A stretch of 64,000 nt of DNA from Clostridia bacterium (GTDB lineage Bacteria; Bacillota; Clostridia; UMGS1883): contig JAFTOF010000005.1 of assembly GCA_017451505.1 (NCBI GenBank), positions 1-64,000 of the forward strand. Direction: 5' to 3'. The position numbers were made by a program, and so were the translations under genes. The notes below the pieces were generated by a model, which was not told the origin of the DNA, did not search any database, and saw only the letters and a list, made by a program, of their open reading frames with translations. Positions 1-64,000 of the stretch are shown here, one piece after another (the stretch's first letter is position 1; each line of letters begins with the position of its first letter).

Positions 1-1
1 A

Positions 2-154
2 CTTTCAGCAAACACTGCTCACTTAAGAGTAGATTTTTACTATGTTAATGGAAAAATTTATGCAGGCGAACTTACATTCTTTCATTGTGGAGGTTTTGTG
101 GAAGTAAAACCTCCAGAGTGGGGAGATATTATGGGAAATTGGATTGCCCTGTAA
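2..154 (+). CDS. C-terminal end of a TupA-like ATP-grasp protein (partial)
   Basis: An open frame enters from the left edge and ends at TAA 152-154, giving 50 residues. The end reads LTFFHCGGFVEVKPPEWG and then closes with GNWIAL. This matches the C-terminal part of TupA-like ATP-grasp proteins, which are common in polysaccharide clusters and have a late Glu in the 'GEL.F' strand. It lies 13 bp upstream of a glycosyltransferase, so it probably belongs to the same operon. The substrate cannot be told from this fragment, and the start is outside the window. Confidence 0.6.
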   Translation, partial: LSANTAHLRVDFYYVNGKIYAGELTFFHCGGFVEVKPPEWGDIMGNWIAL

Positions 155-167
155 AATAGGAGGATAT

Positions 168-1085
168 ATGGAGTTAGTATCTGTTGTAATTCCGTCTTAT
201 GGCGGAGGAAAACATCTTAGAAGAGCTGTGGACAGTGTTCTAAAACAAACTTATGAAAATATAGAAATAATAGTTGTGGACGATAACGGAGTTGGGACTG
301 AAAATCAACTGAAAACAGCCCATATAATGGAAGAGTATAGGGGAAATCCAAAAGTAAGATATGTGTGTCACGAGGTGAATATAAACGGATCTGCGGCAAG
401 AAATACCGGGGTAAAATATGCAAAGGGAAAGTATATTGCTTTGTTGGATGATGATGATGCGTTTAATCCGGAAAATATAGAAAAGCATATGAAAGTTATG
501 TGTTCTCTGCCTGCTGACTATGCTCTTACATATTGTTCCGATGTAAGCTGCCGGGGAGATGTATTCATAGATGAGAGTCATGTTTCAAAAAGCGGAGAAC
601 TTTTTTATGAAGTTTGTATGCATCAGGTAGTAATTGGAAGTTCTGCATTGCTGATAAAAAAAGAAGCATGGGAAAATCTGGGAGGATTTGATGAATCCTT
701 CAGACGTCATCAGGACTGGGAATTTACGGCAAGAGTTGCTCACCGGTATAAAATAAAGGCAGTGGATCATATCGGGTATATACGTTATCTTGAATACAGA
801 AATTCTCCTAAAAATTATGAAACTGCAAAGAAATACCGTGTGCATTATATAGAAAAAATGATGCCGTACATAGAAACTCTCAGTAAAAAACAGCAAAGAG
901 AAGTCATCACCTCAAACTATGTAGGTGTAATGATGCAGCTTCTGCGTACAGGCAAAATAGGAAAGTTTATAAAAGAGTACAGAAGTTTTAAATTAGGGCT
1001 TTACGGAATCCCTTTTGTGGTTAAATCAATTTTTTCGTATATTTTTATAAACAAGAATTTTTGGACCTTAAGAAAAAGAAAGTAA
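168..1085 (+). CDS. Family 2 glycosyltransferase
   Basis: A 305-residue GT-A fold glycosyltransferase that would add one sugar to the lipid-linked repeat unit at the cytoplasmic membrane face. The N-terminus VSVVIPSYGGGKHLRRAV is the usual nucleotide-binding strand. The acidic DDDD at about residues 94-97 is the metal/nucleotide-sugar (DXD-like) site, and HQDWEF near residue 180 is the acceptor-side acidic motif. An in-frame ATG at 144 lies upstream, but AGGAGG at 158-163 sits 4-5 nt before ATG 168, so 168 is chosen. The donor sugar is unknown. Confidence 0.9.
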   Translation: MELVSVVIPSYGGGKHLRRAVDSVLKQTYENIEIIVVDDNGVGTENQLKTAHIMEEYRGNPKVRYVCHEVNINGSAARNTGVKYAKGKYIALLDDDDAFNPENIEKHMKVMCSLPADYALTYCSDVSCRGDVFIDESHVSKSGELFYEVCMHQVVIGSSALLIKKEAWENLGGFDESFRRHQDWEFTARVAHRYKIKAVDHIGYIRYLEYRNSPKNYETAKKYRVHYIEKMMPYIETLSKKQQREVITSNYVGVMMQLLRTGKIGKFIKEYRSFKLGLYGIPFVVKSIFSYIFINKNFWTLRKRK

Positions 1086-1105
1086 CCTTTCAGGAAGGGG
1101 TTAAT

Positions 1106-2353
1106 ATGGAAAAGAGAAATTATATCCCATCTTTTTTAATCGCATATCTGATTAGCATCGGCGGAATTAATCAGGTGGTGGGAATAGTATTAAAAAAAAG
1201 TGACGGAATTATGATGATGAATCTTGTGCCTGTGGCAGCACTATTATTCCTGCACTTTTTTATATCTGATAAGAAACAAGATTTGAATCTTAATAAAAAA
1301 GCACTGCTTTTTGTTTATTATATAGTCAGTATTATAGTGATACACAAATATGCTTATAGGTATACTACAATTTCATATACGGAGTTGTTGGTGTATTGTT
1401 TTATACCTATTTACGTATCCTTTTATAAAATAGATGCAGAGAAAGTTTTAAAATATATGATGCTTTTCTCTATGCTAGTAATTCCGATTTCAAATGAATT
1501 TTTTAAAGGTGTGTCAGCCCATTACGAAACTATAGGTATGTCAACAAGCTACAATGTATTACCTTTTGTTATTGCAGCTGCCATTCACTTTATATATTAT
1601 CGTAAAAGGGCCGGCTCTTGGTTATGGTTATGTTACGGAATAAATACATACTATCTTCTAAAGGTAATATATCTTGGGAATCGCGGGCCTATTATAACGT
1701 TGATAGTTTTTGCTTTGCTTGTTATAATGCACAAACAGAATCCTGACGGCACTATTCGTAAAAGTCCGGGGAAAACTATGTTTATAACTTTATCTGTAGG
1801 TGTTATTTCAATTTTAGTTATAAACAATATTGAAAGTATAGTTCTCGCGGTTCACGGTTGGCTTAAATCTATGAATATAGAAGTTGCTTTTATAACTAAA
1901 TCTGTAGCAAAAATTAATCAGGGTGATTTGTCCAACGGAAGAAGTAAACTGTTTAATTTTGTAATACAAGGTATAAAAGATAATTTTTTGGTAGGAAACG
2001 GAATTGCTTCAATTTTATATAAAAGTTTTGGAAGATATTCTTATCCGCACAATTTATTTCTGCAGATGTGGTATGACGTGGGAATAATAGTGTCTCTTCC
2101 CCTTCTTTGGTTAGTGGGTAAGTCTGTAAGGAAAACGATGTTCGATTATTCAATTAACAAAGAAACTGTGACCATGTTAATGCTTTTATTTACACTATCA
2201 ATCCCAAGGCTTTGCTATTCCTCTGAGTTTTGGAGAACCACTACGTTTTGGTTTTTAATCATGTTCACAGTATCCCCGAATATTTATTCAAACTTCAAAG
2301 AAAACGAGGAATCAGTATCAAATAAAGAAAACTTGGAAGAAGGGAATCTTTAG
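1106..2353 (+). CDS. Wzy-type O-antigen/polysaccharide polymerase
   Basis: A 415-residue integral membrane protein with about ten hydrophobic segments. A long polar loop after residue 230 carries NGRSKLFNFVIQGIKDNF followed by a PHNLFLQ motif. This layout, with a large extracytoplasmic loop and a PHN motif, is typical of Wzy polymerases and O-antigen ligases, which join lipid-linked repeat units outside the membrane. AGGAAGGGG at 1092-1100 selects ATG 1106 over an in-frame start at 1061 that would overlap the preceding gene. A flippase gene two genes downstream supports a Wzx/Wzy route. Polymerase versus ligase is not decided by sequence alone. Confidence 0.8.
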   Translation: MEKRNYIPSFLIAYLISIGGINQVVGIVLKKSDGIMMMNLVPVAALLFLHFFISDKKQDLNLNKKALLFVYYIVSIIVIHKYAYRYTTISYTELLVYCFIPIYVSFYKIDAEKVLKYMMLFSMLVIPISNEFFKGVSAHYETIGMSTSYNVLPFVIAAAIHFIYYRKRAGSWLWLCYGINTYYLLKVIYLGNRGPIITLIVFALLVIMHKQNPDGTIRKSPGKTMFITLSVGVISILVINNIESIVLAVHGWLKSMNIEVAFITKSVAKINQGDLSNGRSKLFNFVIQGIKDNFLVGNGIASILYKSFGRYSYPHNLFLQMWYDVGIIVSLPLLWLVGKSVRKTMFDYSINKETVTMLMLLFTLSIPRLCYSSEFWRTTTFWFLIMFTVSPNIYSNFKENEESVSNKENLEEGNL

Positions 2354-2355
2354 TG

Positions 2356-3429
2356 ATGAAGAAGTGTTGCAGAGCAAAGTACATCCATATTTTATTGCAA
2401 AATGAAACAAAATTTAATTTACCGCTTATAAGAAATATAAATACTAATTGTGAGATATTCAATAAGGATGACCATGTTTTCGTAACAGGCGGAAAGAAAG
2501 TTTATGAAGCAGCAAAAGAGTTTTCTAATGTGATTTATGATGAGAACGGTAAAAATCTTATTAATAAATATGCCCCGCAAGGTGATTGGATTATTATACA
2601 TGGACATTTGCCTGTTATAGAAGGAATAAGAATTAAAAATATATATTTAAAGAAAATAATATTACGATTTTGGGGCGGAAGTATCGGATATAAATATAAA
2701 AAGGGTTCCCCATTCAAAAATGTTGTAAAAAAGGTGCTGAATAAACTTTATATTGGTAACGTATCCCATTTTGCAGGCTTTGGAATTGCCAACAAGGTAG
2801 ATAAGGTCACTATAAGAAAAACACTTCCTGATATGCCGTTATTTGAAATTCCATATGGAATGGGAAAGAGAGAGGAAATATTAGAACTTGTCAAAGATGA
2901 AAAACCGTGTGATGGTATAAATGTACTCGTGGGACATAATGCGTGGGATCATGACAACCATATAGAAATATTAAAGAAACTTGCTAAATACGGTGATGAA
3001 ATAAAAATATATGTTCCCCTTTCATACGGAAATGAAAATTATCGTATGAAAGTAGAAAAATACATAGAAAACAATAATCCGGGAAATATCACGATTGTAA
3101 AGGAATTTATGCCTTATGATGAGTATGTAAAGTTCCTTAATAAAATGGATATTGCAATTTTTGACGGTGATAGGTCTTACGCATTGGGCAACATAGCAGT
3201 TTTATTGCTTTTAAAGAAAGAACTGTTTGTTAACAGAAACGGCGTAATAAAAGAGGCCTTCGATGAGGACTCTATTCCGCATAAATGTGTGGATGAGATT
3301 GATGATATGGAACTTAATGATTTTATAAAGGATATAGAATACCCTGAAAGCATGGGGGAAAGTATGTTGCCGTACGACAGGGAAAGAGCTGTACGGGCAT
3401 GGAAAACACTTTTTAAGAAATTTAACTAA
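2356..3429 (+). CDS. WecF-like (Glyco_transf_56) glycosyltransferase
   Basis: A 357-residue protein resembling the WecF family, TDP-Fuc4NAc:lipid II Fuc4NAc transferase of enterobacterial common antigen synthesis. Family-like features are the early WIIIHGHLP segment, the ILRFWGGSIGY strand, VLVGHNAWDHDNH near residue 195, the YVPLSYGN segment, and the late FDGDRSYALGNI segment. GTG 2353 is in frame directly before ATG 2356. The site GAAGAAGGGA at 2335-2344 fits either, and ATG is preferred. RmlA, RmlB, a DegT aminotransferase and a GNAT acetyltransferase downstream could supply dTDP-Fuc4NAc. The donor assignment is an inference. Confidence 0.75.
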   Translation: MKKCCRAKYIHILLQNETKFNLPLIRNINTNCEIFNKDDHVFVTGGKKVYEAAKEFSNVIYDENGKNLINKYAPQGDWIIIHGHLPVIEGIRIKNIYLKKIILRFWGGSIGYKYKKGSPFKNVVKKVLNKLYIGNVSHFAGFGIANKVDKVTIRKTLPDMPLFEIPYGMGKREEILELVKDEKPCDGINVLVGHNAWDHDNHIEILKKLAKYGDEIKIYVPLSYGNENYRMKVEKYIENNNPGNITIVKEFMPYDEYVKFLNKMDIAIFDGDRSYALGNIAVLLLLKKELFVNRNGVIKEAFDEDSIPHKCVDEIDDMELNDFIKDIEYPESMGESMLPYDRERAVRAWKTLFKKFN

Positions 3430-3451
3430 AATTAATTAGAGGGCTTTAACT

Positions 3452-4906
3452 ATGGAAAACAAAACAGTCAGGTCAAAAGTCATGTCGGGACTTGCGTGGA
3501 AATTTGCTGAGAGAATCCTCGCCCAGTTTGTGACTTTTGTGGTGTCAATAATTCTTGCACGATTACTGTCTCCTGAACATTATGGTACAATTGCTATTGT
3601 TAATATATTTATTGCGCTTGCAAACGTGTTTGTTGTGAGTGGCTTTGGAAATTCGCTTATACAGAAGAAGGATGCCGATGACACAGATTTTTCTTCGGTA
3701 TTTTACTTTAATATATTGCTTGGAACAGTTCTTTATGGAGTTGTGTTTTTGATCGCACCATTTATTGCATCCTTTTATAATATGCCTATCTTAAAACCTG
3801 TTTTAAGAGTTATGGGGCTAAGGCTTATCGTTGCAAGTGTCAACAATGTACAACACGCATACGTTTCCAAGAAAATGATGTTCCGCAGATTTTTTTGGTC
3901 AACGCTTGGCGGTACTCTTGCATCAGCAGTTGTGGGTATCGTAATGGCATATAATGGATTTGGAGTATGGGCACTTGTCGGGCAGTATATGACTAACACG
4001 GTTACAGATACACTTGTTCTTTGGTTTACGGTAAGGTGGAGACCGAAATTCTTGTTTTCTTTTAAAAGACTCGGCGCACTTTTTTCATATGGGTGGAAGC
4101 TTCTTTGCTCCGCACTTCTTGATACGGGGTATAATGAACTGCGCAGCCTTGTTATAGGTAAAATGTACACGTCTGCTGACCTGGCTTACTATAACAAGGG
4201 GAAAAGCTTCCCAAATCTCATAGTAACCAATATCAATTCTTCCATACAAAGCGTGCTTTTCCCTGCAATGGCGAATGCACAGGACAAAAAAGAACAGGTA
4301 AAGGCAATGGTACGCCGCTCAATCAGAATAAGCAGCTATATAATGCTTCCTCTCATGGTTGGACTTGCACTTGTAGCAGAGCCTTTTGTGAAATTATTAT
4401 TGACAAAAAAATGGCTTCCTTGTGTGCCTTATTTGCGAATTTCCTGTTTTGTTTTTGCTTTTATGCCTATACATACTGCAAACTTGCAGGCAATAAATGC
4501 TATGGGAAGAAGCGACATATTTTTAAAACTTGAGATAATAAAGAAAATAACGGGATTGGCGATTCTGTTTTTGTCAATGCGACACGGCGTGATGGCAATT
4601 GCTCTCAGTGGCATTATGACAACCGTTATTTCCGCACTTGTAAATGCATATCCAAATAGAACATTACTTAGATATAATTATATGGAGCAGATTAAAGATC
4701 TATTTAGTGGAATTATTCCGCTTTTAATAATGGTTATAGTTGTTGCTTTATTAGGCCAAATTAGCGTTCAGCCATTATTGCAAATTTTGATTCAAGCGTT
4801 AACAGGTGCGATAGTTTATATTGGCACTTCGTTTTTAACAAAAAATGAGTCGTTTGATTACATTCTTTCAGTTGCGAAAGGCTTTTTAACAGGAAAAAGA
4901 GGTTGA
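3452..4906 (+). CDS. Wzx-type polysaccharide flippase (MOP/MATE superfamily)
   Basis: A 484-residue polytopic membrane protein with about 12-14 hydrophobic helices. It starts with a short basic stretch and then the WKFAERILAQFVTFVVSIIL helix typical of the Polysacc_synt/Wzx family. Such proteins move undecaprenyl-linked repeat units to the outer membrane face for polymerisation. It follows the WecF-like gene by 22 bp and precedes an ATP-grasp gene by 4 bp, so it is co-transcribed with the cluster. Its length is normal for the family. Confidence 0.9.
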   Translation: MENKTVRSKVMSGLAWKFAERILAQFVTFVVSIILARLLSPEHYGTIAIVNIFIALANVFVVSGFGNSLIQKKDADDTDFSSVFYFNILLGTVLYGVVFLIAPFIASFYNMPILKPVLRVMGLRLIVASVNNVQHAYVSKKMMFRRFFWSTLGGTLASAVVGIVMAYNGFGVWALVGQYMTNTVTDTLVLWFTVRWRPKFLFSFKRLGALFSYGWKLLCSALLDTGYNELRSLVIGKMYTSADLAYYNKGKSFPNLIVTNINSSIQSVLFPAMANAQDKKEQVKAMVRRSIRISSYIMLPLMVGLALVAEPFVKLLLTKKWLPCVPYLRISCFVFAFMPIHTANLQAINAMGRSDIFLKLEIIKKITGLAILFLSMRHGVMAIALSGIMTTVISALVNAYPNRTLLRYNYMEQIKDLFSGIIPLLIMVIVVALLGQISVQPLLQILIQALTGAIVYIGTSFLTKNESFDYILSVAKGFLTGKRG

Positions 4907-4910
4907 TCCT

Positions 4911-6116
4911 ATGAAAAAACTGATGCTTTTAGGTGGATCCGCACAGCAAATAATTGCTATAGAGAAGGCAAAGGAACTGGGGTATTTTACAGTTCTTTGC
5001 GATTATCTTCCGGATAATCCGGGACAATATGTTGCAGACGTATTTTATCAGGTAAGTACAACTAATAAGGAAGCGGTACTGGAGGTTGCTCAAAAAGAGA
5101 AGATTAACGGAATTTTAGCCTACGCTTCGGACCCTGCCGCACCGACTGCGGCATATGTTGCGGAAAAGCTGAGGCTTTCGGGAAGTCCCTACAAATCAGT
5201 TGAAATTTTGTGCAATAAGGATTTGTTCCGTGCTTTTCTCGCGGAAAACGGATTTTGTACACCTCTGGCAAAAGGCTACTCAAATATTGATGAGGCACTT
5301 TACGACATTGAAACGGGTGTGTTTAGACTCCCCGTTATTATAAAACCTGTGGATTCCTCCGGCAGTAAGGGCGTAGGCAAAGTTTCCGAAGTTTCCCGGG
5401 CAAAGGAAAAACTCGAATACGCAATGGACTTTTCACGAAATGGTAAGATTATCGTTGAGGAATTTGTAGAAAAGCTGGGGTATCAGATTGCAGGAGACGG
5501 TCTTTCGATTGACGGAAAATTGGTTTTCAGATACTTCGCAAACGACCATTTCAATCCAAAATGTGTAAATCCGTTTGTGCCTATCTCAGCAAGCTTTCCT
5601 TATAATATGCCCAAGGAAGTTCACGACAAGATACATTCGGAGATTCAGCGTCTTATTACGCTTCTTGATATGAAATCAACCACATATAATTTTGATATAC
5701 GTATTGACAGCGATTATAATGTATATCTTATGGAAATTGCCCCCCGTGATGGAGGCAACTATATTCCCCAGATAATAAAGTATGCAACAGGTGTTGATTT
5801 GGTAGAATATTCCGTGCGTACTGCCATGGGTGAAGAACTTTTGCCCCCCGTCTCAATGGAGGGACACGGATATTTTGCATATTACGCTGTACACAGTCTG
5901 CAAAACGGCATTCTTAAAGAAATTACCATTGACACAGATGTACAAAAAAATAATATTGTCGAAAGTCATATATTAAAGAAGTCGGGGGATGAAATACAAG
6001 CTTTTACAGGTGCAAATACAACTCTCGGAATTCTTCTTATGAAGTTTGATACAATGGAACAAATGCTTGATATGATGGACAATTCCGAGAAATGGATAAA
6101 CGTAGTTTTAGAATAA
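4911..6116 (+). CDS. ATP-grasp domain ligase
   Basis: A 401-residue ATP-grasp enzyme of the carbamoyl-phosphate-synthase/PurK type, which activates a carboxylate with ATP and joins it to an amine or similar nucleophile. Residues 1-20 (MKKLMLLGGSAQQIIAIEKA) form the pre-ATP Rossmann-like strand. The central lid motif is IIKPVDSSGSKGVGKV, and LMEIAPRDGGNYIP near residue 280 holds the metal-binding Glu. It starts 4 bp after the flippase. Its place among sugar-nucleotide genes suggests it decorates an amino sugar, for example with an amino acid, but the substrate is unknown. Confidence 0.8.
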   Translation: MKKLMLLGGSAQQIIAIEKAKELGYFTVLCDYLPDNPGQYVADVFYQVSTTNKEAVLEVAQKEKINGILAYASDPAAPTAAYVAEKLRLSGSPYKSVEILCNKDLFRAFLAENGFCTPLAKGYSNIDEALYDIETGVFRLPVIIKPVDSSGSKGVGKVSEVSRAKEKLEYAMDFSRNGKIIVEEFVEKLGYQIAGDGLSIDGKLVFRYFANDHFNPKCVNPFVPISASFPYNMPKEVHDKIHSEIQRLITLLDMKSTTYNFDIRIDSDYNVYLMEIAPRDGGNYIPQIIKYATGVDLVEYSVRTAMGEELLPPVSMEGHGYFAYYAVHSLQNGILKEITIDTDVQKNNIVESHILKKSGDEIQAFTGANTTLGILLMKFDTMEQMLDMMDNSEKWINVVLE

Positions 6117-6128
6117 GGAGAGGCTCTT

Positions 6129-7092
6129 ATGCCGAAAAGTAAAATCGAAATAGGCGGATATATGGAAATGGAAACATTTCGCGGAAGTGAATATCATACC
6201 GATGCACTGAGGCTTAACAGCGGAAGGCACTGCCTGGAATATATTCTCAGAGCACGTAATATAAAGAAAATATATTTGCCCTACTTCTTATGTGCGTCAG
6301 TCAGGAAAATTTGTGAGAAGTGTCAGACAGAATATGAATTTTATCATATTGATGCTAAGTTTAATCCACTTATTTCCAATATGGATGGCAGGTTCGTACG
6401 TCTATATAGTAAATTACTACGGACAGAAAAGTGAAACTGACATTCTTAACTATAAGCAAAAATAAAAAAATATTATTGTGGATAATTCTCAGCATTTTTT
6501 TGCAGAACCTGTATCAGGTGTAGATACCCTGTGTACGTGCAGAAAATATTTTGGAGTTACAGACGGTGGATATCTTTATACAGATGCAAGGCTTTCACAG
6601 GAAATGGAAAAGGACGTTTCCTACGAACGTATGGAATTTGTATTGGGCCGGTATGAATGCGACGCATCGAAATTTTATGAGAAGGCATCTTCCAATAATA
6701 AAATTTTTGAAAACGAAGATTTAAAAGAAATGTCTCTCTTGACACAGAATTTATTAAAAGGCATTGATTACGATTTTGTAATAAAAAGACGCATTAAAAA
6801 TTTCGAGTATTTACATAATGCATTGGGAAAAACAAATAAGCTTGAATTGACTGTTCCAATTGGAGCATTTATGTATCCTCTATATATTGAAAACGGGATG
6901 CAGATAAAGAAAAAATTGGCATCGGATAAAATATATATTCCAACGCTTTGGCCTGATGTTCTTGAAAATTGTAAGCAGGGAAGCATAGAAGATGACTATG
7001 CCCAAAACATACTTCCATTGCCCGTTGATCAACGATACGGGACAGAAGAAATGAAGAAAATAAAGGAGGCGATACTAAAATGTATAAGTTAA
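6129..7092 (+). pseudogene. Broken DegT-like PLP aminotransferase family gene
   Basis: Two pieces of one gene. The first (6129-6429) begins MPKSKIEIGGYMEMETF and loses its frame between about 6385 and 6399. From there the next frame reads VYIVNYYGQKSETDILNYKQK, meets an in-frame TAA at 6463-6465, and continues as KNIIVDNSQHFF to TAA 7090-7092. RKYFGVTDGGYLYT and the end LPLPVDQRYGTEEM are typical of a DegT/DnrJ-like family. One frameshift plus one nonsense codon (plausibly TAC to TAA) would inactivate a protein of about 320 residues. The rest of the frame is intact, so the damage looks recent. Sequencing or assembly error is possible but must explain two lesions. Confidence 0.8.
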
Positions 7093-7231
7093 GGGTCATA
7101 CAGAAGAATTTTTGCAGAAACTTATAAAGATAGAAGAACAGGAGGATATTTGGTTTGACAGACTGGACAGGAAAAAGGAAAATACTTTTGAAATAGTTTG
7201 TCTTAAAACCTATCTTAAAGAAAATGATTAA
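7080..7231 (+). pseudogene. Possible degenerate small ORF (remnant)
   Basis: ATG 7080 opens MYKLR and then runs into a stop at 7125-7127. The neighbouring frame from 7097 reads HTEEFLQKLIKIEEQEDIW and continues 30 more codons to TAA 7229-7231, without a start codon of its own. A single missing base near 7095 would join the two into a protein of about 50 residues overlapping the next start (ATG 7224) by 8 bp. I do not recognise the product. It may be a decayed gene next to the broken DegT-like gene, or chance. Confidence 0.35.
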
Positions 7232-7649
7232 GTACGAACAAGTACAAACTTTCGAAGATATTTTAAGTGCATTTACTGCATTAAAAAATGAGTTCTTTTC
7301 GTTTGAAGGAGATTTAGCAGAATTTTGTAAAAAAATATATAACCACGGAATATGTTTTGTTGGACAAAACAACGAGATTTGTGCGGCTATAGCTTTTTAT
7401 GCTAATGACACAGCCTCTTTAACCGCTTTTATCACCTCTGTTTTGGTATCTCGAAATGAACGAGGTAAGGGTGTGGCGACTCATTTGATAAAAATGGCTG
7501 AGGACTATTGTGAACAAAAGCAACTTAAAAGAATACGTCTTGAGGTTAAATATAAAAATGTTGCTGCAATTTCTCTTTATAAGAAATTAGGCTACAGACA
7601 GGTTGAGGAAAGAAAAGATTCTTCAATTATGGAAAAATCTTTAATATGA
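7224..7649 (+). CDS. GNAT family N-acetyltransferase
   Basis: A 141-residue single-domain GNAT protein. The acetyl-CoA pyrophosphate-binding motif is RNERGKGVATHLIKMAEDYC (Q/RxxGxG/A), preceded by the β4 strand AFITSVLVS. The usual C-terminal NVAAISLYKKLGYRQVEER motif follows. It sits 14 bp upstream of the DegT aminotransferase. In E. coli, the GNAT enzyme WecD acetylates dTDP-4-amino-4,6-dideoxygalactose made by the aminotransferase WecE. An equivalent role here is a good inference, though a PglD-like acetyltransferase at 11820 competes for it. Confidence 0.85.
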   Translation: MIKYEQVQTFEDILSAFTALKNEFFSFEGDLAEFCKKIYNHGICFVGQNNEICAAIAFYANDTASLTAFITSVLVSRNERGKGVATHLIKMAEDYCEQKQLKRIRLEVKYKNVAAISLYKKLGYRQVEERKDSSIMEKSLI

Positions 7650-7663
7650 AAGAATGAAAAATT

Positions 7664-8752
7664 ATGCCAAAAATCAACGTAACACGCTCCAGTATGCCCT
7701 CTTATGAGGAATATTGTGAAGCGATAAAACCAATATTTGAATCAAGATGGCTCACTAATATGGGGCCACTTCATAATGAATTTGCGGATAAAGTCGGTAC
7801 ATATTTAGGTGTGGATAACGTGTCCCTTTTTACTAACGGACACTTGGCACTGTGCATTGCAATCCGTGCGTTAGAGCTTACAGGCGAGGTTATCACAACG
7901 CCGTTTACCTTTGCTTCCACTACTCACGCAATAGTTGACTGTGGACTGACACCCGTTTTCTGCGATGTGAATCCCGATACATATACTATTGATGCAGATA
8001 AAATCGAAGCTCTTATTACCGACAAAACAAGTGCTATTATGCCTGTACACGTTTACGGAAATGTGTGCGATGTGGAAAAAATCGATGCCATTGCAAAGAA
8101 GCACAATCTTAAAGTCATCTACGATGCGGCGCACGTTTTTGGTGTAAAAATCGGGGATAGAGGAATAGGCTCATTTGGCGATATCAGTATGTTCAGCTTC
8201 CACGCAACCAAGGTATTCAATACCATTGAGGGCGGATGTCTTACATATGGGGATAAAGCTCTTGAAAGTAAGATTGCATCCCTGCGTAACTTCGGTATCA
8301 CAAGTCCTGAAAGCGTGGATATGCTCGGCACAAATGCAAAGATGAATGAATTTCAGGCGGCAATGGGGCTTTGTAATCTTAAGTACATTGACCAAAATAT
8401 TGCTGAAAGAAAACTGGCAGAGGAAGCATACAGAGCACGCCTTGAAAAGGTAGACGGAATAAAGCTTTCCCCCATACAGAAGGGTGTAACACAAAATCAC
8501 GCATATTTTCCCGTTGTGTTTGACGGGTATAAATATAACCGTGATGAGGTAGCACAGAAGCTTTCCGAAAACGGTATATTTGCAAGAAAGTATTTCTATC
8601 CCATAACAAACGAGTTTTCCTGCTATAAAGGAAAGTACATCGGGGATACGCCCGTAGCAAAGAAAATTTCAGAAAATGTGCTGACACTTCCCATGTATGC
8701 AGGTCTTACAGAGGAAGAGGTAAATAAAATCTGCGATATTATTTTGAAATAA
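7664..8752 (+). CDS. DegT/DnrJ/EryC1/StrS sugar aminotransferase
   Basis: A 362-residue PLP-dependent sugar-nucleotide aminotransferase. It has the PLP-phosphate contact region LFTNGHLALCIAI (about residues 55-67), D154 in VIYDAAHVFG that holds the pyridine nitrogen, and the Schiff-base lysine K183 in FSFHATKVFNTIEGG. Length is normal. It probably aminates the 4-keto sugar made by the RmlB homologue encoded at 10786, giving dTDP-4-amino-4,6-dideoxy-glucose or -galactose; sequence alone does not tell which epimer. It is an intact relative of the broken DegT-like gene just upstream. Confidence 0.9.
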   Translation: MPKINVTRSSMPSYEEYCEAIKPIFESRWLTNMGPLHNEFADKVGTYLGVDNVSLFTNGHLALCIAIRALELTGEVITTPFTFASTTHAIVDCGLTPVFCDVNPDTYTIDADKIEALITDKTSAIMPVHVYGNVCDVEKIDAIAKKHNLKVIYDAAHVFGVKIGDRGIGSFGDISMFSFHATKVFNTIEGGCLTYGDKALESKIASLRNFGITSPESVDMLGTNAKMNEFQAAMGLCNLKYIDQNIAERKLAEEAYRARLEKVDGIKLSPIQKGVTQNHAYFPVVFDGYKYNRDEVAQKLSENGIFARKYFYPITNEFSCYKGKYIGDTPVAKKISENVLTLPMYAGLTEEEVNKICDIILK

Positions 8753-8772
8753 ACAGAGAGGAGAGCTTTGAA

Positions 8773-9909
8773 TTGAAAAGCAAAGATGCTACTTCAACTA
8801 AAAGTATTCAAAGAGAATCGGGACTAGAGCTTTTTAGAATTATTACAATGCTTCTTATTGTTGCACATCACTATGTTGTAAATTCGGGGCTTTGGGGAGA
8901 AAATGGTCCTATAATGAATACCCCTATGGCTGGACAAAGTCTTTTTCTTCTTTTTTTTGGTGCGTGGGGAAAAACAGGCATAAATTGTTTTGTTCTTATT
9001 ACAGGATACTTTATGTGTAAATCCCGGATAACAGTAAAAAAATTTCTGAAATTTCTGCTTGAAATAGAGTTTTACAAGATATTGTTCTATGTTATTTTCA
9101 CTGTGACAGGATACGCAGAATTTTCTGTCAGCGGATTTGCCAAAACGATTCTTCCGGTCACTCAGGTTAAATCAAACTTCACAGGGTGTTATCTGTTGTT
9201 TTTTCTCTGTATTCCATTTTTGAATATACTTATAAAAAGTATGACAGAAAAGCAACATATTTATATTACAACCCTGTTGTGTTTTATATATGTGCTTTTG
9301 GGCACAGCTTTTGGGAAAAACATCAACATGAACTATGTTTCGTGGTTTGCAGTGCTTTACTTTATAGCTTCCTACATTCGTCTGTATCCTAAAAAAATAT
9401 TTAAAAATAGGAAATTCTGGGGAATTACAGCATTATTGATGATAGCTTTTTCCATGGCAAGTGTAATATTCTTTACTTGGCTTGGAAAACCAAGATTTGA
9501 CCCCTATTATTTGTTGCAGGATTCAAATAAGCTTTTAGCAGTGCTTACTGCATTATCTGCATTTATGTTTTTTAAGAATCTTAAATTCAATAGTGCGTTT
9601 GTAAACACGATTGCGGCATCATGTTTTGGAGTACTGCTCATCCATGCAAACAGTGATACTATGAGAAAATGGCTCTGGTATGATGTTCTTGATAATGCCG
9701 GAATGTTTAATTCTCAATGGCTAATAGTCCATATGGTTACAAGCGTAATTGTGATATACATAGTATGTACCATAATAGACTATCTTCGAATAAAATTTCT
9801 TGAAAAACCATTTTTCCGTTTTGCAGACAAATATATAGATAAAATAGCACAAACATATAAAAAAACAGAACAAAAAATATGTAAAAGACTTCAGATAACG
9901 GAGGATTGA
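8773..9909 (+). CDS. Acyltransferase 3 family membrane protein
   Basis: A 378-residue integral membrane protein with about ten hydrophobic helices. The start is [20 protein letters not shown], the usual acyltransferase-3 first helix with its conserved His pair. Members move acetyl or other acyl groups across the membrane onto sugars or lipids, so O-acetylation of this polysaccharide is likely. No ATG fits: TTG 8773 is used, 7 nt after AGAGGAGAG (8757-8765). The gene is 20 bp after the aminotransferase and 4 bp before rmlA. Confidence 0.85.
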
Positions 9910-9913
9910 TTTA

Positions 9914-10780
9914 ATGAAAGGTATAATCTTAGCAGGTGGAAAAGGAACACGCCTTTACCCCATGACCAAAACCGTATCAAAACAGCTTCTTCCCATTTAT
10001 GACAAGCCCCTTATTTACTATCCGCTTTCAACACTTCTTCTGGCGGGGATAAAGGATATTCTTATTATTTCAACACCCGAAGATACTCCTATGTACGAAA
10101 AACTCTTGGGAACAGGCGAAAAGATTGGCGTAAATATTTCCTACAAGGTACAGGATACTCCCAGAGGTCTTGCAGATGCTTTTATCTTAGGTGAAGAATT
10201 TATTGGAGATGACAATGTGTGTCTCGTTCTTGGAGATAATGTTTTTTATGGACAAAATCTTACAGGCGTTCTCCTTGATGCTATAGAAAACAACAACGGT
10301 GCAACGATTTTCGGCTACCCCGTAAGTGATCCCAGAGCATTCGGTGTGGTTGAGTTTGATAAGGAGTTTAAGGTTGTTTCTATTGAAGAAAAACCCGAAA
10401 ACCCCAAGTCAAAATACGCAGTTCCCGGACTTTATTTCTACGATAACAGTGTTGTAGAAATAGCGAAAAATGTGAAACCCTCGGCACGTGGGGAAATTGA
10501 AATCACTGCAGTAAATAACGAATATCTCCGTAGAGGTAATCTAAAGGTTAAGCTTTTTAACCGCGGTATGGCATGGCTTGACACAGGCTCGCCTGCAGGT
10601 ATGCTTCAGGCAAGCCAGTTTGTACAGACCGTTCAGAATGTTCAGGGAATGTATATTTCCTGTATTGAGGAAATTGCTTACAGACGAGGTTTTATTACGA
10701 AAGAACAGCTTAAGGCAATCGGTGAAGAACTTAAAATGACAGACTACGGTAAGTATATCCTTGATATAGCAAAGGAGTAA
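9914..10780 (+). CDS. rfbA: Glucose-1-phosphate thymidylyltransferase
   Basis: A 288-residue RmlA/RfbA that makes dTDP-glucose from dTTP and glucose-1-phosphate, the first step of dTDP-deoxysugar synthesis. The N-terminal nucleotide loop [40 protein letters not shown], and the metal motif LGDNVFYG are clear. Length is normal. It is paired with rmlB 5 bp downstream. No rmlC or rmlD is present in the window, so the end product is probably not dTDP-rhamnose from this cluster. Confidence 0.95.
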
Positions 10781-10785
10781 AGATT

Positions 10786-11805
10786 ATGAAAATTCTTGTT
10801 ACAGGCGGTGCCGGCTTTATCGGCAGTAACTTTATATACTATATGCTTGAAAAGCATCCGGGTTATAAAATTGTGTGTCTTGATGCACTTACATATGCAG
10901 GAAACCTTGAAACTCTTGAAGACGCGATGAAAAATCCTGACTTCAAGTTTGTAAAGGGGGATATTACAGACCGTGAAGCGGTAAGAGAGCTTTTTGCTGA
11001 AGAAAAGTTTGACATCGTTGTAAACTTTGCCGCAGAGAGCCATGTTGACAGAAGTATTGAAACACCCGAAGTATTCCTTAAAACCAACATTCTTGGTACG
11101 CAGGTGCTTATGGATGCCTCCCGTGAGTTTGAAGTAAAGCGTTATCATCAGGTTTCAACCGATGAGGTGTATGGGGATTTGCCCCTTGACAGACCCGAGC
11201 TTTTCTTTACCGAGGAAACGCCTATTCATACCTCAAGCCCCTACTCGGCATCAAAGGCGGCGGCAGACCTTCTTGTAATGGCATACCATAGAACTTATAA
11301 TTTCCCTGCAACGATTTCACGTTGCTCAAATAACTACGGTCCCTATCATTTTCCGGAAAAGCTTATCCCCCTTATGATTGCAAATGCATTGGCGGATAAA
11401 TCACTTCCCGTGTACGGCGAGGGGCTTAATGTGCGTGACTGGCTTTATGTAAAGGACCACTGCAGTGCCATTGACCTTATTATACACGGCGGCAAAGCGG
11501 GTGAGGTGTATAATATTGGCGGTCATAACGAAAGAGCCAACATTGATGTTGTAAAGACTATTCTTAAAGAGCTTAATAAACCTGAAAGTCTTATTACGTA
11601 TGTTACCGACAGAAAAGGCCACGATATGCGTTATGCTATCGACCCCACAAAAATCCATACCGAGCTTGGGTGGCTTCCCGAAACAAAATTTGATGATGGT
11701 ATAAAAATGACCATTACCTGGTATCTTGAACATAAACCATGGTGGGAGAACATAATCAGCGGGGAATACAAGGACTACTATAAAAAAATGTATGATAACC
11801 GCTAA
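10786..11805 (+). CDS. rfbB: dTDP-glucose 4,6-dehydratase
   Basis: A 339-residue RmlB of the extended SDR family, converting dTDP-glucose to dTDP-4-keto-6-deoxyglucose with bound NAD. GGAGFIGSNF is the NAD-binding glycine motif at residues 7-16. STDEVYGDL holds the catalytic Thr-Asp-Glu, and PYSASKAAAD holds the YxxxK pair. It immediately follows rmlA. Its product is the expected substrate for the DegT aminotransferase encoded at 7664. Confidence 0.95.
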   Translation: MKILVTGGAGFIGSNFIYYMLEKHPGYKIVCLDALTYAGNLETLEDAMKNPDFKFVKGDITDREAVRELFAEEKFDIVVNFAAESHVDRSIETPEVFLKTNILGTQVLMDASREFEVKRYHQVSTDEVYGDLPLDRPELFFTEETPIHTSSPYSASKAAADLLVMAYHRTYNFPATISRCSNNYGPYHFPEKLIPLMIANALADKSLPVYGEGLNVRDWLYVKDHCSAIDLIIHGGKAGEVYNIGGHNERANIDVVKTILKELNKPESLITYVTDRKGHDMRYAIDPTKIHTELGWLPETKFDDGIKMTITWYLEHKPWWENIISGEYKDYYKKMYDNR

Positions 11806-11819
11806 AGGTCGGTGAATTT

Positions 11820-12347
11820 ATGAAAAAGATTATTCTTATAGGCGGGGGAACTTTTTCCCCCGTTGTAATTGATGCTATTTTGGAAAATGAGAAATATGCA
11901 CAGTACAAAATAGAGGGTATTTTGGACGATAAGGGAATTTGCAGTATAAATTATAACTATCCGCATCTTGGAAAGGTAGAAGATGCAGAAAAATTTGTCG
12001 CAGATGACACTTTCTTTGTGATTTCAATCGGCAGTCCGAAAGCCCGCAAGTCAATAGCTGAAAAATATCCTGATCTTAACTATCTGACAGTAATTGACAA
12101 ATCAGCCAACATCGCTAAAAATGTAAGGATAGGTGAGGGCAGTATTGTTCTTAAAGGTGCAATTATAAACGCCTTTGCATCTCTGGGAAACCATGTTGTT
12201 GTAAATTCGGGTGCAATAGTAGACCACCATTGCAAAATAGGAAATTACAGTCATATCGGACATGGTGTAATTACATGGGAGTGTGCAAAAATAGATGAAG
12301 CACAGCACATTTTCCCCGGAACAGTTATTAAAGGTGAAAAAATCTAA
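11820..12347 (+). CDS. PglD/NeuD-like sugar acetyltransferase, short
   Basis: A 175-residue protein with an N-terminal Rossmann-like pyrophosphate site (KKIILIGGGTFSPVVIDAIL) followed by a left-handed β-helix. Hexapeptide turns are seen around SIVLKGAIINAFASLGNHVV and VDHHCKIGNYSHIGHG, where the His residues resemble the PglD catalytic base region. PglD-type enzymes N-acetylate dTDP/UDP-4-amino sugars. The protein stops shortly after AQHIFPGTVIKGEKI and lacks the last helix coils seen in typical 195-220-residue members. It may be a short variant or truncated. Confidence 0.75.
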   Translation: MKKIILIGGGTFSPVVIDAILENEKYAQYKIEGILDDKGICSINYNYPHLGKVEDAEKFVADDTFFVISIGSPKARKSIAEKYPDLNYLTVIDKSANIAKNVRIGEGSIVLKGAIINAFASLGNHVVVNSGAIVDHHCKIGNYSHIGHGVITWECAKIDEAQHIFPGTVIKGEKI

Positions 12348-12358
12348 GGAGTGGCAGT

Positions 12359-13558
12359 ATGACAACTGCATTTAAAGAACTTTTATATATTTACGGTGAC
12401 TCAATTATGGGCAGAAAAACCATTCTTCCTGAAAATTGTGACCGTGATGCTATTGCGAAAAAAGCAATAGAGCAAAATATTCTTCCCATTATATATTTTA
12501 ACCTTTACGGGGAGGAAACAGATAATAATTATTACCCTCTTGTAATGCAGGCTGTGGCTGTAAATGAGAGAAAGATGTTCTTTTTGGGAAAGCTTTCCGA
12601 AGAACTTAACTCTGCGGGGATAGAGCATTGTGTTCTGAAGGGGTGCTCGCTGGCGGCTCTTTATGCTACACCTCAAATGCGAATATCGGGTGATATAGAT
12701 ATTTTGATTAAGCCCTCAGATGAAAAACGCACAATGAAATTTCTTGAGGAAAGAAATTTCATTGTAAAACAGCGGCCAAAGGGTGCACAAAATTTTGAAG
12801 CAAGGCATAGAAATGCAGGGCTGTATGAGATTCATGTGCAGCTTTTCGACAGTGAGTTTGATAAATATGTACTGAAAGGCAAATTCAAAGTAAATGAACC
12901 CTTTGAAGTGATGACAAACAGTGATGGTATAAAAATAAACGTGCTCGGGAAAAACGATGGATTTTATTTTGCCACTTCACATATGATAAAGCATTTTGTT
13001 AAAGACGGACTTGGGCTGAGGCAGATTTCCGATTGGCTTTTATATTTCCAAAAGCACTCGAAAGAGCTTGACATGGAAAGGTTTAACAAAACCATAGAGG
13101 AACTGAATTTTGAAAAGTTTATAAATGCTATGTATTACGTAGGAAAGCATTATTTTAAAATGGACATAAACTGTGAGTTTGAAGATCCTGCAGATATCCT
13201 TTCGGATATGGATGAAGGCGGAGCATTCGGACATAACGACTCAGACAGAACAAAATATAAAACAAGACTTCTCGATAGCCTTTACGGAAGAAACAAAGCA
13301 CAAAAAAGAAGGCATGTAGTAAAACGCCTTTTTGAAATAGCATTTCCCCAAAAGAGAGAGCTGGTTTCAAAAGGCTTTATGAAAGAAAACAGCAACATAC
13401 TGTTTATTCCATATGCATGGGTTAAAAGATGGATAGATATACTGCTCAAAGGAAAATTAAAAAAAATACATTCAGTGACCGGTACTTCGGAAATAGATGA
13501 AGAAAAACTTGAAAAACGCAGCAATATTCTCCGAGATTTTAAGTTTTTAAAAAAATAA
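12359..13558 (+). CDS. Nucleotidyltransferase-fold protein (NTP_transf_5 family)
   Basis: A 399-residue protein with the minimal nucleotidyltransferase core HCVLKGCSLAALYATPQM followed by SGDIDILI, where the Asp-x-Asp pair would bind metal (about residues 110-120). This is the 'uncharacterised nucleotidyltransferase' family often found in capsule and lasso-peptide clusters. The C-terminal two thirds is mostly charged and helical. It starts 11 bp after the PglD-like gene and precedes a GHMP kinase by 17 bp, so it may act on the same sugar, but its substrate is unknown. Confidence 0.75.
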   Translation: MTTAFKELLYIYGDSIMGRKTILPENCDRDAIAKKAIEQNILPIIYFNLYGEETDNNYYPLVMQAVAVNERKMFFLGKLSEELNSAGIEHCVLKGCSLAALYATPQMRISGDIDILIKPSDEKRTMKFLEERNFIVKQRPKGAQNFEARHRNAGLYEIHVQLFDSEFDKYVLKGKFKVNEPFEVMTNSDGIKINVLGKNDGFYFATSHMIKHFVKDGLGLRQISDWLLYFQKHSKELDMERFNKTIEELNFEKFINAMYYVGKHYFKMDINCEFEDPADILSDMDEGGAFGHNDSDRTKYKTRLLDSLYGRNKAQKRRHVVKRLFEIAFPQKRELVSKGFMKENSNILFIPYAWVKRWIDILLKGKLKKIHSVTGTSEIDEEKLEKRSNILRDFKFLKK

Positions 13559-13575
13559 AAAAGGAAGATGAAAAA

Positions 13576-14706
13576 ATGCAGCGAGAAAAAGCTTTTTGCC
13601 CCTACAGAATTTGCCCTTTGGGTGCTCATATAGACCACCAGTACGGTGTGGTAAGCGGATTTGCAATTGACAAAGGAATTGAAATTGAATATGAGAAAAC
13701 TGCTGACGGAAAAGTAAGTCTTACGAGCAGTGATTTTGAGAAAAAAGTAGAATTTAGTATAAATAAACCTTTGCAAAAGGAAAATGACTGGGCGGATTAC
13801 CTCCGCGGTGCAACCGCCTCTCTCAAAAGAAATCACGACTTATCTTACGGAATAAAGGCTTATGTAAAAGGCAGCCTCCCTATCGGCGGGCTTTCTTCTT
13901 CTGCGGCTGTCATTATTGCATTTCTGAGTGCCCTTTGCCGTGTTAATAACATAGTCCTTTCAGACAATGAAATGGTTATGACGGCTCTTTGGGCAGAAAA
14001 TGAGTTTGTAGGAGTAAGTGTGGGAAAGCTTGACCAGTCCTGCGAGGTTTACTCAAAGAAAAACCATCTTTTATACATAGACATGAAGGATGATACATAT
14101 GACCTTATCCCTGCAAGCAGAGAAATGAAGCCCTTTGAAATAGCAATATTTTTCAGCGGCCTTGAAAGAAGTCTTGTAGGCAGCCAGTTTAACATGCGTG
14201 TGGACGAGCTTAAAAGTGCCGCATATGCTCTAAAGGCTTTTTCGGGTATGGAATACGGAAAGTTCAGTGATACCCGTTTAAGAGATGTCCCCAGAGAGGT
14301 TTTTGAAAATCATAAGGACAAGCTTCCCAAAAATTGGAGAAAAAGGGCAGAGCACTACTATACGGAATTTGAAAGGGTACAAAAAGGAGCAGAAGCTTGG
14401 AAAAAGGGCGATATAGAAACATTCGGCAAGCTTTCCTTTGAAAGCGGGCATAGCAGTATTGTAAACTATGAAACAGGCTCCGAGCAACTCAAAAAGATTC
14501 ATGAAATAATGCTTGAAACAAACGGAATTTATGGCGGCAGATTCAGCGGTGCAGGCTTTAAAGGCTGTGCAATGGCACTTGTGGACCCCGAATATAAGGA
14601 CGAGATAGCTTTCGAGGTAACACGAAAATATCTTAAAGAATTCCCTGAGCTCAGCGGAAAATTCGGTGTCCATTTTGCAAAGACAGCAGACGGAGTCAAT
14701 TTATAA
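13576..14706 (+). CDS. GHMP sugar kinase, galacturonokinase-like
   Basis: A 376-residue GHMP kinase of the galactokinase branch. The substrate motif near the N-terminus reads PYRICPLGAHIDHQYG rather than the bacterial galactokinase GRxNLIGEHxDY. As I recall, this resembles plant galacturonokinase. The ATP loop SLPIGGLSSSAAVIIAF (about residues 95-111) and the C-terminal GGRFSGAGFKGC motif are intact. It would phosphorylate a sugar at C1. Next to UDP-glucose dehydrogenase and a UDP-glucuronate 4-epimerase, a uronic acid substrate is plausible. Galactokinase activity is the alternative. Confidence 0.8.
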   Translation: MQREKAFCPYRICPLGAHIDHQYGVVSGFAIDKGIEIEYEKTADGKVSLTSSDFEKKVEFSINKPLQKENDWADYLRGATASLKRNHDLSYGIKAYVKGSLPIGGLSSSAAVIIAFLSALCRVNNIVLSDNEMVMTALWAENEFVGVSVGKLDQSCEVYSKKNHLLYIDMKDDTYDLIPASREMKPFEIAIFFSGLERSLVGSQFNMRVDELKSAAYALKAFSGMEYGKFSDTRLRDVPREVFENHKDKLPKNWRKRAEHYYTEFERVQKGAEAWKKGDIETFGKLSFESGHSSIVNYETGSEQLKKIHEIMLETNGIYGGRFSGAGFKGCAMALVDPEYKDEIAFEVTRKYLKEFPELSGKFGVHFAKTADGVNL

Positions 14707-14724
14707 GAAGTGGAGTGAACGGAT

Positions 14725-15909
14725 ATGAAAATAGCAGTAGCAGGAACAGGTTATGTAGGTCTTTCAAATGCAGTGCTTCTTGCACAGAATAATGAAGTTT
14801 GGGCAGTAGACATTGTTTCCGAAAAAGTGGAAATGATAAATAACAGAAAATCTCCTATTGTTGATAAGGAGATAGAGGAATATCTTGCCACAAAAGACCT
14901 TAACCTTACTGCGACAACGGATAATGAAAAAGCATATAAGGGTGCAGATTTTATTATTATTTCCACACCCACAAACTATGACCCTAAGCTCAACTATTTT
15001 GACACATCAAGCGTGGAAAGTGTAATTGAGGCTGTAATCAGTATAAATTCCGATGCAATTATGGTTATAAAATCAACTGTTCCCGTGGGTTACACAGAAA
15101 GCATAAGAGAAAAGTACGATTGCAAAAATATAATTTTTTCTCCCGAATTTCTGCGTGAGGGAAAAGCACTTTATGATAATTTATATCCGTCAAGAATAAT
15201 AGTGGGTACGCCTCTTGATGATGATAGCCTTTGTGAAAAAGCGAAGATTTTTGCAAAGCTTCTTGCTGACGGTGCAATTAAAGAAAACATTCCCACACTT
15301 TTTACAAATCCTACAGAGGCAGAGGCGGTAAAGCTTTTTGCCAATACGTATCTCGCCCTCAGAGTATCTTTCTTTAATGAGCTTGATACCTATGCGGAAG
15401 TAAGGGGCCTTGATACAAAGCAGATTATAGAGGGTGTGGGACTTGACCCAAGAATCGGAAGTCACTATAATAATCCGTCTTTCGGTTACGGAGGATATTG
15501 TCTGCCTAAGGATACGAAGCAGCTTCTGGCAAACTTTAATGATGTTCCCAATAACATTATCCGTGCCATAGTTGATGCAAACAGCACTCGTAAGGACTTT
15601 ATTGCAGACAGAATTATAGAAAGAAACCCCCGCATCGTGGGAATATATCGCTTGACTATGAAATCAAATTCCGACAACTTCCGCCAAAGCTCAATTCAGG
15701 GCGTTATGAAAAGAATTAAAGCAAAAGGCATCGAGGTTGTGGTTTATGAGCCTACGCTTAAAGAGGAAAGCTTTTTTAATTCAAGGGTTATAAATGACCT
15801 TGAAGAATTTAAGAAAATGTCTGATGTAATTATTGCAAACAGATATAACGAAGATATTGCAGATGTAATTGATAAGGTTTATACAAGGGATTTGTATTTC
15901 CGAGATTGA
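14725..15909 (+). CDS. ugd: UDP-glucose 6-dehydrogenase
   Basis: A 394-residue nucleotide-sugar dehydrogenase that oxidises UDP-glucose twice to UDP-glucuronate. The NAD motif is [20 protein letters not shown], the lysine of the AEAVKLFAN motif is K203, and the catalytic cysteine is C259 in [14 protein letters not shown]. The length fits the short single-unit E. coli Ugd type. The next gene encodes an epimerase that would use its product. The DNA ends overlap slightly with possible upstream starts of that gene. Confidence 0.93.
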
Positions 15910-15923
15910 TAGGAGAATATGTG

Positions 15924-16931
15924 ATGTCAAACTTTAAAAAATACGACGGCAGCAAAAAAATACTTGTTACAGGTGCAGCAGGGTTTATCGGGTTTCACCT
16001 TAGTAAAAGAATTCTTGAAGAAGGCGGGGAAGTAATCGGATTTGATAATCTTAATGATTACTATGAGGTTTCTCTTAAAGAAAGCCGTCTTGAGATTCTT
16101 AATAAATATGAAAAGTTCACTTTCATAAAAGGAAATCTTGCCGACAAAGAGGCTGTTGAAAACCTTTTTGTAACGTACAAGCCCGAGATTATTGTGAATC
16201 TTGCGGCACAGGCAGGGGTAAGATATTCTATTGATAACCCCGATTGTTATATTGAAAGCAATATCATAGGCTTTTATAATATTCTTGAAGCCTGTCGCCA
16301 TCATAAAGTGGAGCATCTTATCTATGCATCAAGCTCGTCTGTATACGGAAACCAGAAAAAGACGCCTTTTTCAACGGACGATAATGTTGACCATCCCATA
16401 AGTCTTTATGCCGCTACCAAAAAATCAAATGAGCTTATGGCATTCACCTACAGTCATTTGTATAAATTCCCCTCTACAGGGCTTCGTTTCTTTACAGTAT
16501 ATGGCCCTTATGGCAGACCTGATATGGCGTATTTCTCTTTCACAAAGAAAATTATGAACGGAGAAACAATAAAGATATTCAATAACGGAGATATGTACCG
16601 TGATTTTACCTATGTTGACGATATTGTTCAGGGTATTATGAATATGCTCCTTAATCCGCCTCTGCCTGATGAAAACGGTGATTGTGCCAAGGTTTACAAC
16701 ATTGGAAACAATAATCCCGAAAAACTGATGTATTTTATAGAAACTCTGGAAAAGGCTATCGGCAGGACGGCAGAAAAAGAATTTTTACCCATGCAGATGG
16801 GTGATGTGTATCAGACGTATGCTGACGTCAGCGAGCTTCAAAAGGATTTTGATTTCAAACCCTCCACATCTATTGAAACGGGACTAGATAAATTTGCGAA
16901 ATGGTATTTTGAGTATTACGGAGAAAATTAA
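15924..16931 (+). CDS. UDP-glucuronate 4-epimerase (extended SDR)
   Basis: A 335-residue NAD-dependent epimerase/dehydratase. Motifs are TGAAGFIGFHLSKRI (NAD), the SSSVYG catalytic Ser/Thr segment, and LYAATKKSNE containing YxxxK. It most resembles UDP-GlcA 4-epimerases, which make UDP-galacturonate. AGGAGA at 15911-15916 points to ATG 15924 rather than an upstream TTG at 15906 overlapping ugd. The stop overlaps the next start (TAATG), so this last sugar gene may be translationally coupled to the ABC-F gene. Confidence 0.85.
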   Translation: MSNFKKYDGSKKILVTGAAGFIGFHLSKRILEEGGEVIGFDNLNDYYEVSLKESRLEILNKYEKFTFIKGNLADKEAVENLFVTYKPEIIVNLAAQAGVRYSIDNPDCYIESNIIGFYNILEACRHHKVEHLIYASSSSVYGNQKKTPFSTDDNVDHPISLYAATKKSNELMAFTYSHLYKFPSTGLRFFTVYGPYGRPDMAYFSFTKKIMNGETIKIFNNGDMYRDFTYVDDIVQGIMNMLLNPPLPDENGDCAKVYNIGNNNPEKLMYFIETLEKAIGRTAEKEFLPMQMGDVYQTYADVSELQKDFDFKPSTSIETGLDKFAKWYFEYYGEN

Positions 16932-18832
16932 TGAGTCTACTTACGCTTAGTAACGTTTCAAAAAGCTTTGGCGAAAGAGTGCTTTTTGAAAACGTGTCGT
17001 TTAATATTGAAAACAACACAAAAATGGGGTTTATCGGCTCGAACGGCGTGGGTAAAACCACGCTGTTTCGTGCCATTTTAGGCGATGAGGATTTTGAGGG
17101 TGAAATCATAAAATCCTCCGACCTTCGCATAGGAATAATGGAGCAGACCCCGCCCTCATCGGAAAGCCTTACGGCGTATGATTATACGCTGGAGGTTTTT
17201 TCGCGTTTTTTTGAGATTGAAAAGGAAATGGAGATAATCCGCCTTACGCTTGAAAAAGGGGAGGGGGACACAAACCGTCTTATAAACCGTCAGGAGGCAC
17301 TGAACACCGAGTATATCCGAGACGACGGGCTGACATTTCGTAGCCGCGCACGCAGTATGCTTCTTGGACTGGGGTTTTTGGAAAGTGAATTAAATCTGCC
17401 TATGAACAGTCTTTCAGGTGGGCAGAAAACACGCCTTTCTTTGGCAAGGGCACTGCTTTCTGAGGCAAATTTTCTTCTCCTTGACGAGCCTACAAACCAC
17501 CTTGATATAGATTCGGTAAGGTTTTTGGAGGATTTTCTTAAAAACTGTAATAAGGCATTTATTGTTATCAGTCATGATCGATATTTTCTTGATAAAGTAA
17601 CAAACACAACCATTGAACTTGAAAACAGGAAAATTTCATGCTATACAGGTTCATATACTACCTATTTGGAGAAAAAGGAACAGGTAAAAAAAGCAGCAGA
17701 GCGTAAATATGATAATACAATGGCGGAAATCAAGCGTATCGAGGGAATTATTGAGCAGCAAAAACGCTGGAACCGTGAGCGTAATATACGCACTGCTGAG
17801 CATAAGCAAAAGAGTATTGACCGCCTTCGTGAGGATTTGGAAAAGCCTGAGGAGGATACCTCTAAAATACGTTTTCGTTTCACCGCGGAAAGAAAAAGCG
17901 GAAACGATGTGCTGAAGGTGACAAGCCTTGAAAAAACCTACGGTGATAAGCCGCTTTTCCGTAATGTAAATTTTGAAGTAAAACGTGGCGAGCGTGTGTT
18001 TTTGCTTGGACCAAACGGGTGCGGAAAGTCAACGCTTTATAAAATGATAAAGGGGACGGTACCCACGCCTGAGGGCAGTGTGTTTTTTGGAACAAATGTT
18101 GACTGTGCTTATTACGATCAGGACAGAAGCGATATACAGGGCGGGAAAGATGTGGAAAGCGAGCTTTGGGACGTCTATCCCAAAATGGACAGGACGCAGA
18201 TAAGGAATGCACTTGCGGCATTTTTGTTCCGCGGAGATGATGTCTTTAAGATGACAGATACCCTTTCGGGTGGGGAAAAGGCGAGGCTTTCACTTCTTGA
18301 AATTATGCTGACCGGTGCAAATTTTCTTCTCCTTGACGAGCCGACAAACCACCTCGATATCCGTTCAAAGGAAGCTTTGGAACAGGCAATGGAAGATTTT
18401 GAGGGAACTATATTCATTATCAGCCACGACCGTTATCTTATAAATAAAATGGCAGACAAAATCCTTGCTTTTGAAAACGGCACAGTTAATTGTTATAACA
18501 TGAATTATGATGATTATATAAATAAAATTGCTATAAATGCCCAGCCGCTCGAAAATGCGAGCGAAAAAGTAAAAAAAGAACCAAACGATTATCAAAAACA
18601 AAAACAGCTTCAAAGCGAACGCCGAAAGCTTGAAGGCAAAATCAAAAGATGCGAGGAAGCAATCGAAAGCTGTGAAGCAGAAATAGAAAGGCTCAATCAG
18701 GAAATCAACTGTGCAGGCAGCGACTATGAAAAAATAACTGCTTTAAGCGGCGAACTTTCCACGAAAGAGGAAGAACAGGTGAAACTTATGGAAGAATGGG
18801 AAACTCTAAGTTTGGAGCTTGAAGACTTATGA
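16931..18832 (+). CDS. ABC-F family ATPase (translation/ribosome-associated type)
   Basis: A 633-residue soluble protein with two ABC cassettes and no membrane segment. The Walker A motifs are GSNGVGKTT (about residue 37) and GPNGCGKST (about 360), and the signatures are LSGGQKTRL and LSGGEKARL, each followed by LLLDEPTNHLDI. A charged linker joins the cassettes and a predicted coiled coil (about residues 560-630) closes the protein, as in YdiF/Uup-like members. These bind the ribosomal E site. It overlaps the upstream epimerase by 1 bp and the downstream yqxD by 4 bp. Confidence 0.92.
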   Translation: MSLLTLSNVSKSFGERVLFENVSFNIENNTKMGFIGSNGVGKTTLFRAILGDEDFEGEIIKSSDLRIGIMEQTPPSSESLTAYDYTLEVFSRFFEIEKEMEIIRLTLEKGEGDTNRLINRQEALNTEYIRDDGLTFRSRARSMLLGLGFLESELNLPMNSLSGGQKTRLSLARALLSEANFLLLDEPTNHLDIDSVRFLEDFLKNCNKAFIVISHDRYFLDKVTNTTIELENRKISCYTGSYTTYLEKKEQVKKAAERKYDNTMAEIKRIEGIIEQQKRWNRERNIRTAEHKQKSIDRLREDLEKPEEDTSKIRFRFTAERKSGNDVLKVTSLEKTYGDKPLFRNVNFEVKRGERVFLLGPNGCGKSTLYKMIKGTVPTPEGSVFFGTNVDCAYYDQDRSDIQGGKDVESELWDVYPKMDRTQIRNALAAFLFRGDDVFKMTDTLSGGEKARLSLLEIMLTGANFLLLDEPTNHLDIRSKEALEQAMEDFEGTIFIISHDRYLINKMADKILAFENGTVNCYNMNYDDYINKIAINAQPLENASEKVKKEPNDYQKQKQLQSERRKLEGKIKRCEEAIESCEAEIERLNQEINCAGSDYEKITALSGELSTKEEEQVKLMEEWETLSLELEDL

Positions 18833-19266
18833 AGGTTTTTATAGATGCGGACGCATGTCCCGTAGTTAATGAAACGGTTATGCTTTGCCGTGAGTTTGAA
18901 AAAGAGTGTATTATAATCTGCGATACCTCCCACCGTATAGAAAAAGACGGTGCACAGACCATAGTGGTGGAAAAAGGCAGTGACAGTGCCGATTTTAAAC
19001 TGGTGAATATGCTCGGAAAAGGCGATTTAGCCGTAACACAGGACTATGCTTTAGCGGCAATGGCACTTTCAAGAGGGGCAAGGATAATCAATCAGAACGG
19101 CATGGAATATACGGATAAAAACATCGATTCCCTTTTAATGAGCCGTTTTATTGCCAAAAAAATCAGAAATTCGGGTGGAAGATTAAAGGGGCCTTCAAAA
19201 AGAACAAAAGAACAAACGGAAAGCTTTGTTAAAAAACTGAGAGAAATACTGGAGGAACAGAAATGA
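18829..19266 (+). CDS. yqxD: YaiI/YqxD family (DUF188) protein
   Basis: A 145-residue protein of the YaiI/YqxD family. MKVFIDADACPVVNETVML holds conserved Asp residues of a PIN-like/NYN nuclease fold, with GSDSADFKLVN and DLAVTQDYALAAMAL following. The function is not established; a nuclease role is inferred from the fold. The start ATG overlaps the ABC-F stop (ATGA), and the stop overlaps the rdgB start, so three genes are tightly coupled. Confidence 0.9.
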   Translation: MKVFIDADACPVVNETVMLCREFEKECIIICDTSHRIEKDGAQTIVVEKGSDSADFKLVNMLGKGDLAVTQDYALAAMALSRGARIINQNGMEYTDKNIDSLLMSRFIAKKIRNSGGRLKGPSKRTKEQTESFVKKLREILEEQK

Positions 19267-19850
19267 AAATAATAGCCGCAACAAAAAATAAAAACAAGCT
19301 CAGAGAGTTTGGAGAAATTTTAAAGGGCTTTGATATTATAAGTCAGGAGGAAGCAGGCGTAGATATAGACGTAGAGGAAACAGGAACGACCTTTGAGGAA
19401 AACTCATATCTTAAAGCCAAGGCGATTTTTGATGCCACGGGGATTTGTGCTATTGCTGATGACAGCGGTTTGTGCGTGGATGCCTTGGGCGGAGAACCGG
19501 GAATATACAGTGCCCGTTACGGCGGAGAGGGACTTGACGATAAAGGAAGAACGGCACTTCTTCTTGAAAATATGCAAGATGTTCCCGATGACAAACGCAG
19601 TGCAAGATTTGTGTGCGTAATAACCCTTGTAAGTAGTGAAGGAATAATCACAGCAAGAGGCGAGTGCGAGGGAAAAATCGATTATTCACCCAAGGGTGAA
19701 AACGGTTTTGGTTATGACCCTGTATTCTTTGTAGAACAATTTGGTAAAACCATGGCAGAGGTTTCTCCCGAAGAAAAAAACGCCATCAGCCACAGAGGAA
19801 AAGCTCTCGAAATCTTCGCAGAAAAGCTTAATAAAAAGGAATATAATTAA
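19263..19850 (+). CDS. rdgB: XTP/dITP diphosphatase (RdgB/HAM1)
   Basis: A 195-residue nucleotide-pool sanitising enzyme that hydrolyses dITP, dXTP and XTP to monophosphates. The N-terminus MKIIAATKNKNKLREFGEIL is the substrate loop, ADDSGLCVDALGG carries the catalytic Asp pair, and GFGYDPVFF follows near residue 150. It overlaps yqxD by 4 bp (ATGA). Its stop codon lies inside the 5' arm of an imperfect hairpin that follows directly. Confidence 0.95.
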   Translation: MKIIAATKNKNKLREFGEILKGFDIISQEEAGVDIDVEETGTTFEENSYLKAKAIFDATGICAIADDSGLCVDALGGEPGIYSARYGGEGLDDKGRTALLLENMQDVPDDKRSARFVCVITLVSSEGIITARGECEGKIDYSPKGENGFGYDPVFFVEQFGKTMAEVSPEEKNAISHRGKALEIFAEKLNKKEYN

Positions 19851-19886
19851 CACAAGGTGCCACTACAAAGTGACACCCTGTGTTAA
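19847..19886 (+). other. Imperfect hairpin at rdgB stop
   Basis: TTAACACA at 19847-19854, GGTG at 19856-19859 and CACT at 19861-19864 pair with AGTG, CACC and TGTGTTAA ending at 19886, with two single mismatches and an ACAA loop. It could end the rdgB transcript or protect its 3' end. There is no U-run after it, so it is not a textbook terminator. Confidence 0.6.
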
Positions 19887-19902
19887 ATTCTATGGTCAAG
19901 GA

Positions 19903-20048
19903 GGACATGTGCCTCCGCAGACCATTCCTTGCGGAGTTGCGAGTCGCATCGCTATGCGATGCACGACGGCGCGAGCGAACAACTCCGAAAACCTCGAAAG
20001 AAAACGGTGGAATCACCTTTTCTTTCGAAAGCAAAGCTTTGCTTTGCG
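19903..20048. repeat. Cluster of nested hairpins in a locally GC-rich spacer
   Basis: Seen directly: CTCCGCA (19913) with TGCGGAG (19930); CGGAGTTG (19932) with CAACTCCG (19980), enclosing GCATCGC-TAT-GCGATGC (19946-19962); TCGAAAGAAAA (19994) plus GGTG pairing with CACC plus TTTTCTTTCGA (to 20028); and the perfect 18-bp palindrome AAAGCAAAGCTTTGCTTT (20028-20045). The first two share bases and could exclude each other. The middle part is richer in G+C than its surroundings. It sits between the convergent rdgB and the Cys-rich minus-strand gene. It could be a dispersed repeat, a structured RNA or a bidirectional end signal. Confidence 0.7.
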
Positions 20049-20051
20049 TCT

Positions 20052-20180
20052 TTAGCAGCCGCAACCGCAACCGTTGTCATTGTTACCATTACCGCAGATG
20101 CAGTTAAGGATAACTACGATAACGATAATCCAGAGAATCCATTCGCAACCACAGCCATTATTGTTATTTCCAAAGCACAT
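20052..20180 (-). CDS. 42-residue Cys-rich single-span microprotein
   Basis: A small minus-strand gene: ATG at 20180-20178, TAA at 20054-20052, preceded by AAAGGAGCT with good spacing. The product starts MCFGNNNNGCGCEW, then has a hydrophobic span ILWIIVIVVILN, then CICGNGNNDNGCGCGC. It thus has Cys-Gly repeats on both sides of one membrane helix. I do not recognise the family. It resembles in style small glycine/cysteine-rich sporulation membrane peptides of Bacillus such as the YjcZ group, which is only an analogy. The ends could bind metal or form disulfides. The strong ribosome site and composition argue for a real gene. Confidence 0.65.
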   Translation of the reverse strand: MCFGNNNNGCGCEWILWIIVIVVILNCICGNGNNDNGCGCGC

Positions 20181-20344
20181 AAAAAGTAGCTCCTTTCAAT
20201 TTTGAAAATCAATCTATATTAAGTAGGTCGCCCTACAATATTAATCTATGAACAAAGCTTCGAAAATGTTTATGAATTTTGTGATAATTCCAAAAAATCG
20301 GGCAACAATAGGTGTATATTCCAATATAGAAAGGATTTTGAAAA

Positions 20345-20638
20345 ATGAAAAAGCTAATTTGTATGATGGCTGCGGTAATGCTTCTCTTTACTGCATGCGG
20401 AAACAACGATGCAAATGACGACACTAATAACGGTGTAGTACAGGACGGAGACGGAATCATCGAGGATGATCGTGAAAACAGCGTTGCAGATGATATGGCA
20501 GACGGTGCAAATGACATGGTAGACGGTGCAACCGATGCTATGGATGATGCAGCAAACGGCGTGGAAAATGCTGTTGATGATATGACAGACAGCAACAAGA
20601 CAGATAATAATAACAATAATAAAGACAACAACAAATAA
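20345..20638 (+). CDS. Small Asp/Asn-rich lipoprotein
   Basis: A 97-residue protein with a lipoprotein signal peptide MKKLICMMAAVMLLFTAC and lipobox LFTAC (Cys18). The mature part is highly acidic, with quasi-repeats such as VADDMADGANDMVDGATDAM and DDAANGVENAVDDMTD, and ends in an Asn/Lys run. This heptad-like pattern suggests an amphipathic helix on a flexible tail at the outer membrane face. No enzyme motif is seen. The ribosome site AAAGG lies 7-8 nt upstream. The function is unknown. Confidence 0.8.
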   Translation: MKKLICMMAAVMLLFTACGNNDANDDTNNGVVQDGDGIIEDDRENSVADDMADGANDMVDGATDAMDDAANGVENAVDDMTDSNKTDNNNNNKDNNK

Positions 20639-20682
20639 CATTCGGGGATTTATATCCCCATACATAGATTGGAGGAATACAG

Positions 20683-21939
20683 TTGGACAGAATTGAGCTG
20701 AAAAAGGGTATAAATCTGTATACCTTAAAGGATGACAAGTTTAAGTCCTTCAGAGCGTGTGTGCTTTTGCACCGGCCCCTTAGTCGGGAAGAGGTAACTT
20801 TAAATACTCTTTTAACTGCAACCATGCGTATGCAAAGCAAGAATTTTCCTTCCGCACGTGAAATTTCAGAGGAACTGGAAAACCTTTACGGTGGAGAAAT
20901 GATTGCAAGAGCGAGCAAGTACGGCGAAAGACACATAATTAAATTGGGTGTCCAGTCCGTCAGCGATAACGCTTTGGGAGAGAAGGGAAACTTCAAAAGA
21001 GCAATGAAGCTTCTTTATGATTTGGTCCTAAACAGCGGAACAGGCGAGGGATTTTCGGAAGATGTAGTAAGAATAGAAAAGAAAAATATTGCAGATTCCA
21101 TTTCAGCACAGAAAAATGACAAAAGAGGCTACAGTGTTTTAAGGCTTCAGGAGGAGATGTGTAAGGGCGAGCCATATGGCGTTAATCCTATGGGATATAT
21201 AGAGGACTTGGAGAGAATAGACACAAACGAGCTTTATGCTCATTATAAAAAGGTACTTTGTGAAAGCCGCATTGATATTTTCTTTACAGGTAATTTTGAT
21301 GAGGAGGAAGCAAAGCTTGCAGCCTCTCAGTTTGCCGAAAATCTTAATGAGCGTGAAATACCACCAATAAAAGAAGTGCATAAAGAAGTAAAAGGTGAAG
21401 TAAGAAGCGTAAGCGATAAAATGGACGTGACCCAAGGTAAGCTTTGCATGGGGTTTCGGTGCAGGGAGGGCTTAGGCCGCGAGGACTATGCCAAAACCGT
21501 TGTGTATAACTGTATGTTCGGCGGCAGTGCCGTAAGTAAGCTCTTTAACAATGTGCGTGAAAAGCTCAGCCTTTGCTACTACGTCGGAAGCTCTGTTGAC
21601 CGACTCAAGGAAATTATGATTGTACGCAGTGGCGTAGAATTTGAAAATTTCAAGACTGCTTATGATGAAATTATGAATCAGCAGGAAATGATGGAAAACG
21701 GGGATTTTACAGAGGAAGAAATCGAATTTGCAAAAAAACAGCTTACCTCTGCATACGAAGCTAATATTGACAGCATCGCCTCTATGGAGGAATATTATAT
21801 GATGCAGCTTCTTTTGGAAACCGATATTTCCATACCCGAGATGGTTGACATGGTAAATAAGGTAACTCGGGAGGACATCATCTTTGTTGCAAAAGGGATG
21901 AGGCTTGACACAGTATATTATATGGAGGGGGAAGCGTAA
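20683..21939 (+). CDS. yfmF: M16 family peptidase-like protein (YfmF type)
   Basis: A 418-residue protein of the insulinase/M16 fold that lacks the HxxEH zinc motif in its N-terminal half, as the YfmF subunit does. It has the typical RASKYGERHIIKLGVQSVSD and late VGSSVDRLKEIMIVRSGVE segments. It pairs with the HxxEH-containing protein encoded just downstream. YfmF/YfmH pairs are annotated as linked to EF-P modification in Bacillus. TTG 20683 is the start, 7 nt after GGAGG at 20671-20675. Confidence 0.85.
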   Translation: MDRIELKKGINLYTLKDDKFKSFRACVLLHRPLSREEVTLNTLLTATMRMQSKNFPSAREISEELENLYGGEMIARASKYGERHIIKLGVQSVSDNALGEKGNFKRAMKLLYDLVLNSGTGEGFSEDVVRIEKKNIADSISAQKNDKRGYSVLRLQEEMCKGEPYGVNPMGYIEDLERIDTNELYAHYKKVLCESRIDIFFTGNFDEEEAKLAASQFAENLNEREIPPIKEVHKEVKGEVRSVSDKMDVTQGKLCMGFRCREGLGREDYAKTVVYNCMFGGSAVSKLFNNVREKLSLCYYVGSSVDRLKEIMIVRSGVEFENFKTAYDEIMNQQEMMENGDFTEEEIEFAKKQLTSAYEANIDSIASMEEYYMMQLLLETDISIPEMVDMVNKVTREDIIFVAKGMRLDTVYYMEGEA

Positions 21940-21940
21940 T

Positions 21941-23233
21941 ATGGAATTTACACGTAAACACTACGACAGTTTGAATGAAACGATATATTCTGCTACCCAC
22001 GAAAGCGGACTTAAGGTTATACTTATAAAAAAAGAAGGCTTTAAGAAAAACTACGCTACTTTCAGCACTAAATATGGCTCCATAAATACACAGTTTGTAG
22101 TTCCGGGAGAAAATGAGGTTACATGTGTTACCCCCGGTATAGCACATTTTCTGGAGCATAAGGTTTTTGAACAACCCGACGGCAGTAATGCCTTTAACGA
22201 TTTTTCAAAGTACGGAGCAAATGCCAATGCTTTTACAAGCTTTGGGGTGACAAACTATCTTTTCAGCTGTACCGATTACTTCTTTGAAAATCTCGAAATT
22301 TTATTAAACTTTGTACAAACTCCTTATTTCACGGAAGAAAATGTGGAAAAGGAAAAAGGCATTATAGCACAGGAAATTAAAATGTATAAGGATGACCCGG
22401 AGCAGACATGTATGTACAACTGCCTTGAGGCAATGTACGAAAAGCATCCTGTACGAATAAACATAGCAGGCGACGTGGAGGACATCATGAAAACCACCCC
22501 CGAGCTTCTTTATAAGTGCTATAAGACCTTTTATCATCCCTCAAATATGGCATTAATCTGCGTGGGGAATATAGATGAGGATAAGCTTTGGGAATGTGTT
22601 GAAAAGAATATTAAGCCCGTACCCTCGCAGGAAAAGATAACACAGGTATTCCCTACTGAGGGAAAGAACGTGTACAAAAGCCGTATTGAGGCGGAATTTG
22701 ATATTCCCACACCAATGTTTATGATTGGATTTAAGGATAATGCCACGGGCGGATGCAGTGATGAAATTCTTAAAAGAGAGGTTCTCACAACCTGTCTTCT
22801 CCGCACTCTTTTCGGCAGAAGCAGTTCGTTTTATGAAAAGCTTTATGAGGAGGGCATAATAAATAAAACCTTCTCAGCTTTTTACGAATATGAGGAAAGC
22901 TGCGGATATGCGGCGTTTTTCGGTGAGTCGGAGAAAATAGATGAAGTAAAGGGCAGAATCTTTGAAACTGTAAAAGCTGCAAAGGATTATGGCATAGATA
23001 AGGAAAGCTTTGAAAGGGCGAAGAAAGTTCTTTGCGGACAGTTTATGGCAATTCTTGACAAGGTGGAAAGCCTTGGCAACGAGTATATGATGGCATATCA
23101 CAAGGGCGTAAATCTTTTTGAATATGCCGATGTATGCAAAGCTCTTACCGTAGAAGATGCACAAAAGAGAATAGATGAACTCTTTAACGAGTCCCAGTGT
23201 GCAGTTTCGGCGGTTTTCCCTAAGAAGGAGTGA
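21941..23233 (+). CDS. yfmH: M16 family zinc metallopeptidase (YfmH type)
   Basis: A 430-residue M16 peptidase with the inverted zinc motif HFLEH (His69, Glu72, His73) and a later conserved Glu in IIAQEIKMYKDDPE. It probably forms a heterodimer with the preceding inactive-type subunit, as in other two-subunit M16 proteases. An in-frame upstream start at 21905 would overlap the preceding gene; GGAGGGGGAA at 21924-21933 favours ATG 21941. It ends 4 bp before the lgt start. Confidence 0.9.
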   Translation: MEFTRKHYDSLNETIYSATHESGLKVILIKKEGFKKNYATFSTKYGSINTQFVVPGENEVTCVTPGIAHFLEHKVFEQPDGSNAFNDFSKYGANANAFTSFGVTNYLFSCTDYFFENLEILLNFVQTPYFTEENVEKEKGIIAQEIKMYKDDPEQTCMYNCLEAMYEKHPVRINIAGDVEDIMKTTPELLYKCYKTFYHPSNMALICVGNIDEDKLWECVEKNIKPVPSQEKITQVFPTEGKNVYKSRIEAEFDIPTPMFMIGFKDNATGGCSDEILKREVLTTCLLRTLFGRSSSFYEKLYEEGIINKTFSAFYEYEESCGYAAFFGESEKIDEVKGRIFETVKAAKDYGIDKESFERAKKVLCGQFMAILDKVESLGNEYMMAYHKGVNLFEYADVCKALTVEDAQKRIDELFNESQCAVSAVFPKKE

Positions 23234-23237
23234 AAAC

Positions 23238-24023
23238 ATGAATAATATATCTTTTCCGAGGTTAGGCTTAAGCTTTGATATAAATCCCGTTGCAATAAAG
23301 CTCCCCTATTTCGGGGGAGTTCACTGGTACGGAGTCATTATTGCAGCAGGAATCATTCTTGCCCTGTGCTACTGCGTAAGGGTAGCACAGAGGGAGGGAG
23401 TCCCCTCCGATAATGTGTACGATACCCTTATTTACTCGCTCCCTGTGGCAATAGTTTGTGCAAGGCTTTATTACGTGATTTTCTCGTGGGAGAAATACAA
23501 AGACAGCCTTCTCGACATATTAAAAATATGGGAGGGCGGACTTGCCATATACGGAGGAATTATAGGTGCCATAATCGCGGGGGTTACATATTTCAAAATT
23601 AAAAAGCTGGGAATCCTTAAAATGTGTGACATCTGCTGCCTTGGCCTTATTATCGGACAAATCGTGGGAAGGTGGGGCAATTTTGTTAATGCTGAGGCTT
23701 TCGGTGGCTACTGCGGACATATATGGGGAATGAGCATAAACGGAGGAATGAGTGTGCATCCCGCATTCCTCTATGAATCCTTATGGAATCTAATTGGATT
23801 TATAATTCTTTCGAGGCTTCATAAGAAAAGACCTTTTTACGGATTTACTTTCTTTTCATATTTAACATGGTACGGAACAGGCAGATTCTTTATTGAGGGA
23901 CTCAGGACGGATAGCCTTTATATAGGTCCCTTGCGTGTTTCACAGATTGTGGCACTTTTATGTGTGATAACGGGAATAACCGTGCTTAGTTACTTATCCG
24001 CAAAAAACAAAACCAAGAAATAG
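23238..24023 (+). CDS. lgt: Prolipoprotein diacylglyceryl transferase
   Basis: A 261-residue membrane enzyme that transfers diacylglycerol from phosphatidylglycerol to the lipobox cysteine of prolipoproteins. It has about seven hydrophobic helices and the Lgt signature GRWGNFVNAEAFG (about residue 140), with the HxxG-like periplasmic segments before it. AGAAGGAG at 23223-23230 selects ATG 23238; an earlier in-frame start lies within yfmH. Substrates in this window include the lipoproteins encoded at 20345 and 56800. Confidence 0.95.
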   Translation: MNNISFPRLGLSFDINPVAIKLPYFGGVHWYGVIIAAGIILALCYCVRVAQREGVPSDNVYDTLIYSLPVAIVCARLYYVIFSWEKYKDSLLDILKIWEGGLAIYGGIIGAIIAGVTYFKIKKLGILKMCDICCLGLIIGQIVGRWGNFVNAEAFGGYCGHIWGMSINGGMSVHPAFLYESLWNLIGFIILSRLHKKRPFYGFTFFSYLTWYGTGRFFIEGLRTDSLYIGPLRVSQIVALLCVITGITVLSYLSAKNKTKK

Positions 24024-24068
24024 TTGGGGATTTTGACGGAATAATGTCAATTATTAAAAAATAACCTA

Positions 24069-24097
24069 TTGACTTATTTCCCCTTTCAAGGTAAAAT
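24069..24097 (+). promoter_or_regulatory. SigA-type promoter of the SLH gene
   Basis: TTGACT at 24069-24074, 17-nt spacer, TAAAAT at 24092-24097, about 46 nt before the start codon. The upstream gene ends at 24023, so the SLH gene is probably transcribed alone. Confidence 0.75.
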
Positions 24098-24143
24098 AAA
24101 ATTACAACTCATATAAACACATTTGATACAAAGGAGAGATATT

Positions 24144-26900
24144 ATGAGAAGTTTAAAAAGAATTGTCACTACACTTCTTGCACTTGTGATGATACTTACA
24201 TGTGTAGGCATTCCCACATTTGCGGCAGATTTCAGTGATATTACAGATCAGAAGGTGTCCGAGGCAGTAAATAAACTTGTAGCACATGGCATTATTACAG
24301 GCTACGAGGACGGCACCTTCAGACCCGACAATCAGATTACAAGAGCGGAGTTTGCCGCTATTGTAACAAGGATGAAAGGCGTTGAAAATAATTTCGGTCC
24401 CGACGCTGTTACAGGGTTTTCCGATCTTGACAATGATACATCCCGTGCATGGGCACGTCCCTATGTAAAGGCTGCTGTTGACCTCAAGATTATTAATGGA
24501 TTTGAAGATGGTACATTCAGAGCTGGCGAGCCTGTTACATATGAGCAGGCTGTTAAGATGCTTGTTTGTGCTGTTGGATATGAGGTCGTTGCACAGAGCG
24601 AGCTTAATAGGATTAAGGTTACCAATCCTAATGCAACATGGTCGGCAGGATATATTTCAGCAGCCGTTAAGCATGGTATTACCAAAAATGCTTATACAGC
24701 TCAGGTTACACAGCCTGCCTCCCGTGGAGTAGTTGCAGTTATTACGAGTAACTCCCTTGAAGTGCCTAAATTACAGGTGGATGAAAACGGTAACTATGTC
24801 CTTCCCGAAGAAGGGGAGCAGGAAACCGAAAGTAATATAAAAACAATCATAGGCACAGTAACTGGAACCTTTTATACAGGACTTTCCGACGATGAAACCG
24901 GACTTCAGGAAGATGAAATAGCAATTGATGCTAACAAGGATGAGTACGACGGTAATTATACTATAAACAGAGATTATTTTGAAACAATAGACCTTGATAA
25001 TCTTATTGGAAGAAAGGTAACTGCCTACTATGATAGTCTCGAAGGTGAGATTACAAAAATTGATATAAGCTCTTCTTCATCTGAGTATATTGAGGAGAGT
25101 AGTATTGACAGTATTGATGGAACGGTCATAAGGTTTGAAAAATCAAACGGTTCTATGGCTACCGAGGACATGAGTGAATTTATCCTTATAGTTAACGGTA
25201 AGTATGTTGACAGTTATAATTTCAAGGATAACTTTAAAAATGGTAGAATCGAGTTGTTCAATTCCACACAGGGAAGAATTGCTAAGGTAGAAAGCTATCA
25301 TGTATTTGTTGTCAGCAATTATGACAGAGAAAATGCCAAATTCTTCATGAAGTACGGTGCCAAATATAAAAACAATAATTATTATGAGTTCCCTGCGCAC
25401 GATAGCAAAAAACCCGTGTTGTATGTTAAGGGCTCAGGTGGTTCCAAATATGATAAAATAGCATTTAGTTCACTCACTCTTTCGACTTATGACGTAATAA
25501 ATTATCTTGAATCTCCCGATGGAACAGCGGGCGATCCTGTTCGTAAGATGTACGTGACAAAAGGGGCTAAGCAGGGCAAGGTAACTTCAAGCTACGACGA
25601 ACCGAGAAAAGTAGAACTTGACGGAAATGTTATGTATCTTACGCAGCAGTATGCAACGTTTGGAGGAAATACTACAGATCCGAAAGCTCCGTTTGAAGTT
25701 TCAGACAAATATTCCTACTACCTTGATTGCACAGGTCAAGTAGCTGCGGTTAAGTATGTTCCCACAAATTCTACAGGTAATTGGGAATATGGATATCTGG
25801 TAGAAGCAGACTACAGGACAGAGCAGGTGGGCATAGTAACAACTTCCGGAAGTTATAAAGCATTTACGCTCAGGAGCACAGTGGATGTCGATGGTACTCC
25901 TACTCCTTCCGAGGATGTTTTCACAGCACTTAGCAGCTCTTCAACAACAGCAAATGCAGCAATAAAAAGTATCCTGACAGAAACAACAACCGGCGGGTAC
26001 GCACAACCCGTTAGATATTCCGTTTCAGGGGGCAAAATTGAGGCTATTGATACTGTTGCAACAGGTGGAAACGGTGGATTTACCTATGATGGTGTAGTAA
26101 GTGGAAAGGCAAGTTCTTCTCAAAACCGAGTAACCTCAGGAGGACAAAATTTTGTTGTGTCTTCTTCAACCGTAGTTATTTATGCTCCTACTGATAGGTT
26201 AAAGACCGATAAATATGTGGGAACAAATCCAAGCACCGCATTTAAGGTAGCTGGCAATAGTTATGTTGATGTATTTGCAGTAGATTCTTCAACTAAGACT
26301 GCAGGTATGGTTGTTGTGTACGGCGATAATCCTCTTCACAAGTTCCTTGGCTCATCTCCCTACATGTTTGTAACAAGAATTATCAGTGGCGGAGAAAAAC
26401 TTGAGGGCTATGTAAAAGGAAAATCATCAACCGATACAGTTAATGTTTCCAAAGACGATTTTGAAACGGATATTGACAGCAATACAAATCTTGTAGCTGT
26501 TGCAGATGTCGGAGAGGGCGACGTAATTCGTTATATCACAGATATATCAGGTGAAATTATAGCAATAGAGATGGTATACGATGCAAGTAACCAAGCAAAA
26601 CTTCTCTTAGCAGGTACCGCAGACACTCATAAAGATGAAGATGGTTCAGTCCTTGACATTAGAATCGGTACTGTTGACATGAAGAGCAACGATACCATTA
26701 CCCTTGACTATTCTTCTACAACAAGAACGTATACAACAGGCGGTACAACTGTGTTTAAGCTTTCTAATGGTGTTCCTGTGACAACAACTATTGATGAGGT
26801 TTATGCTGACGATGATATGGGATATAGTGAGGTTATTGTTATATCAAGTAATGTATCAAACGCAGAAACGAAGGCAAATGTAATCTACGTTTTAAAATAA
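24144..26900 (+). CDS. SLH-domain cell-surface protein
   Basis: A 918-residue secreted protein. A signal peptide (residues 1-27, cut near TFA-AD) is followed by SLH repeats at about 29-77 (GYEDGTFRPDNQITRAEFAA) and 91-143 (GFEDGTFRAGEP), and a more diverged third at about 152-203. These bind pyruvylated secondary wall polymer. The remaining 700 residues are β-rich, with many Ser/Thr/Gly and short repeated VD/TDG-type turns, and I recognise no catalytic domain. AAAGGAGAG at 24130-24138 gives ATG 24144. It has its own promoter and terminator, as expected for an abundant surface-layer protein. Confidence 0.9.
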   Translation: MRSLKRIVTTLLALVMILTCVGIPTFAADFSDITDQKVSEAVNKLVAHGIITGYEDGTFRPDNQITRAEFAAIVTRMKGVENNFGPDAVTGFSDLDNDTSRAWARPYVKAAVDLKIINGFEDGTFRAGEPVTYEQAVKMLVCAVGYEVVAQSELNRIKVTNPNATWSAGYISAAVKHGITKNAYTAQVTQPASRGVVAVITSNSLEVPKLQVDENGNYVLPEEGEQETESNIKTIIGTVTGTFYTGLSDDETGLQEDEIAIDANKDEYDGNYTINRDYFETIDLDNLIGRKVTAYYDSLEGEITKIDISSSSSEYIEESSIDSIDGTVIRFEKSNGSMATEDMSEFILIVNGKYVDSYNFKDNFKNGRIELFNSTQGRIAKVESYHVFVVSNYDRENAKFFMKYGAKYKNNNYYEFPAHDSKKPVLYVKGSGGSKYDKIAFSSLTLSTYDVINYLESPDGTAGDPVRKMYVTKGAKQGKVTSSYDEPRKVELDGNVMYLTQQYATFGGNTTDPKAPFEVSDKYSYYLDCTGQVAAVKYVPTNSTGNWEYGYLVEADYRTEQVGIVTTSGSYKAFTLRSTVDVDGTPTPSEDVFTALSSSSTTANAAIKSILTETTTGGYAQPVRYSVSGGKIEAIDTVATGGNGGFTYDGVVSGKASSSQNRVTSGGQNFVVSSSTVVIYAPTDRLKTDKYVGTNPSTAFKVAGNSYVDVFAVDSSTKTAGMVVVYGDNPLHKFLGSSPYMFVTRIISGGEKLEGYVKGKSSTDTVNVSKDDFETDIDSNTNLVAVADVGEGDVIRYITDISGEIIAIEMVYDASNQAKLLLAGTADTHKDEDGSVLDIRIGTVDMKSNDTITLDYSSTTRTYTTGGTTVFKLSNGVPVTTTIDEVYADDDMGYSEVIVISSNVSNAETKANVIYVLK

Positions 26901-26910
26901 ATAACATTTT

Positions 26911-26952
26911 TTCAAGGTAAAGAGTAAAAGCTCTTTACCTTGAATTTTTTTT
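26911..26952 (+). terminator. Intrinsic terminator after SLH gene
   Basis: TTCAAGGTAAAGAG pairs with CTCTTTACCTTGAA around a TAAAAG loop, followed by a run of T. It is a strong Rho-independent terminator. Confidence 0.9.
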
Positions 26953-26992
26953 GTGGTAAAATGGTTATATTAGATTTAAAAAGGTGATTAAA

Positions 26993-28039
26993 ATGCAAAG
27001 GCGTATTTCAAAACAAATAAATGTAGGCGGTGTGCTTATCGGCGGAAATGCCCCCATAAGCGTACAGTCAATGTGTAATACCGATACGCGTGATATAGCG
27101 GCAACGGTAACGCAAATTAACGCACTTAAAGAAGCAGGGTGTGACATAGTACGCCTTGCAGTACTTGATATTGAGGCGGCAAAGGCAATTTCTGAAATTA
27201 AAAAACAGGTGGAAATCCCCCTTGTAGCCGACATTCATTTTGATTATCGCCTTGCAATAGAATGTGCAAAGGGCGGCGTGGACAAAATTCGCATTAACCC
27301 CGGTAATATCGGTTCGCCCGACCGTGTGCGTGTTGTTGCCGACGAATGTGGAAGCCGTAATATTCCCATACGCATTGGCGTAAATGGTGGCTCCCTTGAA
27401 AAAGAGCTTCTGGAAAAATACAAATCACCTACACCCGACGCACTGTGCGAAAGTGCAATGGGGCATATAAAGCTTTTGGAGGACTGCGGATTTTACGATA
27501 TTGCCCTCTCCATAAAATCAAGTAACGTTCTTTCAACCGTTCAGGCATACCGAAAGATAGCAGATATGATAGACTACCCATTACATATCGGTGTAACCGA
27601 GGCAGGGACAGAGTACGGCGGCGTAGTTAAAAACAGTATCGGGATAGGAAGCCTTCTTCTTGACGGAATCGGTGATACCCTCCGTGTTTCATTGACAGCA
27701 CCGCCTGTGCGTGAGGTTACGGCAGGTATAGAAATACTTAAAGCTCTGGGATTAAGGGGAGGTGCACGCCTTGTAAGCTGTCCCACCTGTGGCAGATGCC
27801 GTGTAAATATGATTCCCATAGCAGACGAAATAACTCAGCGTATTGCAAAAGTTGACAAGGACATAACCGTAGCCGTAATGGGATGTGCAGTGAACGGTCC
27901 GGGCGAGGCAAGGGAGGCCGACATCGGTATTGCCTGCGGAGTGGGCGAGGCCCTGATGTTCAGGCATGGCGAAACTCTGCGGAAAATCCCCATAGAAAAT
28001 GCAGCAGATGAGCTTATGAAGGAAATAGAGGAATTGTGA
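26993..28039 (+). CDS. ispG: 4-hydroxy-3-methylbut-2-en-1-yl diphosphate synthase
   Basis: A 348-residue IspG/GcpE, the [4Fe-4S] enzyme of the MEP isoprenoid route that reduces MEcPP to HMBPP. The N-terminus gives the (βα)8 barrel (VQSMCNTDTRDIAATVTQIN). The cluster ligands are C-x2-C in LVSCPTCGRCRVN and the Cys of MGCAVNGPGEA, with the conserved Glu after it. AAGGTG at 26982-26986 supports ATG 26993 over GTG 26984. Its stop overlaps the polC start by one base. Confidence 0.95.
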   Translation: MQRRISKQINVGGVLIGGNAPISVQSMCNTDTRDIAATVTQINALKEAGCDIVRLAVLDIEAAKAISEIKKQVEIPLVADIHFDYRLAIECAKGGVDKIRINPGNIGSPDRVRVVADECGSRNIPIRIGVNGGSLEKELLEKYKSPTPDALCESAMGHIKLLEDCGFYDIALSIKSSNVLSTVQAYRKIADMIDYPLHIGVTEAGTEYGGVVKNSIGIGSLLLDGIGDTLRVSLTAPPVREVTAGIEILKALGLRGGARLVSCPTCGRCRVNMIPIADEITQRIAKVDKDITVAVMGCAVNGPGEAREADIGIACGVGEALMFRHGETLRKIPIENAADELMKEIEEL

Positions 28040-31000
28040 TGGAAAGTTATACTCTCAGCACGGCGTTTCCCAACGCAGAGTGTGAAAAGTGCCTCGAGAA
28101 TGTAAAGGTGACTAAGATTTTGGCAGATGCCAAAAATCGCACTATTACTGCCACGGCACAGTCTGATGAAATAATTGAATATTCCACCGTGGAAAGATTT
28201 ATAGAAAACGTGAAGCGTTCTTACGGACTCAGTGATTTTCATCTGGAGCTTTCATTTTCAGGCGATGCCTCTGCAGATGAGAACAGTATTCAAAGCTGTA
28301 TTAAATTTTGCATAGAAGAACTTAGAAAAGAAAATCCCCTCTGGGCAATGGTGCTTGATAGCTGTATTTGCGAGGAGAATGGCGAAAATATAAAAATTCT
28401 TCTTCGTCACGGAAACCGAGAGCTTCTTACAGAGGATGGCGTTGACAGAAAAATTTCACAGCTTATTGAAGCTCACTTTGATATTAAAAAAGAGGTTTTG
28501 TTCGGGGAAGATGAGATGAGTGTGGAAACAAAGCTTGATCCCATTTTTACCCCCAAGGAAAATACTGCTCCTAAGAAAATTGTATCAGTAGCCGCAGAGG
28601 GTGCATTGATAGGTAAGCCCTTCACAGTTAATGACCTTACCAATATAAAGGATATTGATAATTATGCGGGACAGTGTATGATTTGCGGCGACATCTTCGG
28701 ACTTGACTCAAGGGAAATTACCAAGATTAAAAAAAGCATTGTATCTTTTTACATAACAGATTACACAGGCTCTCTTACCTGTAAATGCTTCGTTCCTATT
28801 GCGGCAACGGAGGAGGTAATGGGAGCACTGAAGAAAACGGGCACTGTAGCAGTCAGAGGAAAAGCGGAAATGGACAGCTTTTCTCACGAACTGACTATTA
28901 TGGCAAGGGATATTGTTCCCTATTCCATGCCCAAGGAAAGTGATGATGCAGAGGAAAAGCGTGTGGAGCTTCACGCTCACAGTAAATCCTCGGCAATGGA
29001 TGCCGTTGTCAGTGCAAAGGACCTCGTTAAACAGGCGATGAAGTACGGACATAAGGCAATTGCAATTACCGATCACGGCTGCGTGCAGGCATTTCCCGAA
29101 GCATTCCATACTGCGGATGAAACTATTAAAATTCTTTACGGATGTGAGGGCTATCTTATTGAGGCAGGTGCACCTCTTGTCAGGGAAACCAAGCGTTACC
29201 ATATAATTATTTTTGCACAGAACCTTACAGGACTTAAAAATTTGTACAAGCTTGTAAGTGCATCTAATCTTGACTATTTTTACAGAAAACCCCTTATCCC
29301 CCGTGATGTGCTTGATGCACACAGGGAGGGACTTATATTAGGCTCTGCGTGCGAAGCAGGGGAGCTTTTCCGTGCAGTGCTTGCGGGAGAAGATGAGGAG
29401 AAGATTGAAAGAATCGCCTCCTATTACGACTACCTTGAGGTGCAGCCTATAGGCAACAATGAGTATCTTGTCCGTAACGGCACTGTGCCTGACAGGGAGG
29501 CTCTTTGCGAGCTTAACAGAAAAATCATTGCCCTTGGAGAAAAAATGGGAAAGATGGTTGTTGCAACGGGGGACGTTCATTTTCTCCGCAAGCGTGATGA
29601 AATTTTCAGACGTATTCTGCAAGCAGGTCAGGGATTCCCCGATGCCGATATGCAGGCACCGCTTTATTTCAGAAATACCCAAGAAATGCTTGATGAATTT
29701 AACTACCTGCCTCCCGAAAAGGCATATGAAATTGTAGTTACAAATACAAATAAAATTGCCGATATGATTGAAAATATCCGTCCTGTTCCAAAGGGAAACT
29801 TCCCCCCGAAAATCGAGGGTAGTGCAGAGGATATTGAAAGAATTGCAAGGGAAACGGCAGAAAATCTTTACGGAACTCCGCTTCCTCAGGTTGTAGAGGA
29901 CAGGCTTCAAAGGGAGCTTAAAAGCGTCATCGGTAACGGCTACGCCGACCTTTATAACATTGCGAGGCTTCTTGTAAAGCACTCCCGTGAGGAGGGGTAT
30001 GTTGTAGGCTCTCGTGGCAGTGTAGGCTCGTCGTTTCTTGCCTATTGTGCACAGATAACGGAAGTTAACAGCCTTCCGCCCCATTACCGTTGTCCGAAGT
30101 GTAAAAACACCGAATTTGTCAATGATGAACGCTACGACTCAGGCCATGATATGCCCGATGCAAACTGCCCCAAATGCGGCACACCTTATGTAAAGGACGG
30201 TCACAATATCCCCTTTGAAACCTTCCTTGGCTTTAAAGGCGACAAACAGCCCGACATTGACCTTAACTTCTCAGGCGAAAATCAGGCAAGTGCCCACAAA
30301 TACACTGAGGAAATTTTTGGTGAGGGATACGTTTTCCGTGCAGGTACGGTGAGTACCGTCGCAGAAAAAACTGCGTACGGCTACGTCCGCAAATATTTTG
30401 AAGCAAAGGGCATAAATGTTCACAATGCCGAAATTGAAAGATTGAAGCAAGGCGTTATGAACGTAAAAACCACCACGGGTCAGCATCCCGGTGGTGTTAT
30501 CGTACTTCCTAAGGGACATGATATTCATGAATTTACACCTATTCAGCACCCCGCGGAAAAGAAAGAGAGCGGTATAATAACCACGCACTTTGACTATCAC
30601 AGTATTGACGAAAACCTGCTAAAGCTGGATATCTTAGGCCACGATGACCCGACTATGATTCGTATGCTTCAGGACCTTACGGGGGTAGACCCCACCGAGG
30701 TTCCTCTTGATGATAAAAAGGTAATGAGCCTGTTCCTTAACACAGAAGCATTAGGTGTAACACCTGAGAATATAGGAAGCGAAACGGGAACCTTTGCCGT
30801 GCCTGAATTCGGTACGAAGTTTGTTCGTCAGATGCTTGTTGATACAAAGCCTACCTCATTGGGCGAGCTTATCCGTATTTCGGGACTTTCCCACGGAACG
30901 GATGTGTGGACCAATAACGCCCAGCTTCTTGTGCAGAACGGCACATGTACACTTCGTAACGCTATTTGCTGTCGTGACGATATTATGATTTATCTCATTA

Positions 31001-31671
31001 ACAGAGGGCTTCCTCCTGAGCGTGCCTTTAAAATTATGGAGCAGGTACGTAAGGGTAAAAAGCTTAAACCCGAGGATGAGGCTGAAATGAGGGAACATAA
31101 TGTGCCCGAATGGTATATTGAATCATGTAACAAAATTCAGTATATGTTCCCACGTGCTCATGCGGCAGCATATGTTACAATGTCACTTAGAGTAGCTTAT
31201 TTTAAGGTGCATTATCCCGTTGCATTTTATCAGTCCTATTACACGGTTCGTGCCGACACCTTTGACTATGAAACCATGGCAACGGGCAGGGAAAATTTAC
31301 TTCTTAAAATGCGTGACCTTCAGCAGATGGAAAACCCTTCCGCACGTGATAAGGCAACCCTTACTATTATGGAGGTTGTCAATGAAATGTACGCACGCGG
31401 AATCGAGTTTATGCCGATAGATATTTATCTCTCCCACCCCACCAAGTATCTTAATATAAACGGTAAAATTCTTCCTGCATTAAATAGCATTGCAGGAATG
31501 GGTGACAGGGCGGCACAGTCAATTGCCGATGCGAGGGAAAAAGGAAAATTCTTCTCAATCGATGACTTTAAACAGCGTACCAGCGTCAGCGAAACGCATA
31601 TTGAGCTTTTAAAGAGCTTCGGCTGCTTTAAGGGTATACCGCAAAGTGCACAGGTAAGCTTGTTTGATTAA
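28039..31671 (+). CDS. polC: PolC-type DNA polymerase III alpha subunit, exonuclease domain absent
   Basis: A 1210-residue replicative polymerase. In order: N-terminal domains (1-200), an OB fold (about 205-295), the first PHP half (RVELHAHSKSSAMDAV, about 308-375), the second PHP half starting RYHIIIFAQNLTGLKNLYKL (about 386), a four-Cys zinc module (CPKCKN and CPKCGTPYVKDG), and the polymerase core with PDIDLNFSG (about 737-745) holding catalytic Asps. Bacillus PolC (about 1437 residues) carries a DEDDh 3'-5' exonuclease inside the PHP domain; here about ten residues replace it and no FDVETTG-type motif occurs. The helix-hairpin-helix and tail are present. It overlaps ispG by 1 bp. Confidence 0.93.
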   Translation: MESYTLSTAFPNAECEKCLENVKVTKILADAKNRTITATAQSDEIIEYSTVERFIENVKRSYGLSDFHLELSFSGDASADENSIQSCIKFCIEELRKENPLWAMVLDSCICEENGENIKILLRHGNRELLTEDGVDRKISQLIEAHFDIKKEVLFGEDEMSVETKLDPIFTPKENTAPKKIVSVAAEGALIGKPFTVNDLTNIKDIDNYAGQCMICGDIFGLDSREITKIKKSIVSFYITDYTGSLTCKCFVPIAATEEVMGALKKTGTVAVRGKAEMDSFSHELTIMARDIVPYSMPKESDDAEEKRVELHAHSKSSAMDAVVSAKDLVKQAMKYGHKAIAITDHGCVQAFPEAFHTADETIKILYGCEGYLIEAGAPLVRETKRYHIIIFAQNLTGLKNLYKLVSASNLDYFYRKPLIPRDVLDAHREGLILGSACEAGELFRAVLAGEDEEKIERIASYYDYLEVQPIGNNEYLVRNGTVPDREALCELNRKIIALGEKMGKMVVATGDVHFLRKRDEIFRRILQAGQGFPDADMQAPLYFRNTQEMLDEFNYLPPEKAYEIVVTNTNKIADMIENIRPVPKGNFPPKIEGSAEDIERIARETAENLYGTPLPQVVEDRLQRELKSVIGNGYADLYNIARLLVKHSREEGYVVGSRGSVGSSFLAYCAQITEVNSLPPHYRCPKCKNTEFVNDERYDSGHDMPDANCPKCGTPYVKDGHNIPFETFLGFKGDKQPDIDLNFSGENQASAHKYTEEIFGEGYVFRAGTVSTVAEKTAYGYVRKYFEAKGINVHNAEIERLKQGVMNVKTTTGQHPGGVIVLPKGHDIHEFTPIQHPAEKKESGIITTHFDYHSIDENLLKLDILGHDDPTMIRMLQDLTGVDPTEVPLDDKKVMSLFLNTEALGVTPENIGSETGTFAVPEFGTKFVRQMLVDTKPTSLGELIRISGLSHGTDVWTNNAQLLVQNGTCTLRNAICCRDDIMIYLINRGLPPERAFKIMEQVRKGKKLKPEDEAEMREHNVPEWYIESCNKIQYMFPRAHAAAYVTMSLRVAYFKVHYPVAFYQSYYTVRADTFDYETMATGRENLLLKMRDLQQMENPSARDKATLTIMEVVNEMYARGIEFMPIDIYLSHPTKYLNINGKILPALNSIAGMGDRAAQSIADAREKGKFFSIDDFKQRTSVSETHIELLKSFGCFKGIPQSAQVSLFD

Positions 31672-31674
31672 ACG

Positions 31675-31724
31675 AAAATACAGAGGGCGGAAAAAGTTTA
31701 CACTTTTTCCGCCCTCTGTATTTT
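31675..31724. terminator. Bidirectional terminator between polC and the PHP gene
   Basis: A perfect 23-bp stem starting AAAATACAGAGGGCGG with a TTAC loop, flanked by A-runs and T-runs on both strands. It lies between the convergent polC and minus-strand PHP genes, so it can end both transcripts. Confidence 0.92.
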
Positions 31725-31739
31725 CATTATTCATTTGTT

Positions 31740-32735
31740 TTATCCCAAAAGCTTCTCTATGGGATACGCATTTGAGCTTGCGGTCTTGCCCGATTTATCA
31801 ACTATTGTTACTCTCACATATTTTGAATCGGGGAATACCTTGTACTCTGCGTGGTTTATTACTTCGCCCTTCTTTGCACAAAAATGCTTTGCACGGCGAT
31901 TGGATGCTGTGAAAATAATCTCGACCGCATCAGAACAATCAACATTCATCATGTCATCCTCCATCCACAGTGAGTGAATGTCAGGACCTTGCGAAGCATA
32001 AAAATTTCCGTCTAAAAGTGCCTGTGTTACGGTGCGGTAATCAAGCTTATCCGCCTTAATCATAGTCCAGCTAAGCCCGCTTCCGCTCATAAGGGTGGGA
32101 CGGTTATGGCTGTCATCACCGCCTACGCAGTAAATCATCTTTCCGCCGCGGAGCATATCGTCATAAACACGGGGATTATATTCATGCCCGTTATACATTT
32201 CCATAGCGTGCATATTGTTATAACTCATGTACTGAGGATAGCTTTCAAGCGAGCCTGTAGGGTGGTTGTATGTAGTAAAGAAGCCGTGCTTTCTGCCCTC
32301 TGCAAACATATCGCTGATACATTCTCCAGTATAGAATCTTTCATAATCAGGCTCATCTTCATAAAATTGAATTTGGTCGCGGTATTCTACAGCGTGTGCG
32401 TAAAGATATTCACTTCTGTGCCAGCATGCCTGCTTAAGATTATCAGGCTCAATGGCAATGAAATTAATATGGCAGGTTTCCATATTTGCCCAGTCAGGTG
32501 TTCCCTTGCCGTTAATTTCCATTTCATAACCATTTAAAGCAAGGAATTTATCATCGCACAAATGAGAGCGGTCAAGCATGATATCATGGTCAGTATATGC
32601 CACGATATCATAACCAAGCTCCATAAAAACCTGCTTTACCTCCTCCGGTGTAGCACTGCCGTCCGACTGGCAGGTATGTGCATGAAGGTTTGCCTTGTAA
32701 AATCTGCCTGTTTCAGGAATTAAAAACTTTTTCAT
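31740..32735 (-). CDS. PHP-domain metal-dependent phosphoesterase
   Basis: A 331-residue PHP-fold hydrolase. Metal ligands are visible in YKANLHAHTCQSDG and IVAYTDHDIMLD near the N-terminus, then in FFTTYNHPTGS and VGGDDSHN. This set of His/Asp motifs is typical of the YciV/TrpH-like group, which cleaves phosphate esters or nucleotides. GGAGA lies 8 nt before ATG 32735-32733; an in-frame TTG at 32750 is less likely. The natural substrate is unknown. It is transcribed from its own promoter and converges on polC. Confidence 0.85.
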   Translation of the reverse strand: MKKFLIPETGRFYKANLHAHTCQSDGSATPEEVKQVFMELGYDIVAYTDHDIMLDRSHLCDDKFLALNGYEMEINGKGTPDWANMETCHINFIAIEPDNLKQACWHRSEYLYAHAVEYRDQIQFYEDEPDYERFYTGECISDMFAEGRKHGFFTTYNHPTGSLESYPQYMSYNNMHAMEMYNGHEYNPRVYDDMLRGGKMIYCVGGDDSHNRPTLMSGSGLSWTMIKADKLDYRTVTQALLDGNFYASQGPDIHSLWMEDDMMNVDCSDAVEIIFTASNRRAKHFCAKKGEVINHAEYKVFPDSKYVRVTIVDKSGKTASSNAYPIEKLLG

Positions 32736-32767
32736 CGTCAGCATCTCCAATCATATTAACTATAAAA

Positions 32768-32796
32768 AGTTTATCACACCCTCAATTCGCTGTCAA
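32768..32796 (-). promoter_or_regulatory. Promoter of the PHP gene
   Basis: On the minus strand TTGACA (32796-32791), 17-nt spacer, then TAAACT (32773-32768), about 32 nt before the start codon. The -35 is perfect and the -10 matches 4 of 6. Confidence 0.6.
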
Positions 32797-32843
32797 GTTT
32801 AAAAAAGTTTAAAATATGTGCACAAAAGTTCAAGAAATAACTA

Positions 32844-32872
32844 TTGAAAAAACAATCTATATGCTATATGAT
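32844..32872 (+). promoter_or_regulatory. Promoter of the DUF2264 gene
   Basis: TTGAAA at 32844-32849, 17-nt spacer, TATGAT at 32867-32872, 34 nt before the GTG start. It is divergent from the PHP-gene promoter. Confidence 0.65.
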
Positions 32873-32906
32873 ATAGTATATAAAATTTCTCTGAGGAGTG
32901 ATTTTA

Positions 32907-34547
32907 GTGAATAATCCTTTTAAGACAAAAAAAGATTTCCAAAAGTGTGTTGTAGATTTGGTAAATCCTTTAAAACCGTATTATAACGTCGAGTTAGCGG
33001 AGCTTAAATACGGAGTTCATTCGTCGGGTGCAAGTGAAAAGGTACAGCGTACCGAGGCTTTTATACGTCCGCTTTGGGGACTTGCTCCTCTTTGGTCGGG
33101 AGGTGGTGATTGCGGAGATTTTGCAGAAATTTATCGCACAGGGATAATAAATGGAACCGACCCTGATAGCCCTGCCTATTGGGGGACACTTGCAAATGGC
33201 GGACAGGTGCTTTGCGAATCTCCCTGTGTGATGCTTTCCCTTGTTCTTGCAAAGGACAAGCTTTGGGAGCCGCTTACCGATAAACAAAAAGAAAATATCG
33301 TAAATTGGATTCATAGCAGCCGAGGTGCAAGGCATGCAAACAATAACTGGAACTTTTTCCAGGTGCTTGACCACGTGTGTCTTAAAAAGCTCGGTCAGTC
33401 CTACAGTCAGGAAATAATAGACGAAAAGCTTCAGATAATTGAATCCTTCTACCGTGGGGACGGCTGGTATTCCGATGGCAATTTAAATCGGAGATTTGAT
33501 TATTACATCGCCTTTGCGTTTCATTTCTACGGGCTTATTTATGCAAAGCTCATGGAAAAGGACGATCCCGAAAGAAGTAAGCTTTTCAAAGAACGTGCCA
33601 TTCTTTATGCAAAGCACTTCATATATTGGTTTGACGAGGAGGGGAGAGAGGTTCCCTTTGGAAGAAGCCTTCCTTACCGATTTGCACATATTGCTTTCTG
33701 GAGTGCGTGCCTTTTTGCAGGGATTGAGCCTTTTCCCATTCCTGTTATTAAAGGTATCATTTCCCGCAATCTCCGATGGTGGATAAAAAAGCCTATATTT
33801 GACCATGCAGGAATCCTTACCGTGGGATATGGTTATCCGCAGACTAATATGGCGGAGGAATACACCTGCTTTGGCTCTCCTTATTGGTGCATGAAATCAT
33901 TCTTGCTCCTGGCACTTCCCGATAGCCACGCATTTTGGACTGCAGAGGAAGCACCGCTTCCGGCTCTTGAAAAAGTACATATTATAAAGCCTGCAAATAT
34001 GGTGGTTCAGCGTATGAACGGATATACCTGCCTTCTTCCCACAGGGCAGCAGGGAGGAAATGCTAACCATAGCTGGGAGAAGTACGGAAAATTCTGCTAC
34101 AGCTCAAAGTATGCATTCAGCATAGCAGGCACATATTTTAATAAGGACGCGGCAGGCGGTGACAATATGCTGATGTTTGAAAAGCACGGATACTACTTTA
34201 TCCGTCGGGACTGCATGGAGTACAAAGTCAATGACGATGCAAGTGTATATTCAAAATGGTCGCCTTTTGACGGCGTGACAGTTGAAACGCTTGTAATCCC
34301 CACCGATGACGGTCATATACGCAGACACACTATTGAATCTGACGGAGAATATATAGCCTACGACTGCGGATTTGGGCTTTTTGAAGACAGCGGCGATGTG
34401 ATAAGTGAAACAGGCGAAAAGGAAGAAATATTGACTTGTCCCAATCTTAATCTTTACGACCCACGCAGACTTCATATGAAAGCCGTTAAATATATTATCC
34501 CCAAGGGGAAATCCCAATTTGAAACACGTGTAATATATCCAAAGTAA
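32907..34547 (+). CDS. DUF2264 domain protein
   Basis: A 546-residue cytoplasmic protein of the DUF2264 family, recognised by the start NNPFKTKKDFQKCVVDLVNP, the segment TEAFIRPLWGLAPLWSGGG and the repeated aromatic-rich helices (ARHANNNWNFFQVLDHVCL), which suggest an α/α toroid as in some glycoside hydrolases or lyases. No signal peptide is seen. GAGGAG at 32893-32898 gives GTG 32907; GTG 32898 would overlap this site. Two sugar ABC permease genes follow, so a role in using an imported oligosaccharide is plausible but unproven. Confidence 0.75.
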   Translation: MNNPFKTKKDFQKCVVDLVNPLKPYYNVELAELKYGVHSSGASEKVQRTEAFIRPLWGLAPLWSGGGDCGDFAEIYRTGIINGTDPDSPAYWGTLANGGQVLCESPCVMLSLVLAKDKLWEPLTDKQKENIVNWIHSSRGARHANNNWNFFQVLDHVCLKKLGQSYSQEIIDEKLQIIESFYRGDGWYSDGNLNRRFDYYIAFAFHFYGLIYAKLMEKDDPERSKLFKERAILYAKHFIYWFDEEGREVPFGRSLPYRFAHIAFWSACLFAGIEPFPIPVIKGIISRNLRWWIKKPIFDHAGILTVGYGYPQTNMAEEYTCFGSPYWCMKSFLLLALPDSHAFWTAEEAPLPALEKVHIIKPANMVVQRMNGYTCLLPTGQQGGNANHSWEKYGKFCYSSKYAFSIAGTYFNKDAAGGDNMLMFEKHGYYFIRRDCMEYKVNDDASVYSKWSPFDGVTVETLVIPTDDGHIRRHTIESDGEYIAYDCGFGLFEDSGDVISETGEKEEILTCPNLNLYDPRRLHMKAVKYIIPKGKSQFETRVIYPK

Positions 34548-34553
34548 TTTAAG

Positions 34554-34718
34554 TTTGTGCATATTGCACAAATGTTGATTTTGCATAAACATTTTTGGAA
34601 TTTTTTGCATTTTATATGTTTATGTTCGGTAAACATATGTAAAAAACAGTAAAAATGCACATAAAATGAAAAATGAGTTTATGAAAATTGTATTATATGA
34701 CGCTTTTTTTGACAAAAA
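34554..34718. promoter_or_regulatory. Inverted repeats in the DUF2264-permease spacer
   Basis: The 339-bp gap (34548-34886) is very AT-rich and holds no gene. Seen: TTTGTGCA-TAT-TGCACAAA at 34554-34572 and ATATGTTTA-N7-TAAACATAT at 34614-34638. Both are dyads of the size bound by dimeric repressors, though either could also be a weak transcript-end hairpin. Confidence 0.45.
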
Positions 34719-34773
34719 AACAGCGGATTTTTGTGTAAAATTACTTTTGCAAAAATCCGTTGTTTGTTTTGTT
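34719..34773 (+). terminator. Intrinsic terminator upstream of the permease genes
   Basis: AACAGCGGATTTTTG (34719-34733) pairs with CAAAAATCCGTTGTT (34750-34764) with one G-U pair, followed by TGTTTTGTT. It ends transcription coming from the DUF2264 gene. Confidence 0.8.
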
Positions 34774-34818
34774 ATATTTTAAGGGTAAAATACCAGAATA
34801 AAAGTTTGGTTCATAATA

Positions 34819-34847
34819 TTGACACAATGCCCAAACTATGGTAATAT
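34819..34847 (+). promoter_or_regulatory. Strong SigA promoter of the ABC permease genes
   Basis: TTGACA at 34819-34824, 17-nt spacer, TAATAT at 34842-34847, 39 nt before ATG 34887. The -35 is perfect, so expression may need a repressor or catabolite control for regulation. Confidence 0.85.
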
Positions 34848-34886
34848 ATCTATATGACATAAAAAAGGAAAAAAGGATTGGTGATT

Positions 34887-35804
34887 ATGGCAAAAACAGG
34901 TTCACTTCGTCAGGCGAAGCTGAAAATCGAAATCCAGTCTTATCTTATGATAGGATTGCAGCTCCTGGGCTTCTTCGTTTTCAGCCTCTATCCCATACTC
35001 TGGGTTTTCAGATATGGATTTTACGATTATGACGGCGTTACGGCAACATGGTGCGGCTTTGAAAACTTTGTCCGTGCTTTCACCCGTGATGCACTTTATT
35101 GGAAGAGTGTTCTCAACACATTTATTATCGCTTACGGTAAGCTTATAGTTGAGATTCCTCTTGCGTTTTTGATAGCACTTGCTCTTACAAGCGGTCTTGT
35201 AAAGTTTAAGCGTGTATTCATGGTAGGTTATTACCTTCCTAAGATGACTGGTATTGCAGTTAACTGTCTTATCTTTACATATATGTTCGCTACAGTAAAT
35301 GGTCCTATCAATAATATCCTTTTGGATATCGGTATCATCAGTGAACCTATTGCATGGCTCGGTGCTAAATGGACTGCCCTTGCAGTTATCATGATTCGAA
35401 GCACATGGGCAGGCTTCTCGACAAACGTTCTTTACTTCATGGCGGGTGTTAGTAACGTTTCTGAGGATTGTGTAGAGGCTGCAAAGGTTGACGGTGCTAA
35501 TTCAAAGCAGGTATTCTTCAAGATTACCCTTCCCATGCTCGCACCGGTTCTTAAGACTATTCTCATGCTTGCTATGGTTAACGGTATGAAGGTATATCAG
35601 GACGTTATGCTTCTTACCAACGGTGCACCCGGCGGTAGTACAAACGTTGTAATGCTCTACCTCTACCAGTTGTATTTTGAAACAGACGGTATTAAGGCTC
35701 AGTACGGTTATGCGTCCACTCTTGGTATTATCACTACATTTATCATCGGCGGCGTTACCCTTATCTATTTGAGACTTACAAAGAATGCTGACGAGGTGGG
35801 TTGA
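34887..35804 (+). CDS. Sugar ABC transporter permease (MalF/LplB-like)
   Basis: A 305-residue inner-membrane permease of the carbohydrate-uptake-1 family with six hydrophobic helices. The EAA loop that docks the ATPase is EAAKVDGANSKQVFFKITLP (about residue 200). AAGGA at 34873-34877 supports ATG 34887 over the in-frame TTG 34878. It is followed after 2 bp by the partner permease gene. No binding protein or ATPase gene lies nearby. Confidence 0.9.
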   Translation: MAKTGSLRQAKLKIEIQSYLMIGLQLLGFFVFSLYPILWVFRYGFYDYDGVTATWCGFENFVRAFTRDALYWKSVLNTFIIAYGKLIVEIPLAFLIALALTSGLVKFKRVFMVGYYLPKMTGIAVNCLIFTYMFATVNGPINNILLDIGIISEPIAWLGAKWTALAVIMIRSTWAGFSTNVLYFMAGVSNVSEDCVEAAKVDGANSKQVFFKITLPMLAPVLKTILMLAMVNGMKVYQDVMLLTNGAPGGSTNVVMLYLYQLYFETDGIKAQYGYASTLGIITTFIIGGVTLIYLRLTKNADEVG

Positions 35805-35806
35805 TT

Positions 35807-36949
35807 ATGAAATTTATATTAACTTTATTAAAAACTATTCCCACTATGCTTTTGTTCGCTGTAACAGGTCTGGTGGCAGGTCTTGGCTGGACACTTTATA
35901 ATGTTATTGCAAACGGTGCAGAGATTGGTATTTCATCACTTTTTGTAATTGTTATAGGTAATGTAATCGGTGCATATGTTGTTGACTTCTTCGCCGAGAA
36001 AAAAGGCGGCTCAAAGAAGTGGTTCATGCTTGGATTCCTTTTTGGTATCTTTGCATTTATAGCAACATTCTTTATGAAAAAGAATGACAACGTAGTAAAG
36101 AGAAATGTATTCAACGGAAAGCGTTTCTTCTCAATTATTCTACATATAGCTTTGAGTGCATTCCTTGTAGTAGTATTCTATCCTTTCCTTGTAGGTCTTT
36201 TCAGCTCCTTCAAGACACAGCGTGAAATCCTCATTTCACCTAATATTCTTCCGGAAACATGGCAGGTTACAAACTACATCACTGCATGGACAGAAGCAAA
36301 CTTTGCACAGTATACATTTAATACAGTATGGTACACATTTTTCACCATATGTATAACAGTTCTTACTTCTACAGTTAACGGTTATGCGTTTGCTCGCGGT
36401 GAATTCCGTGGTAAGAGTGCAATATTCGTTTTGTTCACCTCGTTGATGTTCGTTACACTCGGTTCATCTTCTCTTTATCCCACAATGCAGCTTATGAAGA
36501 TGTTCCACCTCAATACTTCTCTTTGGGGTCTTATCATTAAGGGCTTCTTCGCAATTCATATTGCGGATATGTACCTTGTTCGCGGATTCATCAATCAGCT
36601 TCCCAAGGAGCTTGACGAGGCTGCAACCATCGACGGATGCGGATTCGTAGGAATTTTCTTCAGAATTATTCTTCCGCTCCTTAAGCCCATGGTTGCTACA
36701 CTTGTAATCCTTACCTTCGGTCATGCTTGGAACGATTATCTGTGGCCCATGATTGTTACAATGGGTAACCCCGAAGGTCAGCCTCTTTCAGTTGGTCTTC
36801 GTGCCCTTCAGTCAAGCGGTGAGGGTGCTGCTTCATGGCACATCATCATGGCAGGTTCGATGATTTCTGCACTTCCCATGATGATTATGTACCTCATCTT
36901 TAACAAGTACTTTGTAAAGGGTCTTGCTGCAGGTGCCGTAAAGGGTTAA
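35807..36949 (+). CDS. Sugar ABC transporter permease (MalG/LplC-like) with N-terminal membrane extension
   Basis: A 380-residue permease. The last 275-280 residues are a normal MalG-type unit starting near FFSIILHIALSAFLVVVFYP, with the EAA loop EAATIDGCGFVGIFFRIILP. About 100 residues precede it and hold two to three extra hydrophobic helices (TMLLFAVTGLVAGLGWTLY, ISSLFVIVIGNVIGAYVVDF, WFMLGFLFGIFAFIATFFM) and a basic loop KKGGSKK. Usual members are about 280 residues. ATG 35807 is preferred over TTG 35801, after GAGGTGGG. Confidence 0.9.
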   Translation: MKFILTLLKTIPTMLLFAVTGLVAGLGWTLYNVIANGAEIGISSLFVIVIGNVIGAYVVDFFAEKKGGSKKWFMLGFLFGIFAFIATFFMKKNDNVVKRNVFNGKRFFSIILHIALSAFLVVVFYPFLVGLFSSFKTQREILISPNILPETWQVTNYITAWTEANFAQYTFNTVWYTFFTICITVLTSTVNGYAFARGEFRGKSAIFVLFTSLMFVTLGSSSLYPTMQLMKMFHLNTSLWGLIIKGFFAIHIADMYLVRGFINQLPKELDEAATIDGCGFVGIFFRIILPLLKPMVATLVILTFGHAWNDYLWPMIVTMGNPEGQPLSVGLRALQSSGEGAASWHIIMAGSMISALPMMIMYLIFNKYFVKGLAAGAVKG

Positions 36950-36968
36950 TAAACAAATTACGCAAATT

Positions 36969-37010
36969 AAAAGTACAGAGCTTCTTTTGAAAAGGCTCTG
37001 TACTTTTTTG
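36969..37010 (+). terminator. Intrinsic terminator after the permease genes
   Basis: AAAAGTACAGAGC (36969-36981) pairs with GCTCTGTACTTTT ending near 37007, followed by further T. It closes the two-gene permease transcript. Confidence 0.88.
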
Positions 37011-37058
37011 CTATTTTTGACCTGTCCCGCTTTTCCCGCTTTGCTCGCAATTTTTATG

Positions 37059-37088
37059 TTGACAAACCTTAGGAGGATGTGTTATCAT
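37059..37088 (+). promoter_or_regulatory. Promoter of the pheST leader
   Basis: TTGACA at 37059-37064, 18-nt spacer, TATCAT at 37083-37088. Transcription would start near 37095, giving a leader of about 275 nt before pheS. Confidence 0.7.
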
Positions 37089-37094
37089 TAAAAA

Positions 37095-37330
37095 TAGTGG
37101 TGATGAATGTGTGTAAGTAGGATTTGCACCGCACTTCAAAGAGAGGGGAAGTCATTGGGCTGTAAGCTTTCCCGTTGTGCACAGGTCTGAATTTCAGCAC
37201 AGGAGCCTTCTGCGAAAAGCTCTTGCGTTAAGCAGAACGTGATACTGCGTTAAGGTGTAAAAGTGCAAAGCTTTTGCTTTGAATAAGGGTGGTACCGCGA
37301 GAACTCTCGTCCCTTTGTGGGGTGAGGGTG
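37095..37330 (+). ncRNA. T-box riboswitch (phenylalanine)
   Basis: The invariant T-box AAGGGTGGTACCGCG is at 37285-37299, followed by the terminator arm around CTCTCGTCCCTT. Upstream lies a long stem I with AAGTAGG near 37115. The likely specifier is TTC at 37193-37195 in CTGAATTTCAGCAC, matching phenylalanine. Uncharged tRNA-Phe would stabilise the antiterminator and switch on pheST. Confidence 0.93.
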
Positions 37331-37370
37331 TTTTTATTTTTATTACATAAATCGAAGGAGGTATATTCGT

Positions 37371-38402
37371 ATGAACAGTAAAGTGAATGATATTAAAGCA
37401 CTGTTTAACGAAAAATTAAGCTCTGTTTCTTCTTCCCAGCAGGTTGAAGAATTGAGAGTTGAATTCTTGGGAAAAAAGGGGCTTGTGGCAGAACTTATGA
37501 GCGAGCTTAAGAATATTCCCAATGAAGAAAAGAAAGAATTTGGCAGAATTATCAATGTTCTTAAACAAGAAATCGAACAGACCGTTTCCGAGAAAAGAAC
37601 GGCAATCTTAGAGGCAGAACAGCAGAAAATCATCGATAGTGCCGAACAGTATGATGAATCTCTGCCATATGAGATTAAAACAGGTTCGTATCATCCCATC
37701 ACGCTGGTTCAGCGTGACCTTGAAAGAATTTTCACCTCTATGGGTTTTTCAATCGAAAACTATTCGGAAATTGTTGACGATTATCATTGCTTTGAGGCAC
37801 TTAACATCCCCAAGCACCACCCCGCACGTGATATGCAGGATACCTACTACTTAAGCACTGAAAATCAACTTTTAAAAACTCATACATCGGCGGCACAGAA
37901 TGCCATTATGAAAAAATACGGAGCACCGCTGCGTGCGATTTTCCCCGGCAGATGTTTCCGTAACGAATCAACTGATGCGTGCCACGAAAACACCTTCTTC
38001 CAGATGGAGGGTATCATGATTGATAAGGATATTTCTATTTCTAATCTTATCTACTTTATGAAGACCATGCTTTCTGAAGTTTTCCAGAAGGATGTTACAG
38101 TTCGTCTTCGTCCCGGATTTTTCCCCTTCGTGGAACCCGGTTTCGAGCTTGACATTAAGTGTCTTAACTGTGGTGGTGAAGGTTGCCCCTCGTGTAAAAA
38201 TTCCGGTTGGCTTGAGCTTTGCCCCTGCGGTATGATTCATCCCAATGTTCTTTCTCACGGAGGAATTGACCCTGAGGAATACACAGGCTTTGCTTTCGGA
38301 CTGGGACTTACCAGGCTTGCAATGATGAAATATGGGGTTAAAGATATCAGAACGTTTAACAGCGGAAGTCTTAAAGCACTTTCCCAGTTTAAGAATGAAT
38401 AA
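37371..38402 (+). CDS. pheS: Phenylalanyl-tRNA synthetase alpha subunit
   Basis: A 343-residue class II synthetase subunit. It has the N-terminal coiled coil (1-85), motif 2 FPGRCFRNESTDACHENTFF and motif 3 GFAFGLGLTRLAMMKYG. A Cys-rich segment CLNCGGEGCPSCKNSGW near residue 260 is a zinc-like insert common in Firmicutes PheS. It acts as an α2β2 tetramer with PheT, whose gene starts 12 bp downstream. AAGGAGG about 6 nt before ATG 37371 defines the start. Confidence 0.97.
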   Translation: MNSKVNDIKALFNEKLSSVSSSQQVEELRVEFLGKKGLVAELMSELKNIPNEEKKEFGRIINVLKQEIEQTVSEKRTAILEAEQQKIIDSAEQYDESLPYEIKTGSYHPITLVQRDLERIFTSMGFSIENYSEIVDDYHCFEALNIPKHHPARDMQDTYYLSTENQLLKTHTSAAQNAIMKKYGAPLRAIFPGRCFRNESTDACHENTFFQMEGIMIDKDISISNLIYFMKTMLSEVFQKDVTVRLRPGFFPFVEPGFELDIKCLNCGGEGCPSCKNSGWLELCPCGMIHPNVLSHGGIDPEEYTGFAFGLGLTRLAMMKYGVKDIRTFNSGSLKALSQFKNE

Positions 38403-38414
38403 GGGGGGACTATA

Positions 38415-40775
38415 ATGCTTGTTTCAATGAATTGGATAAAAGAATATGTTGACCTTTCGGGTGAAGACCTTCAAAAGCTTATTATGAAGTTCACTCTTTC
38501 CACCGCAGAGGTTGAGGATATTTATATAAAAGGTGAGGAAGTAAAGAATGTAGTTGTTGGTGAAATTGTTTCCTTTGAAGCACACCCCAATTCCAAAAAG
38601 CTTCACATTCTTAAGGTGGACGGCGGAGACAGAATTTATGACTGCGTATGCGGTGCACCCAATGCAAGACTCGGTCTTAAGACGGCTTTTGCAAAGGTTG
38701 GAGGCAGTGTTCCCGGACTTGAGATTGCAAAAAGGGAAGTGGCAGGCTATGTTTCCGAGGGTATGTGCTGCAGCGAAGCAGAGCTTGGGCTGAGCGATGA
38801 AAACAGCGGAATCATGGAGCTTGACCCTTCATTTAAAAACGGAACAGACCTTAAGGAAATTTTTGATATTGACGACGTGGTTTTCGAGGTTGATAATAAA
38901 TCGCTTACAAATCGTCCCGACCTTTGGGGACATTACGGCATAGCACGTGAATTTGCCGCACTTACAAAAAAGCCTCTTAAACCGCTTTCCCTTACAGAGC
39001 CTGTATACGACGGCGATAAAAAAATCCCCGTAAAGGTTACGAGAGAAGACCTTGTGTACAGATATTCGTGTATAGAGGTATCCGATATTAAGGAAAGCGT
39101 AAGTCCCATGAATATGCGTATTCGCCTTTACTACTGCGGTATGCGGGGAATTAATCTGCTTGCAGACCTTACAAATTATATTATGCTGGAGCTTGGACAG
39201 CCCACACATGCATTTGATGCAAGAAAGATTGACTCAATCAAGGTTGGAACGCCCGACAAAGCAATGAAGTTTACAACTCTTGACACAGTTGAGAGGGATA
39301 TTGACACAGACACGCTTCTTATATACAATAACGATACACCCGTTGCCATTGCAGGTATCATGGGCGGTCTTGATTCCGAAATTGTGGACGGTACTACCTC
39401 TGTAGTACTTGAAAGTGCAAATTTTGACGGCGTAAGCGTCCGTAAGTCATCATCAAGACTGGGACTTCGTACCGATGCAAGTATGCGTTATGAGAAGATT
39501 CTTGACCCCGAGATTACAATTACTGCAATTAAGAGATTCCTTAATCTTCTTCTTGAGATTGCCCCCGATGCAAAGGTGTCATCCTGCATTACAGACGAGT
39601 ATACCAAAAAGTATGATGAAATAAGCCTTTCATTTACAAAGGCATATGTTGACAGGTACACAGGTATTGATATTCCCGATGAGCAAATACTTTCAACTCT
39701 TAATCTTCTGGGCTTTAATGCAAAGCTTAACGGGGAGGAGTTCAGCGTAACCGTTCCTAGCTGGAGAGCTACAAAGGACGTTACAATCAAGGCTGATGTT
39801 ATCGAAGAAATTACCCGTATTTACGGATATGATAACTTTGAAATCACCACAACAAAGAGTGCACTCTCTCCTGTAAGGGAAACTGTCATGCATCGTGACA
39901 GCGAACTTATCAAGGACATTTTAGTTCAGCGTTATATGATGAATGAGGTTCATTCTTATATCTGGTGCGACGGAAATAAGTACAAAAAGCTGGGCATAGA
40001 TGTTCCCGAAAACGTTACAATTCTTAACATTGCAACTCCCGAAAACGGTACAATTCGTAAGAGTATGCTTCCCACACTTCTTACCTTTGCATATGAGAAT
40101 AAGCAGTATGCTCCCTCATACGGACTTTTTGAAATAGGCAGAGTGGTAGACGGAGTAACGGCGGAAAATATCTGCGATGAAAGACAGAGATTGGGTGTTA
40201 CCCTCTTTGACAAAACTGCAAGTGAAAAAGAGCTTTATTTTAAAGCTGTGGAAATTATCAGATATATCACCATGCAACTTCGTCACAGCGAGCCTCAGTT
40301 TACAAGGGTTGCACCTATGTATAATTGGCAGCACCCCAAGAATACCTCAGAAATCTCTGTAAACGGACAGAAAATCGGTGTTCTTTGTACTCTTCATCCA
40401 TCAAATCTTAAAAAGATTGATAAGAATGCTGCGGTTGTATGTATTGAAATTGACATGGCAGATTTTGAAAAAGCCAAGGCAATGCCGCTTAAGTTTAATG
40501 AACCTTCAAAGTTCCCCGGAGTTGACTATGACCTCTCCATCGTGACAAACGGCAAAAAATATGAGGAAATTGCCACTGCATGGGAAAACGAAGAAATTCC
40601 CGAACTTGATGGCGTGAAGCTTGTAGACACATATGAGCTTGAGGGAGAAATGTCAATCACGCTGAGATTTGCTTTCTCTTCCAACGAAAGAACTCTTTCT
40701 ATGGAAGAAATTCAGCAGCACATCGACAAAATTATTGCAAACTTCAACAGGATTGGCGTAACTCCAAGAATATAA
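38415..40775 (+). CDS. pheT: Phenylalanyl-tRNA synthetase beta subunit
   Basis: A 786-residue β subunit. In order: the EMAP/tRNA-binding domain (about 40-150, with VVGEIVSFEAHPNSKKLHIL), the B3/B4 editing domain, the B5 domain, the catalytic-like core, and the C-terminal ferredoxin-fold anticodon-binding domain (ending MEEIQQHIDKIIANF). It partners PheS and edits Tyr-tRNA-Phe. Length is normal. It is followed by a strong terminator. Confidence 0.97.
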   Translation: MLVSMNWIKEYVDLSGEDLQKLIMKFTLSTAEVEDIYIKGEEVKNVVVGEIVSFEAHPNSKKLHILKVDGGDRIYDCVCGAPNARLGLKTAFAKVGGSVPGLEIAKREVAGYVSEGMCCSEAELGLSDENSGIMELDPSFKNGTDLKEIFDIDDVVFEVDNKSLTNRPDLWGHYGIAREFAALTKKPLKPLSLTEPVYDGDKKIPVKVTREDLVYRYSCIEVSDIKESVSPMNMRIRLYYCGMRGINLLADLTNYIMLELGQPTHAFDARKIDSIKVGTPDKAMKFTTLDTVERDIDTDTLLIYNNDTPVAIAGIMGGLDSEIVDGTTSVVLESANFDGVSVRKSSSRLGLRTDASMRYEKILDPEITITAIKRFLNLLLEIAPDAKVSSCITDEYTKKYDEISLSFTKAYVDRYTGIDIPDEQILSTLNLLGFNAKLNGEEFSVTVPSWRATKDVTIKADVIEEITRIYGYDNFEITTTKSALSPVRETVMHRDSELIKDILVQRYMMNEVHSYIWCDGNKYKKLGIDVPENVTILNIATPENGTIRKSMLPTLLTFAYENKQYAPSYGLFEIGRVVDGVTAENICDERQRLGVTLFDKTASEKELYFKAVEIIRYITMQLRHSEPQFTRVAPMYNWQHPKNTSEISVNGQKIGVLCTLHPSNLKKIDKNAAVVCIEIDMADFEKAKAMPLKFNEPSKFPGVDYDLSIVTNGKKYEEIATAWENEEIPELDGVKLVDTYELEGEMSITLRFAFSSNERTLSMEEIQQHIDKIIANFNRIGVTPRI

Positions 40776-40782
40776 AGGTTTT

Positions 40783-40832
40783 AAAAAGACTATGGCAAAA
40801 TGAACAAAAGTTCATTTTGCCATAGTCTTTTT
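40783..40832 (+). terminator. Intrinsic terminator after pheT
   Basis: A perfect 23-bp stem (AAAAAGACTATGGCAAAATG and complement) with an AAAA loop and a T-rich 3' arm. It overlaps the start of the next promoter region only at its end. Confidence 0.92.
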
Positions 40833-40833
40833 A

Positions 40834-40862
40834 TTGACATTTCTGCTAAAATAGGATAAAAT
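40834..40862 (+). promoter_or_regulatory. Promoter of the FlaA1/CapD-like gene
   Basis: TTGACA at 40834-40839, 17-nt spacer, TAAAAT at 40857-40862, 33 nt before ATG 40896. It directly follows the pheT terminator. Confidence 0.85.
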
Positions 40863-40895
40863 AGTAAGGAATGCTTAATGTATAGGAGAATAATT

Positions 40896-42776
40896 ATGCT
40901 GAAGAAAAGATATACGAAACCGCTGCAAATGAATAATTTCAGAAGGGTTCTCATGCTTGTGCTGTGTGATACCGTGGTTCTTATATTAGCGGCATGGCTT
41001 GCACATGTTCTCAGACTTAATTCACTAAAAACGAACCCCTTAGAATTTTATATGGGAAAATATAAGGAACTCATAGTTTTGTGCCTTGCTACATATTCCG
41101 TGTTAGGACTTTCAGGGAGCTATGCGACTTCATGGCGGTATGCGGAGTATCGTGAATACATAATAATGTACATAGGCATATTTGCGGCAAACCTCCTTAC
41201 ATACGCTCTTTGTAACATTATCGTTATGTACGAAACATTATTTACATTTTCCGATTATGTTATAATATCGCTGGTATGCTCTTTTGGTTTTACAATTGCG
41301 AGATTCATGGGCAGAATGATAAGAATTTATGGCTTAAACAGGCGTGAAAATCGTGAAAATTCAAAGAGAACCCGTGTGATGATTATCGGAGCAGGGGATA
41401 CGGGCAGTGCACTTATAAGAAGCATGCGTCGTGATACAAAAATGCGTGCCGTTGTTGCCATTGATGATGACGAAAGCAAGCATGGTATGCTGGTTGCGGA
41501 AGTGCCTGTTGTCGGAGGAAGAAATAAAATTGTTTCCGCTGTAAAGGAATATAGAGTACAGGAAATAATTATTGCAATTCCTTCAGGAAAAACAGAGGAA
41601 CATAGAGATATCATGCGTATATGCAGGGAAACCGGCATTAAAACCTCTACAGTGCCTTCCCTTTTTGAATTGGCAAGCGGAAAGGCAAGCGTAGGGCAGA
41701 TTCGCGAAGTAACTACTCAGGAGCTTCTGGGTAGAAATGAGGAAATAGTAGACGGAAAGGATATTTTCGGATACATAGAACAGAAAACCGTTGTTGTAAC
41801 AGGCGGTGGCGGAAGTATCGGAAGCGAGCTTTGCCGACAGATAGCAAAATTTAATCCTAAACGCCTCATTATTTTTGATATATATGAAAATAACGCATAT
41901 GAGCTTCAGATGGAGCTTAGAAAAAAATACCCCGAACTTAAGTTTGATGTACTTATAGGCAGTGTTCGTGACAGGGCAAGACTTAGTGAGGTTTTCAGCA
42001 CATATAAACCCAAGGTTGTGTTCCATGCGGCTGCTCATAAGCATGTTCCTCTTATGGAGGACAGCCCCAACGAAGCAATTAAAAATAATATTTACGGAAC
42101 ATATAACGTTGCCTGGGCGTGTGAAAAATTTAATGTTGAAAGATTCGTCCTTATTTCTACGGATAAGGCAGTAAATCCCACAAACATTATGGGAACAAGT
42201 AAGCGTATTGCGGAAATGGTTGTGCAGCGTTTTGCACTTAAACAGAAAAAAGAAGGCGGAAAGACGATTTTTGCCGCAGTAAGATTTGGTAATGTTCTCG
42301 GAAGTAACGGCAGTGTTATTCCTTTGTTCAAGAAGCAAATCAGCGAAGGCGGTCCCGTTACCGTAACACATCCTGAGATTAATCGTTTCTTTATGACCAT
42401 TCCCGAAGCGGCACAGCTTGTAATGCAGGCAGGTGCTTTTGCAGAGGGCGGAGAGATATTTATTCTCGATATGGGAGAGCCTGTAAAAATTGTTGACTTG
42501 GCAAAAAATCTTATCGAGCTTAGCGGTTACGTACCTGATGTTGATATTAAGATTGAATTTTCAGGACTTCGTCCAGGTGAAAAAATGTATGAGGAGCTTC
42601 TTTTAGACAAACAGCGTCATACATCTACCAAGCATGATAAAATATATATAGAACAGCCAATAAATGAAGTGAAAGCTCTTATCGAGGAAATATATAGACT
42701 GAGAGAGGGCATTAATTGTGACGTCCCCATGTACGACGAAATGATTGATTGGTTTGAAAAGAATATGGCTGTTTAA
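40896..42776 (+). CDS. Membrane nucleoside-diphosphate-sugar 4,6-dehydratase (CapD/PglF-like)
   Basis: A 626-residue protein with four to five N-terminal membrane helices (about 10-140), a CoA-binding-like Rossmann domain (VMIIGAGDTGSALIRSMRRD), and a C-terminal SDR domain with VTGGGGSIGSELCRQIAKF. The family typically converts UDP-GlcNAc to UDP-4-keto-6-deoxy-GlcNAc for surface glycans. AGGAGA at 40884-40889 selects ATG 40896 over ATG 40878. It stands alone here, far from the main glycan cluster, but may feed it or a wall polymer. Confidence 0.9.
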   Translation: MLKKRYTKPLQMNNFRRVLMLVLCDTVVLILAAWLAHVLRLNSLKTNPLEFYMGKYKELIVLCLATYSVLGLSGSYATSWRYAEYREYIIMYIGIFAANLLTYALCNIIVMYETLFTFSDYVIISLVCSFGFTIARFMGRMIRIYGLNRRENRENSKRTRVMIIGAGDTGSALIRSMRRDTKMRAVVAIDDDESKHGMLVAEVPVVGGRNKIVSAVKEYRVQEIIIAIPSGKTEEHRDIMRICRETGIKTSTVPSLFELASGKASVGQIREVTTQELLGRNEEIVDGKDIFGYIEQKTVVVTGGGGSIGSELCRQIAKFNPKRLIIFDIYENNAYELQMELRKKYPELKFDVLIGSVRDRARLSEVFSTYKPKVVFHAAAHKHVPLMEDSPNEAIKNNIYGTYNVAWACEKFNVERFVLISTDKAVNPTNIMGTSKRIAEMVVQRFALKQKKEGGKTIFAAVRFGNVLGSNGSVIPLFKKQISEGGPVTVTHPEINRFFMTIPEAAQLVMQAGAFAEGGEIFILDMGEPVKIVDLAKNLIELSGYVPDVDIKIEFSGLRPGEKMYEELLLDKQRHTSTKHDKIYIEQPINEVKALIEEIYRLREGINCDVPMYDEMIDWFEKNMAV

Positions 42777-42839
42777 GTGCATAATAACGCAAAATGTTAA
42801 AAAAGTATTAAGAAAAGTTAAAAAATATTACAAAAACAC

Positions 42840-42868
42840 TTGCAAATGTTACAAAAATGTGTTAGAAT
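42840..42868 (+). promoter_or_regulatory. Promoter of the secreted Cys/His protein gene
   Basis: TTGCAA at 42840-42845, 17-nt spacer, TAGAAT at 42863-42868, 50 nt before ATG 42919. Confidence 0.65.
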
Positions 42869-42918
42869 ACAGGAAGTTGTTGGAAACAGCAGCCTAATAT
42901 TTTGTATGGAGAGCAAGT

Positions 42919-43665
42919 ATGTTTGTAATAAAAAGATGTAAGACTATAGTATTATTAGTACTTATAATGTTTACAGTAATAAGTTCGGTACACGCAGAAA
43001 ATTACAGTGTTCCCACAGAACTTAAAAACTACGGAAACGAAATTTATACAGAAGCACGTTCATATTTCGGAAACCGTAGCTTCAGCGGCTATTGCGGTAC
43101 TTATGTAAGGTGTCAGCTCAGAGCAATGGGTATATTTGATAATAAGTTTGATTTTCACGGAAACGGAAATCAGTGGTATTCAAATTTTGAGAACGTAGCT
43201 GTAACAAGCGGAGGATATTATGTATATCGTGAGAGTGGCGGTGACTGCATAGAAAAGCTTACGGATAACTACGGGGATAATCTTAGTAATATTGTTCTCA
43301 CTTTCCCGATACAGTCGGGATACAGTGCACGTTATCCGGGTGCAGGCCACGCTCTTGTAATTTACAAGCTCGTTGATGGCATTGCATATTATTCAGAATC
43401 ATTCGGATTTGGCGGATATTCCGAAGGGCAGGTTATAGCAGAAGATGTGGAAAGTATGATGCAGCGTTATCAAAGACGCCACGGAACTCCCATCGGATGT
43501 GTTTTGCTCAGCAAAGAAAAAATTTCTATAGAGGGCAATATAATCGCAGGTATTTCTTATTGTGAAGACATACACCCACAGCTTAAAGCCAGTCTGGACG
43601 AAATTTCAAATGTAATGTTTATCGCTGAAAAATTTGCCGGAAATTCTCAAACCCGTGAAGCATAG
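42919..43665 (+). CDS. Secreted protein with CHAP/NlpC-like Cys-His pattern
   Basis: A 248-residue exported protein. The signal peptide is residues 1-26 (cut at SVHA-EN). FSGYCGTYVRCQLRAMGIF places Cys59 at the start of a helix, and YPGAGHALVIYKL places His144 on a strand. This order (Cys, then about 85 residues later His) is the papain-like arrangement of CHAP and NlpC/P60 amidases, so a cell-wall or peptide amidase is possible. I cannot place it in a named family. It lies between a glycan dehydratase gene and mltG, which fits an envelope role. Its terminator overlaps the stop codon. Confidence 0.7.
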   Translation: MFVIKRCKTIVLLVLIMFTVISSVHAENYSVPTELKNYGNEIYTEARSYFGNRSFSGYCGTYVRCQLRAMGIFDNKFDFHGNGNQWYSNFENVAVTSGGYYVYRESGGDCIEKLTDNYGDNLSNIVLTFPIQSGYSARYPGAGHALVIYKLVDGIAYYSESFGFGGYSEGQVIAEDVESMMQRYQRRHGTPIGCVLLSKEKISIEGNIIAGISYCEDIHPQLKASLDEISNVMFIAEKFAGNSQTREA

Positions 43666-43684
43666 GTCTTTACGGGTTTTTATT
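43650..43684 (+). terminator. Intrinsic terminator overlapping a stop codon
   Basis: AACCCGTGAAG (43650-43660) pairs with CTTTACGGGTT (43668-43678), then TTTATTTT. The TAG stop of the preceding gene (43663-43665) lies in the loop, so a translating ribosome could interfere with hairpin formation. Confidence 0.8.
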
Positions 43685-43710
43685 TTAGTGCATGAAGGAG
43701 AAGATTACAA

Positions 43711-44739
43711 ATGAGCAGAAAAAAGAAAAGTTTCATTTCAAAAATTTTTGCGGTAGCGGTTTTACTTGTTATTGCAACGCTTGCAATAGTGACTATCCCT
43801 GTGTTTTTGGAATATACAAGGGATAATTCTTCCGAGGTTTCTGTTACTGTGGAAATTCCAATGGGAGCGTCAGAGAAGCAAATAGCAAGTATTCTCAAGG
43901 AAAAAGGCGTAATTAATTATGAGCTTTCCTTTCGTATAAAGATGTATACTTCTCCATACCGCGGCAAGCTTAATTACGGTGTGTATACGCTGTATGAGGA
44001 AATGTGTCTTGAGGATATTCTGCGTACCCTTTCAAAGCCTGCAACTCTCGCTGAAAGTATTAAGCTTACAATCCCCGAAGGGTGGAGTGCAGAGAAAATT
44101 GCCGCAGAGTGTGAAAGAAAAAAGCTTTGTACTAAGGAAGAGTTTTTAAAGGTTTTAAAAGAGGAAGACTTTAATTACGGCTTTATTTCAGATATTCCGG
44201 AAAAACAGGGAGTTCGTTACAAGCTTGAGGGGTATTTATTCCCAAGCACCCATTATTTTGACACGGATGCTGATGCCTATGTTGTTATAGATACACTTTT
44301 AGGCGAATTTGAAAAGCAGTATGATAAAATAAAGAGCAAAAAGCCTGCGGATATGACAATGAACGAAGTGATTATCCGTGCTTCCCTTATTGAAAGAGAG
44401 GCAAAGTTGCCCGCTGAACGCAGGGTTATTTCGGGCGTTATACAAAACAGAATAGAGGAGGGAATGCTTCTTCAGATTGATGCCTCCGTTGTATATGCAA
44501 TTTCCGAGGGTATGTATGATGTGGACAGAGTGCTTTACAAGGATTTGGAAATTGATTCCCCCTATAACACATATAAATATCAGGGGCTTCCCGTTGGAGC
44601 AATATGCAGTCCGGGAATTAGCTCCATAGAAGCTGCGATGCAGCCTGAGAAGCATAATTATTTGTTTTATCACACAGACACGCAGAAGAATGACGGAAGT
44701 CATATATTCAGCGAAACCTTTGCACAGCATACAAGGTGA
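43711..44739 (+). CDS. mltG: Endolytic murein transglycosylase MltG
   Basis: A 342-residue YceG/MltG protein with one N-terminal membrane helix (about 8-30) and the extracytoplasmic catalytic domain. The catalytic Glu is in EVIIRASLIEREAK, and the C-terminus YLFYHTDTQKNDGSHIFSET is the family end. MltG cuts nascent glycan strands and sets their length. The DUF3006 gene overlaps at its upstream frame but starts 5 bp after this stop. Confidence 0.95.
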   Translation: MSRKKKSFISKIFAVAVLLVIATLAIVTIPVFLEYTRDNSSEVSVTVEIPMGASEKQIASILKEKGVINYELSFRIKMYTSPYRGKLNYGVYTLYEEMCLEDILRTLSKPATLAESIKLTIPEGWSAEKIAAECERKKLCTKEEFLKVLKEEDFNYGFISDIPEKQGVRYKLEGYLFPSTHYFDTDADAYVVIDTLLGEFEKQYDKIKSKKPADMTMNEVIIRASLIEREAKLPAERRVISGVIQNRIEEGMLLQIDASVVYAISEGMYDVDRVLYKDLEIDSPYNTYKYQGLPVGAICSPGISSIEAAMQPEKHNYLFYHTDTQKNDGSHIFSETFAQHTR

Positions 44740-44744
44740 TTTTT

Positions 44745-44972
44745 ATGAAAAAATATATTGTAGACAGGTTTGAGGAAGATTTTGTTGTTCTGGAAGAGGA
44801 AACAGGCGGAAGTATAAATATAAAAAGGGAACTTTTGCCCGATGCTAATAGAGGGGATGTCCTGACCGAAGAAAACGGGGCATTCATCATTGATGAACAG
44901 GAAACCCTTGAAAGAAAAAAACGAATTTCTGAAAAAATGAATAAACTGTTTGAAAAGAAGAAAAATTTATGA
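44745..44972 (+). CDS. DUF3006 domain small protein
   Basis: A 75-residue protein starting MKKYIVDRFEEDFVVLEEET, with DVLTEENGAFIIDEQETLER in the second half. It matches the short β-barrel-like DUF3006 family common in Clostridia; the function is unknown. AAGGTGAT just upstream favours ATG 44745 over the in-frame GTG 44736. The mgtE promoter (44950-44978) begins inside its last codons. Confidence 0.8.
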   Translation: MKKYIVDRFEEDFVVLEEETGGSINIKRELLPDANRGDVLTEENGAFIIDEQETLERKKRISEKMNKLFEKKKNL

Positions 44973-44978
44973 TAAAAT
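44950..44978 (+). promoter_or_regulatory. Promoter of the mgtE leader
   Basis: TTGAAA at 44950-44955, 17-nt spacer, TAAAAT at 44973-44978. It overlaps the end of the DUF3006 gene and would give a leader of about 155 nt before mgtE. Confidence 0.7.
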
Positions 44979-45010
44979 AAATTTATTAATTATAAAAAGA
45001 GGTGAGAAGA

Positions 45011-45091
45011 ATGGACGCAGGAGGAAGTAGTAAAATCGGACGAAGTAGACGGCAATCTGCGTCTGTTTTTCTGTTTGGATGCAGATTGTAG
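45011..45091 (+). CDS. Possible 26-codon leader peptide of mgtE
   Basis: ATG 45011 follows GAGGTGAG (44999-45006) at good spacing. The frame reads MDAGGSSKIGRSRRQSASVF and ends FGCRL with TAG 45089-45091. It spans both arms of two alternative hairpins, so ribosome position could choose between them. The basic SRRQ segment and lack of a family match are noted. The ribosome site is strong, but translation is unproven. Confidence 0.45.
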   Translation: MDAGGSSKIGRSRRQSASVFLFGCRL

Positions 45092-45134
45092 CCCCTTTGT
45101 CCCTCATAATTTTAATACTCAATGAAATGAGGGA
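45011..45134 (+). promoter_or_regulatory. Structured mgtE leader with competing hairpins
   Basis: ATGGACGCAG (45011-45020) can pair with CTGCGTCTGT (45057-45066), which runs into TTTTCTGTTT and looks like a terminator. ATCTGCGTC (45055-45063) can instead pair with GATGCAGAT (45078-45086). A third hairpin pairs TCCCTCAT (45100-45107) with ATGAGGGA (45127-45134) and buries the mgtE ribosome site GAGGG. I do not see the M-box consensus. It is probably a regulator of mgtE, perhaps sensing Mg2+. Confidence 0.6.
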
Positions 45135-45139
45135 TTTTT

Positions 45140-46492
45140 ATGTCAGAAAACAGAGATGCAGTTCTCAGCGAAATGCTTGTAAGTCTTATCCGTGGGAAGA
45201 AATACGCTTCCGTACGTGATGCAATGGAAACAATGCATGCTGCCGATATTGCGGCAGCACTGGGGGACTGTACAAAAGAACAGGTGCCGCTTTTATTCAG
45301 ATTACTACCCAAGGAGCTTGCGGCAGAAACCTTTTCCCAAATGGAGGAGGACAAAAAGGAGCTTTTGATTCAAAGCTTCAGTGACAGCGAACTTAAAGAA
45401 GTGGTTGACGAACTGTATGTGGACGATGCTGTTGACCTAGTTGAAGAAATGCCAGCAAGTGTTGTCAAAAGAATATTAAGGCAGGCAGACCCCGAAAAAA
45501 GAAAGCTTATAAATGAAATTTTAAAATATCCTGAGGACAGTGCAGGAAGCATCATGACTACCGAGTATGTCAGCCTCAGACCTGATATGACGGTGGAAGA
45601 CGCTATAAAGAGGATAAGAAGAACAGGTGTGGACAAGGAAACCATTAATACCTGCTATGTAACGGACAACAACCGTAAGCTTATCGGTATAGTTACGGTT
45701 CGTACGCTTCTTCTTGCAGAGGAAACGGATATTATGCAGGATATTATGACTGAGGACGTGATTTCTGCCCTCACTACCGATGACAGGGAAAAGGTTTCCT
45801 TGGATTTCGTAAAATATGACTTTTCCGCAATGCCCGTTGTAGATGAGGAAAACCGCCTTGTGGGTATTGTGACGATTGACGACGTAATTGATGTTTTGCA
45901 GGAGGAAACCACGGAAGATATTGAAAAGATGGGTGCTATCACACCTCTTGAAAAGCCATATCTTAAAACGGGAGCTTTGGAAATATTCAAAAGCCGTATC
46001 CCGTGGCTTCTCATACTTATGTTTTCCGCAACCTTTACAGGGGGAATTATCTCCTATTATGAGAGTGCCCTGACGGGATTTCCCGTGCTTATTGCAAGTA
46101 TTCCCATGCTTATGGCGACAGGCGGCAACTGTGGAAGTCAGGCGTCAGTTACCGTGATTCGAGGACTTTCAATAGGTGAAATAGAGTTTTCGGATGTACT
46201 GCGGGTTGTGTGGAAGGAAATCCGTGTAGCACTTCTTTGCGGAATTACACTGGCACTCCTGAATTTTCTGTTTCTTATTTTTGTCAGCGGGCAAAGTGTG
46301 GCAGTAGCGGCGGTAATTTGCCTTACACTGCTTTCAACGGTTACTGCGGCAAAAGCCGTAGGCTGTGTGCTTCCTATGGTTGCAAGCAAAATCGGATTTG
46401 ACCCCGCAGTAATGGCAAGTCCGTTCATTACCACAATCATAGATGCTTTATCACTGATAATTTATGTTAATATAGCAATGAGTTTATTATAA
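45140..46492 (+). CDS. mgtE: Magnesium transporter MgtE
   Basis: A 450-residue MgtE channel. It has the N-terminal superhelical domain (about 30-130, with LLPKELAAETFSQMEEDKKE), a CBS pair (about 135-255, with MTTEYVSLRPDMTVEDAI), and five membrane helices (285-450). The pore helix contains PMLMATGGNCGSQASV and the end is ALSLIIYVNIAMSLL. CBS-bound Mg2+ closes the channel at high internal Mg2+. GAGGG at 45129-45133 is its ribosome site. Length is normal. Confidence 0.96.
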   Translation: MSENRDAVLSEMLVSLIRGKKYASVRDAMETMHAADIAAALGDCTKEQVPLLFRLLPKELAAETFSQMEEDKKELLIQSFSDSELKEVVDELYVDDAVDLVEEMPASVVKRILRQADPEKRKLINEILKYPEDSAGSIMTTEYVSLRPDMTVEDAIKRIRRTGVDKETINTCYVTDNNRKLIGIVTVRTLLLAEETDIMQDIMTEDVISALTTDDREKVSLDFVKYDFSAMPVVDEENRLVGIVTIDDVIDVLQEETTEDIEKMGAITPLEKPYLKTGALEIFKSRIPWLLILMFSATFTGGIISYYESALTGFPVLIASIPMLMATGGNCGSQASVTVIRGLSIGEIEFSDVLRVVWKEIRVALLCGITLALLNFLFLIFVSGQSVAVAAVICLTLLSTVTAAKAVGCVLPMVASKIGFDPAVMASPFITTIIDALSLIIYVNIAMSLL

Positions 46493-46494
46493 AG

Positions 46495-46562
46495 AAGAAG
46501 CGTGCCGCTTCACCCTCGTCGCGTATCTGCTTGGCGTTGACATAGTTGCACGCGTCTTAGTT
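46495..46562. other. Short GC-rich non-coding tract downstream of mgtE
   Basis: This stretch is visibly richer in G+C than both flanks. It starts with the small hairpin GAAGCG-TGC-CGCTTC (46498-46512) and continues through CGTCGCGTATCTGCTTGGCG to CACGCGTC. On the minus strand it holds a 19-codon open frame starting MSTPSRYATRV without a clear ribosome site. It looks like a dispersed intergenic repeat copy, but no second copy is in this window. Confidence 0.4.
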
Positions 46563-46589
46563 TTATGTAATTTCCTATACGTTAAAAAC

Positions 46590-46625
46590 AGGGGGTGTAA
46601 AAAACGAGTTTTTTACACCCCCTTT
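46590..46625 (+). terminator. Intrinsic terminator upstream of uvrC
   Basis: AGGGGGTGTAAAAAAC pairs with GTTTTTTACACCCCCT around GA, followed by TT. It ends transcription from the mgtE side. The uvrC ribosome site lies just downstream (ATGGAGAAATAATT). Confidence 0.85.
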
Positions 46626-46644
46626 CGGCAATGGAGAAATAATT

Positions 46645-48483
46645 ATGAACGATGTTATAAGAGAAAAACTTGATAAATTGCCTAAAAAGCCGGGCGTCTA
46701 TATGATGAAGGACGGTGCAGGAAGAATTATCTATGTGGGAAAGGCAAAAATTCTTCGTAACCGTGTCCGCCAATATTTCCAAAGTGGGGCAAATCATAGC
46801 CCCAAAACGCAGGTGATGGTATCGAAAATACACGACCTTGATTATATCATCTGTGACAGCGAAATGGAGGCACTTGTTCTTGAATCAAATCTTATCAAAG
46901 AGAACAAGCCACGATACAATATTCTTCTTAAGGATGATAAGCACTACCCCTACATCAAAATAACAATGAACGAGGAATACCCCCGAATGCTTTTTGTCCG
47001 CAGAATTGAAAATGACGGTGCTAAATATTTCGGACCTTATCCAAGCGGGTATTCCATCAAGGAAACAATGGAGCTTTTGAAAAATATTTTTCTTTTACCC
47101 CATTGCAGAAAGCAGTTTCCGCGTGATTTAAAAAAGGAACGCCCGTGTCTTTACTACTCAATGGGACGATGCTCGGGCATCTGTCAGGGAAATATCTCAT
47201 CATCGGAATATAAAAAAATATTTAAGAGCATCATAGGCTTTCTTGAGGGTAAGGATGAGGAAGTAGCTAATGCATTGGAAGAAGAAATGCAGGAGGCTTC
47301 CCGAAACCTTGAATTTGAGCGTGCAGCCCTTCTTCGTGACCGAGCCGCATCGGTAAGAAAACTTGGAGAGAGGCAAAAGGTTATCACCGACAGCGTTGGT
47401 GATATAGATGTAATCGCAGTTGCATCAGAGGATTCGCTTTCCTCGGCAGAGGTGTTTTATATTCGTGGAGGAAGGCTTATCGGGCGTGACAGCTTTGATT
47501 TATCAGGCTCGGTAAATCAGGAGCCGCGTCAGCTTCTGACGGAATTTGTGCCGCATTTTTACAGCCGTGACAATTACATTCCCGAAACAATACTCCTTTC
47601 TCATTATATTGATGATTTGGAGGCGGTGGAGGCATACCTTACAGAGAAGCGAGGTAAGCGTACGCATATAAAAGTTCCTGTCCGTGGTGGTAATAAAAAG
47701 ACGGTGGATATGGCATATAATAATGCACTTAAGAATATTGAGAATTATAAGACTGTGCAGGTAAAGGAAAAGCTTCGTCAGCAATCGGTTACTTCATTAT
47801 CCGAGCTTTTAGGGCTTGAAGTGATTCCCGACCGTATTGAATCCTATGATATTTCTCATATATCTGGAAGTGACAGCGTTGCGTCAATGATTGTCTTTGA
47901 AAACGGAAAAAGTGCAAGGAAAGAGTACCGCCGTTTTAAAATAAAGACCGTAGAGGGTGCAAACGATACCGCATCACTCCGTGAAGTGCTTTTCCGCCGC
48001 TTTACGCATGAAGAGCGTAAGGGGGACGGGAAATTCAGTAAGCTCCCCGATTTGATACTGCTTGACGGAGGAGTGGGGCAGCTTAACGCAATTAAAGCTC
48101 TTTTTGCACAATTGGGAATTGACATCCCCGTTTTCGGCATGGTTAAGGACGATAATCATCGTACCCGTTCACTTTTAGGGGAAGAGGGGGAGGTATATCT
48201 TAACCCCGTCAGCTCTGTTTTTAACCTTGTGGCGAATATTCAGGAGGAGGTTCACCGCTTCGCAATCGAGTATCATAGAAGCCTTCACCGAAAAAACACC
48301 ATAGAAAGCGAGCTTGAAAAGATTGTGGGGATTGGAAAGCAAAAAAGAATAGCACTGCTTTCCCATTTTAAAAGCATAGGCAAAATAAAAACCGCCTCAA
48401 TAAATGATTTGGCGGCGGTAAAGGGCATCAGCCTTAAAAATGCAGAGGATATAAAAACATATTTTAGAACAAAAGGAGAGTAA
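46645..48483 (+). CDS. uvrC: Excinuclease ABC subunit C
   Basis: A 612-residue nucleotide-excision repair nuclease that makes both incisions with UvrA/UvrB. It has the N-terminal GIY-YIG domain (KKPGVYMMKDGAGRIIYVGK), a UvrB-interacting UVR segment near residues 205-235, the central RNase H-like endonuclease domain (DRIESYDISHISGSDSVASM, then DLILLDGGVGQLNAI), and a C-terminal helix-hairpin-helix pair. The stop codon lies within its own terminator stem. Confidence 0.97.
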   Translation: MNDVIREKLDKLPKKPGVYMMKDGAGRIIYVGKAKILRNRVRQYFQSGANHSPKTQVMVSKIHDLDYIICDSEMEALVLESNLIKENKPRYNILLKDDKHYPYIKITMNEEYPRMLFVRRIENDGAKYFGPYPSGYSIKETMELLKNIFLLPHCRKQFPRDLKKERPCLYYSMGRCSGICQGNISSSEYKKIFKSIIGFLEGKDEEVANALEEEMQEASRNLEFERAALLRDRAASVRKLGERQKVITDSVGDIDVIAVASEDSLSSAEVFYIRGGRLIGRDSFDLSGSVNQEPRQLLTEFVPHFYSRDNYIPETILLSHYIDDLEAVEAYLTEKRGKRTHIKVPVRGGNKKTVDMAYNNALKNIENYKTVQVKEKLRQQSVTSLSELLGLEVIPDRIESYDISHISGSDSVASMIVFENGKSARKEYRRFKIKTVEGANDTASLREVLFRRFTHEERKGDGKFSKLPDLILLDGGVGQLNAIKALFAQLGIDIPVFGMVKDDNHRTRSLLGEEGEVYLNPVSSVFNLVANIQEEVHRFAIEYHRSLHRKNTIESELEKIVGIGKQKRIALLSHFKSIGKIKTASINDLAAVKGISLKNAEDIKTYFRTKGE

Positions 48484-48514
48484 AAAAGCTCAGCTTTTTT
48501 ACTCTCCTTTTTTC
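48471..48514 (+). terminator. Terminator overlapping the uvrC stop
   Basis: A 19-bp perfect stem: AAAAGGAGAGTAAAAAAGC (48471-48489), loop TCA, complement to 48511, then T-rich sequence. The uvrC TAA (48481-48483) is in the 5' arm. It also faces the convergent murC and may serve both genes. Confidence 0.9.
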
Positions 48515-48522
48515 AAACCTAT

Positions 48523-49896
48523 TTATTCATTGTGAGAAAGGAGTATATCTCCGACCTTATAAACATCGCCTGCACCCATTGTAATTACAATGTCGCCACG
48601 CTTTGCATGTGCTTTAATAAATTCTGCAGATTCCTGAAAGGTCTTTTTGTATACGGCATTGGGAATGGCATTTGCAAGCTGCTGGGCACTGACAAGCCCT
48701 GTGTCAGCTTCACGTGCCGCATAGATATCCGTTATTATAATATTTGCTCCGCTTTCGGAAAGGACCTTTACAAAATCATCAAAGAAATTATAAGTTCTCG
48801 TATATGTGTGGGGCTGGAAAAGACACCATACATTGTTATATTTCATGTCCCGTGCGGCACTTAATGTAGCAGCTATTTCCGTGGGATGATGAGCATAATC
48901 ATCAACAACCATGATTCCGCCCATAATGCCCCTTGTTTCAAAACGGCGGTGCGTACCTCCGAAACGGTAAAGACAGTCGCATATATTATCGGTATCAAGC
49001 CCTAAATAGTCTGCCGTTGCAAATGCTGCCAGTGCGTCATAAACGTTGTGTACACCGGGAACACAAAGACGGATTTTTCCGACGGGATTTCCCTTTTTGC
49101 AAACGGTAAAAGTATAATGGTTATATCCGTTATGCGTCATATTGTCAATAGTATAATCAAAATCGCCGTGTATTCCGAAAGTGATTATCTTGCGGTCGAT
49201 ACCTGACACAGCTTTGAGAACATTTTTATCCTCGCCGTTAATTATAAGTGCACCGTCATCAGGCGTAAGAAGTGCAAGTGCTCTGAATGTATCTATAATA
49301 TGATCCAAATCACGGAAATAATCAAGGTGATCTGCCTCAATATTTGTGATAACCGATATTTTGGGGAAGAATCTCAGGAAGCTTTGATGATACTCACAGG
49401 CTTCTGCAATAAAGAATTCCTTTCCGCCTATATGTGCATTACCGCGGATAATATCCAATTCTCCGCCTACGGTGACTGTAGGATTCTTACCGCATTCCAT
49501 GAAAATATGGGTAAGCATTCCCGAAGTGGTTGTCTTTCCGTGAGTTCCGCTGATGCAAATAGGGCAGTCATACTCTTTCATAATAATGCCAAGCATTTGT
49601 GCACGGTCTATTTGTGTGATTTCCAATTCCTTCGCACGAACACGCTCAGGATTATTTTCAGCGATAGCGGCACTGTATACAACCAGGTCGCAACCACGGA
49701 TATTGTCTGCATCGTGTCCTATATACACAGTAATTCCCATTGAAACCAATTTTTCGGTGAGGGCAGAGGAGGACCTGTCAGAACCCGAAACAATGCATCC
49801 CTCGTTAAGGAGCATTTGGGCAATACCCGACATACTTACTCCGCCGATGCCTATTAAATGAACGTGCATACCCTTTTTAATGGTAATATTGCTCAA
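48523..49896 (-). CDS. murC: UDP-N-acetylmuramate--L-alanine ligase
   Basis: A 457-residue Mur ligase adding L-Ala to UDP-MurNAc in peptidoglycan synthesis. It has the N-terminal Rossmann motif HLIGIGGVSMSGIAQMLL, the ATP loop ISGTHGKTTTSGML (about residue 110), FIAEACEYHQSFL, and VVDDYAHHPTEIAATL near residue 340. TTG 49896 gives about 8 nt spacing from AAAGGCGAG (49913-49905). GTG 49905 is in frame but touches that site. It is divergent from spoVG. Confidence 0.95.
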   Translation of the reverse strand: MSNITIKKGMHVHLIGIGGVSMSGIAQMLLNEGCIVSGSDRSSSALTEKLVSMGITVYIGHDADNIRGCDLVVYSAAIAENNPERVRAKELEITQIDRAQMLGIIMKEYDCPICISGTHGKTTTSGMLTHIFMECGKNPTVTVGGELDIIRGNAHIGGKEFFIAEACEYHQSFLRFFPKISVITNIEADHLDYFRDLDHIIDTFRALALLTPDDGALIINGEDKNVLKAVSGIDRKIITFGIHGDFDYTIDNMTHNGYNHYTFTVCKKGNPVGKIRLCVPGVHNVYDALAAFATADYLGLDTDNICDCLYRFGGTHRRFETRGIMGGIMVVDDYAHHPTEIAATLSAARDMKYNNVWCLFQPHTYTRTYNFFDDFVKVLSESGANIIITDIYAAREADTGLVSAQQLANAIPNAVYKKTFQESAEFIKAHAKRGDIVITMGAGDVYKVGDILLSHNE

Positions 49897-49953
49897 AAAA
49901 ATCACTCGCCTTTATATAAAAGTAGTAAATTCATAAAAAAATTAATTTTTTTG

Positions 49954-49982
49954 TTGAAATAACATTCATTATTTGATATTAT
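49954..49982 (+). promoter_or_regulatory. Promoter of the spoVG operon
   Basis: TTGAAA at 49954-49959, 17-nt spacer, TATTAT at 49977-49982, about 72 nt before spoVG. In B. subtilis spoVG is SigH-dependent; the elements here read as SigA-like. Confidence 0.65.
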
Positions 49983-50053
49983 ACATATTAGGGAAAAAAA
50001 TCAATAGAAAAATGAAAAAAATTTGAAAAAATTCATTTTCGGAGGGAAAAAGT

Positions 50054-50335
50054 ATGCAAATCACAGACATTAAGGTGAGAAAAGTTTCACAGGAAGGAAA
50101 AATGAAGGCTGTTGTCTCTGTTACCTTCGATGATGTCTTTGTAGTGCATGACATCAAGGTAATCGAAGGAAAAGAAAAGCTTTTTGCGGCAATGCCCAGC
50201 AGAAAGTCAGCTGACGGCACATACAGAGATATCGTACATCCGATTACTTCGGAAATGCGTGAACAGCTTCAGAATGCTATTCTTGCAAAGTATGAGGAAT
50301 TTCTCGCCACAGAAGCAGAAGAGACAGCTGAGTAA
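50054..50335 (+). CDS. spoVG: Septation/sporulation regulator SpoVG
   Basis: A 93-residue SpoVG, a small nucleic-acid-binding regulator of septation and sporulation. [20 protein letters not shown], the segment [20 protein letters not shown] and [15 protein letters not shown] are diagnostic. GGAGGGAAAAA precedes ATG 50054. It leads the conserved run spoVG-glmU-prs-pth-mfd; a hairpin after it may reduce read-through. Confidence 0.96.
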
Positions 50336-50348
50336 TTCAAAATGACCG

Positions 50349-50373
50349 GGCAAGCTTGTTTGCTTGCCTTTTT
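50349..50373 (+). terminator. Intrinsic terminator/attenuator between spoVG and glmU
   Basis: GGCAAGC-N6-GCTTGCC followed by TTTTT at 50369-50373. It is a short stem, so it probably gives partial termination. Confidence 0.75.
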
Positions 50374-50437
50374 GACTTTAACGGAGATTTGAACCCTGTG
50401 GGGGAGATTCTTCTTTGACATAGAAGGGATGATATTA

Positions 50438-51802
50438 ATGGCAGAATTTTCAGCGCTTATTCTCGCAGCGGGCGAAGGTAAACGTATGAAGAGTATGAAG
50501 TCGAAAGTTGTTCATAAGGTATGCGGAAAGGAAATGGTAAACCGCGTTCTTGACAGTGCCCTTTCAGCGGGTGCGGTGCAGGCACAGGTTGTAATCGGTC
50601 ATTGTGCCGACATGGTGAAAGACGCCGTGGGTGAGCGTGCCAGCTTTGTGTACCAGCATGAGCAGAAGGGAACAGGTCATGCTGTAATGCAGGCACGAGC
50701 GTTTTTGGAAGAAAGCGAGCATGTCTGTGTGCTTACAGGTGATACTCCTCTCATTTCAGAGCAAACGCTTCGTGAAGCAATGCGTGTGCATACGGAGAAT
50801 AATAATGATGTGACAGTGCTTACCGCTGATTTTTCAAATCCATACGGATATGGAAGAATTATCAGAAAAGAGGACGGCACGGTACTGAAAATCGTTGAAC
50901 ATAAGGATGCAAGCGAAGAAGAACTCAAGGTTACTGAAATCAATTCGGGAATGTATTTCTTCAAGGCAAAGAGCCTTTTAAATGCTCTTGACTCGATTAC
51001 TGATAATAACGCACAGGGAGAGTATTATCTTACCGATGCACTGGAAATTATCTGCCGTGACGGAGGAAAGGCAGGTGCATACATTGTCAGCGATTGCGAT
51101 GAAATAATGGGAATCAATGACCGTGTGCAGCTTTCTGTGGGTGAGAAAATCATGCGCAGAAAAATCAACGAAAAGTATATGCTCTCCGGCGTAACAATTA
51201 TTGATCCCGACAATACATATATATGTGACGAAGCAGTTATTGGTACGGATACGGTTATTTATCCCGGCACGGTAATAGAGGGAAAGTGTGTCATCGGTAA
51301 AAACGTGTATATAGGCCCTAACTGCAAGCTGACGAATGCCGCTATCGGCGATGAAACCGACATCAATATTTCCACCATAACAGACAGCACGATAGGCTGC
51401 CGTACCCACGTGGGTCCCTACGCGTATGTGCGTCCGGGCTGCAATGTTGGTGATGAGTGTAAGGTCGGCGACTTTGTTGAACTTAAAAAGGCAATTATAG
51501 GAAACGGAACGAAGCTTTCGCATCTTACCTATGTGGGTGACGCGGAGGTAGGAAGTAAGGTTAACTTTGGTTGCGGTACGGTAGTTGTCAATTACGACGG
51601 TAAAAACAAGTATAAAACAATTATCAAGGATAACGCCTTTATAGGCTGCAATTCCAATCTTGTTTCACCCGTTACGGTGAACGAAGGTGCTTATATTGCG
51701 GCAGGCTCAACCATAACCGACGAAGTTCCCAAGGATGCTCTTGCTATCGCGCGTGCACGCCAGGTCGTTAAAGAGAACTGGAACGACAGACGAAAGAAAT
51801 AA
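50438..51802 (+). CDS. glmU: Bifunctional GlmU (UDP-GlcNAc synthesis)
   Basis: A 454-residue enzyme that acetylates glucosamine-1-phosphate and then makes UDP-GlcNAc. The N-terminal uridylyltransferase has [20 protein letters not shown] and VLTGDTPLI. The C-terminal half (from about residue 250) is a left-handed β-helix with [20 protein letters not shown] and the acetyltransferase residues in [19 protein letters not shown] at 50422-50429 fits ATG 50438 rather than ATG 50429. Confidence 0.96.
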
Positions 51803-51834
51803 TTTTTAATATATACATACGGAGGAATGTCAAA

Positions 51835-52791
51835 ATGATATCACACGGAAAAAACATCAAGATTTTTGCGGCAAATTCAAATCCCAAGCTTGCCGAGGAA
51901 ATCGCAGGAAAGCTCAATCTTACTTTGGGTGAGTCCAAGGTTGGTCTTTTCTCTGACGGAGAAATCTTTGTAAACATCGGCGAAACAGTCCGCGGAAGCG
52001 ACGTTTTCGTAGTTCAGTCTACAAGTGCTCCTGTAAACGACAATCTTATGGAAATGCTTATTATGATTGATGCGTTTAAGAGAGCATCTGCAGGAAGAAT
52101 TACTGCCGTAATGCCCTATTTCGGATATGCCCGTCAGGATAGAAAGGCAAAGGCAAGAGATCCGATCAGTGCAAAGCTTGTTGCAGACCTTATTGCAGAA
52201 GCAGGTGCGGACAGAGTTCTTACAATGGACCTTCACGCAGCACAGATTCAGGGCTTTTTCAATATCCCTGTTGACCATCTCTTGGGTGTGCCGATTTTAG
52301 CTCCGTATTTCATGGAAAAGTTCAAGGATGATATGGATGATATAGTAGTAGTATCTCCCGACTTTGGTAGCGTTACTCGTGCAAGAAACTTTGCACAGAA
52401 GCTTAATGCTCCTATTGCAATTATTGACAAACGTCGTCCTAAGCCCAACGTTAGTGAGGTTATGAATATTATCGGTGAAGTTAAGGGCAAAAAGGTTATC
52501 TTGGTTGATGATATGATTGATACAGCAGGAACAATCGTTCATGCTGCACAGGCTCTTGTAGACAAGGGTGCTACAGAGGTATATGCTTGCTGTACACATC
52601 CTGTTCTCAGTGGCCCTGCTATCGAAAGACTCGAAGCAAGTCCCATTCAGGAACTTGTTTGTCTTAACACAATAGAGCTTCCTCCCGAAAAGATTATGAA
52701 GAAGACAAAGATACTCAGCGTAGCTCCTATTTTTGCAGAAGCTATTGAGCGTATCTACGAAGACGTTTCAGTAAGTCCTCTCTTTACATAA
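51835..52791 (+). CDS. prs: Ribose-phosphate pyrophosphokinase
   Basis: A 318-residue PRPP synthetase transferring pyrophosphate from ATP to ribose-5-phosphate. It has the [16 protein letters not shown] start region, the ATP/flexible loop around [40 protein letters not shown], and the PRPP loop [12 protein letters not shown]. The ribosome site GGAGG lies 6-7 nt before ATG 51835. The length is standard. Confidence 0.97.
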
Positions 52792-52823
52792 TCATTGTAA
52801 AAAAGAAGATAATAAAAGTACTT

Positions 52824-52857
52824 ACAATGCCGCCCCGAAATCTCGTGGCGGCATTGT
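52824..52857 (+). other. Hairpin between prs and pth
   Basis: ACAATGCCGCC (52824-52834) pairs perfectly with GGCGGCATTGT (52847-52857). There is no following T-run, so it is more likely an RNA-stability or processing hairpin than a terminator. Confidence 0.6.
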
Positions 52858-52881
52858 GGAATGCAAAAAAGGAGTATAGCC

Positions 52882-53445
52882 ATGCATCTGATAGTAGGTT
52901 TGGGAAATCCCGGTCGTGAATATGAAAAGACAAGGCATAATGTAGGATTTATTGCTATGGACTACCTTGCAGAGCAAATCGGAGTTAAGATGACAAAGAT
53001 TAAGTTTAAAGGTGTCTATGGCGAGGGCTTTATAGGTACGGAAAAATGTGTGCTTTTAAAACCTCAAACCTTTATGAATTTAAGCGGGCAGAGTGTTTTG
53101 GAGGCAGCTCAATTCTATAAAATTCCTACGGAGAATATAATAGTTGTGTATGATGATGTTGCCCTTGAAGTGGGAAAGGTCAGAATCCGCCCATCGGGAA
53201 GTGCGGGCGGTCACAACGGAATGAAGAATATTATATATCTTTTAGGCAGTGACGAATTTCCCCGTGTACGCTTCGGAGTAGGTGCGCCCAAGCACGACCT
53301 TGCAGACCATGTTTTAGGACATTTTAACGAAGAAGACGGCATAGCCGTAACGCGTGCAATTAAAAAAATAGAGGACATTCTCTCCGTAATTATGAAACAG
53401 GGTATTTCGGAGGCTATGAGTAATTTTAACAACAAGGTGTTGTGA
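52882..53445 (+). CDS. pth: Peptidyl-tRNA hydrolase
   Basis: A 187-residue Pth that frees tRNA from peptidyl-tRNA dropped by ribosomes. MHLIVGLGNPGREYEKTRHN gives the catalytic His19, and LKPQTFMNLSGQSV, VYDDVALEVGKVRIRPSGSA and GGHNGMKNI are conserved. AAAAAAGGAG at 52864-52873 lies about 8 nt before ATG 52882; an in-frame ATG at 52861 overlaps the hairpin region. The stop is 3 bp before mfd. Confidence 0.96.
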   Translation: MHLIVGLGNPGREYEKTRHNVGFIAMDYLAEQIGVKMTKIKFKGVYGEGFIGTEKCVLLKPQTFMNLSGQSVLEAAQFYKIPTENIIVVYDDVALEVGKVRIRPSGSAGGHNGMKNIIYLLGSDEFPRVRFGVGAPKHDLADHVLGHFNEEDGIAVTRAIKKIEDILSVIMKQGISEAMSNFNNKVL

Positions 53446-53448
53446 TAT

Positions 53449-56400
53449 ATGAATGTACTGAGCAGTTTGCTTGATAATTCAAAGCAGTTTCAAAAGATTA
53501 TCCACGAAGCTCAAAAAGGCAGCTTTCCTTTAATGATTAGCGGAAGTGCTGACGCCCAGAAAGCACATCTTATAAACTCTATATGTGAAAAGCTGGGAAA
53601 AAAAGCGTTTGTCGTTACGCATAATGAAATTCAGGCAAGAAGAATTTGTGACGACCTGCGTTTCTTTAGTGAAAATGAATGTGTTCACATACCGCCCAAG
53701 GAAATTTTACTGTATAAGGTTGAAGCATCAAACCACGAGGCGGAAAACAAACGTGCAGCAGCACTTGGTGCACTGGCAGGGGGAGCAAATGCCGTTTTGT
53801 CGGTAGAATCGCTTCTCCATTTTGTCGTGCCTAAAAAGGATTTTGACTCCCTTTGTATGACTTTTTCCTACGGCGGAGTAACCGATTCGGGAAATATTGC
53901 ATCAAAGCTTTCCGAAATGGGGTATAGCAGAGTAGATGTTGTCAACCTACCGGGGCAGTTTGCAATTCGAGGGGGTATTGTGGACATATATTCCCCCGAT
54001 GCACTTCTTCCTGTCAGAATGGAGCTTTTTGGCGATGATATTGATTCTTTAAGAAGCTTTGATTGTGAAACGCAAATGAGCATCGAAAAAATCAATGAGG
54101 CAAAAATACTCCCCGTGAAAGTACAAAATGCAAGGGAAAGTATGCTCTCATACTTAGATGACAGCTATATTATTTTTACGGATGAGCCTGCCAGAATGAG
54201 CGAAAGTGCAAAAGCCGTGGAATGGGAGCTTTCCGAAAATATAAAAACTCATGCGGAAAACGAAAAGGCAGTAGCACTTTATGACTGCATCAGCCGTTAC
54301 AGCGATGTTGCTATGCGTATAGGCAGCAGTGCAAGTATTGCTCTTTCCTCCATAGGAAGGTCTTGTCCCGATTGGGATATTAAAACAGAATGTGAAATTA
54401 CAAGTAAAGGCATGAGCAGCTACAGCGGAAATATTGATTTCCTTATTTCCGACGTACAGCGTTGGCATCAAGAGGGTGTGAAAACCGTTATCCTTGCAGG
54501 AAGCACCTCCAGAGCAAAAAAAATCACCGAAATGCTTAACGAAAGGGATGTCCGTGCATCATATGAGGAATGTCCGAAGGCTCTTTCAGATAAGTACGTA
54601 ACGGTTATGCCGGGCAGTATTACCAAGGGCTTTGAATATCCTTTAGACGGCTATGCAATAGTAAGTGATAAAGAAATCTTTGCCGCAGAAAAGAAAAAAA
54701 GAAGAACTCCAAAAAGTGAAGATACTATGAAAATCCGCAGTGCCGACCAGCTTGATTTGGGCGACTACGTTGTTCACCGTGCACACGGTATTGGAAAATA
54801 TTTAGGGATAGTCCGTATGAAAGTAAGCGGTGTTACAAAAGACTATATCAAAATTGAATACCGCGGAGAGGATTTTCTCTATCTTCCCGTAGGTCAGCTT
54901 GATGCAGTCAGCAAATACACAGGCGGAGAAAATAAAATGGTGCGTCTTAACCGTCTTGGGTCAAACGAATGGGCTAACGCAAAACGCAAGGTCCGTCAGA
55001 GCGTGGAGGAAATGGCACAGAAGCTTGTGGCACTTTACGCAGAAAGAGCACAGCTTCAGGGCGTTGCTTTTTCCAAGGATACTCCGTGGCAACATGATTT
55101 TGAGAGCATGTTTCCCTATGAGGAAACTGAAGACCAGTTAAGAAGCACCGCGGAAATAAAAAAGGATATGGAAAGCACACGCCCCATGGACAGACTTTTG
55201 TGCGGAGATGTGGGCTACGGCAAAACAGAGGTTGCCATGCGTGGTGCATTCAAGGCAGTTATGGACGGTTATCAGGTAGCATACCTTGTACCCACAACCA
55301 TTCTTGCCTCACAGCATTATCATAATTTTGTGGAAAGAATGAAGGAATTTCCCATAACGGTAAGGATGCTTTCCAGATTTTCAACTCCTGCCCAGACCAA
55401 GAAAACACTTAAAATGCTTCAGTCGGGCGAGTGCGATATAGTAGTGGGAACGCATAAGCTTTTATCTAAAAATGTAGTATTCAAAAAGTTAGGATTTTTA
55501 ATTGTAGACGAGGAACAGCGTTTCGGCGTTACTCATAAAGAAAAAATCAAGGAAATGAAAAAGAACGTAGACGTTCTTACGCTGAGTGCAACTCCCATTC
55601 CCAGAACGCTTCATATGGCAATGATAGGTATAAGGGATATGAGTGTGCTTTCAGCACCTCCCAATGACCGCCATCCCGTGCAGACCTATGTGCTGGAATA
55701 TAATGAAGCAGTGGTTAAAAATGCCATTGAAAGGGAATTGGCAAGAGGCGGTCAGGTTTATTATCTGCATAATCGTGTGGAAAGCATTTACGGCGTGGCA
55801 GAGCGTATAAGAAGGCTTGTACCCGATGCAAGGGTAGCTGTCGCTCACGGCAAGATGAATGAGAGTGAGCTTGATGATGTTATGATGCAGGTCGAGGAGC
55901 ATGAGGTAGATGTACTTGTCTGCACCACAATTATTGAAACAGGACTTGACATTGCGAATGTAAATACCATTATTATTGAAAATGCCGACACTCTGGGGCT
56001 TAGTCAGCTTTATCAGCTCCGAGGCAGAGTGGGAAGAACAAACCGCCTTGCATACGCATATCTGACCTACAGGAAAAACAAAATTCTTGACGAGGTGGCG
56101 GAAAAAAGGCTTCGTGCTATCCGTGAATTTACGGAATTCGGTTCAGGCTTCCGTATTGCCATGCGTGACCTTGAAATAAGGGGTGCAGGCAACGTCCTTG
56201 GACCCGAACAGCACGGATTTATGGCAAGTGTGGGTTATGATATGTATTGTGCAATCCTTGAGGAAGCCGTAAACGAGGCAATGGGCAAACCCAAAGCCCC
56301 TGAAAAGGTTGAAACGGTAATTGACCTCGAAGTAAATGCCTTTATCCCCGACAGCTACATTCCGACGTCAAATCTCAGAATAGAGGCGTATAAGCAGATT

Positions 56401-56760
56401 GCGGGAATCGCGGATATAAATGACCGATACGCCGTTGAGGGGAGCTTTGAAGACCGCTACGGAGAAATTCCCAATGAAACCTATAGCCTTCTTGAAATAC
56501 AGATGCTCCGTGTTTCGGCAGAAAAGATAGGTATTAAGGAAATTTCCCATGCGGAGGCAGGTATTATTTTTAAGCTTCATGCACTCAGCCGTGAACTGGT
56601 GGATAAGATTTCAATCCTTGCCTCAAAAAACCGCGGTAAGATACTTTTCGGAGCAGGGGATAATCCATATATTCTGCTTCGTGAAAAAGGTCTTAAAGGT
56701 GATAAACTCATCGAAAGTGTAAATAATGTATTAAAGTGCTTGCAAAACGATGAAGTGTAG
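53449..56760 (+). CDS. mfd: Transcription-repair coupling factor
   Basis: A 1103-residue Mfd that removes stalled RNA polymerase and recruits UvrA. In order: UvrB-homology module (1-330), RNA-polymerase interaction domain (HRAHGIGKYLGIVRMKVSGV, about 440-500), superfamily 2 helicase (Walker A GDVGYGKTEVAMRG, DEEQ in FLIVDEEQRFG), the TRG motif (RGRVGRTNRLAYAYLTY), and the C-terminal inhibitory domain. It is somewhat shorter than the B. subtilis protein (about 1177). It is the last gene of the spoVG run. Confidence 0.96.
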   Translation: MNVLSSLLDNSKQFQKIIHEAQKGSFPLMISGSADAQKAHLINSICEKLGKKAFVVTHNEIQARRICDDLRFFSENECVHIPPKEILLYKVEASNHEAENKRAAALGALAGGANAVLSVESLLHFVVPKKDFDSLCMTFSYGGVTDSGNIASKLSEMGYSRVDVVNLPGQFAIRGGIVDIYSPDALLPVRMELFGDDIDSLRSFDCETQMSIEKINEAKILPVKVQNARESMLSYLDDSYIIFTDEPARMSESAKAVEWELSENIKTHAENEKAVALYDCISRYSDVAMRIGSSASIALSSIGRSCPDWDIKTECEITSKGMSSYSGNIDFLISDVQRWHQEGVKTVILAGSTSRAKKITEMLNERDVRASYEECPKALSDKYVTVMPGSITKGFEYPLDGYAIVSDKEIFAAEKKKRRTPKSEDTMKIRSADQLDLGDYVVHRAHGIGKYLGIVRMKVSGVTKDYIKIEYRGEDFLYLPVGQLDAVSKYTGGENKMVRLNRLGSNEWANAKRKVRQSVEEMAQKLVALYAERAQLQGVAFSKDTPWQHDFESMFPYEETEDQLRSTAEIKKDMESTRPMDRLLCGDVGYGKTEVAMRGAFKAVMDGYQVAYLVPTTILASQHYHNFVERMKEFPITVRMLSRFSTPAQTKKTLKMLQSGECDIVVGTHKLLSKNVVFKKLGFLIVDEEQRFGVTHKEKIKEMKKNVDVLTLSATPIPRTLHMAMIGIRDMSVLSAPPNDRHPVQTYVLEYNEAVVKNAIERELARGGQVYYLHNRVESIYGVAERIRRLVPDARVAVAHGKMNESELDDVMMQVEEHEVDVLVCTTIIETGLDIANVNTIIIENADTLGLSQLYQLRGRVGRTNRLAYAYLTYRKNKILDEVAEKRLRAIREFTEFGSGFRIAMRDLEIRGAGNVLGPEQHGFMASVGYDMYCAILEEAVNEAMGKPKAPEKVETVIDLEVNAFIPDSYIPTSNLRIEAYKQIAGIADINDRYAVEGSFEDRYGEIPNETYSLLEIQMLRVSAEKIGIKEISHAEAGIIFKLHALSRELVDKISILASKNRGKILFGAGDNPYILLREKGLKGDKLIESVNNVLKCLQNDEV

Positions 56761-56768
56761 TATATAAT
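56740..56768 (+). promoter_or_regulatory. Promoter of the foldase gene
   Basis: TTGCAA at 56740-56745, 17-nt spacer, perfect TATAAT at 56763-56768, 31 nt before ATG 56800. It overlaps the end of mfd. Confidence 0.8.
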
Positions 56769-56799
56769 TAAACGTAGCCATTGAACAGGAGGAATGAAA

Positions 56800-57951
56800 A
56801 TGAAAAGATTTTTTGCACTTTGTGTTGCATTGATTATTGTGTTATCTTTATTTAGTGCTTGCGGAGGCGATGCTCCCACAGGTGACACAAAGCTTGATAA
56901 AGAGATTGTGGGAACTGTAAACGGTGTGGAAATTACACAGGCAGATTACAATCTGGTTTACAGAACGATGTATGATAATGTTTCTCAGTATGAGCAGTAT
57001 TACGGAGCAGATTGGTTTGTTCAGTCATATGATGGTATAAACACCTTAGGTCAGATGATAAGTCAGAATACGGCTTCGCAGCTTGAAGTAATGATAGCGG
57101 CATCGGCATTGGCTAAGGAAAAGTATGGCATAGAAGAAGACAGTAAAGAAATCAAAAAAGCCGTTGATAAAGAATACAAGGCGTTTAAAGAGAATTTCAG
57201 TACTGACAGTGAATATGAAAAGTTTTTAAGCGAAGCAAAAACTACTGACAAGGCTGTAAAAAACAGTATCAGAATGTCAGAGGTTATGGTTCGTTTGCAG
57301 GAAAAAATTACTGCAAAAGGCGAAGAAGCATATGTTGACGACGAGGAGGCCTTAGAGGGTTTTGCGGAAGAAAAGATGCGTGTTCAGCATATCCTTATTT
57401 CTACTCAGGAGCAGACAGACTCTGAAACAGGCGATGTAATTCCTGCAAGAAGCGATAAAGAAGCTCTTAAAATAGTAGACGAGGTTATTGGCAAGATTGC
57501 CAAGGGTGAGGATTTCGACTCTCTTATAGACAAGTATGATGAAGACCCCGGAATGGAAAGCGGAAAATTCTATGTGTTCGGCACAGGCGAAATGGTTCAG
57601 GAATTTGAGGACGCATCCAAAGCTCTTAAGGTAGGAGAATATACCAAGCAGGGTGTAAAAACAGACTATGGTTATCATATTATCAAGAAATATGATGTAA
57701 ATGCCTCTCTTCCTGAGTTTACGGAATATAAAGAAAATCTTTTGAATCAGAAGCTTGGCGAGGTTTTAAATTCCAAAGCAGAAGATTTTGAAATCAACTG
57801 GAAAACAGATAAGCTTGATAAATATGTATTCAATTGGGTTAATGAAATAAGAAGTGCCAAGGGTGCTGAGCCTATCACGGAAGAAATGATGGGGTTGAAC
57901 CTTCCTACAGAGGAAGAGTTAAAGAGCGAAACGAAAAAAGAAAATGAATAA
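56800..57951 (+). CDS. prsA: PrsA-type peptidyl-prolyl isomerase lipoprotein
   Basis: A 383-residue extracytoplasmic foldase. The lipoprotein signal ends in LFSAC. An N-terminal SurA-like chaperone region follows (VGTVNGVEITQADYNLVYRT), then the parvulin/PpiC domain from EEKMRVQHILISTQEQ to GYHIIKKYD (about 185-305). It helps fold secreted proteins. AGGAGG (56788-56792) lies 7 nt before ATG 56800; ATG 56794 is too close. It needs Lgt (encoded at 23238) for lipidation. Confidence 0.9.
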   Translation: MKRFFALCVALIIVLSLFSACGGDAPTGDTKLDKEIVGTVNGVEITQADYNLVYRTMYDNVSQYEQYYGADWFVQSYDGINTLGQMISQNTASQLEVMIAASALAKEKYGIEEDSKEIKKAVDKEYKAFKENFSTDSEYEKFLSEAKTTDKAVKNSIRMSEVMVRLQEKITAKGEEAYVDDEEALEGFAEEKMRVQHILISTQEQTDSETGDVIPARSDKEALKIVDEVIGKIAKGEDFDSLIDKYDEDPGMESGKFYVFGTGEMVQEFEDASKALKVGEYTKQGVKTDYGYHIIKKYDVNASLPEFTEYKENLLNQKLGEVLNSKAEDFEINWKTDKLDKYVFNWVNEIRSAKGAEPITEEMMGLNLPTEEELKSETKKENE

Positions 57952-57953
57952 CG

Positions 57954-58093
57954 ATTCTTCGGGGTTGGGTGAAATTCCCTACCGGCGGTAATGGCAGAAG
58001 CCTGAGTCCGCGAGCCTTAAAAGGTTGATGCAGTGAGATTCTGCAACCGACGGTTGAGCTATATTATGGCTAAAGTCCGGATGAGAGAAGAAT
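57954..58093 (+). ncRNA. FMN riboswitch (RFN element)
   Basis: P1 pairs ATTCTTC (57954-57960) with GAAGAAT (58087-58093). The conserved RFN blocks GGGTGAAATTCCCTACCGGC, GAGTCCGCGAGC, TGAGATTCTGCAACCGACGG and AAAGTCCGGATGAGAGAAG are all visible. It controls ribU through the terminator downstream. Confidence 0.97.
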
Positions 58094-58114
58094 GTATGTG
58101 TTTTTAAATACAGC

Positions 58115-58150
58115 AATGCCCCGATACGTTTATGTATCGGGGCATTTTAT
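58115..58150 (+). terminator. FMN riboswitch expression-platform terminator
   Basis: AATGCCCCGATAC (58115-58127) pairs with GTATCGGGGCATT (58134-58146), then TTATTT. With FMN bound, this terminator would form and stop transcription before ribU. Confidence 0.9.
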
Positions 58151-58182
58151 TTGTATATGTATATCGGAAGGAATGACTTTTA

Positions 58183-58836
58183 ATGAACAATACAAAAAAA
58201 ATGACAACCACAGGGCTTTTGTGTACTCTTGCATATGTGGTTATGCTGACAAAATATATCTTTCCGCCGCTTTTTTCGGCGTTTCCATTTTTGCAATATG
58301 ACCCCAAGGACGTGATAATCGTCATTGGCGGATACATATACGGTCCGCTTACTGCGTTTGTAATATCCGTGATTGTTTCTTTGATAGAAATGCTCACATC
58401 AAGCTCTACGCATATTATAGGATGCTTTATGAACATTGCGGCAAGTTGTGCTTTCGCCTGCGTTGCCTCGGCAGTGTACAGTAAGTATCGCTCGATAAAG
58501 GGCGGCGTGGTGTCGCTGGTGATAGGCTCCGTTTGTGCAGTGTGTATGATGATGGTGATGAATTACTTTGTTACGCCACTCTACACAGGTATGCCCAGAC
58601 AGGCAGTTGCAGACCTTTTAATACCTGCAATTCTTCCTTTCAATATCATAAAATGCGTGCTTAATTCTGCACTTGTTCTTCTAATTTATAAGCCTATGAC
58701 AAGGGTTTTAAGACGCGGAGGATTACTCAAAAGCACTAATAACTATTCTGCACGCAACGCTAATGTGGCGGTGGCTCTTTCAGCTATATTTATGATTTTA
58801 ATATGTATGATAGCTCTTTGGATAGTTAACCGTTAG
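58183..58836 (+). CDS. ribU: Riboflavin ECF transporter S component
   Basis: A 217-residue membrane protein with six hydrophobic helices, matching RibU. TTTGLLCTLAYVVMLTKYIF begins helix 1, and YDPKDVIIVIGGYIYGPLTA is the family motif. It binds riboflavin and uses a shared ECF energy module not present in this window. GGAAGGA precedes ATG 58183. Control by the FMN riboswitch supports the assignment. Its last 11 bases overlap the convergent spoIIID. Confidence 0.95.
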   Translation: MNNTKKMTTTGLLCTLAYVVMLTKYIFPPLFSAFPFLQYDPKDVIIVIGGYIYGPLTAFVISVIVSLIEMLTSSSTHIIGCFMNIAASCAFACVASAVYSKYRSIKGGVVSLVIGSVCAVCMMMVMNYFVTPLYTGMPRQAVADLLIPAILPFNIIKCVLNSALVLLIYKPMTRVLRRGGLLKSTNNYSARNANVAVALSAIFMILICMIALWIVNR

Positions 58837-59089
58837 AAACCTTTTGCCGTTCATATTTAAGCTTTGTGGCAAGGCCTCCCCGAATGTGTCTTTCGGCTTT
58901 GTTTATATCAAGCACTTCTTGAACACGCTCTGCCAGAAGCGGGTCTATATCCATTAATCTTGTTGTGACATCTTTATGCACACCCGATTTGGAAAAACCG
59001 AAATTTTTTGCAGTTGCTCTGACTGTAGCATTATTTTCGAGAATATAGTATGCAAGCATAACGGCACGCTTTTCAATATAATCTTTCAA
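58826..59089 (-). CDS. spoIIID: Sporulation transcriptional regulator SpoIIID
   Basis: An 87-residue DNA-binding regulator of the mother-cell sporulation programme. MKDYIEKRAVMLAYYILENN leads to a helix-turn-helix NATVRATAKNFGFSKSGVHK and the basic tail ERHIRGGLATKLKYERQK. The start is TTG 59089-59087, with AAGGGGG 9 nt upstream. That ribosome site lies within a hairpin arm. Its stop overlaps the end of ribU tail-to-tail. Confidence 0.95.
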   Translation of the reverse strand: MKDYIEKRAVMLAYYILENNATVRATAKNFGFSKSGVHKDVTTRLMDIDPLLAERVQEVLDINKAERHIRGGLATKLKYERQKVSNG

Positions 59090-59093
59090 AATT

Positions 59094-59140
59094 AACAGCC
59101 CCCTTCATTCGTTCTAACATATGAGAATAAGGGGGCTGTT
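59094..59140 (-). terminator. Hairpin covering the spoIIID ribosome site
   Basis: AACAGCCCCCTT (59094-59105) pairs perfectly with AAGGGGGCTGTT (59129-59140). On the minus strand it could end transcription from the upstream small gene, and its 3' arm holds the spoIIID ribosome site. It lacks a long T-run. Confidence 0.6.
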
Positions 59141-59145
59141 ATTAC
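59116..59145 (-). promoter_or_regulatory. Possible SigE promoter of spoIIID
   Basis: On the minus strand GTAATAAC (59145-59138), 14-nt spacer, CATATGTT (59123-59116). This resembles the SigE consensus (GTMATATT, then CATACAAT). SigE control of spoIIID is known in B. subtilis. The match is partial. Confidence 0.4.
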
Positions 59146-59173
59146 TAATTTTTATTTAGCCATTATTTATCTG

Positions 59174-59428
59174 TTACTCTTTTTCGGCTCTGCCGTAAAG
59201 ATTTAATCTGAAAAGACGGCTTTCGTCCTCGGGGTTTTCGCACTCTATTGTTGCCTGACTGAGCTTTGCACCCTGAATAATGCTCATAAGACCAATCATG
59301 CGGCAGAAGGCAGACATAAGATTGATTCTGTCACCCTCATCTGTTGTAAGCCAGACCTGACCCTTGCAGTTGTTAAGTTCTTTTGCAAAAACATCTACGT
59401 CAATGTTGTGAATTTCGAATTTACTCAT
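59174..59428 (-). CDS. Conserved small protein of unknown function
   Basis: An 84-residue soluble protein starting MSKFEIHNIDVDVFAKELNN, with a central GQVWLTTDEGDRINL and the end FRLNLYGRAEKE. No motif is recognised. It has a good GGAGG site and its own consensus promoter (59490-59462), so it is real. It lies between spoIIID and typA on the same strand. Composition matches its neighbours. Confidence 0.75.
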   Translation of the reverse strand: MSKFEIHNIDVDVFAKELNNCKGQVWLTTDEGDRINLMSAFCRMIGLMSIIQGAKLSQATIECENPEDESRLFRLNLYGRAEKE

Positions 59429-59461
59429 GGTAATTACCTCCTAAATTTATTTTACAAGCAC

Positions 59462-59490
59462 ATAATAAGTCTTTAAATGGCAAAAGTCAA
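59462..59490 (-). promoter_or_regulatory. Promoter of the 84-residue gene
   Basis: On the minus strand TTGACT (59490-59485), 17-nt spacer, TATTAT (59467-59462), 33 nt before the start codon. Confidence 0.75.
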
Positions 59491-59512
59491 GGATTGTAAT
59501 CTTATTGTAATC

Positions 59513-59550
59513 AAAAACGGCATTTCGGATAAAAACGAAATGCCGTTTGT
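59513..59550 (-). terminator. Intrinsic terminator after typA
   Basis: AAACGGCATTTCG (59515-59527) pairs with CGAAATGCCGTTT (59536-59548). Read on the minus strand it ends in TTTTTG. It separates typA from the downstream small gene. Confidence 0.85.
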
Positions 59551-59564
59551 TTCTTTTTTGTGTA

Positions 59565-61400
59565 TTATTGCTGTTGTTTTTTGATTCTGTTTGCTTCTTT
59601 TGCACGAAGATCAGTATCAAGGATTCTTTTTCTTATTCTTAGAAAATGGGGTGTAACTTCAAGAAGCTCGTCATCAGCCAAAAATTCAAGGCTTTCCTCA
59701 AGGCTGAGAAGCTTGGGGGGAGTCAGGCGGAGTGCCTCATCGCTTCCTGCGGCACGCATATTTGTTGCCTGCTTTCTCTTGCATACATTTACCACAATAT
59801 CCTCAAGGCGGCTGCATTCGCCTACAACCATTCCCATATAAACCTTTTCACCGGGTCCTATAAACATCTGTCCGCGGTCCTGTGAATTAAAAAGACCATA
59901 AGCAACGGATTCACCCGTTTCATATGCTACCAGACTTCCTCTGGAGCGTGTCGTAAATTCTCCGGGAATCATCGGCTCGTAAGAATCAAACACGCTGTTA
60001 ATAATGCCTGTACCCTTTGTAGCGGTCAGAAGCTCGCCGCGGTAACCGATAAGTCCTCTTGAGGGGATTCTGAACTCAAGCTTTGTATAGCCTGCGGCAC
60101 CGGGAGCCATATTTACAAGACTGCCCTTTCTCGCACCGATACCCTCCATGACAACGCCCGTATGCTCATCGGGAACATCTACAGTCAGCATTTCAAAAGG
60201 CTCGCACAAAACACCGTCAATTTCCTTGTTAATCGTCTTGGGCTTGCTTACTTGGAATTCATAGCCCTCACGACGCATATTTTCAATAAGAACTGAAAGG
60301 TGAAGCTCACCTCTGCCCGAAACTACAAAGCTGTCGGGAGATTCAGTTTCCGTTACTTTAAGTGCAATATTGCTTTCAAGCTCCTTTATTAATCTGTCGC
60401 GAAGATGTCGGCTTGTTACATAGTCACCGTCCTGACCTGCAAATGGGCTGTTGTTTACGCTGAAGGTCATGGAAAGAACAGGCTCGTCGACAGGGGTAAA
60501 GGGGAGAGGCTCTACTACGCCCGAAGCACAGATGGTATCGCCAATGTTGATTTTTTCAACACCGCTGATTGCAACAATCTCACCTGCACCAGCCTCGTCA
60601 ATAACCTGCTTTTCCAAATCCTTGTAGGAGAAAAGCTTTGATACTCTGGAATTATAGGAATCCATACCCTCACGGCTTATTGTAATGGGCATGTTTGTTT
60701 TTACGAAGCCGCGGTTAATTCTGCCTACCGCAATTCTGCCTGTAAATGTGTCATAATCAATATTGGATACAAGCATCTGGAATTCTCCCTGTGTTGTATC
60801 CTCGGGGGCAGGAATATGCTTCACGATAAGGTCAAAAAGAACCTTAAGGTCATCGGGATGATTGTCAGGAGAAAGGCTCGCCCAGCCGTCACGTCCAGAA
60901 ACATAAACAACGGGGGAATCAAGCTGTTCATCAGTTGCATCAAGGTCAATGAAAAGCTCCAACAGCTCGTCAGTTACTTCATAAGGACGTGCATTGGGCC
61001 TGTCTGCCTTGTTTACAACCATTATAATTGACAGGTTAAGTTCCAAAGCTTTTTTCAGAACAAATCTTGTCTGGGGCATACAACCCTCAAAAGCATCTAC
61101 AAGGAGAAGCACACCGTCCGCCATTTTAAGACCGCGTTCAACCTCGCCGCCGAAATCCGCATGACCGGGGGTGTCGATGATATTTATTTTCACATCATTG
61201 TACATAAGTGATGTGTTTTTTGCAAGAATAGTAATACCGCGTTCTTTTTCAATATCGTTGGAGTCCATTACACGTTCTTCCACCTGTGCGTTTTCACGGA
61301 AAACACCGCTCTGGCGTAACAGTGCGTCAACCAGTGTTGTTTTACCGTGGTCAACATGGGCGATAATTGCAATGTTTCTTATGTTTTTAGGTTCTATCAT
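59565..61400 (-). CDS. typA: Translational GTPase TypA/BipA
   Basis: A 611-residue ribosome-associated GTPase. G1 is AIIAHVDHGKTTLVDALLRQ, switch II is IDTPGHADFGGEVE, and G4 is VNKADRP. EF-G-like domains follow, with the C-terminal ARKGSLVNMAPGAAGYTKLE and RGSLVAYETGESVAYGLFN. It assists 50S assembly and growth under stress. The start is ATG 61400-61398, 19 bp after the HD-domain gene, with which it forms an operon. Confidence 0.96.
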   Translation of the reverse strand: MIEPKNIRNIAIIAHVDHGKTTLVDALLRQSGVFRENAQVEERVMDSNDIEKERGITILAKNTSLMYNDVKINIIDTPGHADFGGEVERGLKMADGVLLLVDAFEGCMPQTRFVLKKALELNLSIIMVVNKADRPNARPYEVTDELLELFIDLDATDEQLDSPVVYVSGRDGWASLSPDNHPDDLKVLFDLIVKHIPAPEDTTQGEFQMLVSNIDYDTFTGRIAVGRINRGFVKTNMPITISREGMDSYNSRVSKLFSYKDLEKQVIDEAGAGEIVAISGVEKINIGDTICASGVVEPLPFTPVDEPVLSMTFSVNNSPFAGQDGDYVTSRHLRDRLIKELESNIALKVTETESPDSFVVSGRGELHLSVLIENMRREGYEFQVSKPKTINKEIDGVLCEPFEMLTVDVPDEHTGVVMEGIGARKGSLVNMAPGAAGYTKLEFRIPSRGLIGYRGELLTATKGTGIINSVFDSYEPMIPGEFTTRSRGSLVAYETGESVAYGLFNSQDRGQMFIGPGEKVYMGMVVGECSRLEDIVVNVCKRKQATNMRAAGSDEALRLTPPKLLSLEESLEFLADDELLEVTPHFLRIRKRILDTDLRAKEANRIKKQQQ

Positions 61401-61419
61401 TTATATACTTCCTTTCGGG

Positions 61420-62004
61420 TTATTTCCTTTTGGTGTTTTTCTCTATAACGAAGGTGCTCCACGTGTCTGCATACTGTAAAAGCAACAACAGCGGTGTTTC
61501 CTTTGTTGCCACACTCTTGTTATCATCCACATACTGACCGTCATGATACATAACGGCTTGTACTTCGCTTTCGGAAAGCGAAATGTAGGGGATAGCAAGA
61601 TACAGACTCCTTACGGGAACACTCAGGTACACAAGGCTTTCATTTATTCTGTAAGGAATTGATGCAGGGAAACCATATTGCTTCTGCTTGGGGGTAGGCT
61701 CGTTTTCAAGATACTGGGGAACGCCGGGCATACCTGCCTTTCCCAAATCGTGAATAAGTGCCGTTATAATACAGCTTTCCTCGTCAATTTCAGGAGCAAG
61801 GGAAGAACGCAGTTTGAGCATGGTTTCAGCCACATTTACACTATGCTCCAAAAGTCCCTGCTTTCTGCACAGGTGGAAGCGTGTGCTGGCGGGAGAACTG
61901 AGATAATCCGTTTCATTTTCCATAAAGTTAATTAAAGCGGTGAATTCATCTTTTCTTTTTACCACACGGTTTTTAAGAGCTTCATAACGCTCGATTACTG
62001 TCAT
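61420..62004 (-). CDS. HD-domain phosphohydrolase
   Basis: A 194-residue soluble protein with the HD metal motif: His in GLLEHSVNVAETML, the His-Asp pair in ALIHDLGKAG, and a later YHDGQYV. HD proteins cleave phosphate esters or nucleotides. AGGAGGG (62019-62013) selects ATG 62004; a longer in-frame start at 62079 is unlikely because the promoter lies at 62064-62036. It is the first gene before typA. The substrate is unknown. Confidence 0.85.
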   Translation of the reverse strand: MTVIERYEALKNRVVKRKDEFTALINFMENETDYLSSPASTRFHLCRKQGLLEHSVNVAETMLKLRSSLAPEIDEESCIITALIHDLGKAGMPGVPQYLENEPTPKQKQYGFPASIPYRINESLVYLSVPVRSLYLAIPYISLSESEVQAVMYHDGQYVDDNKSVATKETPLLLLLQYADTWSTFVIEKNTKRK

Positions 62005-62035
62005 ATAATTTACCCTCCTGAAAACACTTCTATTA

Positions 62036-62064
62036 ATTATATAACAAATCAGGTCATATTTCAA
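62036..62064 (-). promoter_or_regulatory. Promoter of the HD-typA operon
   Basis: On the minus strand TTGAAA (62064-62059), 17-nt spacer, perfect TATAAT (62041-62036), 31 nt before ATG 62004. Confidence 0.85.
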
Positions 62065-62109
62065 CAAATTTTTGAGCAAATATTAATCGGTGTTTTTGCA
62101 ACAGGAGTA

Positions 62110-62138
62110 TTGTGCTTTTTACTGCGTAGTGATATAAT
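62110..62138 (+). promoter_or_regulatory. Promoter of the CocE-like hydrolase gene
   Basis: TTGTGC at 62110-62115, 17-nt spacer, perfect TATAAT at 62133-62138, 46 nt before ATG 62185. It is divergent from the HD-gene promoter. Confidence 0.7.
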
Positions 62139-62184
62139 GGTTTTAAAATAGCCAAATTTAAAAAAGAAGAAGGGACAAAATGAG

Positions 62185-63783
62185 ATGAAATTATCAAAAG
62201 AGACCAATGCTTTTAATTACAAGGCAGGCTATACATATATATCTTTTAAACAAGCAGAACTTTTTACCATGTACCTTTTGCCGAATGAAAAAGGAAAATT
62301 TCCTGTTGTGATTATAAGGACTCCATATGTTGATAAGTATGAAAATTGGGAAGAAGCAGATGTAGTAATATCATATATGAATGAATATAAAGAATGGCTG
62401 AAAAACGGCTATGCAGTAGTGATTCAGCATTGCAGAGGCCGAGGTAAAAGCACAGGCGATTGCATTCCTTATATCAACGAACGAGAAGACGGGCTAAACT
62501 TGCATGAATGGATAAGAAAACAGGCTTTTTATAACGGAGAACTTTATTTTAAAGGAAGGAGCTACTATACTTCAGTTCATTATCTGACAGCTCCATTTTC
62601 CGATGATGTCAAAGGGGCAATATTCTCCGTTCAGGATACTGAAAGATATAATATGAACTATACAAACGGATTCTTGAAAAAAGAAGGTCGTGGGTCTTGG
62701 TATGTAAGAATGTATAAAGCAAAATCCCATATGAGAAAAAATTATACTAAGGATACGTTGGATATGCTGCCGGTCAAGGATTTCACAAAAACCGTTTTTG
62801 GGGAAAGCGTGAAAGATTTTGATGATGTACTCAAAGCTCCAAATAAGGATAATGAGTTCTGGAATACAAAGCTGGGCGGGGCAGACACAAGAAATGTTAC
62901 AGATAACGTGGCATTTCCGGTTTTGTTTACAACCGGATTTTATGATATTTATACCGGTGGAATTTTTGATATGTGGAATAAGATGGATGATAAAAGCAGA
63001 AAAAATAGTGCATTGCTTGTTTCGCCCTATGACCACAGTGATAGCTATAACAAAGAAAATTCATTCGCTTTTGAGAATGGTAAATTAATTGAACATTTTG
63101 GTGAAAATTACGAAATAGAATGGTTTAACTATATACGAAAAACAAGTGCCAAAGTGCCTTTTGAACTTGGAAAGGTAACCTACTACAGGTTGTTTGAAAA
63201 TAAATGGGCAACTGATGATTTTAAACCATTGAGCAATACTATGAAGATGAAATTGGGCGACACCACAGCATCATATATATATAATCCATATGATGCACCG
63301 AGATTTAAGGGTGGGTTGTCAAGAAATTTTGGTGGAACTGTTTATCAGGATGCACCAAATTCCCACTACGGTATTATATCTGTATACACTGAACCTTTTG
63401 AAAAGGAAACCTTTGTGAAAGGAAAAATGTCCGCTCAGTTAAAGGTTAAATCAGATTGTGAGGATACGTGCTTTTATGTAAGAATAAGCATTACAAAGGA
63501 AAAAGGAGATTTGGGACTTAGGGATGACATTACTTCGCTTTGTTATCAGCTTGGCGATTATGAGCCAAACAGTGAAGTGGATTTAATGTTTAATTTTGAC
63601 GAGCATGCCTTTTTAATAAAGAAAGGTGAAAGGTTAAGAATTGATATTGCATCAGCAGATAATGAACATTATGTTCGTCATACTAATCAAAAAGGGTTAT
63701 ATAGCGAGCAAACATCGGCAAAAATCGCACATAACACAGTATATTTGCAAAATTCATATTTGACGTTGCCGGTTGAAGTGTAA
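62185..63783 (+). CDS. CocE/NonD (S15-like) α/β-hydrolase
   Basis: A 532-residue hydrolase related to X-Pro dipeptidyl-peptidases and cocaine esterase. The oxyanion region is VVIQHCRGRGKSTGD. The nucleophile is in KGRSYYTSVHYLTA (GxSYx, with Thr instead of the usual Gly). The Asp is in FTTGFYDIYTGG and the His in VSPYDHSDSY. A C-terminal jelly-roll domain follows from about residue 350. No signal peptide is seen. Peptidase or esterase activity is possible; the substrate is unknown. Confidence 0.85.
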   Translation: MKLSKETNAFNYKAGYTYISFKQAELFTMYLLPNEKGKFPVVIIRTPYVDKYENWEEADVVISYMNEYKEWLKNGYAVVIQHCRGRGKSTGDCIPYINEREDGLNLHEWIRKQAFYNGELYFKGRSYYTSVHYLTAPFSDDVKGAIFSVQDTERYNMNYTNGFLKKEGRGSWYVRMYKAKSHMRKNYTKDTLDMLPVKDFTKTVFGESVKDFDDVLKAPNKDNEFWNTKLGGADTRNVTDNVAFPVLFTTGFYDIYTGGIFDMWNKMDDKSRKNSALLVSPYDHSDSYNKENSFAFENGKLIEHFGENYEIEWFNYIRKTSAKVPFELGKVTYYRLFENKWATDDFKPLSNTMKMKLGDTTASYIYNPYDAPRFKGGLSRNFGGTVYQDAPNSHYGIISVYTEPFEKETFVKGKMSAQLKVKSDCEDTCFYVRISITKEKGDLGLRDDITSLCYQLGDYEPNSEVDLMFNFDEHAFLIKKGERLRIDIASADNEHYVRHTNQKGLYSEQTSAKIAHNTVYLQNSYLTLPVEV

Positions 63784-63819
63784 TTTATTGAATTAATTTA
63801 CAGCGTGGAGGATAAACAT

Positions 63820-64000
63820 ATGGATAATAAAACACTTACGAATTATCATACCCATACGTCCTATTGCGATGGGAAAAACACGCCTGAGGAGATTGTTTTA
63901 TCTGCTATTGAAAAAGGGCTTTCCGCAATAGGCTTTTCGGGGCACGGATATACTCCATTTGATTTATGCTATTGCATGAAAGAAACCCCATCTTACATTC
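63820..64000 (+). CDS. PHP-domain histidinol-phosphatase-like protein (partial)
   Basis: ATG 63820 follows GTGGAGGAT at good spacing; the frame runs off the right edge after 60 residues. NYHTHTSYCDGKNTPEEIV and the GFSGHGYTPFD segment are the first two metal-binding motifs of the PHP fold as found in HisJ-type histidinol phosphatases. The rest is outside the window. It is 36 bp after the CocE-like gene and may be co-transcribed. Confidence 0.8.
   Translation, partial: MDNKTLTNYHTHTSYCDGKNTPEEIVLSAIEKGLSAIGFSGHGYTPFDLCYCMKETPSYI

Follow-up and report, generated by a model that had tools for sequence, protein, structure and literature searches.

Enterobacteria are known to control Mg2+ uptake through leader peptides, and the RNA control described in the Bacillota is the M-box riboswitch. 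In Salmonella, translation of the short mgtQ, mgtP, mgtM and mgtL ORFs of mgtCBR and mgtA selects between hairpins and so controls a Mg2+ transporter (PMC8092293, PMC3641672), and in mgtQ the residues Asp2 and Glu5 destabilise the ribosome, thereby freeing the mgtB ribosome site (PMC8092293). The M-box (ykoK leader, RF00380) has no leader ORF, its aptamer sensing Mg2+ without ribosomes. The mgtE motif SRC-65-1 (NAR 2024), a proposed four-stem cis-regulatory RNA reported exclusively from Thioalkalivibrio, holds the mgtE Shine-Dalgarno (SD) and AUG in a stem (PMC11109978), and in Mycobacterium tuberculosis an M-box Mg2+ riboswitch controls a conserved small ORF behind it, uORF2, with an SD/anti-SD/anti-anti-SD cascade (PMC12810186).

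The leader described here precedes mgtE in a 64,000-nucleotide stretch of DNA from a Clostridia bacterium (contig JAFTOF010000005.1, hereafter the window). It resembles the Salmonella leaders in that translation of a short ORF would choose between hairpins and control a Mg2+ transporter, and it shares Asp at codon 2 with mgtQ (PMC8092293). No sequence relation to mgtP, mgtQ or mgtL was seen. Whereas mgtQ is an intergenic ORF of 8 codons and mgtP is proline-rich, the Bacillota leader ORF spans 21-45 codons in front of mgtE or mgtA, its peptide has one acidic residue where the known leader peptides that sense Mg2+ have an acidic/proline run, and, unlike the Salmonella ORFs, its own start appears to be sequestered by its distal codons. 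SRC-65-1, likewise an RNA before mgtE, is set apart by its description, which includes no leader ORF (PMC11109978), and the M. tuberculosis uORF2, similarly a conserved small ORF linked to a Mg2+ riboswitch, is restricted to mycobacteria, has a conserved proline and encodes a peptide unlike MDAGSSSG..GRS (PMC12810186). These bacteria also have the M-box before mgtE, mgtA and corA, and in 9 loci it stands directly upstream of the leader element. A search of open-access papers turned up no earlier description of the element.

The features of the window leader, which is 155 nt long and carries a 26-codon ORF with three overlapping hairpins, are collected in Table 1. The promoter matches the consensus at 10 of 12 positions and has a TG before its -10 element, in a consensus scan for which 1.5 such sites are expected by chance in the region. 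Promoter, ORF with ribosome site and all three hairpins lie essentially where the initial annotation had placed them: the first hairpin (P1) is longer than it had proposed, the second (P2) shares the central bases as described, its 5' arm using those of the P1 3' arm and thus competing with P1, and the third (P3) does contain the mgtE ribosome site. To these are added two long-range pairings, A:A' and B:B', between segments of the ORF and segments that follow its stop codon. The minimum-free-energy fold of the window leader contains both P1 and P3, and the leader folds at -40.3 kcal/mol compared with -31.3 kcal/mol for shuffled sequences (z -2.5). The conserved ORF and pairing pattern in dozens of relatives are more telling than this z-score.

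Table 1. Positions in the window of the mgtE leader, its pairing segments and its neighbouring genes.
Feature	Position	Strand	Remarks
DUF3006 gene	44745-44972		Upstream neighbour of the mgtE leader
Promoter, sigma-70-type, TTGAAA-17-TAAAAT	44950-44978	+	Located where the upstream DUF3006 gene ends
SD1, leader ORF Shine-Dalgarno, GAGGTG	44999-45004	+	From sequence; conserved across the 36-leader alignment
P1 5' arm (spacer, AUG, leader codons 1-4)	45005-45021	+	Pairs with 45056-45072, 17 contiguous pairs
Leader ORF, 26 codons, MDAGGSSKIGRSRRQSASVFLFGCRL	45011-45091	+	Conserved in 66-73 non-redundant leaders
A, leader codons 6-9	45026-45035	+	9/10 pairs with A' 45110-45119
B, GGACGAAG, codons G-R-S	45038-45045	+	8/8 pairs with B' 45095-45102; same duplex region as the A:A' swap test
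P2, distal-ORF hairpin	45052-45089	+	45052-45065 with 45076-45089, 14 pairs
P1 3' arm (distal ORF codons with T-run)	45056-45072	+	Pairs with 45005-45021
B', CTTTGTCC	45095-45102	+	Overlaps the start of the P3 anti-SD arm
P3, predicted to sequester the mgtE SD	45100-45134	+	45100-45107 with 45127-45134, 8/8 pairs; formed in the minimum-free-energy fold
A', TTTTAATACT	45110-45119	+	In the P3 loop
SD2, mgtE Shine-Dalgarno, GAGGG	45129-45133	+	From sequence
mgtE, magnesium transporter, 450 aa	45140-46492	+	TIGR00400, 457 bits (cut-off 233); Pfam MgtE, MgtE_N, CBS

The window leader has no match in Rfam, Pfam or NCBIfam, and the leader peptides gave no credible match to NCBIfam or Pfam. The M-box, to which the initial annotation could not match the leader either, was absent from the window at the gathering score and from positions 44700-45400 at E-values up to 10, while M-box positive controls were detected in other loci by the same Rfam scan. 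Permissive E-values added chance matches alone, such as STnc40. All Rfam matches in the scanned regions are T-box, FMN, M-box or a single tRNA and lie elsewhere than the leader; in the window they include a T-box leader at 37094-37317 (+; RF00230, 107 bits), lying about 1.1 kb ahead of a pheT-like ORF at 38415, and an FMN riboswitch at 57951-58096 (+; RF00050, 101 bits).

The association of the element with Mg2+ importers was established with a sequence-only model of the 5' half of the ORF, searched against whole genomes blind to neighbouring genes (E <= 0.001), which gave 32 matches in 391 genomes of the class, 2 (one new) among 118 genomes from another order and 14 (13 new) among 398 genomes of the phylum. 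These represent 46 distinct loci: 35 precede mgtE and 8 precede mgtA, which encodes a magnesium-translocating P-type ATPase (TIGR01524). The remaining 3 fall within unrelated coding sequence and were dropped as chance matches, and 43 of the 46 matches thus precede a Mg2+ importer gene. MgtE and MgtA belong to unrelated transporter families that do the same job. Given this specificity for Mg2+ importers, the element is best read as a new leader-peptide system for Mg2+ uptake. The initial annotation had suggested such a system as a possibility, and neither of the outcomes that it named as refuting, a match to an Rfam family or a lack of conservation, came about; the importer specificity, the ORF and the helices hold up well, and the Mg2+ response itself is suggested by the company the element keeps.

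That company includes the M-box, which lies immediately upstream of the leader in all 8 mgtA loci and in one mgtE locus, an arrangement in which a single mRNA presumably carries two Mg2+ sensors one behind the other. In three of these tandems (the mgtE locus and two of the mgtA loci) an apparent terminator hairpin stands between M-box and leader. Four mgtE orthologues have an M-box in place of the leader element, and in two genomes whose mgtE carries the leader element an M-box precedes a corA-like gene. In the assembled contigs of the window's own genome, which is about 78% complete, no M-box was found. Mutual exclusion of the two elements per genome was not seen: both occur in 5 of the 391 genomes against about 7 expected, tandems accounting for three of the five. 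Gene association, M-box tandems and replacement by the M-box together point to a leader that responds to Mg2+, and the direction of the response would follow from the function of the importers. Between the upstream gene and the leader, six mgtE loci share a conserved hairpin, (A)GG(A/G)CTGTTC...GAATGG(T/C)CCTTTTGTGTC, which is probably the terminator of the upstream gene.

The mgtE relatives that were compared came from 60 relative genomes together with GTDB contigs, and the same leader ORF lies directly upstream of about 60 of them, differing in length by in-frame indels only. Its consensus is MD-A-G-S-S-S-G-x(2-5)-G-R-S: an N-terminus MDAG[GS][SN][SN]G is followed by an in-frame G-R-S coded GGN-CGA-AGT and then by a variable tail. 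Several lines of evidence indicate that it is translated. The SD and the start codon are present in every relative's leader; all 73 leaders have frame 0 open over 20 codons, compared with 38 and 11 leaders for the remaining two frames; GGNCGA occurs at five different distances from the ATG and is in frame in all 55 cases; and third codon positions are more variable than first and second ones (p 0.006-0.014, column permutation). The Arg codon of the G-R pair is CGA in 54 of 57 leaders, whereas CGA makes up 5-7% of Arg codons elsewhere (in window genes and genes downstream of the leaders). Codon 2 is Asp in 64 of 66 leaders, with one Glu and one Asn, and codon 4 is sometimes acidic (MDADSS, MDAENS), the peptide having no acidic/proline run. 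Related leaders share ancestry and are not mutually independent, so that raw counts overstate the number of evolutionary events; safer figures come from the five classes of spacing and from the swap tests described below. A uORF attenuator is characterised by a short ORF, complete with SD, start and stop, that is conserved in front of one functional gene class, as is the case here, and the ORF as well as the competing helices are kept in relatives; the element, its coding character and its pairing are well supported.

Two further observations concern variant peptides. Divergent ORFs before five mgtE genes, among them MKSDSHNCSSDSAPGRS, MDAYPGRC, MDAHPGRS and MDADSCSRD, retain G-R-S or Asp2 at other spacings and perhaps belong to a wider family. 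Four of the mgtA leaders share a second conserved peptide block, ICNMTL, the RNA of which (TATATGTAATATGACAT in L160) pairs perfectly or near-perfectly with the post-stop region.

P1 joins the region from SD1 to codon 3 with the distal ORF. Across 73 leaders this pairing averages -21.8 kcal/mol in native combinations and -17.2 kcal/mol when distal ORFs are exchanged between leaders (2000 permutations, sd 0.29), and it beats the shuffled mean in 70 of the 73. With the AUG-GAC core fixed in register and gaps disallowed, spacer positions -1 to -7 are paired in 62% of native and 48% of swapped combinations (sd 1.9), several standard pair types occurring at most positions; GGATCAGGATGGACGC with GCGTTCATCCTGTTCC and GTGAGAAGAATGGAC with GTCCATTCTTCTCAC are examples of this covariation. 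The T-run behind the first hairpin pairs with the A/G-rich spacer between SD1 and AUG. On these comparisons P1 is a helix that closes the start of the leader ORF, the T-run of the window being read as the complement of the A-rich spacer. P2 appears more weakly supported than P1 and A:A'; folding of the distal ORF is stabler than that of shuffles, with a mean z of -1.56 over the 73 leaders.

The long-range pairing was treated in the same manner. For the pairing of codons 3-18 with the post-stop region, native combinations average -28.8 kcal/mol and swapped ones -24.3 kcal/mol (sd 0.46); none of 2000 permutations reached the native value, and the A:A' helix is retained with wholly different sequences in L134 (GGCACAAAATCTGA:TCAGATTTTGTGTC), L128 (GCATAAGCC:GGCTTATGTC) and L160 (TATATGTAATATGACAT:ATGTCCTATTACATATG). 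In about half of the leaders the post-stop segment doubles as the anti-Shine-Dalgarno of the importer (P3): A' and the anti-SD2 strand overlap by 2.5 nt where 0.86 is expected; the overlap reaches 3 nt or more in 33 of 64 leaders and falls short of that in about half. Opening SD2 costs 4.6 kcal/mol when the leader is free and 7.5 kcal/mol when codons 1-17 and SD1 are covered, a difference exceeding 0.5 in 57 of 71 leaders (p 6e-10), and 5.85 kcal/mol when the proximal ORF codons are shuffled (p 2e-5); the native codons therefore ease the opening of SD2, and a ribosome on them undoes this. At folding equilibrium the corresponding difference is significant and small (mean unpaired value of SD2 0.19 for the free leader and 0.15 once the ORF is covered), so that opening costs were used as the test of switching; as SD2 is mostly paired in both equilibrium states, switching would have to occur during transcription or amount to a modest change. 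In the window's own leader A:A' is not significant alone: SD2 opening costs 4.7 natively and 4.6 and 5.2 with shuffled codons. The native codons thus have no advantage over shuffled ones here, and the argument for A:A' is carried by the family. In the window's genus A' sits in the P3 loop and not in a P3 arm. Mutually exclusive helices linking the ORF to the expression platform are accordingly found family-wide and are weak for the window's own A:A'.

We consider it reasonably probable that the element is a leader-peptide translational attenuator controlling Mg2+ import. The start region (SD1 spacer, AUG and codons 1-3) can pair with the ORF's own distal codons as P1, and proximal codons 3-15 with the segment just behind the stop codon as A/B:B'/A'; because this post-stop segment serves both in about half of the leaders, A/B:B'/A' and P3 compete. 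With ample Mg2+, ribosomes would load on SD1, translate the leader and cover codons 1-17, keeping A from A', so that A' would close SD2 via P3 and little transporter would be made. The importer should be on at low Mg2+, and low Mg2+ should therefore cut leader initiation or cause early drop-off: joining of the 30S and 50S subunits, or early elongation, may fail on the leader when cytoplasmic Mg2+ is low, the near-invariant Asp2 and the conserved rare CGA codon being candidate determinants of this failure and the latter possibly contributing a pause. Without ribosomes, P1 would shut the leader start, A/B:B'/A' would form, SD2 would be freed and the importer made. In the mgtA tandems, the M-box would gate transcription first and the leader would then gate translation.

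An opposite use of the ribosome deserves weight, unlikely as we hold it to be. A ribosome stalling or falling off in the distal ORF, or at G-R(CGA)-S, would block P1 and P2 and let A:A' form, and leader translation would be required for importer expression, as it is for Salmonella mgtQ and mgtP. Reuse of the leader start, which needs P1 to be melted by a ribosome, would fit this, as would the conservation of CGA where ordinary genes avoid it and that of Asp2 (64 of 66), since mgtQ needs Asp2 and Glu5 (PMC8092293); however, A is part of the proximal codons over which this ribosome would be sitting, and covering codons 1-17 makes SD2 harder, not easier, to open in those 57 of 71 leaders. Much less probable is a Mg2+ riboswitch made of RNA only, in which a P1 and A:A' pseudoknot would fold around Mg2+ and the ORF would be incidental or a regulated output. 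The two helices together would make a pseudoknot and several leader nucleotides are conserved (GGNCGAAGT), but the signs of translation and of reading-frame selection are clear, a conserved unpaired core is absent outside the ORF, and an A:A' stabilised by Mg2+ would have the importer switched on when Mg2+ is high, which is the wrong direction. The least probable reading, classical transcription attenuation with the first hairpin as intrinsic terminator (as the initial annotation had it) and P2 as antiterminator, can point to the TTTTT behind that hairpin and to one terminator-like site scored here against 0.3 expected by chance, yet the hairpin sequesters the leader's own SD and AUG, the T-run belongs to the P1 helix with the SD1-AUG spacer as its partner, and in relatives this 3' arm covaries with the spacer (GGATCAGGATGGACGC with GCGTTCATCCTGTTCC), often with no T-run at all.

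The element is probably a new kind of switch that turns magnesium uptake on and off. A fuller form of the attenuator reading, in which the translating ribosome on the conserved leader peptide, with its Asp2 and slow CGA, reads cytoplasmic Mg2+ and sets the translation of MgtE or MgtA, in series with the M-box at mgtA, is put forward tentatively, as a proposition with nearly even chances. Many uncultured and gut Clostridia carry the element before mgtE, and elsewhere in the phylum it stands before mgtA; it is unnamed in the papers and family libraries searched, and its description provides the annotation of a short ORF that will usually escape gene finders. It makes testable the idea of the ribosome as a general Mg2+ sensor, used more than once in evolution with different peptides, and that of two Mg2+ sensors on one mRNA splitting the work between transcription and translation; if the ribosome-based sensor reading is true, a single mgtA mRNA would carry two independent Mg2+ sensors, one acting on transcription and the other on translation.
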